Below the pieces are notes generated by a model that saw only the letters and a program-made list of their open reading frames with translations, did not search any database and was not told the DNA's origin. This document shows, piece after piece, positions 1-64,000 of a stretch of 64,000 bases of DNA (its first letter is position 1; each line of letters begins with the position of its first letter). Made by a program: the position numbers and the translations under genes. Location of the stretch: the NCBI GenBank assembly GCA_032433595.1, contig JASWJB010000015.1, forward strand, positions 1 to 64,000, written 5' to 3'. The stretch is from Conoideocrella luteorostrata. Its lineage: Eukaryota; Ascomycota; Sordariomycetes; Hypocreales; Clavicipitaceae.

Positions 1-1279
1 CAGACGGGGGGGCAGCGTAGGGGGTGGGGGAGCACGTTGGCGCTAAAAGGCAGCACCGAGTCCACTGGCCAGCCCGCCAGCTGGACAAGTCCACAGGGGG
101 AGAGAAATCGGGGGTGCGGGGAAGCACAAGGACACGCAAACGCAGGCGCAGAAGAAGGTCAACATCAACCATGGACCCAACACACAAACACACGCAACCC
201 ACAACCCCATACATTATCGGCCGTGCTTGACTCCTCTGCGCCTGCCGTCGCGATCATCTCCACGCTGCACGGCTGCATTTGCAAATCGACAATATCAAAC
301 GGTTTTGCATTGATGCGTGCCAGCGCCATCGTTGTCTCGGGGCGCCGTCATGGCACCTCCAATGAGCATAAAAATCAAAATTTAAATTAAACACGCACAT
401 GCTTTTGGAGCCGCACCCGTCCCGTACCCGCACCGAAATGTTGCCATCCCATCTGTACGAAACCACCACACCGGCGGCTCCAGCATCGCCAGCATCAAAC
501 AACCCCCCGACCTCCACAGCGCCCAGATCTTCGAGATCCACTTTTCCAAGGAAATGATCGGAAGCTAGCGTCAATAACCACTTCCATGTGTGTGTTTCTG
601 GTGTTTCAATCCGGCTCGGCTTATCTTACAAGGCATGTCAACGCATGTGGACTGGACACTCGAGGCAAAATGCGGCGCACAGCGATAAAACGGGCTTGCT
701 AGCTTCACCAATCAATCTATCTGGCGGCCACCGCTGGGAGTTTCAGATCAGGAGCCAGCTGTCTATTCCGGAATGCTCAGCTCGGTGTGGCAATCCTTGG
801 TCCGTAAGTGGCTGCTTTAGGACTGTCGGCCATCCCAAGTCTCAACAATTTTCACGCCGCATTATTTCTCCATCCCTCGGCAGTTTCAGAACACGGGCAT
901 AAAGGGGGAGCCACCCGCGTGGGAAAAGGAGATTATACTGACACATGATTATTCCGTAGCTAGCCAAACCAGAAGGTGGACTTATGCACTACGGCACTAC
1001 GTCTGTGTCATACTGTATCTCTAGCTCTGACTCTCGGCACATTCATAATCATAGGCCGGCGCAATCGTCAGCCTTGGCTGAACACCAGTACGAGCACGAC
1101 CTGCAGCAAACTTCCCAAGAATATTGCGAGATAGTGTGAGAATACTGTTATCATTAACAAGCAATCGTAAGTATGCACGCGCGTCTTGAGAAACGTTTCC
1201 CAGTCATCGTTCCCTCGATGCCTCGCTCTCACCTCACCGTGGACCGTTTGCTCGCGCAGGAGCAGACCATACCTCCTTT
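1..1279. other. Intergenic, no supported gene
   Basis: I see no open frame with recognisable domain content. The left end is G/C-rich with short G runs and carries only short, low-complexity overlapping frames. The right part lies beyond the stop codon of the lactonohydrolase gene and probably holds its 3' untranslated region. Confidence 0.5.
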
Positions 1280-2446
1280 CTACTGGCAGCCGACGCCAAA
1301 GTCTTTACAAACTTCCCTCCCCTGTGCCTTGATATTTTCAACAACCCACAGTCGATGATTCGAAAACACAAAGACTTTTCCGGGAGCAAATGCAAAATTG
1401 TTGCTCGTCTCACCGACAAATATCTTTCCCAGCAAGATGCCGTCTGGGTTCCAGACGTGTACGCCATCTCCACACCCAGCCCAAACATTTCCCTGCGTGT
1501 CACAGTGAATACCGTCAGGAAATCCCGTGTCAGCCCATGCAAAGGCCCGTCGATTCCTCAGTCGCTTCTCATCAACAATGTCAAAGGCGTATATCGTAGC
1601 AGGTTGCGTCGGGACGGCCTTGAATTGCTGAGCGCCTGTGTCAGTGACGTACAGCGTTTTTAGGTCAGGCGAAAATTCCAGGCCATTTGGCTGAACGAAG
1701 CCATCTGCCACAACTTGAATAATTCCGGTGGTAGGTTCGAACCGATAAACCTGCTTCGGCTGCGTCGGCTCGGATCGAAAATGTTGAAAATAGCCATAGT
1801 CTGCATCAGTGAACCACAGGTCGCCGGTGATGGGATGCTGACGCACATCGTTGAGTGACGAGAAGTTCCGGCCCAGAAAGCTGGTCACAATAGTCGTTGA
1901 CTTGTTGGTATTGGGATCCACGGCCAGCAATTGAGAGTAGGTATGAAAGTCTCCCTCATCACACCAGATCTGCATTGGCGGCGTCTCGTTATGCTGGCAA
2001 CCAGGAGGGTAGTACGACGACCCGCCATTTGCCATTGCTAGATTCGGAAACTGTGTGCTGTGGAATGGGTAGTCATCTGAATCCAAGCTCACAACCGTAA
2101 TGTTGATGTTGTCCTCCAGGCTCTTGTAATTCGACGAGACATATAGCGAGTTGTCACGTCGATTGTAGATGCCCGCTTCGTGGAAGGCCTCCCATGGAAG
2201 ATCCCAGACTTTCCTCGCCCTCGCGCCGTGTCCAAGCACATTGTAAAACTCCGGCTGGTACGCCTGTAGTGATATTGCCGGCACTGACAGGTTTGACAGC
2301 GAGGTAAAATACGTGGCATCTGCGGCACCAGCCAGCAGGCTGACGTTGACGAGCGAAGACATTTGCTGACTGTCCAGATGCAGTCGCGAGATGAAATCGT
2401 ACGACAGAGGAATGGCAGCTATTCCCTGGCCCGAGGGCAGTGACAT
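1280..2446 (-). CDS. SMP-30/gluconolactonase-like lactonohydrolase
   Basis: A single-exon protein of 388 aa with the six-bladed beta-propeller signature of the SMP-30/gluconolactonase/LRE family, which hydrolyses sugar or aromatic lactones using a bound divalent metal. Visible motifs in order are EAGIYNRR (first metal-ligand Glu), SSLNDVRQHPITGDLWFTDA, QPNGLEFSPD, YVTDTG and GFPDGIHCDTQGNVWAG (the Asp ligand), as in fungal secreted lactonases. Several Asn-X-Ser/Thr sites suggest a secretory route, but this reading frame has no convincing signal peptide, so a short upstream exon or another start is possible. The first Met is the only one before the conserved N-terminal region. The substrate cannot be predicted. 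Confidence 0.87.
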   Translation of the reverse strand: MSLPSGQGIAAIPLSYDFISRLHLDSQQMSSLVNVSLLAGAADATYFTSLSNLSVPAISLQAYQPEFYNVLGHGARARKVWDLPWEAFHEAGIYNRRDNSLYVSSNYKSLEDNINITVVSLDSDDYPFHSTQFPNLAMANGGSSYYPPGCQHNETPPMQIWCDEGDFHTYSQLLAVDPNTNKSTTIVTSFLGRNFSSLNDVRQHPITGDLWFTDADYGYFQHFRSEPTQPKQVYRFEPTTGIIQVVADGFVQPNGLEFSPDLKTLYVTDTGAQQFKAVPTQPATIYAFDIVDEKRLRNRRAFAWADTGFPDGIHCDTQGNVWAGCGDGVHVWNPDGILLGKIFVGETSNNFAFAPGKVFVFSNHRLWVVENIKAQGREVCKDFGVGCQ

Positions 2447-3199
2447 TATTTAAATGCTCTCAAGAGGAGATGATCCCGCTTTTCAGAATAGCCAGACCAC
2501 TCCGGCTTGCGATGAACCAGCTTGCGATGAGCTAGTATCCCCAAATCCCCGCCAGCCTGCATCGTCGTTTTGACCCCACCAAGATAGGTGGTTTTTCACC
2601 GCCAATGGGTTAGTGGGAAGAACGAGACGTTTGTTCCACGGTTATCCACGCCGACCTTCCTCTTCCCCATCTACTAATTAACCCGAGCGGAGCGCACGCG
2701 ATTTTAGTTTTCCGTGTTTTTGGCCTCTGCTTCAATCTGGTCCAGGCCCTTAACTTCCGCTGAATTTCACAGCATCACGCACGCCATACGCTTTGGTCAC
2801 CTGGTCATTGAGACCTGGTTTGAGACCTGATCATTAGACAAGCAGATGCCTCTACGAATTTGAATTGGTATTTATGCAGGGCAACCCAAAGGGCAAGGCT
2901 TCTGTGGAACTATTACACGCAACCGTCGGGTTAGCCTTGTTTGCGAATGAAAACTAGTATGAGCATTTAGCCGGTAACCAAATCGTTTGGCCAGTGATGG
3001 AGCATTCTAAAGGGTAGTCGCAAAGGATTATTTGCCATCACTGAGCTTATTAGTTGCAAGCACCCCAGCACATCTCACTGGCCGCAGCGATTCGCAACGT
3101 CTCGCCTAATAGTTGTTGCTTTAGGACAAGGCCGACTAATCCGATATGGAATTCATCATCATTAAAAGCGCTGTATTTGTACATGTAACTAACCCTGGA
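2447..3199. other. Intergenic, promoter of lactonohydrolase
   Basis: This stretch separates two minus-strand genes and holds the upstream region of the lactonohydrolase and the 3' region of the 7TM gene. An AT-rich TTTAAATA lies directly next to the lactonohydrolase ATG. I see no coding content. Confidence 0.5.
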
Positions 3200-4309
3200 C
3201 TATCGAGGGGTTAGCTGGGCCTGTGAAGAAGACGATGACGCCCTGTCGGCTTCTTGGCCTTCGTCTGCCTCTGTGGCTGACTTCCCCGTTGAACTATTCG
3301 CTCCTGTTGACGGTCTAGTGGCCGGCAATTGTCGTCCATTTTGACTGACTGTAACTGCCGTTGTCTTTACGATTTCGACCCCTTCCGGAGGGCTGTTTTC
3401 GCCTGGTCGCTCGGCAGTGACCTGCATGCTATACTCGGCTCCGCCGGGTCTTTGCGTGGCATTTCTCAAATATCTTTCCAGTGCAACATCTGTGGATGTG
3501 TCGTAATGAACCGACGTCATGTTGCGTCCCGCGCGTAGATGCTGCGAAAATTCCACGAGCCGGTTCAGCACGCTAAATTCTGACTTCAGCTTCACGCTGT
3601 AAACTAACGCTTTCCAGGCCGTTTGTATGTCGTAGTGCTCGGTGAATTCGAGGCAGAGGATGCTGATGTCGAGGAGAACGACAAAAACATTGACCAGGAT
3701 CAAGTGTCCCATAACTCGTCGCATCGACGAGCTGGCGATGCCGCGCTGCATTTTCAAAAGCCTCGTCGTTTCAACAATGTATAGACTCGAAATAAGGACC
3801 TCTTGGACGAAGAAAACGGTCAACTGTATTTTTTCGAAGACGGAGTACGGCTTTCGAAAAAGCTCGGGGTTGTTCGAGTTCGTGCCGTAGACTAGGACGA
3901 TGACGGGGACGCTGAGCCAGATGGCATTCACGATAATCATGCCCAAAACGTAACGCAGCAATCGCGGGTCGTGCATCACAATGTGCAGCCGAGAGTAAAG
4001 TACCAAGGATTGCCCCGTAACCATGGAGCACCAGCCGATTAGGATGAGAGTCGCATGCAGATATCCAGATTGATCGGGATTAAGGTGCCGAAGCAGGTAA
4101 CCCACGGCATTGAAGGCGATCCCCCATGTTGAGCAGGTAAAACTCCAAAAGTAGAGGCCCCGAAAGCGCTTGAACGTGGTGATGACCAGGAAATTGAGCT
4201 CGATCACATTATAGAGGGCGATACTGATGAAGACGACGATGACGAGCCAGTAACTTTGGTAGGGCCCGGAGCGTCCGTCGCCGCTGGTGTCGACGGTAGA
4301 GTCGCTCAT
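3200..4309 (-). CDS. Seven-transmembrane fungal membrane protein (DUF7703-like)
   Basis: A single-exon 369-aa protein. About seven hydrophobic segments fill residues 20-265, joined by short loops containing motifs such as YNVIELNFLVITTFKRFRG and RGLYFWSF. A polar Ser/Gln/Glu-rich tail of about 100 residues follows. The arrangement resembles the fungal-specific DUF7703 integral membrane family and, more loosely, Pth11/rhodopsin-like 7TM proteins, but there is no CFEM domain and no extracellular cysteine cluster. A plasma-membrane sensory role is plausible but not demonstrated. The Met start is followed by a short polar N-terminus before the first membrane segment, which fits an extracellular N-terminus. 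Confidence 0.75.
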   Translation of the reverse strand: MSDSTVDTSGDGRSGPYQSYWLVIVVFISIALYNVIELNFLVITTFKRFRGLYFWSFTCSTWGIAFNAVGYLLRHLNPDQSGYLHATLILIGWCSMVTGQSLVLYSRLHIVMHDPRLLRYVLGMIIVNAIWLSVPVIVLVYGTNSNNPELFRKPYSVFEKIQLTVFFVQEVLISSLYIVETTRLLKMQRGIASSSMRRVMGHLILVNVFVVLLDISILCLEFTEHYDIQTAWKALVYSVKLKSEFSVLNRLVEFSQHLRAGRNMTSVHYDTSTDVALERYLRNATQRPGGAEYSMQVTAERPGENSPPEGVEIVKTTAVTVSQNGRQLPATRPSTGANSSTGKSATEADEGQEADRASSSSSQAQLTPR

Positions 4310-6632
4310 CGGCGCGGCAGAGAATTCGACGATGTTGAAAGCTTCATGTCCGAAGAGCGAGTGCTTGTGCTCGACAGCCGCGCATTATCGAGACAGAGGG
4401 GGTGACAGCGGTGTCCAGATTTGACATTCGTTCGCGATCTGGATAGGTTGAGAAGCGGCCTCAAAGCCAGCGTCCCAATACGGAGTGACTATAACTACGG
4501 AGTACGGCAGATGCAGATGGCATTAGGCGCAGAGACCGACCGACAGCCGGGTCTAGCTTTGCCCAGCAGCCAAGGCGAGTCAGGACTGAGACTTTTAGCG
4601 ACTTTCGGCTGGAATGATGATACCTCAACGCCGAGCTATATTGTCGTGTTTCGTTTGTTTTCCCAGTCTCTGGCTGCGGTCGCTCGCGGCTAGACAGCCA
4701 GGGGGGGCAAGTGTGATTGAGCACTAACCCTGTTCTGTGCGCCGTGTTCCGCTGTGTTCCGCTGTGGCTGGACGCCATGCTACAGAACAAAGCCTGCTAA
4801 CGGAGAAAGTTCCCAGAGGGTGGCCCAGTAATCCCTTAGTGATGGTCTGTAGTTACGTAGCACGAACCATGAGATCGGCAGAGCTGCGCAGCGCCAGCAC
4901 ATCAAACGGAGGTCCCGGCGCAGTTGACATTTCTGCATGCAGCATTGCAGATGGCCCATCCACCGTCTTCATCACCAATCATGGGCTGTGGTCAAGCTGC
5001 AGGATCTGAACCCTCGGTGGTATCAACCTTGGAGAGCCACGCAATAAAAATAGGAGAGCCCTTGGTTGTTCATCTGGGATTAAATTTCCTTGACAGATCA
5101 AGGACCCGACAGGTCTGGTAGCGTTACATCTAGGGTTGCTGCATGCCAGGGGGTTGGTGAGTGACATCTGAGGACAGCCATCGTTATTCGGCATGGCCGC
5201 CTGCACTGCAGGCGTGCCGTCTGTCTGTCGCCATATCTCAGCAATTGGCGCTTGGTAGTGGTCACTGCTAAGTCGAACAAAGTTCAATGCCAACTTTTAG
5301 CTCTCTTTTTGTATGGAGCAGGTAAGGAAGGCAAGGTTGGTACGGAGGACCTGTCAGCGCCCGGAAATGTCTGATGGGGAACCTAACCTTACTGTCGTTG
5401 CCGAGAATGCTTAGCACCGGACCATCCGGTATCCGGTCAATCCTGTTTTAAGAAGGACAGACAATGCAGCGAGATGGGATTGCCGCGAGCAGAGCACGGG
5501 GAAGAGGCATTTTTGTGTCTAGCACCACCCACACAAGGGTGACCAGAGTAGTATTGTAGCCACATCGACACCTTTAGCGTCAATGCGTCGTGGTTATACG
5601 GCGACTGGTCGATGTTACCATCATGTGCTCTGTGTTCATTAAAGGCAGGCACACTTTCAAGTCGGCGTCGTACGGACAGTTTCTCTCATCAAACCAAATG
5701 CCTGAAGTGCATTTTTCTTCGCCAAGATCGCACTGCAACACGCTTGCCGGAACGGAGCACCCGTTCTTGCTCCGAACAAAAAAAGCTGTGAAATTTTTTT
5801 GTTGTCAGTTATCGCGGCGTTTTAATTGTGCGACAATACGGCTCGCATTCCCGACTCAGCACCAGTGACAACACCTTCAATTGTAGCAATAGTCTGAAAT
5901 CTGATGGTCCAACATTCGAGTATCGACTGCCCCAAGTGCCCCAAGTGTTGTTGAGCAAAGTTCGGTGGCGGGCGTCCAGGTGGGTGCGTTCCGATGTCGG
6001 TCAAGTCGGGGTAGCGCTGTGACAGACAAAGCGGCTTCTATTTAAAAGTCGCTGGGGACAGAAGCCATCCTTTAGGTGCTCTGTGAGTTATATGGACCAC
6101 GGACCACGCATCCCGATGCGCTCGGTTATGGGATTTCGCATCGTGCCACGATCTTGCATGAGCTGGGAGCCCGGGCAGTTCCACCCTTGGAAATAAAGGG
6201 AATTAAGCCTAGTGGTGAATATCTCGAGCATCATTCGATAGCGACAATGACGTAACTGGTAATAAGATATCACCTGTTGGGCCGGTGTTTAATGGTCGGT
6301 GAATGTGCTCGTATGATCTTTTGGTGGGTACATTATTTAACTGAACCACTGGACAGGGTATAGAGAAGCAGAAATTTTTTTGTCGCTGACGATGTCGCTC
6401 ACGATGCTTACGTCGGTCCAAGCCGACGGCATCAACATTGATGAGCGCCTAATGATATAAGAAACCTATGCGTGGTTTGCACCATTTCGTTCAATCTAAT
6501 GCTGGCATTCGTACGATAACAACGGACGCTGTGCAAAGGAGTGTCGACCATCCCCGTACAATACTTAGCTCATAGTTTGTTATACAGGTTATTCTTTTGT
6601 GTCCTTCTCGTTTGAGCGCTGTTCTCGCCAAT
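4310..6632. other. Divergent intergenic region
   Basis: This 2.3-kb region lies between the divergently transcribed 7TM gene and flavohemoglobin. A TACGGAGTA-type motif occurs around 4495-4505, and a TATTTAAAAG element near 6040 could be TATA-like. No reading frame here shows recognisable domains. Confidence 0.5.
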
Positions 6633-7883
6633 ATGGCGCTGACCTATACGCAATGCCAAAAGATCCGGGCGACGATACCAGCGCTAAACACTCGAGGCGA
6701 AGAAATAATTGCGGCATTTTACCAATGTCTCCTACGTGGGCATCCTGAGCTCAGGAGCTATTTCAACACGGCAAACCAGGAAAACAAGCATCAACCGCGG
6801 GCCATGGCATCATTAATAATCCAGTTTGCCAATAACGTCAACCACATTTACGAGTTGATTCCCAAGATGGAGCGCATCTGCCAAAAGCATTGTTCCGTCG
6901 GCGTTCAGCCTCACCACTACGAACCCATGGGACAGCATCTTCTGGAGGCGTTTACGAGCATACTGGACCCTTCAATGACTCTAGACGCAAAGATGGCGTG
7001 GAAAAATGCCTATTGGATGCTGGCCAACATGTTCATTGCCAGGGAAAAGCAGTTGTACAAATCATTCGGATCGTGGACCGGCTGGCGACAGTTCGAAGTC
7101 GTAGACAAGGTTCCTGAGAGCCAAGACATTGTCTCCTTTTACCTCAAGCCGCAGGACGGGAAGCGTCTACCCACATTCATGCCAGGGCAATATGTATCCA
7201 TCAGAGTTAAAACATCTGGAAAGGAGTACAAGCAAATTCGACAGTACGCCTTGAGCGAAGCTCCAAATACAGACTACTTTCGGATTACAGTCGAGCGAAG
7301 CCAAGGAAATACTCATTCCCAGCCGAAGAAACATGGCTGTCCTTACAGTACTCTTCCACCTGGCGCGGTGTCGAACCATCTCATCGATAACGTTGTAGCG
7401 GGCAGCACAATCGAGCTGTCCCATCCAGCCGGGCACGTCTTCCTCGATACGACAAATCTCTCCAACGCCCCAGTTGTACTTCTCTCGACAGGCATCGGCG
7501 CGACGCCTATGCTTTCGATTCTAAGTTATCTAGACAAGCATCAACCAGAACGGCCGATTTCTTGGATCAGTACATCGAACAAACCCAGACCTTTCAAATC
7601 GCACATTGAAGCTCTTTGCGCCACAAAGAACAACTTGCGATGTGCAGATCTTAGTAGATTACTTGATGCTCATGATGATGTGCCGGACTGTGATAAACTG
7701 AACAGCGCGGAGCTCGACCTCTTTGCAATTGAACCAGAGGATTTGTACTTGAACCATGAGTGTACAGAGTATTACATCTGCGGTCCTGAGTCCACTATGG
7801 CACAGTTTGTTGATCTTCTGGGGAACCACGGCGTGGACAAGTCACGCATCAAATGCGAACTTCAAACTGTAGGAAAGTACTAG
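6633..7883 (+). CDS. fhb: Flavohemoglobin (nitric oxide dioxygenase)
   Basis: A single-exon 416-aa protein. The N-terminal globin domain (about residues 1-140) carries the proximal-His region KHCSVGVQPHHYEPMGQHLL. A ferredoxin-reductase FAD domain follows, with FMPGQYVSI and the FAD-binding RQYALSE. The NAD(P)H domain has VVLLSTGIGATPMLSIL and YICGPESTM. The enzyme converts NO plus O2 to nitrate using NAD(P)H and protects cells against nitrosative stress. I place the start at 6633 (MALTYTQ), where the globin homology begins; an in-frame Met 36 nt upstream adds 12 residues without family support. The length is typical. Fungi often have one cytosolic and one mitochondrial copy; no targeting peptide is obvious here. 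Confidence 0.93.
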   Translation: MALTYTQCQKIRATIPALNTRGEEIIAAFYQCLLRGHPELRSYFNTANQENKHQPRAMASLIIQFANNVNHIYELIPKMERICQKHCSVGVQPHHYEPMGQHLLEAFTSILDPSMTLDAKMAWKNAYWMLANMFIAREKQLYKSFGSWTGWRQFEVVDKVPESQDIVSFYLKPQDGKRLPTFMPGQYVSIRVKTSGKEYKQIRQYALSEAPNTDYFRITVERSQGNTHSQPKKHGCPYSTLPPGAVSNHLIDNVVAGSTIELSHPAGHVFLDTTNLSNAPVVLLSTGIGATPMLSILSYLDKHQPERPISWISTSNKPRPFKSHIEALCATKNNLRCADLSRLLDAHDDVPDCDKLNSAELDLFAIEPEDLYLNHECTEYYICGPESTMAQFVDLLGNHGVDKSRIKCELQTVGKY

Positions 7884-9350
7884 AGAACGACATACCCGCG
7901 CTTAATGGCATCAATTTTGTGATTTGTTAGCCCTCAATTTCAGTGAACAATTCGTATTTTAGTACTCTCACGCAGACTCTCATACAATGTTAAGATTTCT
8001 GAAGTTCAAGTCTTTCCGAAATGTGTACGCTGCGCCTAGGGCGACGGTTAAACATCCTTCACTATATGTCTCTTCAAAAGGGTTTCGCGCATAGCTGGTT
8101 TCTGATGAGAGCAACAATCCAGATCGCGTCGCACGGCCGAAGACACCTGTACAGTAATGACTTTGCGCGGTCATGCGACACGGCCCAGTCGTAAATGCAA
8201 GGAACCAGTTATCGTTGTCCGGCTCTACACAGCTTTCCAGCCAAACCTGCCGGGAAATCGGAACCAAGTCCGTTTTTAGCCTACACGTTAACTACGAGAA
8301 TGACAGTAAAGGATGTGTATTTTCGCCTCTCTGGGGCGACGGACGACCCCGTCCGCTCCGTAGCTGCCGGAGTGCTTGAATGTGCAGGAGAAATGTTTCA
8401 CATGCGGATTGTGTGCAGCAAAGACGGGACATGCTTCCATTTTAGGCAGTTGACCAGATCGTCAGAGGATGCGCACTGCCACTAGCAGGGCCCTGTAATT
8501 CCAAAACTTTTGGTTTGGAAGTGTGCTAGTTAGTGTGGCGGTCAATCCAAGCACGCAAGTACACTGAGAGCAAGCAGTAACGACACTTTGTCCGTGCTTC
8601 AGACACCCTGCAAATGTCTCGCACAAGACGTAGCGAACCACGCAAATAATGTCCGTAGTGTGTGCTAAGTACAAAAACAAATCAGCTAAAATTTCTCACG
8701 TTTTGCCTTTGAGCAACATGCTACAGAAGTTGGCGACTAAGGGGGTAATTATGTGAAGCTTTTCGCGGGGCTGAGCCTGTAGCCGATGGAACAGCTTCTT
8801 TAGCCTGATACCGGAGGAATTGGCCGGTCTAGGAAGCTGACTGAAGTGCAATCAGTGAATAAACCCGTCGTCAAGCTGCCAGAAATGCACTTCTTTAGAA
8901 CCCATGCTGTTTTTGGTTTATTTTTTTTTTTCTCCCAAGAATTCCCGCGACTGTATCGCACTCGGTGTGTCACAGCAAGGCACTGCAGGGCGCTAGGGTT
9001 GAGTTTATCCAGAAAGTACACTATCGAGAACGTCAGACTACAAGAAAAGTCATTTCAGTAAGGGTAAATCGGCTATATTGAAGACGAAACCATGGCGGAA
9101 TCGCTTTCTTTATCCTAAATTGTTTTGCATTATTAAAGGACCTTTCGTGATTTTAAGCTCCTGCTGTGCGTATTGTTTGGAAGTTCGAGATGTCTCATCA
9201 TCGAATATGTATATAAACCTCGACTACGCAGCGACGGTTGAGTAGTATCGCTTGGCCGCTACGTTCTATGACACGCATTGTTCGTAATCATTGTGTCAAC
9301 TCCGCAACAAAACTGCATTCTTCTACTCGAATCTCAGACTTACATACGCC
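7884..9350. other. Intergenic, upstream of endopolygalacturonase
   Basis: No convincing gene lies between the flavohemoglobin stop and the GH28 start. The right end is the GH28 promoter with a TATA box. The remainder is mixed-composition DNA with short chance frames. Confidence 0.5.
9210..9217 (+). promoter_or_regulatory. TATA box of GH28 gene
   Basis: The sequence TATATAAA lies about 134 nt before the endopolygalacturonase ATG, a normal distance for an inducible secreted-enzyme gene in filamentous fungi. It is assigned by position and sequence only. Confidence 0.55.
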
Positions 9351-10485
9351 ATGCTGCCCGTAGTCTTTCTCCTGCCCGTCTTGGCCGGTATCGTTACTGC
9401 AAAACCAGCATCCGTCACGGCCAGAGCTTCCTGTACATTTACAGACGCCGCGACTGCCATCAAAAGAAAAGGAAGCTGCAGCAGCATAACACTCAGGAGT
9501 ATCGCAGTTCCTGCTGGGCAGACCCTTGATCTGACAGGCCTCAATGATGGCACACATGTGAGGGAAGCGCTCGCTCCGATCTGAAACTCACATTTAACCG
9601 AGATCACAGGTTATCTTTGCTGGAAAGACCACGTTTGGGTATAAGGAATGGAAGGGTCCTTTGATCTCCATCTCAGGCAAAAATATACTTATTGAAGGTG
9701 CCGCTGGCCACAGTGTCGACTGTGATGGCAAGCGGTGGTGGGATGGTCAGGGCGGAAACGGCGGCAAGCTGAAGCCCAAATTCTTCAGTGCTCACAACCT
9801 CATTGACTCGAGTATCAAATCCCTTAATGTCTTCAACACTCCGGTTCAGGCGTTCAGTATCAGCTCCGTGACCAATCTGAGCGTCTCCAACGTCCATTTG
9901 GACAACTCCCTTGGTGATACGCATGGAGGTCATAATACGGACGCTTTCGACGTGGGATCTTCAACGGGAGTTTATATCTCCGGCGCTGTAGTTAGGAACC
10001 AAGATGACTGCCTTGCCGTCAACTCCGGCACTAACATCACATTCACAGGCGGTGACTGTTCTGGTGGTCACGGCCTGTCTATCGGTTCCGTCGGTGGCAG
10101 GAGTTCAAACATCGTCAAAGCAGTACGCATTCTCAACTCCAAAATATCCAACTCGGAGAACGGCATCCGAATCAAGACCGTGTCAGGGGCAACCGGCTCC
10201 GTCTCGGGCGTGGTATATGACAATATTTCTCTGTCCAATATCACCAAATTCGGAATTGTCATTGAGCAGGATTACAAAAACGGCGGCCCAACTGGAACAC
10301 CGACCTCTGGGGTGCCTATTACTGGTGTCACCATTAACAAGGTCATTGGGAATGTCAACCCGAGTGGCACGAATGTCTACATTCTCTGTGCTTCATGCTC
10401 TGATTGGAAGTGGACTAATAACAACGTCGCTGGTGGCAAAAAGGCAAAGAAAAACGAGGGAGTTCCACCAGGAGTGACTGTTTAA
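9351..10485 (+). CDS. Endopolygalacturonase, GH28
   Basis: Two exons, 9351-9557 and 9610-10485, with a 52-nt GTGAGG...CACAG intron, give 360 aa. A signal peptide ([17 protein letters not shown]) leads into a right-handed beta-helix. All GH28 active-site motifs are present: [24 protein letters not shown] and RIKT. In the spliced model the catalytic and binding residues fall at D180, D201, D202, H223, R256 and K258, which I recall as the numbering of Aspergillus niger PGII; this strongly supports the intron call. The enzyme is secreted and cleaves alpha-1,4-galacturonan in pectin. The next gene converges on it from the right. Confidence 0.95.
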
Positions 10486-10663
10486 GAAGATTATAGTCTT
10501 GACATTGGTTCTCGTAAAGTACAAAATAAGCAAAAGGTCAGAATAAGTAAGGTCAGGCTTGTTTCGGTGTCCACAACCGATAAGTAGTCGCAACACCGGT
10601 TCTTGGACACCTTGCATATAGTTCAAGAGAAAGTATGCACATTAATCCATACCCTTGCATGTG

Positions 10664-11410
10664 TTACTTTAGCAGTCGCCGGGACCCAGTTTCCGACCAA
10701 ATACGCGCATACCACTGATGCAACTCCTCCATCCACGGTGGCATCGGACCCTTCACGCCTAATGCCTTGCCCTGGCTGGAAAATAGGCAACTCTTCAACG
10801 TAAGTTCGACTTCCCCTCGCACGTCATCAACCACAGCGCCAATGACGAACAGACCATCACTTCCTCGCAAGGCTTGGTTCCGAGGCGAGTCACCGCAGCG
10901 CACGGTGATGGACGTGGGTGTCTTCTCTACCACCTCGAAGTGGTCGACAATACAGGTTCCTTTCTCATACTTGCTTTGAGAAAGCTGTTGCTTTGTCCAT
11001 AGGTGGGTGCTGGTTTCAGGACCGTAGTACTTCCATTGAAGATAGCGTCGTTGAATCTCAAAGCCTACGGTATATCAGCTCTCGGATTCTAGCAGTCAGT
11101 AGTTAATGCCCGTATAAGTATATTTCCGTCACTTACCAGCGCCCGACCAAACACCGCGACAGTATTCCAAAGCAAGATCACCTGGGTTTTTAAGAAGTTC
11201 GGGTCTAATCTTGTCCAGCGGAAGGCGTTTGATGCATATATCCTGAGTTGCGGGATTTGCCGAGGGATTGTATCTCTTGAACAGCTTCGACGTCCAAATT
11301 GGGTCTGCAGCGGCAAGGGGTGAGATGACGGGATTTTTGGCGGCCAAGTAGGCTGCAAGGCTCGTTGATCCGATGAGAGACGAGAAGGCGGCTTTGGCGA
11401 TGAGGCCCAT
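10664..11410 (-). CDS. Conserved fungal protein of unknown function
   Basis: Exon 1 is 11137-11410 and exon 2 is 10664-11064, split by a 72-nt GTAAGT...CGTAG intron; the product is 224 aa. The N-terminus is hydrophobic (IAKAAFSSLIGSTSLAAYL) and could be a membrane anchor or targeting segment. The body contains SANPATQDICIKRLPLDKI, LALEYCRGVWSG, VEKTPTSITVRCGDSPRNQ and a C-terminal WMEELHQWYARIWSETGS. It looks like a widespread, uncharacterised ascomycete protein, possibly an SRPBCC-like fold, but I cannot name a function. Both splice junctions preserve an unbroken frame. Confidence 0.8.
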
Positions 11411-13730
11411 GGTGGTTGCGATGGCCGAGCCTGTCGCTGGATGGACGGTGAAATGAAACGACCCCAGCGAGGATGATGGCGTGTTCCTTAACTTGCGCCT
11501 ACCAGCTGCGCGCAGCGTCCCGTCAACCTGCGCAGGCTGATGAGAGGTCCTGAATACAGTCCTTAGTTTGATAGCCTACAATCACCAATGCGTATTCGTG
11601 TTTAGTACTTTGTCAAACGATTCAGGTCAATTAACGAGAGTGCTCATGCAGCGCGTGGGGTCTCCATGGGATTGTCGACCAGACGGGCTTTGAAGGTGGC
11701 CCCAAAATCAGCCTGTCTCATTTGGCGCTAGCACAATCAAAATTGGGCCGGTCCTTTAAGTTATATGGAGGGATATGACGTGGGCAGGATCAAATCAACT
11801 TGCATAACTACTCCGTACGGAGCATCCCCAGCAACATCCAGAAGCGCAGCGTTGAAGTCAGCACCGTATTTTCGTCCAGACACTAAAGTCTTCCGAAGCA
11901 TTTTTTCATTTCTTTAAAGTCTTGCATTAGGAAAGGGGGAATGCTCATGTCAAATTTCGCGGGCCTTTGCGCAAGCAGCTATGCCGGCAGCAAGCCAACC
12001 CCCCCTTCAAAATATGAACCCGAGGTAATTGAACCAAGAGATTAGCAAAGGGTTTTATCGGAAAACAAGTCTTCTTGTAGCTGGTAAAATTTCATTGAAA
12101 GGGACCATCATATAACTCTCGAGAATACATCTTCAGGCAGATTCCAAAAGAGAAGAGAACTTTCATTCTACAAATGCACGGTAACGTGGATCGTCAAGGC
12201 CACAAACCGTTTTACGTTCAGATGAGTTGCTCCACCTATACACCCAGACGGTCGGAAACTCGGAAAGTAAATGTGGCGAGCCATCGTCAACTCTTCAAAG
12301 GGGAGCTTGGTATGCACGGCCAGCACGAGCGTAGAGCATTCCTCGGAGCCATTCTAGAGCTGACAGTCTCAACACCGCTACATCTGAGAGGCGACTTACA
12401 GCGCCCAAGTAAGCTCACGGAGTGTAATCCCTTTGAATCGGATACTGCCTAGGTCAGGGTGCGGCAGATGATCCTCCGCCAATCCTGACTCAATACGATC
12501 AAAAACAATACGTTATAACTCGAGCCAGAGGAGTTCAGTTGAGTCGGGCGCGAACGAGCAATTAATTCGACTGGATTGTCGATTTGACAAAAGCGCTTGT
12601 TAGACCCGGAGGAAAAGGAGGTGAAACTTGCCCCTCCATGAATGGCACGCGACATTTCGCCGTTTGGCCTATCGCAAAGTCGATCCATCTTGGACCCTGT
12701 TATGCCATGCTTAATTATACGGCATGGGTTTATTCAGAGCATTTGGCTGACAGCTGACCTCTTATCTATCGCCTCTGTTCTCGACCGTGCTCCGTGCGTC
12801 CTCTTTGTCATGCGCGAACCATGAGCGTGTCGCCTCCTGGCGGGCCGTGAGGACCTGTCGTACCGGTGTCCTGGCAACATCCTCCGCCCCGGCTATGACA
12901 AGCAGCATTGTCTAATACCCCGTGTCACTCCACGTTCTTATCTGTTCGCGCAAGCATTAACGTCGCTATCTGCTGTTAAATTACGTTATATTTTGCCATG
13001 CGTGTCGAACCACAGGGTTTTCCCCAGTGCTCAGGGACCACGTCGAACCACTGGCACGAGGGCTTCTGGAAATAAGCTACCGGACGGCGGATCCGGACAT
13101 GTGGAGCCATGGAATGACGAAAGAGTTTTCGAGAGACCTTCCACGATGGAGCGAGAGAACCTGAGACAAACGCCCCGGATGCGGTCTCTTCGGTGGTGGG
13201 TGGCAAGGCGGGTGCCGGTTGCCGGATGCTGGTTGCTATCTGCAATACATGGACAAGATGATGCGGTGGTGATGGCCTGATCTGTGTATGTGCCGGGAAT
13301 GCGCCGCAAAGGTCCCCTCGGTCGCGTCCAACTCTAGTCATTAGCCAGGTGCTTGGAGGAGCCTGTTTGCAATTTATGGAGATGGCGGCGCAGTCACCCG
13401 AAAGGCGTGGAAAACACGCCGTATTAAATATGCCCAGAAACTACTTGCTTCATGCGTTGCCCTCTGCGGCACCCTGAACGTTCACCCCTGGCGTCGCCAT
13501 CTCCCCGAGTCTCCATGACTCGGCTTTCCACGGCCCTTCCAGAAAATTTTCTTCACCAAGCGCCAGATAACGGGCGGCTTCGGACTTTGCACCTTGCACT
13601 ACGAGTGTTCTTTTTAAAAAAAAGTCATTCCCCGTTGTCTTTTCTTGCGACAAGCGTTCGTTTCGTCGTTTGTTGTCGACACATCCGTCTGCATCACATC
13701 ACCGCACCCACCCCCCCTGTCTCTCTCGAC
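11411..13730. other. Divergent intergenic region with CGGAG palindrome
   Basis: This 2.3-kb divergent spacer precedes the amino acid permease. The perfect 12-nt palindrome CTCCGTACGGAG lies at 11811-11822. In-frame codons extend upstream of the permease start (13452-13730) but show no membrane or family features, so I treat them as leader. I see no other gene. Confidence 0.5.
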
Positions 13731-15286
13731 ATGGCTGAACAGATTGCTACCACGAACACCAATGCCGATGCCAGAACCCCTGCACCGGCAGCGGCGCACA
13801 GCAAAGGCCAAGATTCGTCGGCAAGTCCCGACTTCGGAAAACCATCCGCCGCGACGCCACCTCAGCTGTCGCACAGCCATGCTGCCGACAACGATATCTT
13901 TGGAGAGACGAGCGAGGAACTGGCACAGGACCGCCTTAAACAGATTGCTGCGGCCGGAAACGCCCATTTCCATCGTCTAGGATGGAAGCGCCTGGCAATT
14001 GTCACCATTGTCGAGGCCGTCGCCCTGGGTGCACTCAGTCTGCCGGCCGCATACCATGTTCTCGGCATGTTCCCTGGCGTGTTTCTGACCATTACGCTAG
14101 GGTTGATGTCCATCTTCACCAGCTACATTGTCGGCCAGGTGAAGCTCAAGTTCCCAGAGACCGCCAGCTATGCCGATGCCGGTAGATTATTACTCGGCAG
14201 ATTCGGGTACGAGCTCTTTGGTGCTGCTCTCGTCCTCGAGCTGGTTATGGTGGTTGGATCTCATGCACTCACCGGCAGCATCGCACTGGGCACTCTCAAC
14301 GATGGCCATGTCTGTTCTATTGTCTTTTCGGCCGTGTCTGCAGTTATTCTCCTGATTTTGGCTATTCCCCCGTCGTTCACCGAAGTCGCTATTCTCGGAT
14401 ATGTCGATTTCGGATCAATCCTCGCCGCAGTCGGAATTACCATTATCGCAACCGGTATTCAAGCAAACAACAGCTCGTCTGGGCTCTCCGGTGTTGACTG
14501 GTCAGCCTGGCCCAAAGAGGATGTGACCTTCTCCAAAGCATTTGTTGCTGTAAGCAACATCATCTTTGCGTTCAGCTTTGCCATTGGTCAATTCTCCTTC
14601 ATGGACGAGATGCACACTCCGAACGACTACATGAAGTCCATCTGGGCCTCTGGTTTCATTCAGATTTCCATCTACACGCTCACTGGCGCTTTGTGCTATG
14701 CGTTTATCGGCTCATCTGTTCAGTCTCCAGCCCTTTTGGCCGCTGGTCCCACCATCTCAAAGATTGCCTTTGCAGTTGCTATACCCGTCATCTTCATCTC
14801 CGGTTCTATTAACTCGACCGTTGCCCTTCGGTACTTGCACGGCCGTATGTTCAAAAACTCTGTTCTTCGGTACATCAAAACGCCAATGGGCTGGGCTACC
14901 TGGATTGGCCTAGTGACCGCATTCACAATTGTCGCCTGGGTTATTGCTGAGGCTATTCCCATCTTCTCCGACTTGCTGTCTCTTGCATCCGCGCTTTTCG
15001 TGTCCGGGTTCTCATTTTGGATTCCCGCCATCATGTGGTTCAAGTTGCTTTGCAGAGGTAGTTGGTACTCGAAAGAGAACCTACCCATCAGCATCGGAAG
15101 TATTGTCGCATTCATTATCGGCGCTGTGACTCTTGTCGCTGGCACTTACTCCACCATTGTCGATATTGTAAGTAATCGTTCCTCATTTTTCTTGTGCGAT
15201 TCAACGCATCTACTGACCCGCCTGAACAGATTAAGGAGACAAACGACGGCAGCGCTCACAGTCCCTTTGCTTGCCGATCGACTTGA
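13731..15286 (+). CDS. Amino acid permease, AAAP family (Mtr-like)
   Basis: Exons 13731-15167 and 15230-15286 (62-nt GTAAGT...AACAG intron) give 497 aa. A polar N-terminus of about 80 residues precedes eleven or so hydrophobic segments of the amino acid/auxin permease (Aa_trans) fold. The first is LGWKRLAIVTIVEAVALGAL with SLPAAYHVLG. Later motifs include FSFAIGQFSFMDEM and SGSINSTVALRYLHGRMF, typical of Neurospora Mtr-type neutral/aromatic amino acid carriers. It probably takes up amino acids at the plasma membrane by proton symport. The start is the first Met after a pyrimidine-rich leader (CCCCCCTGTCTCTCTCGAC). The last exon encodes only 18 residues. Confidence 0.9.
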
Positions 15287-16145
15287 TCGAATGTATAGTG
15301 TTGTAGCATGTTTCCTTTAAAAAAAAGAATGTACATTATATTCTCTTAGCGCTAATGAGCGAATGACATTTGAGTTTTGTCCCATGGCATTGTTCGAGAA
15401 TTTTATTCGGTACACTGTAACCTGTGTGGCATGCCAACTTTGAGGCCTCTGATTGATTGGAATGGTTGTCTTTCAAGCTATCCAAACGTAGCACTAAAAC
15501 TCTCAAAAATACAACCACGAAAAATAGTCACTTGTTTACCCTAGATGTACATTTTCTGACTATCACGAGATGTTCGGACGGAAAGAATAAGGTCTCTCCC
15601 TTACATCAAATGAGGCGCAAGCTCTATAACCATGAGAACTTGCAGAGTGTATCGAAACGGAGCAGCCACTAGAACGAGTAGCGGAAGGGAATAGGAGCGG
15701 CGGTCCCAATTAGGTCTTCCATCTAGCAAGTTAGTGTATTGTCCCCTCGAGACGAGAGATGGCAAAAAGAATCTTAAGTAATTACAAATCCTCATCTTAT
15801 ATAGTGGCAAGCGCAGCTCCATAGCTGCCTGGATTCTTTGAAGATGGCGTGGTTGGTTCGAATACTTATCAGATGGCAATCTAGAATTTTGCTTGTGTGT
15901 CAGTTGACGCGCAAGTAGACTCATCTTACTCGCCATTCGGAGAGATACTTGCGCCTACTGACAGTATTACATATAGAGAGATAAGCTGGGTTGTTAAGTG
16001 GTGAAAAGCGCCTTGGTGCCGTTGCATCACGGGTTTGCTGTTTATTTTTATAGATAGCGTTGCCATTGTAAAAATTTGATGTCAATAGACTTAGGAACGG
16101 CAGCATAGCTTTGATGTACTCGCTATTAATAGTCGCAGTCTCCCT
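15287..16145. other. Convergent intergenic region
   Basis: This AT-richer spacer lies between the 3' ends of the permease and the short-chain dehydrogenase. I see no coding content. Confidence 0.5.
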
Positions 16146-17160
16146 TTATACCTCTTGTCTAGTCTGCGGGGCAAAGTCTGTGCTGATCGCTGTTTCCTCC
16201 TGTTGGCTCAACTCATGAAGAGACTTGTCCATGTGCGCCTTGATTCTGTTGAGAGCGTCATTTCCAAGGACGAGGCGAAGGACATTGCCCGCAAGATGCC
16301 CAGCCAAGCCCTCCCCAGTGACAGCTTCGAAAATGCGATCAACGGCCTTGTCAGGGTCGCCAATCTGCTTGCCGTGCACTGTGAGGAACTTTCGCATGAT
16401 AACGCCGACGGGATCGTCGTAGTGAGCTGGCACGGCCGCAGGGTCGGGACTGGCGTCGGCCAACTGCTCAGCGTTAGTCTTGGAACAGACACGACAAGCT
16501 GAATAACTTACCGCGCTGACGAAATTGGTGCGGAAGTTGCCTGGCTCGACAATAAGAACGCGGATGTTATGGGGAGCAACCTCCTTGGCAAGGGACTCTG
16601 ATGCGGCCTCGAGGGCTGCCTTGGACGCAGCGTAGAGAGAGCACGCGGCGAGTGGATCCCTAGCGGCGACACTGGAGACGTTGACAATGGTGCCAGACTT
16701 CTGAGTTCTCATCCCGGGGAGGGCAGCCTGCAGGGTGTACAGTGGGCCGAAGAAGTTGGTGTTGATCTGGAGGGTGGCCTCCTTTTCACTGTCTTGCAAG
16801 TCAGCCAAGTGCTCTATTTGCCTCAGACTTAAATACATGGACAAGAAGGCGGTAAGAAGAAGTAGTCATGGCGTACGTGATCTCCTCGCAGGGTGCCAAG
16901 ATAGAGTAACCAGCATTATTCACAAGATAGTCGATACGGCCGACGGCCTGGACTTTGGCAGTAATGCTAGACTTGGACTCGGTCATGTCCATCTCAATTA
17001 CAGACCCTCCTGCCTTCTCAATCTGCTCCACGGCTGCGGCGGCCGTCGTCTTGTTGCGAACGGAACCGATTACTTTGTGACCAGCTTGAAGGACACGAAG
17101 AACTAACGCCAGGCCAAGACCGTTGGAGGACCCAGTGATAAGCCATACCGGTGCAGACAT
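16146..17160 (-). CDS. Short-chain dehydrogenase/reductase
   Basis: Exons 16877-17160, 16512-16821 and 16146-16463 give 303 aa. The Rossmann fold has the cofactor motif TGSSNGLG near residue 9, NNAG after the DYLV strand, and the catalytic Ser/Tyr/Lys in VNVSSVAARDPLAACSLYAASK. This is a classical SDR layout. The long C-terminal part (after VEPGNFRTNF) with HGKQIGDPDKAVDRIFE matches the subgroup of fungal oxidoreductases acting on small carbonyls. The substrate is unknown. The first intron acceptor (CTGAG) was chosen because the nearby AATAG would shift the frame into a stop. The second intron uses GTAAGT...GCAG. Confidence 0.88.
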
Positions 17161-17918
17161 GATGATTATCTTATCTGGTATTTTCTATTGAGTTCAGTAA
17201 AGGAAATACAGTGAGAGGTGGTTGGCCGTTGAGAGCGACGCAAAAGTAAGAGCGAGGGAAAGTGACACAGGTTATATATAATCCGTTATCTCCGTTATTT
17301 GCGTCGAGCGTCATCTTTTGCCGGACTTTGTGGTAGACAGGTTGACAAGTAAGATTTTAGCGCTCGCGGTTTCGCTCTGCTACCAGCCGACAAGTGCGTT
17401 GCCAACAAAGCCAACCTACGATCCTATGCATTGTCTTTTCTATAATTTTCATAACAGCTGCGACGTAGATTAAGCCAAAAAAGTAAAGAAAAGAAAAGAA
17501 GAAAGAAAAGAAGAGAAAATCGGAGACGCGTTGATGAAATGTTGCAACGATAGAAGTTTTGCCGTGCTACGGAGTACATGGCGCCGATCTGAGAGGAAAG
17601 AGCATATACTCTAGACATATCTGCACAGAATCGGGAGTCGGCCAGATTGAGATGTTATATGCAATGATGTCAACATCATAGGTAAGTCAGGCCGCAGATT
17701 TAAGCTTACATCCCATTGCTGAACTAATTCCATTTTAAATAGCGAATTATAGAAAGAAAATTTCGTGCTATCCTAACGAACGAGCAATCTGCTTAAAAAT
17801 TAAACCCGACCCGTCAAACTCGCTTCAAAGCATCAGGCGCACAAGCGCTTGACTTCAAACCTGGTCGTCAGAGCAGACGAACGCAAAGGGTATGCATGCG
17901 CCTGATCCTTCCTGCCTG
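17161..17918. other. Intergenic, promoter of dehydrogenase
   Basis: The left part is the promoter of the dehydrogenase; the right part is the 3' region of the sugar transporter. A purine-rich GAAAAGAAAAGAAGAAAG tract and one TACGGAGTA motif (about 17569) are visible. I see no gene. Confidence 0.5.
17272..17282 (-). promoter_or_regulatory. TATA-like element of dehydrogenase
   Basis: A TTATATATAAT stretch lies about 112 nt upstream of the dehydrogenase ATG. It is assigned by position and composition. Confidence 0.45.
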
Positions 17919-20339
17919 TCAACCCTTCACGTCCCTTTCGGTCGAATCGTGGTACAGCTGTGGACACTTCTCACGACGTCGCCAGAGAAACCATCTTCTG
18001 AACCACCATGGAAGAACTGTTCCGAGCTGGTACTTTGCGTGAGTTCGATCGGGAACAGCAAAGACATAGTCAAGCTCCTCGAGTGTTTTTTGCTTTGTTT
18101 CAGGTACAAACAAAAATATGAGGGCTAGAGCCAGGAGATTCAGGCCAGCATAGAACCCAAATGCACCCGTTGGAGTCATCGCGATGAGCATACGCGGAAA
18201 GGTAAGTGAGAGCACTGAAGCCCAGAAATTATTCGTTGCCACAGCCCAAGACATTCCTACTTCACGGTGGGACAGGGGAAAGACCTCTGCCGAATACATG
18301 AAGGGCACCGGGCCTTCGCCTGTTTCACATTGATGTCAATTATTGTTTCATCCTCATTAGTTCTTCATGACTGCTTACCCGGGGAGTAAAAGGCCGCAAA
18401 CAAGTAGACAAACGTGGCGACAGCGGCGATTCGGGCAGTGCTGTGTTCAACTCCATCATCAATCAAGTAACAGAGCCCGGCAACTATAACAAAAAAAAAA
18501 AAAACTTAGCAGGTGACGCCTTGTATGTTAGTCTCAAATACACGAGGTACCTAGTAGAGTCCAAAACATGTTTGGGAATGTGAACAGAAGCAGAGCACGC
18601 CTGCCAAAGGTATCAATGGTCCAAATGGCGGGCCAGGCAAAGATGAAGTTGATCAAACCGAAGCCAAAGCTGGCCCAAAGGGCGGTGTAATCGTCGATGC
18701 CGCTCTGCTTGAAGATGGTACTGCTATAAAACGCGATGATGTTGACTGATTGGTGCTAATTAGCCGCCGCACAATCGAATGATGGGCGTCTTGCTGACTT
18801 ACTGCCACATAACTGTTGAGAAATCATCACGATGCCTGACGCCCAGGTCGCACGACGAATTCTGGGAATGGTAAACAGTTCAATAAAACGGGTAAACACG
18901 TTGCTTGTAACCTTTAAGCCAGTCTCTTTCACAAGCACGTCCTCTTGATCCAACAGACAGTCAATGTAAAAGAGGTCCCTGGCTGCTTGCAGGGGAGTAT
19001 TTCTGAGCTTCAAGAGCGACTTCCAAGCCTTTAGATGCTTTCTTTTCTTCAAGTACCATCTTGGACTTTCGGGACAGAAATAAACTCCGATCACGAGAGG
19101 GACGGCGGGAATGAAAGCAGACGCAAACTGGAGCCGCCAAGCGATGTCTCCCGTCTTTCCGACAGCAAGATTGGCGCATGTGCCTAGAAAAATACCTGGT
19201 GGCGGCACATGGTCATTAGCCTTTATACTTGTTCAAAATACAATCATGGCGATGAGAATATAGTAGAGACTTGAAGTATGGGGAAGAGACGTTACCAAAG
19301 GCCGTCCACATCTGCCAGGACATTACTAAACCGCCGCGGATAATGGCTGGGGCATTTTCGGCCGAGAACACCGGAACGGTGACTTCTTTCAGGCCCATGC
19401 CAATTCCCAAAAGCATCCTGCAAGCCGCGAGCTGGCCCCATGTCTGAGATAGTCCCATACCGAACGGAGCAAGTAGAGAGAAGACGGCCGCAATGAAAAT
19501 GACACCGCGACGACCCAACAAATCGTTCAGTGGATCGGAGATCCATCCGGCACTATTGATTCAATGTTAGCATCCTTCTTCGTCGCATACGAGGCAAACA
19601 CCCAAAGGTAGACTAACAAAAGGCAAATGGTGATGTATGGCATAGAGTTGACAAAACCTATGATCCAGCTATTCTTCGCACATTCTCCCTCATTCGCAAC
19701 AGGTCCACAGCTGGACCCTTTGGTGTCAGGTATGCCAAGAGCATCGGGAAAGGATAGATTTGCGCCATTGGAACCAGTCTGTAGAATAAACATATCAGTA
19801 CTCAGCGTCCGGCAAGTTGGAAACAAATTCGAGATTGTCTTACCTGATCCCACCCTTGGATAGCGGCAGCAATCGAATTCAGAATGATGGTATAATAGAG
19901 TGCCCAAGGGTGTGACCAGCGTTGCGTGAATTCTCGACGAAGGGCAATCTTGTCGGCCTCGTCGAGGTCTTCAATTGCTTCGAACCCATCTGGATTCTGC
20001 GCTACAAGGGCCCCTTTCCTCAGCAGCGGCAGTATATCCTCTGGCAAACCTTTTTCTTGCTGGAATCTGGTCACTCTGTCAAGAAGCTCTGTGCGCGGAA
20101 TGTCCTTCAGAGGGTTTTCGATCTCGCCTCCAAGGTTTGCCACCAAGCTAACTCTCCGTTGCTGTGACTCTTTGTCAATGGCATGGCTGTCTGGCACATG
20201 CTCGGCAGTGCCGGCACTAGGCGACGCACTCCTGTTAGAACAGCGACATCCCAAAACAGCATTTATCGAGAGTTATGCTTCAGTTTTAAGCCACTTACCC
20301 ATTTGCCGGTGCTGCTTTCTCTGGATGTTCCACAGCCAT
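17919..20339 (-). CDS. MFS sugar transporter, eight exons
   Basis: Exons 20299-20339, 19844-20231, 19618-19778, 19296-19552, 18803-19195, 18551-18745, 18379-18483 and 17919-18319 give a continuous 646-aa frame. About 110 polar residues precede the first helix ([21 protein letters not shown]). Sugar-porter signatures follow: [12 protein letters not shown], the loop motif [35 protein letters not shown] and the C-terminal [12 protein letters not shown]. It probably imports a hexose or oligosaccharide by proton symport; the substrate is not predictable. The first exon encodes only 14 residues ([14 protein letters not shown]). All seven introns have GT...AG ends and consistent phases, which supports the model. 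Confidence 0.9.
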
Positions 20340-22059
20340 GTGACAGGTGGAATCTTGAAATCGTTATGAGCAAGTGAATCAAAGCAGCTTTGGTAACGTC
20401 CCTCAATTGTCTGCCAGCTGCGAGCAAGAGGAGAGCTGGGGAGACACATGGGATTTAAGGTGTTTTGTAAGCTGGCTAATAAGCTCATTATTGTGAATGG
20501 TGCCACATCACGCAGGTGGCTGCTCTTGAAGGAGGGGTTACCTCGCATGCATCGCGACCATTGAATATAGCTGTCGAGCCAGCTGAAATAAGTTAGCATG
20601 TTGCAACACCATTGCAACTGCGCCTATAGAAATTCGAGTCTCGTCACCCTTTTCTTACATGGCAGCATGAGAGTGGCATTGATTGCATAAACTACCAGCG
20701 TCTGACCACATGACCGACACACTGCCGCACACACGGAACCCGTCGGCTGCTATTCGATGCTATTCCGAGTAGCACCACCTGCGGTCCCAACGGCAGATGC
20801 TGAAGCGGCGTGAGGATAGTGAGCTGTGGTCGTCCCCTGGTTAGCCATTTTTCTCGCGCCTTCTCCAACGCCTTCTCCAAGCCACCGCCAGCTGTTAGGT
20901 TGCAGTGTTGGACCCCCTGCATGTAGTCAGAACTAGGCACCAGTATGTTTCTGATTGGAGCATTTGATCAAGGCATGGATGCGGGGAAGCTGTCGTCTTT
21001 AAGGATTCGACCTGCTGGAGATGTCGTCGACGGCGTCGGAACCCGTCGCGGCAGCACCAGTGTGGTTGACGATTGCTTCATCTCCCCACAATTACTAGGC
21101 GGTGCCTGTATGCTACGTTGGGGTCCGGACGAAAAACTGTCTTGGCGATGCTAGTGGGTTGAGCTGCCCAAAGCTGCATCATGGATCTGGGGCCAAGAAA
21201 TGCATTAGGTGTGTCTGGCTACTGACGTACTCGGTACTGTGCTGCTGTACGTTGTAGTGGTGGGTGAGAGTTTAGTTTGCGTGGCGAAAGTGCATGGCTG
21301 GGCGGGCGGCAGGCATGCAACACCCAATCGATGTTTCTGACGGCGAGGTCATTATTTGCCGTGGGAGAGAGAAAGAGGCTTTTCTTTTGTTCGTATTTTT
21401 ATTCGTATTTTCATGCGTCTGGCTTTCTTCTTCCCAGCCCAGTTTTTATCTGTAATACCACTGCGTGATGAATACTCGATAGCTCTTGAAGTGCAGCCCA
21501 GATGTGTCGTCTTTGCCGTATACTCAGTCTGCGTCTGCGCATGCACTAGATACCATCTCCTCGACACTCGGAAACATAAGAAATCCGAACCCAAACCTGG
21601 CCGCAATACAAACTATACAAGGCTCCGCTGACCAAAGGATGCGGAAAGCCATCACTAGACTGCGTCAGGTCTTGGAATTGGCATGAAGGGTCCAAACGAT
21701 GGAATTCAACGCCTCCGTCCCGGCCTTCCGCTTCTTTGCGGATCGACTCGACGTCTCAGCTGAGCGGGTTAAAACCCAAATGATCCGGAACGCGTATAGG
21801 AACACACTCTTGACGAATGACTTCTTTACGCTACCGAGGAATTTGATCCCCACACATCAGAAACATGCGTTGGTCGCCAGGAACGAGACTACGACTACAC
21901 TTAAGTATACGTAAATGTGAACCCGAGCAGTGAACGCAGGAAAAAAAATGATAAATAGTCCCAGTGCCATCCATTCACGAACGGGGCATTGCTCTAAGCC
22001 TACTTCAACCGGCCCATCACCTATCCGTCAGAGTATACGTCCACCTTGTATCAAACAAA
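20340..22059. other. Divergent intergenic region
   Basis: This 1.7-kb spacer lies between the sugar transporter and the Ser-repeat secreted protein. I see no recognisable gene, only short overlapping frames. Confidence 0.5.
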
Positions 22060-22773
22060 ATGAAGTCCTGCGCTCTTGCTACCATCATTGTCGGCTTTGC
22101 CAGCGCCGTATCGGCCGCCCCTGCATCGCGGGTACGTTTAATAACACACGGTGGACACACATATGTCTGGGCCGCAATACCTCCTATGCATCCATTATTA
22201 TCGGATTATTCATAATTGACTAACCATGATTTCACCCAGATGGCCGAGATACAAGCCAGAGATGAGCAGTTGCAGCAAGCTGAGACGGGGGTTTTCGATG
22301 TCGGCCCCAAGGACAGCAAAACCGGAGCCGCTGGCATCTTCGGCCAAGGTGGCAACGTCATCAGCAACGTCTTTGATAGTGCTACATGCATCGTGAGCGG
22401 TTTCCTTGGCGGTGGAAACCCAAACTGCAAGGGTGAAGGTGAAGCAACCCTCGATGTGAGCAACGGCAGCAGCACCAGCGGCAGCACCAGCAGTGGCAGC
22501 ACCAGCAGTGGCAGCACCAGCAGTGGCAGCACCAGCAGTGACAGCAGCAGTAGCGACAGCAGCAGTAGCAGTGGCGACGTGAACACCAATAATGAAGCGA
22601 ACTCGACCAGATATACCTACAAGTATGACACGAACGAAGATGGAACTCTGAAGGTGGACGTCGAGTTGCAGCAAGGCGGAAAATGTACTTACAACTTGAA
22701 GGCTGAGAAGGGGAAGAGCACCAGGGACCTTATCAAGAAGGCCGCTCAAATGTGTCTCGATAAGCAGAAGTAG
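22060..22773 (+). CDS. Small secreted Ser/Gly-repeat protein
   Basis: Exon 1 (22060-22131) encodes a signal peptide ending AVSAAPASR; a 108-nt GTACGT...CCCAG intron follows; exon 2 is 22240-22773. The product is 201 aa. The mature protein has a short N-terminal part with two cysteines in SATCIVSGFLGGGNPNC, a Ser/Gly/Asp low-complexity linker built from GSTSS units, and a compact C-terminal part (YTYKYDTNEDGTLKVDVELQ) with two further cysteines. I recognise no family. Size, signal peptide and four cysteines fit a secreted effector-like or wall-associated protein, but that is inference. Confidence 0.75.
22464..22576 (+). repeat. Ser-rich coding microsatellite
   Basis: Repeats of a 15-nt unit around AGCACCAGCAGTGGC decay into AGCAGTAGCGAC units. 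They encode GSTSS and then SDSSSS blocks inside the small secreted protein. Copy number is likely to vary between strains. Confidence 0.8.
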
Positions 22774-24023
22774 TTACCAGCTTTCGGCGGTTTATCTAGA
22801 GCCGGAAACCTGTCCTTGCGGCTAGCTTTGCGAGCATCCTGCACTAGGTTACACGATAGAATCGTACCCGTTGCTATCACTTTCACATGTTTCTGTAAAA
22901 GAAGCCATTCACACTCTGCTCGCGCATCAGCAAATTCCAATACTAATTAAGTGCCCTGCAATCCTGCTGCTCTCAGCGTCAGACCACATCGTCACATTGA
23001 AACTCTACATGCTGGCGCTGTTGTTGCTGCCCGAATGTCGACAGTACGCTTCCGCACGTCAGCATCGGGGTGGTACGGCTTTGCTATCTGCAGATGATGT
23101 CGCACCCCCACGGTCAATGTCGGACAGAGAGTCAAGGGCATCCAGTCTCGCAGCAGATGATGATGAGCCCCCAAATAGCCGACACGAGACATGGAGATCC
23201 AAGACAAGTACTCCGTAGGTGCATGCCATCTGTGGACGTCACTGTCAGCCAAACAGCCGCTGTTACGGTAGCACGAGGCCGCCCGCAACGTTTCCGCTGG
23301 AATGGTCTTCGCATGCCGAAGCTTGCCATACAGGGCGTGGCCGAAAAGGTATAGTATAGCTAGCAAAGTTTTTCGAATCTTTTGTCTCAAACGTACAACG
23401 AAGTATGATTGCTGGAGGTCTTGCGAAATTATTCCGATGTTTTGCGAGACGAGTAGATGTCGTCATTAGCCAAATGGTTTCGCATTGCCTACCGTAGCAT
23501 CTAAGTCACCACCGAACTTCCGTTGCACAGGAGGGATCAATAGCTCCATTTATAGCAGGGCAAGCAAGGGTCTAGCAACTACGGAGTACAAATCCGTCTC
23601 TTCCATAATTGGCAGGTTTACATAGTTATACGTGCCACACCAGTGCATTGCAATCAAGTAGCGAGCTCCAGAGCTCAAACAATAATTGGTAGTATGTCCG
23701 TTCGCGTCCGCCACCCAATACGATGGCACCACACGCATTGAAGGCTTGTGAAATGACTTCCTCACGCTCCGCTAATTGTAGGAAATGATGAGACAGCCAA
23801 ATAAACTGGTGTGCGCTTGAAACGCTTCCGTTCTTGTAATGTACTGTCTTTTATCACACTTGTATCATGTATATTACAATATTAATGCGTTAGTATAGAG
23901 ACCGCTGAAATCCAACGCCACAAGTCACCCCTTGAGGCCCCAAGGTATCCTTACTATACAAAATGCGCTGAATTTCTGTGGACTTGCAGATGCATAATTC
24001 GGTGGTGCTTCAACCATAGACGC
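22774..24023. other. Convergent intergenic region
   Basis: I see no gene between the 3' ends of the secreted protein and the GPI-type protein. TACTCCGTA-type motifs occur near 23208 and 23580. Confidence 0.5.
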
Positions 24024-24804
24024 TTACAACGCCAGTACGCCACCAACCACGGCAACCACACCAGCCAAGACTGCGTTCTTCGTCGCCATGGGACCGGCGG
24101 CGTTCGTGCCTTTGGTAGACGAGGCCGCCGCGGCATCCGTCCTGCTGGGCTGGTTGGTTGCCACAGTAGCGGCGGAGCTTTGCGCCGGCGAGGTGGCAGA
24201 AACGTCACCGGTGGGTGTTGCGCCGGGAGATGCAGACAACAAGTTCGCACCGGCCGTGATAACAACAGGATATTGCCAGCTCTTGTACCCAGATTGGACA
24301 GAGGCTGAGGATTGCGTCGTTCGTTTGCCATCGATGTCTTGCGTCACCGTAACCTTGCAGCTGGCGAGATCCTTTGGGGGGTCGAGCTGGCAGTTCGCAT
24401 CCTGGGTGCTAAAAAAAACAAGTATTGCGTCAGCGTCTCTGATCAAGCACTCTGTCACAAGGGGCCGTATCAAACGACACTCATAGTGCGGAATGAAGGC
24501 TTCGATAACAAAAGACGGGAACTGTTACATACTACAAGCCTGATTCCTTGTTGGACATGCTGTATGTCCACATCCACGTCGAGGGCCCTTGAACAATCGT
24601 CGCACCTTCAGCAGGCAGACCACAAGACTCGCTGGGAGTGCCTGGCTTGCACTTGACTTCGAGGGTGGTGGCCTGGGGCTCTGCCTTGACGACAGAGCCC
24701 ACAAACGGTGCCTTGTCGCCGATAATAAGAACGTTGATGGTGGTTGTGTCTGCCGCCAAGGCCGTTCCAGCGACGGCTGCGACGAGGGACAGAGGGCGAA
24801 CCAT
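24024..24804 (-). CDS. Putative GPI-anchored surface protein
   Basis: Exon 1 is 24533-24804 and exon 2 is 24024-24408, giving 218 aa. A signal peptide (LSLVAAVAGTALAADTTT) opens the protein. A beta-rich domain with four cysteines (VKCKPGTPSESCG, DANCQLD, LASCKVTVTQ) follows, then a Ser/Thr/Ala-rich stalk, then a hydrophobic C-terminus (KNAVLAGVVAVVGGVLAL) as expected for GPI attachment. No enzyme domain is recognised, so a cell-wall or membrane role is inferred. The donor could be GTATGT (used here) or the overlapping GTAGTA, changing only one or two residues. Confidence 0.78.
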
Positions 24805-27800
24805 GATTTCGGTGGTTTGATAATTCGATCGCGTGATGACGACAATTATAAAATTATGAGAGCTTGTAGCTTCGGGCGGGAAACGAGCGAATGGCCACGA
24901 AGACAGTGTGTTATTCACCAAGAGGTCAAGGTGTTGCAATTGAGAAGGCTTGATCGAAGTCCATCACGGGGAATGCACATCATAATATAAATGATTTCAC
25001 CGGGAGGCGGCTGGGGGAGCCTGCTAGCAATAAGCACTACTAGACCCCCTGGAAATTTGCGTCGCGTCACCAAACACCTTGTCGGAGTCTGGAAGTCTCG
25101 ATTCTGTTAGCTATCGATGCGGGAACCAATCCCATCACATCGCATCCAGCCGACACTCCACTATAAGTTTAAAATTGTGTTTGGGAAGTTTTACCACCAA
25201 TGGCTGTGAGCCATCCGCGCGGCAGTTAATTGTATTGTAGGTTTCGACGGCAAGCAGACCGCATGGCCAGACTGCTCTCGAACTCTATAGTAACTAAATA
25301 CCAGTCATTCTCGGACTGGGAAATGACTCGCAGACTGGGATGCCAATAATAGCAGACCTGCTTGATGCTTCTATGGCGGGAGCTGGTCCAAAGGCACAGC
25401 GAGCAACATACGGCTGCCCCTGTTTTCGTTCGGTCGTTTCGAGCGAGATCAGTTGCCATGCAAACCGCAAGAACTACCGTACTATAGTGAGAGAGGGTAC
25501 CTACCGTCCGGAGCACTCCGTAACACAAATCGTAACACAACGGGCATCTATTTCGTGCCGTTGTTCTTCTTGGTGGATTATAGGGTAGGCTTCTCGGACG
25601 GGAACACCCTTAACCGCCCCGAATCTTCGGAACACATGCAATACATGTATACGGAGTACGCTCCTAACCAACAGCCAATTAGTCATAAAGGAATGAGTCT
25701 TCTGGACGAATGCAAAGGATATTTAACAACTCTATCAAGATGCAGTAGCTTGTCCTAATTTTCCGGGACAATACTGAGAATAGCGATAATAGTGTTTTCC
25801 TCTATGGAGCGCTCGCCCAGCATGAAGCTGCTTGCACGATGCGCGCCTCGTGGCTTCTCTTACTACTTATCTGGAGCTACTTCTTTTTTGCGGGAGACTT
25901 TCTAGACCGTTGTGCAGAGCTATCACCCAAGCTCGTCCTTCAATTTGACGTATCTTCCAACGTAGGATCCCAATTCTACCTTGCCGGCGCTGATCTGGCA
26001 AGGCTAAAGCAACAGTTGGTTTCTCTGATGAATAGCTATTACAGCACTTACAGGCGCTCGGGGCAAATTTTCCGCGACAGCATCGTAGCTAACATCTCCA
26101 CGACAAAAGAATCTGAAATATGGCGGGTTCTATAGAGGAGTCTGTTTAGCAGATATTATAGCGCCGGAGAATTGAATCGTTTAACCTTTGGGCGACAAAA
26201 CAAAGACCACCGGCGTGAGTTATTGGTTCCCCTGAAGGACCGCAAAGTAAATTCTCGAACAGTGGCGAGGCACGCGCTATAAAATGCTTTGGCAAGCAGT
26301 TCGCTTCTTTCTTGGCTCGGTACGGAGCATATTGAGCGTGAATCATTTAAGACATCACTTGAGGAATGGGTCTATTCACCGCAAAGGTGGAGGAAGGGTC
26401 GCGCGGAACTTGCTGTATGGAGTGTGAGGACACTCAGTTGTTCCGGGGGTTCTATAGCTTGGTCTTTAGTGAGCAGCCCCCTTGCCGACGAGGCAGCTAA
26501 CTACAAGTCCAGCGTCGCAAGCCACAACATATCGTATCCATCATTTGCGACTACGCAATGTTCCTCCATGCGTGCATGCGCGGACTGTCACTGCGTATTT
26601 TGCCCTTCAGAATAGACCCCAAGCAGTCGGGAGAGTATTTCTTCCGGCGTTGAACCTGTGCTGCATAATCTGCTGGTGCTGTGAATGAGTGTGCGAAACT
26701 GCAAGGACTACCTCGCACTAACGTCCGACTACGGAGTACGGAGTAGCTTTCTGCTGGCCCTTGAGGTCTGTCCACCGAGACCATTACAGGGCTTCCGGCA
26801 GCAGCTAACGGTGCGGCCGAGCTGGGTACGGGGCTCACCACTTTATTATCTTGGAGTAACTGCTCCGTACTCCGTAATCCGTACTCCGTGGCCCTGTATG
26901 AAGAACGCCATAGAGAAGCCGTCAATTTGGCCGTCTCAGCCCAAACGGCCACAAGGGATGCAATTGAAGCCTAATTTTGGTTTTGAAACAAAAATGCCTG
27001 GATAGCCAGCTAGGTTTTCTACGGTCCCACGCCTATTCATTCATTTTGGTGAGATTCTTATTGCTCTGCGATAACGTCTGCCAACTTGACGGCTTGGTTC
27101 AATTAGCGAGCCCTGGCCAGGTTCTCTGTCGCATCGCAGGTAGATTGCGGTGGGGCCCCAACAGGTCCGGGCCACATGTGTGCGTGCATGCATTGCATCA
27201 GAGTGCACGGGGCATCTGTCAAATTACGACTGAATAATCATACGGCAGGTGCCCTCTTGATCCATCTGCACATCTTCATAGACGACATACGAGTTACATC
27301 TCCAGATTAAACAATTTTATATATTAATATTGCATGGCAGCAGTTCCTTTGCCACGGCATCTGCACTCTATTGTGCTGATTACGGACTAAGCCACTCACA
27401 AGCCAAGTTGCGATTGGCCCGATAGCGGAAAGCGCAGATCACGAACCTTATTGCGTGGGCAGCCAAAAATACCCAACCTTGCGAGCGCGTGGTGTAGCGC
27501 GACATTGGTTCGATACATTTGGACCCCATGCCACTACGTGTCCCGTAGCATGTGCGGAGCCGGCCAGACCATCCTCCCCGCATCCGAGGTCCCCCAGCTC
27601 ATGTCAACAAGAGGCATCAAATGTCTTCACAATGGATTTGCGGTATCAGGCGCCGCATTGCCGAGCGCGCCCCATCGGCTATCATGTCTCTTGACGCCTT
27701 AATACATTAGAAACCCGCATCGCAACTCGGGGGTAAATTCGTAGCACTGTCTGTAACAAAGCCATCGCCAAGTTGCTTCAATCCTGTGCTGCTCCTCACT

Positions 27801-27841
27801 CAAACGCTGGGCCACCACCGATCGGAATCTCTCAACCCACG
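24805..27841. other. Intergenic region with CGGAG repeats
   Basis: This 3-kb divergent spacer is rich in the dispersed TACGGAGTA/TACTCCGTA motif (25508, 25648, 26730-26745, 26863-26889). One 98-codon frame (25839-26135, plus) begins with a hydrophobic stretch (ASWLLLLLIWSYFFFAG) but has no cysteine pattern or family resemblance; I do not call it a gene. Confidence 0.5.
26730..26889. repeat. TACGGAGTA motif cluster
   Basis: TACGGAGTACGGAGTA lies at 26730-26745, and the inverse-orientation CTCCGTACTCCGTAATCC plus GTACTCCGT lies at 26863-26889. Together they could form a hairpin with a loop of about 120 nt. Confidence 0.7.
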
Positions 27842-29157
27842 ATGCAGACAAAGGCAACGGCCAAGCTGTCCATTTTGGGCGTGCTTGATATAATCCCCGC
27901 TCTGGCATCAATTGTCACTGTGGCCGTGTTTTCAGCCTTGACGGGCTTCTTTCGCAGTCACAGAGACCCCCCTAGCCTTCACCTGCACATTGCATACGCT
28001 ATCCTGCGCAAGGCCACGGTGCGGCTTACACCGGTGCAGCTGCAGTACGTCTACTGACCGAGCCCTCTTGTGACACGGAGACGCTGTGGAAATTTCTAAC
28101 TTGCCTTTAAAAGATTGATTTCGCCCCTGACCAACGTCGTATATAAGCGATATGCGCGATCCACGAAGATCAAGGCTGAGACGGTGGACTTGGGACATGG
28201 CGCACAGGGTCACTGGTTGGGAAACAAGGACGCCAAAAACGTTCTGATCTGGTATCACGGTATGCATCGCCAATAATCTCTCTTTTTTTTTTTTTGGTGC
28301 CGTCAAGCGGCCTCGGCGAACCTTGACTCACTGTTTTGCTAGGAGGTGGCTTTTGCCTGCCCGCCAACCTGGGCTACTTTAAATTCCTGGATAGCCTCAT
28401 CGCGTCTTCCCGCAAGGCAAACAAGGACTTGGCCGTCTTTGTGCTGACCTACACTCTTGCCCCAGGCGCAGCGTATCCCACCCAGCTCATCCAGGCGGTG
28501 CATGCTCTGCGCTACATTCTCAAGCAAACCGGGCGAAAGCCCTCTCAGGTGCTCATCGGCGGCGATTCCGCGGGCGGGAACCTGGTTATGGGTGTGCTCT
28601 CGCACTTGGCCCACGTGCATCCCTCGATCCCAGAGTTGAAGATCAGCGAACCCCTCGCCGGAGCTGTGGGCATCGCCCCGTGGACACTCATCGGCGAGGA
28701 CCACAGCGACCGTGAGATATACTCTGGCGGCGATTTGATCACCCCCGCTGTTGACAGGCCTTGGTCAAGCGCGTTCCTTGGAGGAGCCGAAAAGGATTAC
28801 TTCACGAGTGCCTCCATCGCGCCGCAGAGCTGGTTTGAGAAGTACCCCGTCAAGAATGTCCTGATCTGTGGAGGCGGGAGTGAGATTCTGCTTCCTGCTA
28901 TTGAGGATCTGGCGGAGAAGCTTAAAGTAAGAAACCATGTTCTTGGTGGTCCTTTTTGTTGTGCTGTCCTAGTACGTGCGGCTTCAAGTTTATTGTGCTA
29001 ACGTTGGTTGCCTGTGTAGGCGGCGCTGCCAAACGTCGAGCTCTTTGTTGGGCCTGGCGAGGGCCATGTGGCTCCAGTCTACAACATTTACGTCGGTGAC
29101 ACCACAGAAACCCAGCAAGGTAAGAAGGTTAAATCGTGGTTACGAGAAATTCTATAG
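27842..29157 (+). CDS. Alpha/beta-hydrolase (esterase/lipase, HSL-like)
   Basis: Exons 27842-28044, 28114-28259, 28343-28926 and 29020-29157 give 356 aa. The N-terminus has a membrane-anchor-like stretch (DIIPALASIVTVAVFSALTG). The catalytic domain shows the oxyanion-hole motif HGGGF around residue 115, the nucleophile motif GGDSAGGN (Ser about 192) and a C-terminal GEGHVAPVY with the probable catalytic His (about 327). This is the alpha/beta-hydrolase fold-3 (hormone-sensitive lipase/steryl-acetyl-hydrolase-like) pattern. It probably cleaves carboxyl esters of hydrophobic substrates on or near a membrane. All three introns have GT...AG ends and keep the frame. Confidence 0.88.
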
Positions 29158-29425
29158 ATGGGTTGTCTACATGTAGTGCGTGCGCTTGATTTGCGCCGGT
29201 TTTACGCTATCTAAGTTGATATATAATGCAACAACATTCTCATAAACCCCCGTAAACGCGATCGTCTCCCTTTTTGCACGTAGAAAGCCAAAATAGTCCA
29301 AGGCCTTCTCTTTTCCATTCTCCTTTTTCATATCCAGTCCCATCGTGCTTGCTGCCTCGAAAGACAGCTCCCTGCGTAGTGACTAGTGGCATTCGCTGAA
29401 CGTGGTGGTGGCCTCTAGGCTTCTG

Positions 29426-31144
29426 TTAGTTGGACTTGGGGAGAGAAGCTTTGCCGGCGGCGCGGCTTGCCGCCAGAGCACCAGCGAGTCCGTACTGCGA
29501 CTTTACGCCGTTGATGCGATGGACGCCGTTGAGATTCTTCACAACAAGAATCTGGAAGCAAGTAGCACTTCCTTGGCGAGACGCGATGACAGACCAGGCA
29601 AGGAAGAGCTCCCAAATCTACACATTTTGTCAGCTGCGAGACGGTCCAAACTTGGATGATGAATAAATGCTTACTCTGTACCATCTTTGGCCGTATTTGG
29701 CCTTGATGGCGTCTCCATTGCCAACCCAGTTGCGATACCATCGCCACAGTGTCGCCGAGTAGTGTACGCCAACAGTGTCCACGCTGGGTATCGTTAGTTT
29801 GTGTGACTTCTTGTGTTGTTCACTATTCACAATGGGGCCATGTCCTACCTCTTGATTTCAAATCCTGCGCTTTCAAGCGATCGCGCGTAGTTCCACAGCG
29901 GTGTCGAGGCATCTGCTCCGCGGAAGATGTACCTGTTGAGGAAAAGACCCCAGATGAAGTCCTCATATTGCCAAGCCTGTCGGAGACCGGAGAGCTGGAC
30001 ATACATGGCACCATCGTCCTCGAGCATTTCGTAGCACTGGCGGAAGAAGGTCGTGAGCTTTCGAATGCCGACATGTTCGCCCATTTCTAGCTGCGAGATT
30101 TTGTTGTACTTCTGCATGGGGGCGTCGCGGTAGTCCATACAGAGGATGCGGCTTTGCTCCTCGGGAATACCAGCCTTGCGCAAGACGTCATTACCCCATG
30201 CCGCACCATTTTCGGCAATGGTAATACCTGTAACCTTGGCACCGTAGTTGACACTGGCGAATTTGGCGAGGGTACCCCAGCCTGATCCAATATCCAACAT
30301 GGTCTCGCCCTTCTTGAGCTCGAGCTTCTCGCAGACAACGGCCATCTTGTTATCCTGCAGTTCCTCCAACGTCTCTTCGCGGGTCGGGTCTGAGATGACG
30401 CCGCTGGTGTAGATCATGCGAGGACCAAGGAACCAAGCGTAGTGATCATTGCCTGAATCGTAGTTGGGGCGGATCTGCTCCATGTCCTGCTCTTTGGTAT
30501 GGAATAGAACATCAGCGAAGAATGTGAAGATGATGAACTTGAAGAGATCCCATGTGAAGCTGAACTTGGACCAGTCGTGGCGATATTCCAAGATATCCAG
30601 AGTGTCGCCCTTCAGATCAGCCTTGCCGTCAATGTACATCTCGGAGAAGGTCTGAATGGGCACTTTGCTGGACCCATGCCACTTTGCCTTGTCCGCGGGG
30701 TCCTTGAAGGTCACGTACGACTCAATTGGGCGACCCGGCAGCTTGACGTCGTCATTGACTCGCGGGCTGAAGTTGGAGGTGTATGTCCAAAAGACAATGA
30801 GAAGAGGGAACAGAAGCACCACAACCAGAAACAGCCACGTCTTGAAGCCCAGACCTACGAAGCGGGTGACGAGGAAAGGCACGCCAAGCAGCACAACGCC
30901 CAGCAGGACGTTGGAAAAACTGTCATTGCCCGGACCTTCAGCTGGCAAAGGAGGGTTATGAATAGACGGAGACTTTGGAGTCTAGTTAGCTACAGCCAAT
31001 TGGCTTGTTTGTGAGATGCTCTCAAGCGGAGGGGATTCGTACGTTGGTGGTGGAAACGCCATCGGGGGCTTCAAAGACGGACGGCACTTGCTTCGGGGTC
31101 TGGATATAGGAGACGTCACTCTCCAGGACCGGCATCTTGGCCAT
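29426..31144 (-). CDS. Sphingolipid C9-methyltransferase
   Basis: Exons 31043-31144, 29849-30981, 29675-29783 and 29426-29617 give 511 aa. After a polar N-terminus, two membrane helices lie about residues 60-105 (LLGVVLLGVPFLVTRFVG and the following FLVVVLLFPLLIVFW). Next is a cyclopropane-fatty-acid-synthase-type methyltransferase domain with the AdoMet motif MLDIGSGWGTLAKF and the signature ISQLEMGEHVGIRKL. The enzyme methylates C9 of the sphingoid base of fungal glucosylceramides at the ER, affecting growth and virulence in several fungi. Length and the conserved SVDTVGVHYSATLWRWY across an exon junction match the family. The start at 31144 is the first of two close Mets. Confidence 0.93.
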
Positions 31145-33193
31145 TGAAAGAATCGGCGCGCTGCTACGGCGGCGCAGACACAATCCTGAGGAATCCGGAA
31201 GGGAATTGAAGCTTAGGACAGCGTTGCTTCAACAAGCGGTCAGTCGGTGATGAAGCTTGAAGAGAACGAGCTGCCTCTGAACTGTTTTTCTACAGATTTG
31301 AGCACACAGGAAAGGATGCCCCACTTGAATCCCCAAAGCGAGAGCAATTGAGCAATTGTGTGGCCTGGCTATCTGAGAATGCCCCGCTTTTTGGCATCTT
31401 TGTGGAGCCAAACCCCAAATCTCAGGGGAACTCGTCTGCGCGCTGCAATTCAAATGAAACGGGCACGTGATAAACAGGTGCAGGCAGCAGAGCCACGGCC
31501 GCAGGATGGCGGAAGGACCAGGCAGCCAGGTGGGCTGTCTACGGAGTACGGAGTACGGAGTTGGAAGTGGTTAGCCAATTAGGGTCTCTTAAACACTGTT
31601 ACTGCGCTGCTGCGAAATTACTGTCGCTGGTTAATTGCACTGCTGCTAGGTGGCAGCCGCTTGGGAATATTTGTGCGTGTAAGGGCATAGTGTTGGGAGT
31701 TTACGGAGTAGAGTCAAAGGAGTCCTTTCATGCGCCGATCCTTGGAATTTATCCAAGTTCGCGACCAGCTCCCCAACAAAAACCAAGATCGTTTCAACCT
31801 GTTTCTTGTGTTGCGGGTTCGCACGATATAGTGCCATCGACGCGTTCCATTGACCAGTTCGTTTGAGACCGTGTTTACCTTCACAGTCAGGCCACCGACA
31901 AAAATTGGGGGCCGCCTTAAGCCGCCCTTTCATGGCATGGACAATAACTAGACTGCTAGACAGATACTTGTTCTGTATGTCTCCGCTATCGACGACGAAA
32001 CTGTTCTAGTCGATCGCCATTTCTGAAAACCCAGTGAATTTATTTCCCAAGTGTATTTAGCAGTTTTCCAACCCATTTGTACGTGACCATCGGAAGCTCC
32101 GCGAAGTTGTAATAGCCGTCAGTGACCTTTTTTTTTAACCTCATTTCCTAAACTTTTTGCCTATTTGAGCAGTTGCATATCGTCTCCCCTGTTGAATATT
32201 TAAGCTACAGCTAATGTTTATCCCAAGGCAAGGTTTTGGTCGTACTTTAGTGGGCCGACAGCTCACCTCATCACTGATTGAATGCATTCACGCCACTGAG
32301 CACCTGTTTTGATGGTTGATAGACGGGTATCAATATTTTAGGCTCAGCTCCGCTAAAGGTAGTTCCCGTCATAATTTGGTGATCAGGTTTACTTAGAATT
32401 GACGACTAGCTACTGATCGCTGGCAAAAAAAAAAAGAATCCTACAGTTTGAGTGGCTTCGACCGTAGCGAAACTGGCACTAGTGACTTGAGCTCTTCTGA
32501 TTTGGCTCCGTAATCATACTGCCCATGTCGTACTTTGCTTTAGGGTGGCTGCTTCAGAGGTGGGACTGGACTACGTGCAAGTGTTCAGCTAGCCCGAATC
32601 TCTTTTCTTTGACGAGGAGTATTGTTGGTTGGAAGTGCCCGTTGGATAATTGGTCATAGATATAGTAAAATGTCGCAGCTTTGTGTGAACATGGTTACTT
32701 GTTGTCGATGACGCTGCGGAGAAAGACTTAGTTATGCTTTGGTCGCGAATAACCATGTTTGCCTCACTTGAGCACACCATCTGAAACACCCACTACAGCT
32801 CTGTGTCACACCTACCCTAAGTCTCGTGTTAAGATGCAGAGCATAAGGGAAGCCTGATAGGTAGGAGTCAGGCACAGAGATTATCTTTTGTCTGACGGTT
32901 GGTGTGAAATTTGAATACGTTCATTGCATATTTGCTGTACTGAATTAGACCTACATCATGTTGTGAATTAATGTAGCTAGACATTGCGCTTTTATGACAC
33001 TGCACAGTTAATGGGGACGACAGCTTGCTAAGTGGCATTTCAGCTAGTCTATATCGCGCGAGGTCCTTTTCATTTTTATCCAATACGGAGTACATATAGT
33101 TCTATTTTTATCATTATTGTGTTTCCGTGTTATCTAAATGTGGCGTCAATGTCGTCCAGCGCAAAGACGCCCGCAATTACTAACGCTCCGTGC
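31145..33193. other. Intergenic region with CGGAG repeats
   Basis: This 2-kb spacer is AT-richer on the right. Three direct copies of TACGGAG lie at 31540-31561, with further single motifs near 31701 and 33084. I see no coding content. Confidence 0.5.
31540..31561. repeat. TACGGAG tandem motif
   Basis: Three head-to-tail copies of an 8-nt TACGGAG-type unit, one of the longest examples of the dispersed intergenic motif in this window. Confidence 0.75.
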
Positions 33194-34310
33194 CTACAAA
33201 GCCAGAGCAAAACAACCAAGAGCCAAAATCGCGCCTACAAAACCGATTTTTTGACTGGCTGCAGCAGCCGTCACAATTGGTGGAGTAGGTCCTGGGCCGC
33301 TGCCGTTACCAGGAGGGCTTGTTACTCCGACAGTGCCCATTGGTGGGCTGGTTACTCCGACAGTGCCCAATGGTGGGCTTGTTACTCCGATGGTGCCCAA
33401 TGGTGGGCTTGTCGTAGAGGTCCCGGTGCATTCCTCGCCAAAAGCGCAACTTGTGCTTGACACTATACCGGTGGTCGTGATGGAGGTGTTGGAGCTTGGA
33501 ACCGACGGTAGAGTTGCAGTCAGACCAGAGGTTGTACTAGAAATGGTAGTGCCAGTTGCGGAAATGCTGATACCGGGCAGGCTAGTGCTAGTGCTAGTGA
33601 TGGAAGTGCTATTCCAACTGGACGTCACGACCCCAGTCGATGGAGTAGGGAGGGGAGGAGAAGATGTTATATCGGGAATAGGAAGATTGGGAGAAGAAGA
33701 TGGTATTTCGGGGATAGGAAGAGTAGGAGAAGACGGCGGCAATTCGGGGGTAGGAAGACTTGGAAAAGATGGCGGTAATTCGGGGGTGGGAGGACTAGGA
33801 GAAGACGGTGGTAAATCGGGCGTAGGAAGAGTAGTAGAAGATGATGACTGGGAGACAGGAGGACTAGAAGAAGATGATGATTGGCTGGAAGTCGAAGTCG
33901 AAGTCGAAGTCGAAGTCGAAGTCGACGTAGATCCGGAAGACTGGCCGGTCTATTTTGCGAGATATCGTTAGCTTGACAGGGTTGACGAAAGCTTATCGTC
34001 ATCGAGACAGACAAAAACTCACCGTGCACTTCACATGCAGCAGCCGCTCGAGCTTCTCCTTCAATTTACTTTCCAGGTCCAAGCCGTGAATGAAGTCATT
34101 CAAGTTGCCCTTTTTGCTGGCAAGCGAGCAAAGACACTTTATTTTCTTCTCTTCGAGCCGCTCCAGGCCGCCCTTGTTAATATCATCCAAAATTCCCTTC
34201 AGAAGGCCCACAGTCCTCTCTTGCAGACCATGTTCCCCTAACAGGTGGCAGGTTCCGTGCACGCCTGCAACGGCTATGCTGAGGAACAATTGCACGATGC
34301 GTAACTGCAT
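33194..34310 (-). CDS. GPI-type surface protein with Pro and Gly/Thr repeats
   Basis: Exon 1 (34023-34310) and exon 2 (33194-33949), with a 73-nt GTGAGT...AATAG intron, give 347 aa. A signal peptide leads a helical N-terminal domain with four cysteines (GTCHLLGEHG, KIKCLCSLA, HVKCT). It has too few cysteines for a CFEM domain, although the placement is similar. A TS dipeptide run, five 12-residue LPTPELPPSSPS-type repeats, a Ser/Thr-rich zone and three 10-residue SPPLGTVGVT-type repeats follow. The C-terminus is hydrophobic (FVGAILALGCFALAL), as in GPI proteins. It is probably a wall or surface protein; the function of the helical head is unknown. Confidence 0.8.
33311..33410 (-). repeat. 30-nt coding minisatellite
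   Basis: Three copies of a 30-nt unit (33321-33350, 33351-33380, 33381-33410) plus a partial copy, differing by one or two bases. They encode the decapeptide repeats of the GPI-type protein. Confidence 0.85.
33683..33862 (-). repeat. 36-nt coding minisatellite
   Basis: Five diverged 36-nt units encode Pro-rich 12-residue repeats (LPTPELPPSSPS type) in the GPI-type protein. Confidence 0.85.
33888..33926 (-). repeat. 6-nt coding microsatellite
   Basis: About six copies of GAAGTC (plus strand) encode a Ser/Thr dipeptide run directly after the intron of the GPI-type protein. Confidence 0.85.
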
Positions 34311-34437
34311 GCTGGCTGACTGTCGTAGGTGTGACGTATTTTACGTAGGCAATGGACAGCTAGCGGAAAATGCTTGCAATTTCGAATCAATACTCATATC
34401 TTGACAATTACCACAAATTTTTCGACAGCGTCGACCA

Positions 34438-34445
34438 TTTATATA
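34438..34445 (-). promoter_or_regulatory. TATA box of GPI-type gene
   Basis: TATATAAA on the minus strand, about 128 nt upstream of the ATG at 34310. Confidence 0.55.
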
Positions 34446-35109
34446 CTGAATAGACCAATGCCGTGCTGGCCATAAGGTTCATACTGCACCTCAAGGACAC
34501 AAGTAGCAGCTATCTCATAACATATCCAACAGTTTCGGACCTAATGGTTAAATCTTTGCCCTCCCCGTGTTTGGCTAGGAGCCAAACACGTCCGTGAGTC
34601 TTTGTGTGGGAATAATGCAGAGCAACAAGAATACAATAAAACATGCCATCATTGTCACACAAAGCAAAACAAATAAAACAACAGGCAGCCCATCCCAATG
34701 TCGTTTGACGATTACAGAACAGCGATTGCGGCTGAGGCCCTCGGCGGAAAGATCAGCGAAGCAGCCGGACTTGACCTCGAGCCGCAACAGCTCGAGCCTC
34801 GCCCGCGCAGACGTACACACGATCAAAATATCGTCTCGGGACTAGCTCCAGTAGGTCTGTGTCAGGTTCGTGGGTCAGCATTCAGGGGTGCGTGCTATAA
34901 CTAGGTTAATGGCCCTGGCTAGAGGAGACTATATGCCGAAAAGGGTCAATGCAATGGGCGAAGCCAACGGTCCCAATTACTGAAAAGAGCTAGTTAGCTG
35001 GCGCACTTCATTTGGATCGCGAATCTTTTTTGGTGGCCAGATCGGTAATTATGGCGATGCCTGTTAGCTGCTCGCTGTGCGCGCCACACGTCGCCAATCT
35101 AACAATTAA

Positions 35110-35125
35110 TACTCCGTACGGAGTA
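35110..35125. repeat. Perfect 16-nt CGGAG palindrome
   Basis: TACTCCGTACGGAGTA is identical to its own reverse complement. It combines two inverted copies of the dispersed 9-nt motif. Confidence 0.85.
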
Positions 35126-36082
35126 GAGTCTTGCCCATTATATTAAACCGGCTCAATGAGGTGATAAGACGGCATTGGAGCCCCAAGATCGCCTCCGAAC
35201 CCCCTCCCCCCCCCAACTTCATTCGTAGGTGGAACTGGTTCTGCAAAAGTTGGAACCCCTTCTGGTTGTATGCACGATGACCTCGCACCAGGTCGTACTT
35301 GAATGTTAGTTCCTGCACAACAAAATGCCTCAACTGAACGTGAAGCATGGACCTGGATCAGGGCTGAGCGGTGCAACCTTAGCAATTCGAAGTCGTCACC
35401 ATCGAAAATGGATAATGCACGGAGCAGAAAGAGGTTAGTTTCGTGGAAAAGAGTTAAACAGTGGGGTTGCAGCGCTGCCGGCCAGGAACATAAACAAACG
35501 CTCGGGTTAGCCGGTCCTTCTGGTCTTCAACTCCACGATGGTACGATGGGACTCTCGGACGTCTGAGCGGCGGTCCCTCGGCTGGCTGCTTGCCTAAAGC
35601 GCCGTGTTAGTCCTCCTTGCCAGCACCAAAAGACTGCAGAAAGCCAGAAACCTTCGCTGCGCTAGGACCGGAACTCTCAGTTCAACCTACAGAAAGTTCC
35701 GGTGCGTCTCCATATTGGGCCCCGTACCATTGTCGCAAACATAGGTAGCCGTGGTGGTAGCGCTGTGCCGGGGTGCTGAGGCTGGTTAGCCAGTTGTACG
35801 GTGCCTTGTTCTCTTATGCAACCGCTGCAACATGGCCGTTGCAAGCTTTTTAGAGTTTTTGTCAACTTGCCCGAACCTTGGAACTGATGGAGCTCGACCA
35901 CAGCTACGCTTGCACATGGACTAAGAATAGAGAGTCACCGCCAGGCTCACGATGTCTTGAGCTGAAAAACACCTTGGCCAACTAGTCTGTGCGGCGGCGT
36001 ACGAGTTCCTATTCTGGCTTTGTTAGTAAATCAGGTAGAAAGTAGCCGCATTAAATCCCCAAAATACGGCCTGCAATTACAA

Positions 36083-36090
36083 TATAAATA
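36083..36090 (+). promoter_or_regulatory. TATA box of WSC gene
   Basis: TATAAATA, about 140 nt upstream of the ATG at 36225. Confidence 0.5.
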
Positions 36091-36224
36091 CTTACATGGC
36101 CTTCTCTTCTGGAGATTGGAAAGAGTCTGTAAGTCTTTAAGTTGCTTGTTGAAACAAACGATACCTTGGACGAAAGATCGATCTTCTACACTCGTTTCAG
36201 TATTTGAGTAGCCGGTCGTTACAA

Positions 36225-39200
36225 ATGGCTCGACCACTCCTTGTCGCCGCGCTAGCGACGTGTTTGAGCCAAGTTGTTCTTGCAACAAACGTCGAGCTCC
36301 CTCCATGTGTGGATAAGTTCAAACCGTTTGAGTATGTGGGATGTTTCAACGATGCCTCCAACCCTCCCGCTCTGGTGCTCAGGTCCAAAGCCGGCCAGGG
36401 CGACATGACTGTTGAGAAGTGCTCTGCCATATGTAAAGGTACGGTTTTCCCTTCGTCTGATGATGAGATGATACAGCGACACTCACTAACTAACGCCCCT
36501 CCCTTTAGGAAATGGTTTCCGCTATTCCGGACTCAAGTACTACGGCGTCTGCTTCTGCGGCAATGTCATCAACGGAAAACCAGCTGACAAGGCCGCTTGC
36601 AATCTTCCATGCAACGGTAACAAGGACGAGACTTGCGGAGGAAACAGCGCTTTATCTGTCTGGGAAGACAAGACCTTTCCCAAGAAGCCCGAGGAAGTTG
36701 CCGTCGAGGACTATCAACCTATTGGATGCTACACTGACAACTCACCCAATGGACGAGCCTTGTCTTACCCCGTCAAGGTTGACTCGGCGGCCTTGACGCC
36801 GCAGAAGTGTATTGCAGCTTGCAAGTATAGTGGATTTGCCTATGCAGGCACCGAATTTGGAGGGGAATGCTGGTGTGCTCCCACTCCGTCACCGGATACG
36901 AAGAAGGTGTCTGATGCAGAGTGCAACGTCCCTTGCAACGGAGACAAGTCGTCTACCTGCGGCGGCCGAAGCCGCTTGACTGTGTATGAGGCCAAGAGCC
37001 TGGAGTCGACCGAGCCATGCATGGGAAAGCCACCTGTTTCCTCATCGTCCGCCCCGACGATTCCCCCCACGTCGGGCCCGGCTACCAGTTCGACATCGGC
37101 CTCCAGCTCCGCCGAATCCAGCACCGGGCCTGCGTCAAGCACCGGGCCTGCGACAAGTACCGGACCAGCTACCAGCACTGGTCCCGCCACTTCCACTGGC
37201 CCGGCCACTTCTACTGGACCAGCGACGAGCACCGGCCCAGATACTTCAAGCTCATGCGATACCAGCACCGGCCCAGCCACTTCTACTGGCCCTGCTACTT
37301 CTAGCACTGGACCTGGTACTTCTACTGGTCCTGCCACGTCAACTGGCCCAGCTACCTCGACCGGCCCAGCTACTAGCACCGGACCTGATACTTCCACTGG
37401 CCCAGCTACCTCTACCGGACCTGGCACTTCTACTAGCCCAGCTACAAGTACTGGCCCTGCCACTAGCACCGGCCCAGAAACCTCAACCGGCCCTGCTACA
37501 TCTACCGGTCCTGCCACCTCCACTGGTCCTGAGACTTCCACTGGTCCTGGCACCTCTACCGGTCCTGCTACTTCCACTGGTCCTGCTACTTCTAGCACTG
37601 GACCTGGGACTTCTACTGGCCCAGCTACCAGCACTGGCCCTGCCACCTCTACCGGACCTGCCACGTCAACTGGTCCTGAGACTTCCACTAGCCCGGCTTC
37701 AAGCACTGGCCCGGCTACCTCGACTGGCCCTGCTTCTAGTACCGGACCTGGGACGAGCACCGGCCCGGATACCTCAAGCCCTTGCGATACCAGCACTGGC
37801 CCAGCTACTAGCACTGGCCCTGCCACTTCCACTGGTCCTGAGACTTCCACTAGTCCTGCTACCTCTAACACTGGGCCTGGAACTTCTACAGGCCCAGCTA
37901 CCAGCACTGGCCCGGCTACCTCGACTGGTCCAGCCACTTCTACTGGTCCTGCTACCAGCACTGGCCCTGCTACTAGCACCGGTCCTGGCACTTCCACTGG
38001 TCCTGGTACCTCGACTGGTCCTGGCACTTCTACAGGCCCAGCTACCAGCACTGGCCCGGCTACCTCGACTGGCCCTGCTTCTAGTACCGGACCTGGGACG
38101 AGCACCGGCCCCGATACCTCAAGCCCATGCGATACCAGCACTGGCCCAGCTACTTCCACTGGTCCTGCTACTTCTAGCACTGGGCCTGGCACTTCTACAG
38201 GCCCAGCTACCAGTACCGGTCCGGCTACCTCGACTGGTCCTGCTACTAGCACTGGTCCTGCCACTTCCACTGGTCCTGCCACCAGTACTGGCCCTGCCAC
38301 CTCGACTGGTCCAGAAACCTCAACTGGCCCTGCTACTTCTACCGGACCTGCTACTTCAACTGGCCCTGCTACTTCTACAGGACCTGAGACTTCCACTGGC
38401 CCGGCTACAAGCACCGGCCCAGCTACCTCGACTGGCCCTGCCACTTCAACTGGCCCTGCTACTTCTACTGGCCCTGCCACCTCAACTGGTCCAGCTACCT
38501 CGACTGGCCCAGCTACAAGCACTGGCCCGGCTACAAGCACTAGTCCAGCTACCTCAACTGGCCCCGCCACTTCAACCGGTCCTGCTACTTCTACTGGCCC
38601 TGCCACCTCGACTGGTCCAGAAACCTCAACTGGCCCTGCCACTTCTACCGGACCTGAGACTTCCACTGGCCCGGCTACAAGCACTGGCCCAGCTACCTCG
38701 ACTGGTCCAGCTACTTCTACTGGTCCTGCTACAAGCACTGGCCCAGCTACAAGTACTGGTCCAGCCACCTCAACTGGTCCTGCTACTTCTACTGGCCCAG
38801 CTACCTCGACTGGTCCAGCCACTTCTACAGGTCCTGCTACCAGCACTGGCCCTGCTACGAGCACCATTCCTGATACTTCTAGCACTGGACCTGGTACATC
38901 TACTGGACCAGCTACTTCCACTGGCCCTGTCACCATTTCCACCTCTATCAGCATTCCTTCGTCAACCTCGATGCCAGTGCCTACCACCAGCTCTCCTCCC
39001 ATCACGACGGACAAGCCGACAACAACGACACGATCCTGGACCACCACTACACTTTGCTCAAGCATTGTTACTACAACTCCAAAGTGCGAGAAACAGATTG
39101 GTGATTGGTGTGCGCCTCCTGTGCCAGACTGGTCGGATAAGCTTGGCTGCCTGCATTCCGCAGTAGCCTGCAAGCTACAGCTTCCTATCTGCTTCAAGAA

Positions 39201-39819
39201 AGCCGGTCTCGAGAATGCTATCAAGTGTTTCGAGTATGGAAAGTTCTGCAAGGAAATCGAGCTGTGCTGTCTCAAGTGCGCCTTCGGATCCTGCAGCAAG
39301 GGTCAATGCATTCAACCTCCCCCTGGACAGACTACCACGATTGTCACGCCTTGCCCAACGACGACAACTAAGCCACCAGCTGTGACTACTAAGCCTGCCT
39401 GCCCTCCCAAGCCAACGAATGTCTGTGTAGACATTGGCAAGAACGTTTGTGGAATTCCCTTGCCCGCTGTGTCTTGTAACGACATCAAGGAAGACTTTGC
39501 TGGAAACCCCTTCAAGCTGTACAACGATGAGGTCAGCACCAAATGTTGGTCTTTCCCTCTTCCCAAGGTTCCCGAGGCCTGTGCCCAAGCTTGCCAGGAG
39601 CAGTATGAGGAGTGCGAGAAGTACAACTTCTGGGATTGCTTGGGTAAGAAGCGCTCTTCTTCTGAAGCTGTACCCCGAGTGGTGGCCAAGCCCAGTGATT
39701 TGGACCGCCGCACCCTCGGCCTCGAACATCACTTGGCCTGTAAGGCTCAGCTGGGTGCTTGCTTGCTTGCCAACAAGAAGGTCAATCCCGCCGACAAGTG
39801 CAAGGAATATTGCTGCTAA
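36225..39819 (+). CDS. Secreted WSC-domain protein with giant STGPxT repeat
   Basis: Exons 36225-36438 and 36509-39819 (70-nt GTACGG...TTTAG intron) give 1174 aa. A signal peptide (LLVAALATCLSQVVLA) is followed by two WSC carbohydrate-binding domains: about residues 38-120 (YVGCFND ... DETCGGNSALSVW) and 136-225 (IGCYTDN ... SSTCGGRSRLTVY). The intron splits the first. Residues about 275-880 are roughly 100 hexapeptides of the type STGPAT, interrupted three times by a Cys-containing SSCDTSTGP/SPCDTSTGP block. The last 250 residues are Cys-rich with a Thr/Pro linker and end in EYCC; no GPI signal is visible. It is probably an O-glycosylated, wall-bound adhesin-like protein; the C-terminal domain family is unknown. 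Confidence 0.88.
37120..38945 (+). repeat. 18-nt minisatellite, about 100 copies
   Basis: A nearly unbroken array of an 18-nt unit encoding STGPAT, with A/E/G/D and S/T variants. Synonymous positions vary greatly between copies (AGC, TCT, TCA, TCG, TCC for Ser), while the peptide is conserved. Higher-order blocks recur, for example the region with SPCDTSTGP appears at about 37770 and again at about 38120. The array leaves three frames open, so long antisense and +1 frames here are artefacts. Confidence 0.93.
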
Positions 39820-40379
39820 GCGAATTCTTAATTGAGGTTGACAACGTAAATAAGCATTCATTACAATGTCGATAATTTTGTACTAGATTTCTTTCCTTTT
39901 TCTATACATAGTTTAATGAGGATCATTTTCATTTACCTCTCAAAGTGGAACTTTCGAAAAACGTAATCATCCTGGATGTCTGTGATAAACAATAAAGAGC
40001 GATTGGGAGACACCGACCTCACAATGTCGCAAGGTTTGTTCTTATTACGGCCCGAAGGGGTCATGCAGTCGTGGCTTTGCCTGAACGTCGAGTCACTCTT
40101 CTAGTACTAGTACACCGCAATTGAAGCGTTGTATCTGGCATGTGGTAGGCCAAAATCTTCTACGTGGTTGACGTGCACGGGGCTCATAAACTAAGACTAC
40201 GGGCGTTTGTGTGAGGGGGGTTCAATGGATCGCTGAAACTCTTGAGATTTTGGAGCGGAGTCAAGTGCTTCCTCATTTCTGTGAATGCGGCTGTATTGGA
40301 ACATATCGCCTATTATGTTGCAGGCAGTCCAAATGCTAATAAGGTAGAGAATGCATTGAACCACCAGCAAATGCACTCC
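39820..40379. other. Convergent intergenic region
   Basis: 3' flanks of the WSC gene and of the small secreted protein; I see nothing else. Confidence 0.5.
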
Positions 40380-40997
40380 TTACTTATGCCAGAACTGTAC
40401 ATCATTCCATGTAATGCTTAACCCGCCGGTACCACTGTTAGTTGTGTATGCGCCAATCTTGTCATAAAAGCTGCCTCCAGGCGCATTATTGTCTGTGTAC
40501 ATTTCCTTCCCATTGACATAAACGCTATAGCGGCGTCTGCTGGTGTCGTGGACGGTGTTGATGCGAACTGTCGATCCAACCCTGGCAACGGCGTCGGCAA
40601 TCGTCTTCCCGCCCTCGACGCTATACAGTCGGCCGCCTTGCTCCACACCCATAATGAAGAAAGGACCAGCGTCACCATTAAATGTCTGTTTGATGGAGAT
40701 GCGGTTGCCGGACATGGAGTTGATCTTGAACTCGCCGCCGAATTGACGCACAGCGGAGGAATAGTCGTCGTTGTAACGACGCTCGGCACGGAGATGGCCA
40801 TTGGAGCATCCTGAGCCACTGTGGTCTCCGTTGGGATTTTGGGGAATGGAGAATGTGTTTCCATCTACCCTGCCACCGGCGCATTGCTGCTGGGAGAAAC
40901 CAGGATGGTCCTCCGTCCAGCCGCCGCCTTCGACAGGGCTTCCAGCCATGCCGACTGCGGCGGCGGACAGCGCCAGAACGATGGTTCTTCCTAGCAT
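40380..40997 (-). CDS. Secreted jelly-roll (ConA-like) protein, possible lyase
   Basis: A single-exon 205-aa protein. A signal peptide (IVLALSAAAVGMAGSP) is followed by a domain of alternating beta-strand patterns: LRAERRYNDDYSS, GEFKINSMSGNRISIKQTF, FIMGVEQGGRLY, TVHDTSRRRYSVYVNGK, FYDKIGAYTTNSGTG, and the terminal ITWNDVQFWHK. The last motifs resemble the concanavalin-A-like jelly-roll found in alginate/glucuronan-lyase-type proteins. The Gln/Lys and Tyr positions are compatible with a lyase, but I cannot assign a catalytic residue set, so function stays open. Two mature cysteines (QQCAGG, GSGCSNG) may form a disulphide. Confidence 0.75.
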   Translation of the reverse strand: MLGRTIVLALSAAAVGMAGSPVEGGGWTEDHPGFSQQQCAGGRVDGNTFSIPQNPNGDHSGSGCSNGHLRAERRYNDDYSSAVRQFGGEFKINSMSGNRISIKQTFNGDAGPFFIMGVEQGGRLYSVEGGKTIADAVARVGSTVRINTVHDTSRRRYSVYVNGKEMYTDNNAPGGSFYDKIGAYTTNSGTGGLSITWNDVQFWHK

Positions 40998-41573
40998 GAT
41001 GAGAAATAACTGTTTGAGATAAGGCGATTTTGTAGTTCAGTTTATTGCAACTCAGGCTCGTTGGAGTCCCGAAACGCTACTCTTATAGCAAAGAGGATCG
41101 GGGCACTCATGTATACAGAAGGATCCAAGTGTAGCCAGTATGAGTTTAATTGGTGGAAAAACAATGGAAAAGCGTTCGGCTGGAGCGACATCAAGCGACC
41201 GTAAGATTTGCCCCTGTTAAGAACACTAATACGGAGCACATCGGCACTAAACTCCACCAAGATGGCTTGCGTGCCTCAGCTGCGAGACATTATACGCGGA
41301 ATAATAACCCCAAACACAGAACCGGGCGGCCCGCCATGTCACACTGAGCCATCCTTCAGGTTATAGCAAGAGAACCTGCGCATTGCGAAGCTTACGTCGT
41401 GCTGCTAAAACTGAGCACTTGGCATTCTGCCAACCACGAATCCTGGAACTAGACAGACCACCAACATTGAGGTAGTCATATCACTGCATTTAGTAATATG
41501 CAGTTCTTTTTTACAATTTTGATATTGCTGTATTTTGTTTCGCTGATCAGTATAAGATGTGTAATGTGCCTGT
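40998..41573. other. Intergenic region
   Basis: Promoter of the small secreted protein and 3' flank of the sugar transporter. I see no gene. Confidence 0.5.
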
Positions 41574-43170
41574 CTATGCTCTATGCGTAGCTGTTCCCTT
41601 TGCATCTGACTCATTACTTTCCTCTGCGTGTTGGATGTAGGGCAAGGTTCGCGCAATCTTGGGCGGATCCCAGATACTTTTTGACGTCATAAAAATCTCA
41701 TCTATCTCTTCCAACGAACGCCCGCTGGTTTCAGGAAAGAAGAAGTAGACTGTCGGGACGATGGCTGCATTGAGGACCGCAAACACAATGTAGTAGCGAT
41801 AGCTGATGGTATTGAACCCAATTGGTGTTACTTCAGCCAACAAGAAATTGAAGATCCAGACCGCGGCTGTCGACACCGCGCTGATGGCAGCTCGGAGCTG
41901 CAACGGAGCGACCTCGGTGGCGTACAGGAAGGTCAGCCCGGAATATCCGACGGTAAAGATGAACTGGAACACGAATAGGAATATGACAGCAACGACTAAG
42001 GCTCCAGTATTGTCCATGGTGGATGTTGTGCCTGACAGAATGGCCATGGATATGGCCATGCCCGCAGCACTCCAAAGCATCAAAGGACGTCGCCCAAGAC
42101 GGTCAATGGTGAAGAATGCCAGCCAACCTCCGAATGGCTGTGTCATGCACATGGACGCTGCTAGAATGCGCGAATTTATGGGACTCATTCCAAGGTATTG
42201 TTCAAAAATCGTCGTGGCATACATGGAGATGAGATTGATGCCGCACATCCGCTGGAACATTTGCCCTGTGGCAGCCAGAACCGTTCGGTGGAACATGCGC
42301 TGCTCGCCCATGGTGAGCATTGCCTTCCACGACAAGGTGCCGCAAATCGATAACGAAACCTCGATGTCCCGAATATCTTCAGTGATGAGCTCACTTTGCG
42401 GATCAAGGTCGCCGAGCGCGGCAAGAATTTCTCGTGCTTCTTCTTGCCGACCCTGCTTTACCAGCCATCGCGGGGACTCTGGCAACACAGAGACGAATAC
42501 CATGATGGCAAGCAGGGGAACAATTTGGATGCCCAATGGGAATCGCCACGAAATGGAGCTGCTCCTGACAAAATAGAAGCCAAAGTCAATCCATAGCGCA
42601 ACTGAGGCTCCGGCGCCTAGGAATATGCCGTCGGTCACTACGTGAGCGCCGCGCTTGCTTGCCTTGGAGACCTCGGACTGCCAAACCGGCACGGTCGCCA
42701 GATATCCGCCGGTACCAAGGCCAAGGACTAGTCTTGCGACAATGAACTGGGCTAAGCCAAAGGACGAGGCCATCAGCGCTGCTCCGATTATCGTCACTGC
42801 CGAGGCAAGGAAGATGACTCGACGCCGACCGAGCTTGTCGCCTAGATATATGCACGACAAGGAGCCGAACATGCCTCCGACGGTGAAGAGCGCAACGACA
42901 GTTCCTGTCGTCACTGTGTTATTATCACGACATTGTGGAGCGAAACTGCTTGAGAGAGTATATACCCTGGATGGTGGAGTTGTGTTGCTGTTCAGCACCA
43001 TCAGTGTTCAAAGTATCCAGCTGTGGAAACGTTTTAATAAATGAATCCAAGGTCAATAACCCCCCGGCAACACTGAGGTTGTACCCGTAACAGAAAAAAG
43101 CTGGGCAGACGACCAGCCAGATAATGGCGTGGCTCAATGAAGAGCCGCGCAGGCCAAGATATGGAGCCAT
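41574..43170 (-). CDS. MFS sugar transporter
   Basis: Exon 1 (42966-43170) and exon 2 (41574-42904), with a 61-nt GTATAT...GACAG intron, give 511 aa. Twelve hydrophobic segments carry sugar-porter signatures: YGYNLSVAGGLLTL in helix 1, GDKLGRRRVIF after helix 2, LPESPRWLVKQGR, QRMCGINLISMYATTIF, LGRRPLML and PETSGRSLEEIDEIF. The splice restores the conserved IQGTVVALFTVGGMFGSL. It is probably a plasma-membrane hexose or related sugar importer. It is much shorter than the 646-aa transporter at 17.9-20.3 kb because it lacks the long N-terminal tail. Confidence 0.92.
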
Positions 43171-44587
43171 GGTATAATCTTTCGAAGATGTGCAATGCTG
43201 GCACTCCAGAAACTAGAGTTAAAGTCAAGTGTAATAGATGTGACTTGTCATACTGAGTACCACTAAGTTTGACGTTACATTTATGTCCTTATATGCAAGT
43301 ACACTCCAGGAGCCTCGCCTCCGCATTTCGGGTTGATCCGCAAGAGACGGAGACCCTCCCCCGCAATTTGACGGCCATCGGCGGCCGCCGCAAGATCAGC
43401 TCTGATACTAAGTGGACTGGCTAGCTAAGACTCGTAGTACTAGAATGGTTTTGGCGTTTGACGAAGAGAAGATGACGATCGACGAGCCAATAGCTTCGTG
43501 GCTTATCTTCTCATACTTACAAGCGAAACTCGTGGCGTTGATGATCCCCAGTCCCCCCCGTCCTCTCTCACAGGGGGGCGGCCATGCATGCACGGTCAAG
43601 GTACATGCAGCATGTGGGATGGTGGACATGGAATCCCCCAGCCGTCATCCACTGACGGACGCGGATGAACTCCGCCATGAACGGTAGTTTCGGTTGCTGT
43701 TTAGCATGACATAGAATTGAGTCCTCGGACAACTCTGAGTTATTATTTCATTTTGTTGAAGCGGCTCTTGATTGACGTCTCCTGGCGGTACGGTTCTTCT
43801 ATAATACCGCATCAAGGATCAGTAGCACACGTGCTGTCGCCCGATAAAAACGCCACCACATTCGCAATGCCACTAACTAATATCCTATTGGAACAGGCCT
43901 GCTCGGCTTCTTTTCCGTTGAATTGCCGAATGCAACGTCTAACGCGGCGCCGTCCGCCAACATTTTCTGGCAACGTCCTGCTAGTAATTAGCAGTCGCAC
44001 AGAGGCTGCAGCGATTGAAGCCTCAAAATCAACCTTCTGTCATCTAGAGCCACGGAAATCCATCGCATCTGTGGCTAAACTGGGAAAAATTTGTCAACCC
44101 TGAATTTAGTCGTATATGTATGTCTGGCTCTAAATATAAGCAGCCACTGCATGGAGCCTGGTATTTATTATGAGACTAAGACAACAAAAATGAGATGTCT
44201 AGGATAGGCCTTTGACAGACACAAGTGACTAATGACCCTTGCGGTCATGCTGGAGGGGCGAGGATCCCTCAATTCCTTGACATAACTTGGCTGGTTTACT
44301 AGCCTCCAGCCCATACCTTGGCAGTGACCATGTTTGTCATAGCCAAGATCATACTACTGAGTAATAGGAAGCCGTATGTGGATTTGAAAACTGTGCACCC
44401 TGTGTTATGTACGTGATTGCTATGTGCCTGATTGCTATGTGCCTGATTGCTATGTACCTGATTACTATGTACCTAATTGCTATGTACCTAATTGCTATGT
44501 GCCTGATTGCTATGTGCCTGATTGCTATGTGCCTGATTGCTATGTGCCTAATTGCTATGCACCTAACTAATGTGACTCGGACACGAA
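43171..44587. other. Intergenic region with minisatellite
   Basis: This 1.4-kb spacer between two minus-strand genes holds a 15-nt minisatellite just downstream of the GH81 stop codon. No other coding or RNA feature is evident. Confidence 0.5.
44407..44571. repeat. 15-nt minisatellite, 11 copies
   Basis: Eleven tandem copies of a TATGTGCCTGATTGC-type unit, with transitions at a few positions (GTGCCTG/GTACCTA). It begins 17 nt past the GH81 stop codon, so it probably lies in or next to that gene's 3' untranslated region. The pentapeptide frame it leaves open is not considered a gene. Confidence 0.9.
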
Positions 44588-47500
44588 TTACACAGCGAGG
44601 AACCGAAACCCGGAGCTCGCCGATTCAGCAGCACCATTGTTGATAAGATACCCATCACTACCAATCTGAACGTAATGACCGTTACTTCCAGCTTTGATTG
44701 AATAAACCCCGGAAGGGGCCCCCTCTTTCGCTCGTATGACGAATGTCTCCCATGAAGAAGCTTTATCACGAATCGCCGCGAGGGCCGACCTTCCCCCCTG
44801 ATCGGCAGTTACATACTGGTTTGTCGTAGTGAGCTGGAGTGTGCCCGCATTTGGCAAATATGCGCTCTTGAACACAGACGCAGAGTCCAAGGAAGTCACC
44901 GAAGCAGTCAGACGGCTGTCTGTGGCCGACACGCCGACATACTTCCCAGACGATACGTCTTGCAGTTTGTAGGTCCCGTAAGGATTCTGCGGCAAAGCAC
45001 TACAGATGGGGTTGCCATTTGGATTAGGTCGCGTGCCGATGAAGAAAAGTTCGTTTGTGTATGTGTTTCCGGAACCTGCCGCTTTCTGGTAAGTACGTTG
45101 AAGCTCTAGGAATTGTCAGTGACAGGAAGACAAACCCCATGTGGTCAGTGTGCCACTCCATTGTGCGGCAACTTGCGGATTGTAATTTGCATACGCAGCA
45201 ATAATGACGCATTTCCTGCAGTTGGCCTGTTAGGAGTGATACTATGTGCAGGAGGGATTGATGGGCTCTGACTCACCAATCGTCGCCGGTCGACGGGTCT
45301 TGAAGTTCCTTCATCGTGTATGACCATATATTCTCAACCCACTGCGAATCATATAAAACCTACATGTGGCACCGCAAACGGTTAGAAATGGAGAGAACAG
45401 TTGGTTAGGCTGGCAACATACCTCATTGGCTGGCGTGAGCGGCAGGATCTGAATTGCTGCAATTTGGCTCCTGAGAGAACCCCAAAACAGCCAGGCACCA
45501 GACTGATAGTCCATCACATTTCCCATCGAGGTTAGATCTCTCACCTGTGACTCTGGATATGGGTTGTCGCGGTCGTTTGGGCTTTGCTGCGGGTACAAAT
45601 GCCAGTAAACCTGTGCTGCATGCTGCTCACTTGCGAGCAACAGCTTTGCGTAGTTGACGTAGTCTTGAGACAGGGCAACAGATGCCCACAGCAAAGCGCC
45701 ATAATATCCATTGATAGCCTCTCCTGAGGATTCTTGATCTCTGCTCCCGGCGCCATTTGCTATTCCGGACGCCCACGAGTGCCCTGCAAACCAATCGCGA
45801 CACCTAGTAACAGGGAATTGGGGGTCTTGAGATGATGGATTGATGATGTCACTAATAGACGAAACATTAGCTAAGATTTGCCCGAGTCATTCGATCGATC
45901 TACTTTCTGAGCCAAACTTACCGTGCAAAGTAATTGATGTATTCTCTGTGTTGTGCCAGCCAGTTTCCATCGTATTTAGCAATTACGGCGGCAATATTCA
46001 AGAAATATCCGTAATGGAAATGATGATCGTTGTAATAGCCGTTGCCAAAGTCAACATAGACATTGTCGGCTCCAGCCTTATTGATTACGCCTCCCCATGC
46101 GGTCTCATAGGCAGGAACGGCAGAAGATGAGGGATGGAACCAATAGTTGAACGAAACCTTGAGATAGTCGACGACCTTGTTGGCTAGGTCCTGGCGTCCG
46201 AGATGCTCACTTCCAAATGGTCAGCATTGATGCAATTGATAGGAAATGGGAGACTGTTCATACGCGATGAGTGCTAAGCGGGATTTAGCGGCAAGCGTAC
46301 CACCCCAGTAATAAAAGTCATTTGGGACAGATGCATTTTCAGGAATGAGTAAACTGATTTCATATTCAAGGCCCTGCATAACGCTTGACTGGCATGAAGA
46401 GTCCAGTGCACGGGGAGGATTCCACGAGATGGGTGATAAATCATAAGAGAGACTCCATCGATTACCAATGGCGGGATACATCCACCCCTATGAGCGCATA
46501 GTGTAAGCAATACCGTATTTACCTTTTCGTACACAGAATAAAACTCACTTTTGTAGTCAGATAGCCGAGACTACTGGTTGGAGGGAAGTTTGGATTCTCC
46601 ATCTTGAGCCGGTGGTGCGGCCATGTCAACATGAGCAAGTTGGCACCGTCCCCGACTGTATCCCAGGTGAATATCATGTTGCCCGTTTTGTCAGTAAAGG
46701 TGTAGTCCAAGGCAGCTGCGGTAGGATAAATTTGGTAATGCTGGTCGAGCAAAGCTTTGTGGCTTGGGTCAGCAAGCTTGACAAGGCGAATGACACCGTC
46801 ATAAGCGCCGCCAGCCTGTATAACTCCAGAATCAGACGAGGTTGCAGTTGCAGTCAGAGTGATGGGTTTCATTGCATAAATGATGTAAGTCGCTCCTTTG
46901 GTATCTGTCACCGTGAATGTAGTGCCGGTTGAGCTCACTTTTAAATATCCTGATTAGCGAAGAAGATGCAGCATTAGGAATAAATTGGCATACCGGTGTC
47001 CCCAACGTTGATGCTCTTGTCACCGAAAGATTTGATTCCGCCGTTCATGGACTTAAATAACGGCGTAGACGACTTGAATTCAAAAGTCATGTACGGCGAA
47101 CCGGGAACCAAAAGTGCCGTGAGTGTCCCGGCTCCCTGGAAATACTGCACTGTAATGGTTTGGGTGTCAAAAGCAACGGCCTTGTGGTTTTCAAAAGCTC
47201 CCGAGTGTTCCGCAAAGGATGCCCTCCAATCAACTTGCGTTGGCTGTTTGATAGAGCTTCCATCAAATTGTCGATTGGCACTCATGCCAAACAAGATACC
47301 GTAGCCGTCAAGAGATGACTGGTAGGGAAACGGCCCGGCGGCTGTGCCGTTTCCAGGAATAGCTGCATAGGAAGCCCACCATGTATTTGTCGGGAACTGC
47401 TCAAGGATCAGTCTTCGAGCTCGTACTAGCTCTTAACTTGCATGTTCAGGCACCTACCGGAGGCTTCAGCCCATCAAAGAATGAGCCTACAGGGAGCGCG

Positions 47501-47688
47501 CTACATGCAACTGTGCCGCCAGCCAGGTTAGTGGCAGAATCGGTAGAGATTGGGCCAAATGTGCCGCGCTTCCCGTAGCGGTGCGAGACGAAGTCTGTCA
47601 ACTCATCTGCCGCCTCTGAAGTATACGCCGGCAGAACAGCCGCATACGCCAGAGAAGGAAGAAGCACAAGCCCTCGGAGAAGCATCAT
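44588..47688 (-). CDS. GH81 endo-beta-1,3-glucanase with C-terminal trefoil-like domain
   Basis: Nine exons (47458-47688, 46994-47396, 46549-46949, 46264-46487, 45922-46209, 45422-45851, 45277-45359, 45136-45215, 44588-45105) give 885 aa. A signal peptide leads a GH81 catalytic region: FPTNTWWASYAAIPGNG, YGILFGMSANRQF, YNDHHFHYGYFL, RDWFAGHSWASGIANGAG and the catalytic-Glu block RDQESSGEAINGYYGALLW. The enzyme cleaves beta-1,3-glucan of fungal or host walls. The last exon encodes about 135 residues beginning NPYGTYKLQDVSSGKYVGVS and continuing VYSIKAGSNGHYVQI, a fascin/ricin-like beta-trefoil that could bind glycan. An in-frame Met 15 nt upstream (47703) is an alternative start. All eight introns keep the frame. 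Confidence 0.92.
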
Positions 47689-49204
47689 GACTGAGTATTC
47701 CACAAAGCAGGACTATACTCTATCATTCTTTGTTGTCAGTCAGGTCGACAGTCCTCGCCTCGGAAAGCTGCACTTTATACATCTCATAGTTCGCAACTCT
47801 CCCATGGGCCAGAATCCGGCAAGGATATCAGATCAAGCTGTTGAGCCATTTTCGGCGTTTTTCAAAACTCGGAGCCGCGAAACCGCCGACGACAGCTCTC
47901 GTGACTGTGCGTTACACTCTTCTTTCTTTAGTGTCATCTGCACCACCAAAAGTGAATTAGCCAGAAAGTGAAATGACTAAAATTCTGAATGTCTCCTAAA
48001 GTGATAGGGCAATGAAAAGCCTTTATTGGTATCAGGTGCCAGGGGCCCTGACCTGGCATTCGGAGTGCCGTGGAGATCGGAACGGTCCGACTTGTCCTTA
48101 GCGCCACGCAGTATCAGGCTAAAACCGCAAATGCAGTCAAGCCAAACCTCATTCCCCGTGGGGAAGCACTTTTGTTGGGTTGCACTGGCGGGAGGCTGAT
48201 TGTTTGAAAGGAAAACGTGACAAGCCGACCGAAGCCTGTCGCGCGGAGTCTCGCTCCCACGTTTAACTCGCGGACTGTCGCCCAGCCCGCTCACATGACG
48301 TTGCGAACAATGCGAAGCAGCATTTGCTCTGTATCTGACCTGTAAAATTTCTCCGGGTCGTTGCACAGCATTGCCGCGTGCAATGCGGCATAAAAGGGCC
48401 AACAATACTGAGTTTCCTCTTACTACGTCATGAAATGGCTAGCGAGCAGATGATCCCACGTATACCACGTATCAATATAATAATATCAGAAAGGATACTG
48501 AAGCCCAATACAGGGACAGATGCGTGGCTGAAGCTAGCCTTGCCATCTTCAAGTGATACTAACTAGTGTATTGCCCATAATGCTACACAAACATTCGGCA
48601 AAATTACGAGCTCCGTGGAAATACCTCTCACACATGCTCTTCAGGAGACTTTCCCTAGCATTTCGTATCGGGAGAAACACCGGCGCACCAAATCCTTTTA
48701 TCCGGAAGCCGCCGAGGCTACGGTATTTGGAAACATAGTATTTACAGGGAGTAAGTCCAATGCGCTTCTTGCTGGATATTGATCCGATGGCGACGAACCA
48801 ATCCTGAGACAATCTATGGCAGCGATCTCGCTGCTCACTCCACGTCAAGCATTCAAGTCCGAGAGAGAGCATCACGTCACGTTAAACTTCCATCGGAGAG
48901 AATTGTCTACTTTGGAACCAAGGCCAGGAACAGCGTGGTATGGTCGTGTCGCGCTCGACGTAAGCAGCAATGCATACCGAGTCATCGGATCCCTTCGGAT
49001 CCTGTCATCGGATCTTTAACTCAATGCCGCAACTCCGCCTTGGCCCCGCATTTCCACTCTCGTTTGTTCCGAATGCTTCAAGCTTGAACACCCTCTGTGT
49101 CGCTCATGCGCTGGCAACCCGGTACAATAATTTGTTTACTATTCTACAATCCCAAGCGGGTCATCTTTCCGCGATAGCCGTATGTTTCACAGGACCTCGT
49201 AAGG
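47689..49204. other. Divergent intergenic region
   Basis: This 1.5-kb spacer lies between GH81 and the first Zn2Cys6 factor. The GH81 promoter is at the left. A 108-codon minus-strand frame at 48549-48875 has no motif I recognise and is not called. Confidence 0.5.
47774..47779 (-). promoter_or_regulatory. TATA box of GH81 gene
   Basis: TATAAA on the minus strand, about 86 nt upstream of the chosen ATG. Confidence 0.5.
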
Positions 49205-51472
49205 ATGAAGCGTCGCGTTCCGGACGGCCGGCTACCGCAAAGGTGCTCACGGGCCTGTGACACGTAAGCTTTGTCCCTTTCGGAGAGAGATGGACAGCTT
49301 GTGCAATGGTTACACACGGAGCCTTTCCCTTATCGTAGACTAGATAGATGGGAATGTCACTTCAATTTCTAGCGGAACAAAATTGCTAACAAGCTCTGTC
49401 GCAGATGCAAGAAGCGTAAGGAAAGATGTGACGGGATTCAGCCATGTGGTAGATGCAACGAGCGAGGAGTCCAGGACAAGTGTCGATTTGATACTGACCA
49501 TGGTGTTCGCCGGCGTCGTTCACGCCATGTGAACCACGCCGCCGCTGAGCCAGAGGCTCCGGCTATTGACACCGAAGGCGCTGTATGCACACCACAATCT
49601 GCAAACACGGCATGGGAGCAGCAGTCGTCGGTCGCCGGCTTCCAGCAGTCCAGGCTTGTGAAGGACAAACGGGGTAGATCCATCTTTCTAGGCGATTCGG
49701 CCAACCTTTCTCTTCTCAGAGTCATACGCGAGGTTGCAAAAACCTGCCATGGCGACTGCAAATTCGTGTGCGATCCTCTGCGCGCGGGATTCGTCGAAGC
49801 CTCTAACGAGGAGAGCGGCAGCTGGATGTCTTCTGGGGAACAGCATGCTCTGCCAAAGCCGCATACTGCAGAAGCCTGCCACTTGGTGGACCTGTTTGAC
49901 AGAGCCACTGGCGGAATATTGGGCTTTATCGATACTGCGGAAATCCGGGCTGGTTTAGAAGCCGCGCTCAACCCACTGTCCACGTTGTTAGACCAGGAAA
50001 GAATCATTTCGTACCTTGTGCTTGCTATCGGCGCCCGGTCGTCTCAACAACTCAGTCACTACGCCGAGGCTTTCTTTACGCATGGGCGTCAATTGGCTAC
50101 GCGGTATTTGATGGATGACGCGAGCATCCTCACGGTGCAGGGCTACGTCCTGATTACCATGTACCTCCTATCGGTGTCTCGTCGAAACACTGCATCGATG
50201 CATTTAAGGTTCGCGATTGGCTCCATGTATGCCTTGGGCATACACAGAAAAGCCGTTGCCGTCCGCTTTTCCAAAGAAGAGTCCCTTCTCCGCGAGAAGC
50301 TGTGGACGTCCATTCGCATCTTGGATTTGTTTCTCAGTACATCGCTCGGTCGGCCAGCTGCCACCGCAGAGACGAGGAATACTCGACTGACGGATGAATA
50401 CTCTCCCTGGAACGACTTGTGCCTGATTTTCGAAAACGTTCTCGCCCAGGTATATGAACAGCGGTCAATAACGGCCGAAGTGGTGAACAAGATTGGAGAG
50501 CATCAGAGGCAGTGGGCTGAGAGGCACACACATGCAGACGCGCACGCGCGATCAGACGTCCCGCACGATGGCTCCGATAGATTCGAACCAGACATCGGCG
50601 CCTTGCACATCAAGCAAATGTACTACTGGGCCATCATGCTTCTCACAAGACCGTTTTTGATCGAACGAATAGTCGCACATGCCAACGAAATGACCAGCCA
50701 GCCTCATTGTCGAACCCTTCAACCATGTGCATTGCCGGACCTGTCGAAGACATTGGTATACGCCTGCATCAACTCCGCCATCAAGACCGTCAAGCTTCTC
50801 GAACCTCTTACATGGTCCGAGACCCTTCCAACGCGGCTGCCGCTCCTGATCAATGCTGCTTTTCACGCTGGGCTCATCTTGGGGTTTGCCCATTTCGGCG
50901 ACTTGAACCTAGTGTTCCCGCTGTCTGGATATCTGAGCACGGCTTGCGAGATTCTCGCCAAGTTTACAGACGATCCCGTCGCGTCAAGAAATGCGGCCAT
51001 CATCCGGTATCTAATTGAGGTTTGCCAACTACACATCGAGAAGCGACATGCCGCGAGCATGGATTTGGAATGTGAGGCAATTGGAAAGCTATTTGGAAGA
51101 ATCGATTCTCCGGATGTGCAGCCAAAGATGACCAAAGGCAAAGACACGTATCGGCGTCCCCTACAAAGAGCAGCAGAAACGAGTCAACATAGTCGCAACG
51201 TATCCAATTTGGCATCGCCACCAACCACACTACCGGGCTCTGAGGTTTCCTACAGCACCTTTCAAAATGCAGCGGGTGACTCCGTGTCTGGAAATACAGA
51301 ATCCATTCTGCCCGTGTCACCTCCGCAATTAGTACCTAGCCAAGAGACGTTTGTACCGATGCCTTCCGGCCCGACGGTTCTAGATAGCTCACTATTAGGG
51401 AATCCGCAGTTGTTCTGGCTTGATTTCGAGAGTGACGTCTCTTCTCTGTTCACCATCATAGGACCAACATAA
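49205..51472 (+). CDS. Zn2Cys6 transcription factor
   Basis: Exon 1 (49205-49263) and exon 2 (49405-51472), with a 141-nt GTAAGC...GTCGCAG intron, give 708 aa. The intron falls inside the zinc cluster: exon 1 ends at RACD, and the joined motif is ACDTCKKRKERCDG followed by IQPCGRCNERGVQDKC, a full C-x2-C-x6-C-x5-C-x2-C-x8-C binuclear cluster. Residues about 180-560 form the fungal-specific transcription factor helical region (YLVLAIGARSS, ALGIHRKAV, KLWTSIRILDLFLSTSLGRP). The C-terminus is Ser/Thr/Pro-rich. It is a nuclear DNA-binding regulator with unknown targets. It converges on the microexon peptide gene, whose stop codon is 378 nt away. Confidence 0.92.
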
Positions 51473-51849
51473 GCACAAACAATATGAACTATCACAAGAC
51501 TCTGCTGTTGTGCGTCATGTTCCTGTTCACGACCTTTTGTACTTGCGACGTTTCTTCTTCATTCGCAGAGGTTGTGCGCACAGACTTCACTGGCCCAAAT
51601 CAGCACGGGTCAAGAGTTAATTATAACAAATGAAGATGGCTATGGGTTCACGTATCGGTAGGAGTGTGATTCATGTATCTACAAACTACCAGTATCCCGC
51701 CAACGGCCGGCCGAGCTTAAACTCCAGGGGAGAACTCCATACAACGACCGAAGGCTTTTGATATGGCGACTCTGCGTAATGAAGGCCGGGGCCAGTTACT
51801 TTCAGCCATATCAAGTTCCTCCAAGCTGGGTCGACTCGACTCGACTGGT
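51473..51849. other. Convergent 3' spacer
   Basis: 3' flanks of the Zn2Cys6 factor and of the microexon peptide gene. A short GACTC repeat (TCGACTCGACTCGACTGG, about 51831-51848) lies directly after the peptide gene's stop codon. Confidence 0.5.
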
Positions 51850-53920
51850 TTATGCCTGCACAGAATTAGACGCGTAGCTATAAGTGTCACGTTTGACTGC
51901 ACGGTAACTCACGCACTAAAACCCGCCAGAACATTAGCACAGCACGGAATCAATCATTGACGAGAAACTTACGGCCTGTGGGGTGAAGCTAGCTCAGTCT
52001 GAACGTCGCAGCAAAGAGTGTTCTGGAATTAGTTACAGGCAGCAAAACTTACGCACTACCACGTATATTATTAGTTCCGGCCAGATCGAAAATCAGGTCC
52101 ATACGTAATGTAATGAAACACTTACAAGCTAAGTTATTAGTAGTTAGTGGCATTCCCGCATATTTTGAACAGTGAATACTTACACCCTACGAAATGAAAT
52201 TAGCGGGATGTGGATATTAGTAGTGTTTTCAGGCTAGGAGAACATACACCCTGCGAACTTAATTAGCTACTTTGAGTAACAGCATCGCAAGACTCAGTTG
52301 ACTTACTCTCTTCTGTGATTAAAGTGTAAGCATTAAAACGTAAGCATTTGCGCAGGTACTGAGTAAACTTACGGGCTGAAGCGTTGGAACTGTGTCAGCT
52401 TGTACAAATATAAATTGACTTTTTTGTTTTAGAACACTTACACGCTGTATTGTAGCATAAGCATAAGCTGATGGCACAAGAACGAGAGCCGAGACTTACG
52501 CACTACAAACATTATTAGTAGTATGCCAAATAATATTATGTGAGCACGTTGAAGCAGTTACTTACACCCTATTTGGTATTAGAGCCGGGCGAAGAGCGTG
52601 TAAAACTATTAGTTGTGTAATAACGCACCCACTGCAAACTACTTAGTAAAGCGGAGGAGTAAGTAAAGATATGAGCAACATACGCCCTGGATATAGTTAG
52701 TCTTGTCCTACTTTAGAGCTACAAGTTAAGCAACCTACGCTCTATTATGTGGCATTATATCAGTAAAGTTCCCGCTATAGACTTATGCTTAAGTGATACA
52801 TACTCCCTATCATAACTTTTATTAGTATATATTCATAAAGCTAACAAACTGAAGCAAGACTTACACAAGACTGCCATACTTATTAGCGGTGTAACCAGTA
52901 AGAAGCTTTTTCATGAAGTAGACATACACACTATAAACAGGGCATTAATATCGTACACAGTCATGGTGCATATATGTAAAGTTTTAAGACTTACACACTA
53001 GCAGGATTGTTAGGTCGGGGGCTGCAGTAGAATAAACATATTGGATGCAGCTCACGTTCTTGTTTGTATTAGTATACCCGCGTCTTTATTCTGCAAGAGA
53101 TAAAAGAAGAATAACCTACATACTACTACTTGTTAGTACTCTAAACACAAGGCTCAACAGGGTAATACTTACATTCTAGATTTCGTGGTAATCAGATATG
53201 ACGCTGCTTCTACGGGTCCAGCGGAGTAATCATACATCCTAAGATTTTCTCAGCTGTTAGGACACGAGTGCAGTGGCCTTCGAGGATGGAGACAGATCTC
53301 ACAGGCTATATATAGATTAGTAAATTAGTCCGCAAATAAGCATGATATCGGACTTGAAATAACTTACACACTTAGTGTAGTCATAAAAGTGTTAGTATAG
53401 CGCTTGAACTATAGCTTTGCATGCCATAAACTCACGTACTATAAGAACATTAGGATTTCACAGAAATGAGCATCTTGGCTAGTATACTTACACCACCCTA
53501 CATTAAATATAGTGTATTAGTGTATGTTATGCACAAGTTGCAAGTTATACACATACCCCGTTCGATCCCTATTGCAGAATCTAAGAATTCAGTCACTCTT
53601 AGTGTTAGGTCAAGCTGCATACTTTCTGTAGTGGGTATATCGATTAGTAACGTCTTTACGTATCCCCCTTACTTCGTTTAGTAAATACGTACACACTAGG
53701 ATGAGGAGTACAAGTTGTTGTTAGTTGTCACCGCGCGTTACTCAACCGTCCTTTGGCAATTTGTTACTAACGTACTGCGACGTAATCAGAATCATGGTAG
53801 TGACGCATCTTGATTTTGATTACTCACAGGGCCTCGCTTCTCGAGCTGCTCTTCCATGGCAACGGGGTTGGCAAATGCAAAGCCAGCAAAGGCCACGATC
53901 AATACGGAGACGACTTTCAT
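51850..53920 (-). CDS. Ultra-microexon gene for a secreted Cys-rich peptide
   Basis: Predicted 32-exon gene, 207 coding nt, 68 aa. Exon 1 (53828-53920) encodes a signal peptide (MKVVSVLIVAFAGFAFA) and a propeptide ending EQLEKR, a Kex2-type site. The remaining exons, 5' to 3', begin at minus-strand position: 53774, 53695, 53625, 53568 (12 nt), 53497 (6 nt), 53438, 53370, 53305, 53238, 53175, 53122, 53058, 52997, 52930, 52870 (6 nt), 52806, 52741, 52686, 52631, 52568, 52502, 52444, 52375, 52312 (6 nt), 52250, 52186, 52128, 52055, 51975, 51915 (all unmarked: 3 nt) and 51855-51850 (one codon plus TAA). Every intron is phase 0. The processed part (39 aa) has eight cysteines spaced C-x8-C-x5-CC-x-C-x5-C-x7-C-x-C, a disulphide-rich, knottin-like layout. 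I know no named family; the function is unknown. The sequence shows the splice signals, frame and cysteines; splicing itself is inferred. Confidence 0.85.
51856..53827 (-). other. Array of 31 phase-0 mini-introns
   Basis: Thirty-one predicted introns of 50-77 nt alternate with exons of 3-12 nt. Donors: GTAAGT 14, GTATGT 5, GTGAGT 3, GTAGGT 2, and one each of GTTAGT, GTACGT, GTATGC, GTGAGA, GTATGA, GTGAGC and GTGCGT. Acceptors: TAG 18, CAG 11, AAG 2. Most have a CTAAT, CTAAC, CTGAT or CTGAC branch-like site 6-35 nt before the acceptor. Apart from these signals the introns share no obvious sequence, so they are not recent copies of one another. Between acceptor and next donor there are exactly three bases in 26 of 30 cases. 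The longest introns (76 and 77 nt) are the second and the 29th. Confidence 0.85.
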
Positions 53921-55141
53921 TTTTGAACTTGAAATCGAGTACCTAGATGTAAAACCGAGTAAATGGCTAAAGACTGGGCGGAAGGCGTCGCAGGTTGAAT
54001 CGCACAGTACACTGATCCAGAAACAAAAAGAATTCTATTACCAGGAAAACCGATGCTCTTTATGCTTCTCAAGTCCCCAATATCAATTCCTCGAGGATTG
54101 TCGCTTAAAACTAGTCCTATCCCCGCACTTTGTAGCGTAAGAGCGGTACTGCATTAGCCCGTCAAGCTGTCTCGTGGCAACCCATTCCTACAAGGGCGAG
54201 GTCATCATTTCTTGGCGTGTCCACGCATACGCGCTTAGTTGGTAGCACAGAATAGTACACCAATGTGCGATGAACGCAATAGTCTCTCGCGAGTGGCTAC
54301 TAATGCAGCCATTAACCCTGTATTACAGACGCAGCCCGTTGTAGAAGGAAGGTGGTCAGTAAAACCCCAAGGCCAAGATATGTGCCAGCTCAGCCGCATC
54401 GCACTACTTCCCTTATTGGACTTCTCTCTCCACTTCGGTGGTATAGAGTACAGAGGGCTGCAAGATGATCCGCCTGTTGACTAGACAAGTGAACACTTCG
54501 CCACCTTTTAAAAGTTTACTACGGAACACCAAAGTGAGATCATGTCAGTCCACTACGGCTGCATTATTTCAGCGTTTCGTATTCATCGACCGCCGATTCA
54601 ATTCTAATACCGTGCGTTTTCTAGACATCGATAAGCTAGTACGCGGTAGTAAACAACCTGTACGGTTCTATTCTGTTTGGCATTCTCATTTGGAAAAACG
54701 TTCTTGTTTGAGCTGTCATGCGAATCTACATCTGCGGCTTATATTCCACATTGCACTGATACCAGGACATAATCACTTGCTGCGAAGCCTCTAAATTGCC
54801 AACGACGGTGGAAAGTTGATAGTGCGTGTTCGAAGCAAAAACGGGATGTGATCATTCGTAATCAGCAAGGACTAGAGCCGTTAAACCACGAAAATTGCAT
54901 GCCTGACGAGATATATGTGTACAAATATACACTTTGTGCTCTCAGATATTGTTATTTTTTGTTTCTGTCAACCTTTGTGTATCAGTATTGCAGAACTTAT
55001 TTTCCATCGTTGATAGGTTCTGCATCCGGTGGTTGCTCCGGTGTTTCATCATCCTTTTGAGGTTTGTTATTTTGAACAGCGACCAAGATATAGGTGGGCA
55101 GCAGCCAGAAGCGTGCCACCTACGTCGCTGGATTTGTCGCT
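53921..55141. other. Intergenic, promoter of microexon gene
   Basis: This 1.2-kb spacer between two minus-strand genes must hold the promoter of the microexon peptide gene. I see no strong TATA box; a weak GCATAAAG lies about 140 nt upstream of its ATG. Short plus-strand frames here show no motifs. Confidence 0.5.
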
Positions 55142-56951
55142 TTATTTACTTGCCATCAGCTTAATAGGCGCTCTGGAATCGTCTTTATCTGGTTTTAGTC
55201 CTGCTGGTCGGGGAGAGGGGCTCTGTTTTTCAGGGGAGGCAGCATGAATCTGGGAGTAACTTAGCGGCTGGAATTGTGGACATGAAACGATAGTCAGACG
55301 AAATATGCATACCTGTGGCATAATGGCAGTTCTAACCCCCAGGCCAGCCCCGATGTGCCTTAACCGTCCCCGTATCCATGCACGTTGTGAATCGGTTACA
55401 TATTCCTGTGCTTGAATGCAACGTAACGGCCAGGTCAAGAGATATCCAGAAAGTGTCTTCTCTGCGTCGTCGGCCCCGCATGCAAATCCAGATAGCCTGG
55501 ACCCCCTCAAGAGATCCTTTCGCTTTGAGAACCATCCTAAAAGATAGGGAACAGAGGATATGATGTCAGATATTGCCTCGGACCAGATTTTCGTAGCTGC
55601 AGCATATTCTGGTGTTGTTCTATAGTCGTCGGGAGACTGAATTCGGGCCACACAGCGAATCATGACCGAAGTCAGTATAATGCGCGCGCAGCGCATCAAA
55701 TTCCAGACGCTGGCAGCCCACACGTCTTGGTAAATGTCAATACGACCAGGGTACACCTCTGCTTCTGTAAAATCGCCACGTCGTAAAGGACGTTCCCATG
55801 CGCCGGTCTCCCATCTAAAGTTGTCGGGTAGTGACTCTGACCAGCTTGCGAAATCTTTGTCAAGGCTTTGGCAGTCTCGCACCAGCTTCTTCAAAAGCTC
55901 CGTAGTCTCGGTGGTGCGAGGCAACTGTAGGAGGCGCGTGGCTTTGGCTTTGAGATCAGCTGCGTAGATCCCAAGCTGCTGACATTTTATCACCGGCTCT
56001 TTCTCGAGCCTGTCCTTGATAGGGCCTTCAATAGCCATGTCAGGTGGTTTGCCGGTGCTGAGTGTGTGAATAACCTACATGGGGACAAAACGTGAGACAA
56101 AAGCCTTTTTACGGAAAGGGAAGAGGGCGGACGAGAGGGAGGGGGGGGAGGTTGACATTAAAAGGAGGGACTGAGAAGAAAAGGAAAACGAACCATCTGT
56201 GTCCTGGCAGCGATGAACAAGTCCAGGCCAGCCTGTGTGTGAACCTGCTCTCCGTTCCTGCTCTTTATGAGCTGTATTGCACCATCGATATGTGAACCCC
56301 AAGCCATGGTCCCCAGGAAGTTGGCGCTGATTGTTTCATAGAGACCCAACAGCAAAACGGCGGCCAAAGTTGCATCGGTTTTGGCCATGGAGGGATCACA
56401 CAGTGCCTTTCTAGTCGCGGTCAACGCTCTCGTGTAGCTTCCCAAGGCCAAGGTCTGCAAATCGTTGCTGCGACCGACTCTATTATTAAGGGACGCCACA
56501 GAGCATGCATCAAACGCATATTTGAAGTGAGGAAAGTTGTCTTTGATATCCAGAAGAGGACCCACAAACTGGAAAAACCCACGCATGCCCTGCAAGTGTG
56601 GTACCAAAATGTAGTTGGCGACGAAGTGGCATGATGTCAGTTCCTCGATGGGGGTGTTGGGCGAAGCAACAAGAGACGAGTATGCGTGAGGTTTTATCCG
56701 TCTAGGCTGGATCGCCACTGGAGATTTCTTTTGGGCCACTTGCTGCAACTCGCTGTCGTGGTCATAGCCAGGGCAGCGCAAGCTGCGCCTAACGCATTGG
56801 CTGCAATTTGGTTTTTGAAGGTCGCACTGAGACAGCAGTTAGCTGGGGAGGGAACAAACAACAGAGGAAGCGGCCGGGCTCAACAACGCACCTTGATTCT
56901 TCGGATTCGACATCTTTGGCAGGCTCTAGTCGACCGACGGCTCAAAGACAT
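55142..56951 (-). CDS. Zn2Cys6 transcription factor
   Basis: Exons 56892-56951, 56194-56826, 55313-56074 and 55142-55249 give 520 aa. The first exon encodes the first half of the zinc cluster (TRACQRCRIRRIK); exon 2 supplies CDLQKPNCSQCVRRSLRC, completing C-x2-C-x6-C-x6-C-x2-C-x6-C. A fungal-specific regulatory domain follows (LAAVLLLGLYETIS, AWGSHIDGAIQLIKSRNGEQ, GLDLFIAARTQM, then WNLMRCARIILTSVMIRC). The C-terminal 35 residues are Ser/Pro/Lys-rich. It is a nuclear regulator with unknown targets. It is transcribed in the same direction as the microexon peptide gene, which begins 1.2 kb further on. Confidence 0.9.
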
Positions 56952-59207
56952 TGGTTTGCTTCTAGCACGCCCCAGTCCGAAGACGACGTTCAGGGGATGC
57001 GGCGAGAATTAGGGTATGCTGGGATGCATCGAATAATACCGGTTTATCAGACGGTATTTTTCCATCCGAAATGGATGGCTGTAGTCAGAGATATTGAAAG
57101 CGCGCTTCATAAATTATCCGGCGAGACTCCAAATTTTCCGTAAAAAAAGGCTCCTCACAGCTGGGAGCATGTAACCCCATGTGGAACAGATTGCCGGTTC
57201 GCAGGCAGTTGGTGATGATGTCGCAACCTTGACCAAAGTGGGGCAAGTGCTCAAACGCCAACGGATTACGGATTAATTATTGAAACTTTTCCCTGGGCGA
57301 GAGAGGGCGTGGGCGATTGCGTGAGCAGGTACGAGGGTGAGTATGAAGGCGTGGGTGAGGTGAGTGTGAAGGCGAGTGCGAAGGCGAGTGCGAAGACGAC
57401 GGGATGGGTTGAGGTTGTTGGGGGAGGAGGGAAGAGTCGGGTGGTGCTCCAACAAAGATTGATACCCGCGAGTAGGGCATCTGTCGACGTTTCAGCTAGA
57501 CAGATAGCAGCACCGTGTCAGCCGTGTGTCGACTGTCGACTGTTGACGATAGACGATAACAACATTCAAGGTGTGAGACGGAGGGGGCGAGGGGAGATGG
57601 ATCAGTAGCGTAGCGTCGCGATGCGAGAGTGCGGGTGCGGGTGCGGATGCTGATGCGAATGCTGAGGCGGATGCCGGTGCGATGCTGATGCAAGTGCCTT
57701 GCGGCAATGGGGCAATCAGGAGCGTGAACGCGAAGCCCCAGGACCGGAGCGCCCTCTGCACCAGTAATTGCTGCTCCAGTGTGTCGGCAAACTCCTTGCT
57801 AAGCACTGAAGAAGTTAGCATGTAACGCCCTGGGTGCGTGGGGACCACCGAGGTCGTTAGTAGCTGACTTATTACTCTGTAGCTAGGGGCCAGGGCCTAG
57901 TGCCTGAGAGGGTCACGTCAGCGTCCAGGACGGCCGGCCGGACGGCAAGGAGGCCCTCGAGCGAGCAGCCACTGACTGCGGAGCAGTACTCCGTGACCAG
58001 ACGGTTCATTTACTGAAGTATGTACTCCGTACGCACTCCGCAGCCTCGGCCTCTGCACGGAGTGCGGAGTGGTGGACAGCAATCTACGGAGTACGTGCGG
58101 AACCTCTGTGCGTTGTCCAGAAACTTGGACGGCATTGACGGTGAATGGCAACCAGATCGTGGATGGCAAACCTTCAGCCGGGCTCGAACTGGCAAATGAA
58201 GGGTGACGGATTTGACACTAGTCGTTTTCTGGGAAACGACTATTTTTGAGCTTTGACATGTTCTTCACCAATGCTACGGGAGATCTTCACCAGACGGTCC
58301 ACTCATGAGAGCTAGCGACGCCGCCGTGCTCCCATCGCCGTGGAAATGACTGTCAGCTCGAGATACTTGAGCAATCCATGCGAGTTGCGTGGTGTGTTGG
58401 CTGTTGGAGCACCACACTGCACAGCACCGCATTGTATCACATTGCATTGTATTTTGTCCAAGACGGGACTGTATACACTGTTCTGTACAGTGCTGCACTT
58501 GAGTAAATATGTATATCACGTCCTCCGTAGTCATATGCAATACGCATGCATGTGCGGAGCAATGTATAGTACCTATATGGAGTGCTCCGTAGTTGCTCTG
58601 CCGTTGTATTGCGGCTCCACGGCTCAAAGACCTTCCATGTGGCGCTCTAGCGGGTCAGCAGCAGCAACACCCAGCACGGAGCACGGAGCACGGGATGGTT
58701 AGGTCGCTGCTCATCAATCACCCAGGGGGGATATCAGGGCAAATCAAGTCGCTCAGTCTCCCCCGCCTCCCTGGGTAAATATCCCAGTTCGTTCACACCA
58801 GGCTAGGCACGGCCGGCCTTAGCTACTTTAGTAGACAAACTTCAAGACTTCATCTGCGTCGCGGCGACAACCCCAAGCCGGGACGCAGGCACTGCATGCA
58901 CCTGGTTCTACCGACTCCGTGTTTGCGCCTTTTCCACGGACGTGTTCCCGCGTCCTCGTTTCCCATCTTCATCTTCATCACGTTTCTGTCCTCGGCCGGC
59001 AAACTCACTACAGCTCCGATAAGATCGCAACTCAGCCGAAACATGCCCGCGGGACTTGGGGAACAAAATCGGCCACTATCGCAGGTAGCCCACTTGTTAT
59101 TCGCAACCAGACACAGCAACATGTCCTCCGCTGCCTCTATTTGAGGACGTTAGGAATTGATACAATTTGGGACAGGGACGTGGCAGTCCCATGCTGTGCT
59201 TTTCGCC
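56952..59207. other. Intergenic region with simple repeats
   Basis: This 2.3-kb region has no supported gene. It holds G-rich GTGAGG/GCGAAG hexamer tracts (57300-57410), GCGGGT/GCTGAT-like hexamers (57626-57692) and a dense cluster of CGGAGTA-type motifs (57977-58097, then 58524, 58580, 58675). Confidence 0.5.
57977..58097. repeat. CGGAGTA motif cluster
   Basis: At least six direct and inverted copies of CGGAGTA, CTCCGTA, CGGAGTG or CACTCCG lie within 120 nt, including TACTCCGTACG and TACGGAGTACG. Confidence 0.7.
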
Positions 59208-61021
59208 ATGGCGTTATCGTGGCGAGTCTTCCGGCTCGCTTCCTTCCTCTGCTTGGAAGGCCTGCTTTTCCTCACAGACAATGAGCTCTCCAGAGCGACC
59301 CATGTTCAACTGCTGGTTGCGGTGTGGCTGTCACAAATCACAATGAGGGGGATATGGTTGGTGTTCCTGTGGCCACACTTCTTCTCTCCGCTTCGCCACC
59401 TGCCACAGCCAGGAGATGGCCATTGGATCCTTGGACAAGGGCGCAGGCTGGCGGGCAATCTACCCGCTACGCCGGTAAAAGAGTGGTGCGTCCTATCCCG
59501 ACTTTTATATCGGGGGAAGCCGAACAAAAGTCGTCACAGAAGAACCCGGTCTCGAGACTTTGGAAATGCTAACGTTGGGCATGCAGGATGGAAGGGATAG
59601 AGAACAATGGTCTGATTCGCTACCTCTCCTTCTTCAACAAAGAGCGCGTCATAGTATGTTCCCCCGAGGCCTTGAAAGAAGTCCTCGTCAGCCGGAACTA
59701 CGACTTTGCAAAGCCCATGACCACAAGAGCCATGCTCAGCCCTACCCTTGGCCACGGGCTGCTGCTCGCCGAGGGCAACGAGCACAAGATACAGCGCAAG
59801 AATCTAGTGCCGGCATTTCATGTCCGGCATGTGAAGGCTCTGTATCCGCTATTCTGGAAGAAGGCAGGCGAGGTGGTGCAAGCCATGACTGCTGTTGTTG
59901 CTGCTGCTGCTGCTGCTGATGCTGCTGATGCTGATGATGCTGCTGATGCTGCTGATGCTGCTGATGCTGCCGCTGCAGAAGACACCACGGGGCCGGGGCC
60001 CAAGACCGCCGCCACCTTGGACGCCTTCTCATGGGCGTCGCGATGCACACTGGACATTATTGGCCTCGCCGGCATGGGTGTGGATTTCGGGGCCATCCAG
60101 GACGACAACAACACGTTGGCAGTGACGTACAGGCACATCTCGGCGCCTTCAGCCCAGGCCAGACTCATGATGACGCTATCCATGATCCTGCCCGCGTGGA
60201 GCTTGAAGTATCTTCCTTTGAAGCGGAACAGAGACCTCGGGGCCGCCGCAAGGACCATTCGCAGGGAGAGCCTCGCGATGATCCAGAAGCGGAGGCGGCT
60301 GATGCAGCTCGACAAGGAGCACAAGGAGCTCGACATCATATCCGTGGCGCTCCGGAGCGGGCTGTTCAAAGACGAGGAGCTGGTGGACCAGGTCATGACG
60401 TTCCTCGCCGCCGGCCACGACACCACGGCGTCGGCTCTAACCTGGTGCGTCTACCAGCTGTCGCGTCACCCCGACGCGCAGCAGAAGCTCCGGGAAGAAG
60501 TGCGGCAGTGTCTTGAGCCCGCCGGCTCCGGCCTGGACATTTCCAGCGCCGACATCGACAACATGCCGTACCTCAACGCCGTGTGCAGCGAGGTCCTGCG
60601 CACGTACAGCCCCGTGCCCCTGACTCTGCGTGTCGCCGCGTGCGACACCGTGATCCAGGGCCAAGTCATCCCGAAGGGCACCGGCATCATGCTCGCGCCA
60701 TGGGGCACCAATGTAGATATCAAGCTCTGGGGTCCCGACGCCGCCGAGTTCAAGCCCGAGCGGTGGCTCTCCTCGGCGGGCGGCGGCGCCGAGAGCAACT
60801 ACGCGTTTATGACATTTCTGCACGGCCCGCGAGGCTGCATCGGATCCAACTTTGCCAGGGCAGAGCTGGCCTGTCTACTTGCAGCGTGGGTGGGGAGGTT
60901 CAGCTTCCAGCTGGCTGACGAGGAGCTGATGGACGAGAGAAAATTGCTGTTTAAGCCGTCGGTGATAGCGAAGCCCGCGATTGGTCTGGATACCCGCGTG
61001 CAAATAGTGGAGGGCTGGTGA
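59208..61021 (+). CDS. Cytochrome P450 with Ala/Asp repeat insertion
   Basis: Exon 1 (59208-59485) and exon 2 (59587-61021), with a 101-nt GTGCGT...GCAG intron, give 570 aa. An N-terminal membrane segment is followed by a Pro hinge (HLPQPGDGHWILGQG). The I-helix is FLAAGHDTTASALTW; the K-helix ExxR is in SEVLRTYSPVPLTLR; PERW is in FKPERWL; the haem loop is FLHGPRGCIGSNFARAE with Cys about 510. It is therefore a complete, probably ER-bound monooxygenase; family and substrate are unknown. An Ala/Asp low-complexity block (about residues 194-224) is inserted between QAM and DTTGPGP, roughly between helices C and D. In-frame upstream Mets (59157) or a later one (MRGIWLVFLWP) are alternative starts. 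Confidence 0.9.
59890..59976 (+). repeat. GCT/GAT coding microsatellite in P450
   Basis: A run of GCT codons followed by GCTGAT/GCTGATGCT units encodes poly-Ala and Ala-Asp repeats. It is probably length-variable between strains. Confidence 0.9.
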
Positions 61022-62196
61022 CCACGGTACGAAATTGAGTTGAATCGAATCGGACTGAATCGGACTGAATCGAACTGAATCGATTTCCAGACATCAATTA
61101 AAATTAAAATTAAATTCAAAGTTGCATGCCGAATGCCCCGCACGGGGCAACTGAACACGGGCACTGATGAGCATGAGATTTCGTCCGTTGCATCCCACCA
61201 CCCACATACCAGCAGTGAGTGAGTGAGTGACCTGCAGCAAGTCACGTAATACTAGTACAGTACGGAGTACTCCGTAGTTACAGAGTTGCCACTACGGAGT
61301 ACGGAGTACGGTGAGATGATCTACGGTGCGTGCAGAAATGCAACTAGGTCGGCGACGGGTGAGAAGGAAAAACGTGGCGAAGAAAGTACCGCGTCTCAAA
61401 CGGTGCACAACTAGTTAGTTAGCACCGAGTTGAAGAATGTCGCCCGACGTGTTTTGGCTTTCGGCTATCGCCCACGTCTGTGCTCCATACTCTCAAACTC
61501 TCAAAACTCCGCAACTGCGGAGGCCGGAACAACTGCTCGCTACTTTGACAGAGTTCCTTAAAAAAGAATTCAGCCACTGCCCGCCCGTCCGCCCGACCTG
61601 CTCCGTAGTAACCACTGCAGTAAGCAAGGCGAAGCGTTGAAACCCTACGGATATGGAGTTCAACTAGGCGCACATTACATCACCGCCAGCGCCCAGGAGG
61701 CCAGACACGGATACGAGCGTCAGGGGCCAGCAGTGAAGCCGGAAGCTCAGCTCCATGCAGCCCATCATCCTGAACCACATTTTATCGCATGCGCCCGCAA
61801 CGCTTAACCGTATATCCACGGGCCCAAGGGCATGGCCAAAAGGCATGGCCCACTTGACGCCTAAAATACGAGTTCGATTTGACTCCGCCGTGCACTAACC
61901 AACCCCCAAGGCTCGGAAACATGACATCATGTTTTGGTGGTGTTTTTTTTTTTTCCTCTTTTCCTTTCGTTTGCAGGGGTGTTCGCGTTTTCCCGTTCAA
62001 GTAGAGCCGTTAGAAGATGCGGACGAAATAGATTAAAAGGGCAGCGTTGGGCTCGTGCCGCTGTGCATTTTTGCCGGACAGCTAGCCCTGGAACATTGAT
62101 CTTGCTGCGTGTGTCAGTCAACCAACTAGTTAGTCAGTCAACCAACCAATCAATCAACGAACCGCGCTCCCTCGCACCCTCCGCCAGCGCTCAAAC
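61022..62196. other. Intergenic with short repeats, GMC promoter
   Basis: An imperfect 10-nt repeat (GAATCGGACT type) occupies 61040-61083. A TACGGAGTA cluster lies at 61261-61311. Overlapping CAGTCAACCAA/CAATCAAC repeats lie in the GMC leader at 62113-62160. I see no gene. Confidence 0.55.
61261..61311. repeat. CGGAGTA palindrome and tandem copies
   Basis: The perfect 16-nt palindrome TACGGAGTACTCCGTA (61261-61276) is followed by direct copies TACGGAGTACGGAGTACGG at 61293-61311. Confidence 0.85.
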
Positions 62197-64000
62197 ATGC
62201 CCTCCGCGTCGGCCCTGCTATGGGGGGCCTTTCTGGCGACCTCTCCCGCCTTGGTCGCCGGCGCGCCCTCCGCAGACTGGGCAGCTCAGTCCTGGGACGC
62301 CATTGTCGTTGGAGCTGGCACCGCGGGCATCATCGTCGCCGACAGACTGAGCGAAGCAGGCCACAAGACCCTTCTCCTTGAACAGGGCGGAAAGTCATAT
62401 GGCATTGTGGGCGGCCACGAAGCGCCTGCGTGGCTGAGCGGCACGAATCTCAGCAGAGTGGACGTGCCTGGGTTGTGTAAGTCTCCTCCCGCAACATACA
62501 TGGTCCACATGGCATACATGCATGCATGCGATGTGCACTGGACCGGACCGCCGAGATTTTGTAGTAGAAACACAGACTCGCTGACAATCTGTGCCAGACT
62601 CTACCATCTTTGCCGGCAAGTCGGACCTCCTATGCCCTCCCGACCAAGTGAGCGCCTTCCAGGCCTGCACCGTCGGCGGCAACAGCGCCATCAACGCCGG
62701 GCTGTATTTCCAACCTCCCGCGTCCGACTGGGATGACTACCACCCTCCAGGCTGGCGCAGCGCCGACGTCCAGCCTTCCATCGACAGGCTCTTGCGCCGC
62801 CAGCCGGCCCTTACATCCTACTCTCCGGACGGGCAGTTTCACGTACAGAGCGGCTACGACGAGGTGCGGAAATGGATCGTCGACGGGGCCGGCTACTCCA
62901 ACGTCTCGTTCCTGGACGACGTCAACAACAAGGAGATGGTGTTCGGGCGACCCGTGTATAACTACATCAATGGCCAGCGGGGCGGGCCTGCCCGTACGTA
63001 TCTACAGAGCGCGCTGGCCCGCAAGAACTTCCGTCTCGAGACTGGCGTCCATGTGAAGCATGTGGAGCATATGAATGGCGTCGCATCCGGAGTTGCTGTC
63101 GATGCGGGAAATGGCCAGATCAAGTCCGTCAAGCTCACAAGGACGGGACGCGTGGTTCTCAGCGCCGGCGCGATGCTGTCCCCCAAGATCCTCATGTACT
63201 CCGGTATAGGACCGCGCCATGTCCTCGCCAAGCTGGCTGCCAAGTCCGTCACTCCCTACAACGAGTCGTCGTGGATCGTGCAGCCTCAAGTTGGCGAGGG
63301 TCTGTTCGACAACCCAAACACCTTTATCGTCTTGTCGTCTCCTAATGTCGAGTCCTATGTGTACAAGTACGATGACCCGATCCCGCGAGACCGCGACATG
63401 TACCTGAATACCCGCAGCGGTCCTTATAGCTTCGCCTCCCAGACATCGGCCTTCTGGACCTACGTCAACCACGCCGACGGAACCCGCGCCGGTGTCCAAG
63501 GCACAATCAGCTCATCCGGCTACTCGGACTTCACCGGAAACAACACCATCACACTCAATATCTACGGAACTTCGGGTCTCCTCTCGTCCGGTCGTGTAGA
63601 GCTCTCCGACGATGGTAAATTCATCGCTCGCCCCAGCTCGGACGTCTACTACAGCCAAGCTCGCGATGGAGAAGATGTAGCCGGCTTTATCCACTCGCTA
63701 TTCCGGCATCTACCCGCCTCGTCACCGGCTTCCCCGGCCCAAAACGGCCTCACTCCCCTCAACCTTCCGCAGAATTCCACGCTAGAGGAAATCCAGAAAT
63801 ATATTACCACGCCATCCGCCTACGCAGCAGGCTCTGTGAACCACTGGTCCAGCTCTTGCCGCCTGGGCCAGTGTGTTGACGCCGACACCAAGGTCATGGG
63901 CACCAATAACATTCACGTGGTGGATGCATCCATCTTGGCGCCTTTGACGGTGAATCCCCAGTTCGCAGTCATGGTCGCTGCCGAGAAGGGATCCGAGAGA
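62197..64000 (+). CDS. GMC oxidoreductase, secreted (3' end outside window)
   Basis: Exon 1 (62197-62476) and exon 2 (62598 to window end), with a 121-nt GTAAGT...GCCAG intron, give 561 residues without a stop. A signal peptide (ALLWGAFLATSPALVAGAP) leads the FAD dinucleotide motif AIVVGAGTAGIIVADRLSEA. Further GMC signatures are TVGGNSAINAGLYF, LSAGAMLSPKILMYSGIGP, and near the end VNHWSSSCRLGQ with the active-site His and VVDASILAPLTVNPQ. The last FAD-contact block (FAVMVAAEKGSE) is present, so only a few residues are missing. It resembles the flavin domain of cellobiose-dehydrogenase-like enzymes and other secreted alcohol/sugar oxidases, without a cytochrome domain. It probably oxidises a sugar or alcohol extracellularly. 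Confidence 0.9.

Follow-up and report, generated by a model that had tools for sequence, protein, structure and literature searches.

Exons no longer than a codon are already known in fungi, in intracellular receptors. In the NACHT-ANK genes of truffle, alternative splicing of codon-sized (3-bp) microexons has been reported, with variable exon skipping reported for the sensor region (PMC3689799, PMC4986451, PMC10197012). A 2024 paper on Trichoderma states that functional microexons had not been described earlier in filamentous fungi, and reports one of 20 nt (PMC11121469). Outside the fungi, schistosome micro-exon genes (MEGs) are described as having a long 5′ signal-peptide exon, short central exons (<36 bp) that are mostly divisible by three, and a secreted product (PMC4671649), and the bicycle genes of aphids as encoding secreted putative effectors in many very small internal exons, almost all of which are in phase 2 (PMC9168663). 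Recursive splice sites and fungal stwintrons are described as being spliced consecutively, the next donor being created or exposed by the reaction before it (PMC6224609, PMC9024468). A literature search (titles and abstract openings, mostly of open-access papers) found no fungal secreted-peptide gene with codon-sized exons; as far as that search went, the gene described here, a putative secreted-peptide gene of this plan, appears to be new.

The gene comes from Conoideocrella luteorostrata ARSEF 14590, a pathogen of scale insects whose assembly, according to the genome paper, was made from Illumina reads. The window is the whole stretch of DNA that was analyzed, 64,000 nucleotides of one contig (C15). 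The chain of exons runs on its minus strand from 53920 to 51850 and comprises a 93-nt exon, 31 introns, 30 internal exons, and a last exon. All of the introns are GT-AG, 50–77 nt long, and in phase 0, and the internal exons measure 3 nt (26 cases), 6 nt (three), or 12 nt (one). Joined, the exons form a coding sequence of 207 nt (68 codons plus a stop), the product of which reads MKVVSVLIVAFAGFAFANPVAMEEQLEKR GPYCKGSNGGGYCPDNYNCCSCGSGWGCRPKRGGLCACA*. The original prediction had given these exon and intron counts and sizes, which are exact base for base, and a 68-residue product spread over about 2.07 kb, for which the in-frame join and the stop codon are confirmed. The parts of the gene are as follows.

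53828 to 53920, minus strand: exon 1 (93 nt), MKVVSVLIVAFAGFAFANPVAMEEQLEKR-GP, with a signal-peptide-like region, a short pro-region, and a Lys-Arg site, by eye
51913 to 53774, minus strand: the array of 30 internal exons, split by introns 2–30 (coordinates derived from the intron table)
53774-53772 (Y), 53695-53693 (C), 53625-53623 (K), 53438-53436 (Y), and 53370-53368 (C), minus strand: 3-nt exons
53305-53303 (P), 53238-53236 (D), 53175-53173 (N), 53122-53120 (Y), and 53058-53056 (N), minus strand: 3-nt exons
52997-52995 (C), 52930-52928 (C), 52806-52804 (G), 52741-52739 (S), and 52686-52684 (G), minus strand: 3-nt exons
52631-52629 (W), 52568-52566 (G), 52502-52500 (C), 52444-52442 (R), and 52375-52373 (P), minus strand: 3-nt exons
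52250-52248 (G), 52186-52184 (G), 52128-52126 (L), 52055-52053 (C), 51975-51973 (A), and 51915-51913 (C), minus strand: 3-nt exons
53557 to 53568, minus strand: 12-nt internal exon, GSNG (P0001, the deposited protein, has these residues after exon 1)
53492 to 53497, minus strand: 6-nt internal exon, GG (present in P0001 too)
52865 to 52870, minus strand: 6-nt internal exon, SC
52307 to 52312, minus strand: 6-nt internal exon, KR, a possible second dibasic site
51850 to 51855, minus strand: coding part of the last exon, GCA TAA (Ala and stop)

The splice signals are strong at the donors, where +5 is G in 31 of 31 introns and +6 is T in 27, and the acceptors are TAG (18), CAG (11), or AAG (2). 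The introns had been said to carry standard donors, branch-like sites, and acceptors; a branch-like YTRAY motif is present in 29 of 31 introns (it is absent from introns 19 and 22), and in introns 4 and 29 it lies at least 36 nt away from the acceptor. A branch site was scored in 30 introns, and in five of these (introns 4, 11, 23, 29, and 31) an earlier YAG lies between the branch site and the chosen acceptor, so some variation in the product is likely even if no exon is skipped. As read from the sequence, use of the earlier YAG would lead to an in-frame stop at intron 4 or 11.

With the truffle receptors the window gene shares the presence of many 3-bp exons in a filamentous fungus (here 26 of 30 internal exons, set between canonical introns), but it is no NLR, looks secreted, has no Pfam domain, and would derive its mature product almost entirely from tiny exons. 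Its layout falls within the definition of a MEG (the signal peptide being assigned by eye, and no sequence relative being returned by a general protein search), although the exons are smaller, 26 of 30 being 3 nt long, and a long 3′ coding exon is missing. By analogy, and with no kinship claimed, it would work like a micro-exon gene. The likeness to bicycle genes lies in the many very small internal exons of nearly one phase and in a putatively secreted product, but here the phase is 0 (31 of 31 introns) and the exons are smaller still. In comparison with recursive splice sites and stwintrons, each step in the window array would add a codon, and every splice signal is left whole by the other introns. 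Kex2-processed precursors of the KEP or dikaritin type carry tandemly repeated core peptides between dibasic sites, whereas the window product has two KR sites and no repeated core.

We put at about 80% the probability that the locus is a genuine gene for a small secreted peptide, spliced in codon-sized steps, any one exon of which could be skipped in frame. Against this reading weigh the two introns with no branch-like motif, the five with an earlier YAG, the protein searches that returned no homologue of simpler structure, and the irregular exons that frame-free decoding gives in one further gene (contig C5, below). Part of the reason in its favor is that the plan recurs. A scan of the genome (46.4 Mb) with an acceptor-Cys codon-donor pattern gave 90 matches (94 for the reversed control), with clusters of five matches in the window gene and seven in contig C307. 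Four further codon-exon patterns gave 52, 75, 49, and 30 matches (57, 89, 42, and 46 for the reversed controls), distributed, in the same order of patterns, as 11, 2, 4, and 1 in contig C5; 0, 6, 1, and 0 in C307; 2, 0, 1, and 1 in the window contig; and 1, 4, 0, and 0 in contig C282. The number of arrays found is a lower bound, because the patterns miss arrays made of other codons. Two contigs with two pattern matches each are not among them: C117 decodes to four introns (score 19) and was not counted as an array, and C390 decodes to one intron. The three further arrays are as follows.

Contig C307 (locus L033), 5441 to 3876, minus strand: codon-exon gene, exon 1 MKFTMVLLVAAAGLGLANPVLVAESDAGVFKR
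Contig C5 (locus L049), minus strand: codon-exon gene that starts MKVSVIISITFGGFLLASPVPTSAAEKR and goes on QFGPFKDILVPAGASHFGSPLVPVGGLLGLDKPKPLPKVKLDKDGNPFGPSPGKKAADVFLNGFKDAPGAFKNIF
Contig C282 (locus L051), about 3165-2195, minus strand: array of 13 introns and 12 single-codon exons, between ankyrin segments

The C307 gene has 21 introns of 53–73 nt and 20 single-codon exons, and a TAA opens its last exon. Its predicted mature peptide, DCPPPCCGPCEGPGGCCCYC, contains eight cysteines, and each residue after Lys-Arg is an exon of its own. The C5 gene is more extreme than the window gene: decoded in frame, it comes to 72 introns separated by 70 exons of 3 nt plus a single 15-nt exon, and on that basis its intron count is at least 72 (vs. 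31). Frame-free decoding of C5 gives 77 introns; one exon close to the start then measures 17 nt, and two close to the end measure 1 and 4 nt. The last two belong to a tail of the array (about 2030-1640, minus strand) that lacks a clean frame in this decoding. The decoded part of the C5 gene contains no cysteine, and thus the plan is not tied to one type of peptide. The claim that no fungal gene was known at this extreme needs correcting on two counts: the window gene has company in its own genome, where the C5 gene is longer, and the codon-sized microexons of truffle NACHT-ANK genes were reported earlier.

The window, C307, and C5 genes follow a common plan, in which one ordinary exon encodes a signal-peptide-like region and has Lys-Arg at or near its end; the codon exons start immediately behind Lys-Arg in C307 and C5, whereas in the window gene two codons intervene. 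When the three sequences from the start of exon 1 to Lys-Arg were aligned pairwise, each alignment beat all 2000 residue shuffles, although these scores are inflated by the common layout of signal peptides. The DNA upstream of the three genes showed no convincing shared sequence (best blastn E 0.076, over 12 bases). On the minus strand of C307, from about 6729 downwards and some 1.3 kb upstream of the codon-exon gene, there is by eye the start of another secreted-looking ORF (MVRVISFLAFAAGALASC...). The original reading of the window locus as a gene for a secreted, Kex2-processed peptide survives the sequence tests, and it is made much stronger by the two further genes of the same plan and by a 3′ element common to all three (described below). 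A broader proposal, which we put forward tentatively, is that these genes are a fungal prepro-peptide family written one codon per exon, whose mature peptides are put together by the spliceosome one residue after another, with single-residue changes, the capacity for a large in-frame variant library, and a structured 3′ element as the family's mark. If this is true, exon skipping, or the gain or loss of an intron plus a codon, could alter the peptide by single residues while leaving the frame unbroken.

An origin of the window array by chance is ruled out by the decoder controls. The chain decoder combines splice-site matrices, first trained on the introns of the window and C307 genes, with a branch term and an intron-length term, both of which were set by hand and never retrained. 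In its frame-free, stop-free form it returned 31 introns for the window, with identical exon lengths, no in-frame stop, and a score of 242.7, whereas 100 dinucleotide shuffles reached at most 20.6 and five introns. The frame-constrained decoder reached at most 16.8 and four introns in 200 shuffles, and at most 15.1 in 76 background readings (3-kb tiles of the window, on two strands). When the donor and acceptor matrices came solely from the other three arrays, 30 of 31 window introns were recovered (score 198.2), one intron being shifted so as to leave a 16-nt exon, and leave-out decoding likewise recovered 21 of 21 introns in C307 and 71 of 72 in C5; it should be noted that the C5 and C282 introns in these leave-out matrices were originally found with the window and C307 matrices. 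Over 134 strand readings of 67 loci (several of them overlapping), array readings scored at least 89 and all others at most 20.9.

The frame is maintained even where the decoder is blind to it. In frame-free decoding, the internal exons are multiples of three without stops in 30 of 30 cases in the window, 20 of 20 in C307, and 12 of 12 in C282. Across the three secreted-peptide arrays, the stop-free run amounts to 133 codons (36 + 20 + 77, a count of the 3n exons of frame-free decoding that was entered by hand), for which the chance is 1.7e-4 at intron base composition. These figures also weigh on the view that the array does not code, or barely does so, in which one or a few large introns take it out or few of its exons are used, and the tiny exons are a by-product of intron duplication. 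The deposited protein of the locus, P0001, could be taken in that way, given that by eye it uses only exon 1, GSNG, GG, and then the CCT exon read through into intron 8, so that it shares exon 1 and three internal exons with the array but none of the other tiny exons. The C282 array, which plainly consists of near-identical tandem intron copies, could be cited in the same sense. However, the deposited annotation, as the genome paper describes it, was built from protein alignments and BUSCO training, and the consulted part of that paper names no RNA. Moreover, the 133 codons contain no stop, the frame is held across 31 + 21 introns, eight cysteines fall within 36 internal-exon codons in the window and another eight within 20 in C307, the donors are strong throughout, and the window introns are not recognizable as recent duplicates. 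We consider a non-coding or decoy array to be very improbable. Because the deposited model conflicts with the array, codon-exon genes seem to escape ordinary annotation, and similar secreted peptides may thus be widely missed.

As to the origin of the arrays, tandem duplication is plain in C282. The gene in which this array lies matches the Pfam families NPHP3_N, PNP_UDP_1, and Ank_2 above cut-off and NACHT below cut-off, so that it resembles the truffle genes in having an array inside a NACHT-ankyrin gene. The introns of this array are tandem copies that are all but identical (mean pair score 25.8, vs. −2.4 when shuffled), which indicates that intron duplication occurs in this genome, and its intron units have no match elsewhere in this genome. 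In the other arrays the introns are more diverged, with mean pair scores of −1.25 in the window, −1.45 in C307, and 1.35 in C5 (vs. −2.74, −3.50, and −1.90 for mononucleotide shuffles), all of which are several standard deviations above the shuffles.

Introner elements are similar intron copies dispersed in a genome, and an invasion of an existing coding exon by such mobile introns would leave copies at almost every codon boundary. The introns are all in phase 0 and of similar length, which is compatible with this, and those of C5 have an extended branch-site context in common: RGCAGYRTRCTAAT occurs within three mismatches in 34 of 72 C5 introns (1.6 expected from shuffles), and in three of 31 window and three of 21 C307 introns (0.7 expected for each). 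Its core, GCAGYRTRCTAAT, has 17 exact matches in the genome against three for a reversed control, and the intron cores of the window and C307 average about six standard deviations over mononucleotide shuffles. Yet only three of the 17 matches are in C5, the other 14 being single scattered places, and by eye the TGCTAAT part is also found in an ordinary intron of the C282 gene, so the motif may be the usual branch site. Similarly, positions shared through the branch site and base composition could account for the mean similarity of the introns, the best window pair (10.5) being within the shuffle range (maximum 13.5) and the best C307 pair (11.5) only slightly above it (10.0). The window array matches nothing else in the genome, and hence the dispersed copies that define introners are missing for it; the 14 scattered matches to the C5 motif, against three for the control, may amount to a faint shared context. 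We tentatively read the apparent dispersed family as branch-site context. Tandem duplication of a unit made of an intron plus a codon, which is plain in C282, fits at least equally well, and we regard invasion by mobile introns as unlikely. Rather, the four arrays may represent one process seen at different ages, namely the tandem duplication of an intron-plus-codon unit, and for the window gene the insertion of introns into an existing exon is possible. With near-identical tandem copies in C282 and diverged ones in C15, C307, and C5, the four arrays offer testable loci for the origin of intron arrays.

Short fungal introns are usually recognized across the intron, and if so, a length of 3 nt does not by itself exclude an exon. 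In the mechanism that we propose for the window gene, exon 1 would provide the signal and the pro-region, ending two codons past Lys-Arg, and the mature peptide GPYCKGSNGGGYCPDNYNCCSCGSGWGCRPKRGGLCACA, with its eight cysteines, would receive all but its first two residues from the 30 tiny exons and one codon of the last exon. Each 50–77-nt intron would be recognized across itself. Given that an acceptor and the next donor are just 3 nt apart, neighboring introns are probably not bound simultaneously, and splicing would most likely be stepwise, with each step adding a codon to the growing message and bringing a fresh donor to the junction. Inclusion of all exons would give the eight-cysteine peptide. 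As exon skipping keeps the frame, the locus could also yield shortened in-frame variants. Secretion is predicted from exon 1 by eye, and any role on the insect host is guessed at from how the fungus lives. If the gene is spliced as read, a fungal spliceosome handles dozens of consecutive 3-nt exons, which is a hard case for exon- and intron-definition models, and codon-exon genes would offer a concrete route to altering a peptide by one residue at a time.

It is possible, though we would not bet on it, that the point of the array is a different one, namely that it serves variable exon skipping, so that one gene secretes a population of in-frame variants. This would be compatible with a real gene. 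Internal exons that are all 3n and introns that are all in phase 0, so that skipping never shifts the frame, are what such a device needs, and the same plan recurs across the three secreted-peptide genes and within the ankyrin part of an NLR-type gene. The reported alternative splicing of codon-sized microexons in truffle NACHT-ANK genes (PMC3689799, PMC4986451, PMC10197012), and the suggestion by schistosome authors that MEG splicing makes a heterogeneous protein mixture (PMC4671649), point in the same direction. On the other side, if a single exon is skipped, the two introns that flank it merge, the shortest such merged intron being 107 nt (introns 18 and 19), which is above any single intron of the array. 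With every exon included, moreover, both of the Cys-rich products carry eight cysteines, as would befit a single defined product with disulfide bonds. Because the cysteine number is even in both, we rank the full eight-cysteine product of the window gene ahead of a mixture.

The identity of the peptide was sought through homologue searches. The window protein had no Pfam match up to E 1 and no paralogue in its own genome besides its own locus up to E 10; a general protein search with it returned its own deposited model, P0001, and nothing else, and hence no simpler-structured homologue was among the results. Searches with the C5 and C307 peptides also found no homologues. In a phmmer search of the PDB, CPDNYNCCSCGSGWGCRP resembles granulin A, CPDGYTCCRLPSGAWGCCP, over 19 residues at a non-significant E of 0.055 (0.25 when the whole 68-residue protein was used), whereas three shuffles with the cysteines fixed returned no granulin (best E 0.23, 1.3, and none). 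The likeness to granulins (PDB 1g26, 6nug, 2jye) covers these roughly 19 residues only, and the granulin profile in Pfam was unmatched. We treat the resemblance as a lead only.

Beyond the coding region, a stretch downstream of the window gene recurs at five other places in the genome, with matches of 42–63 bases at 86–90% identity.

51695 to 51752, minus strand: 3′ element with a core of about 48 nt, a potential stem, and an inner hairpin, found at six loci of the genome

The six copies are in the window, L033 (C307), L047 (C224), L048, L049 (C5), and L050, and each of the three codon-exon genes is upstream of one of them. Looser searching (two mismatches) gave 15 places, and a covariance model run on 14 of these confirms the five known copies; the window copy is also scored by the model. 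Rfam contains no family for the element up to E 1. The six sequences fit a 15-pair structure, drawn after viewing these same sequences, in which 95.6% of 90 cells are paired (a percentage reached by two of 500 shuffles), and pairing drops to 22–52% when the partner is slid by 1–3 columns. Three pairs have a change on both sides, a number reached in 18 of 500 shuffles, and the covariation score was reached by one of 500. Single-sequence folds are not clearly stabler than shuffles (z −0.05 to −1.04). Because the structure is post hoc, only six sequences are available, and the folds are not clearly stabler than shuffles, we regard this as a candidate structured element, for whose structure the covariation count alone speaks.

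The element is not confined to codon-exon genes, with no array near the C178 copy. By eye, the upstream neighbors of other copies include a secreted-looking gene with ordinary introns (C23) and an intronless Cys-rich, secreted-looking ORF (C224), so that at least five of the six copies are downstream of secreted-looking genes. Neither the C224 ORF nor the first C23 exon has a Pfam match. The C224 ORF (L047, 1985-1722, minus strand) is directly upstream of its element and shows, by eye, a knottin-like CC spacing.
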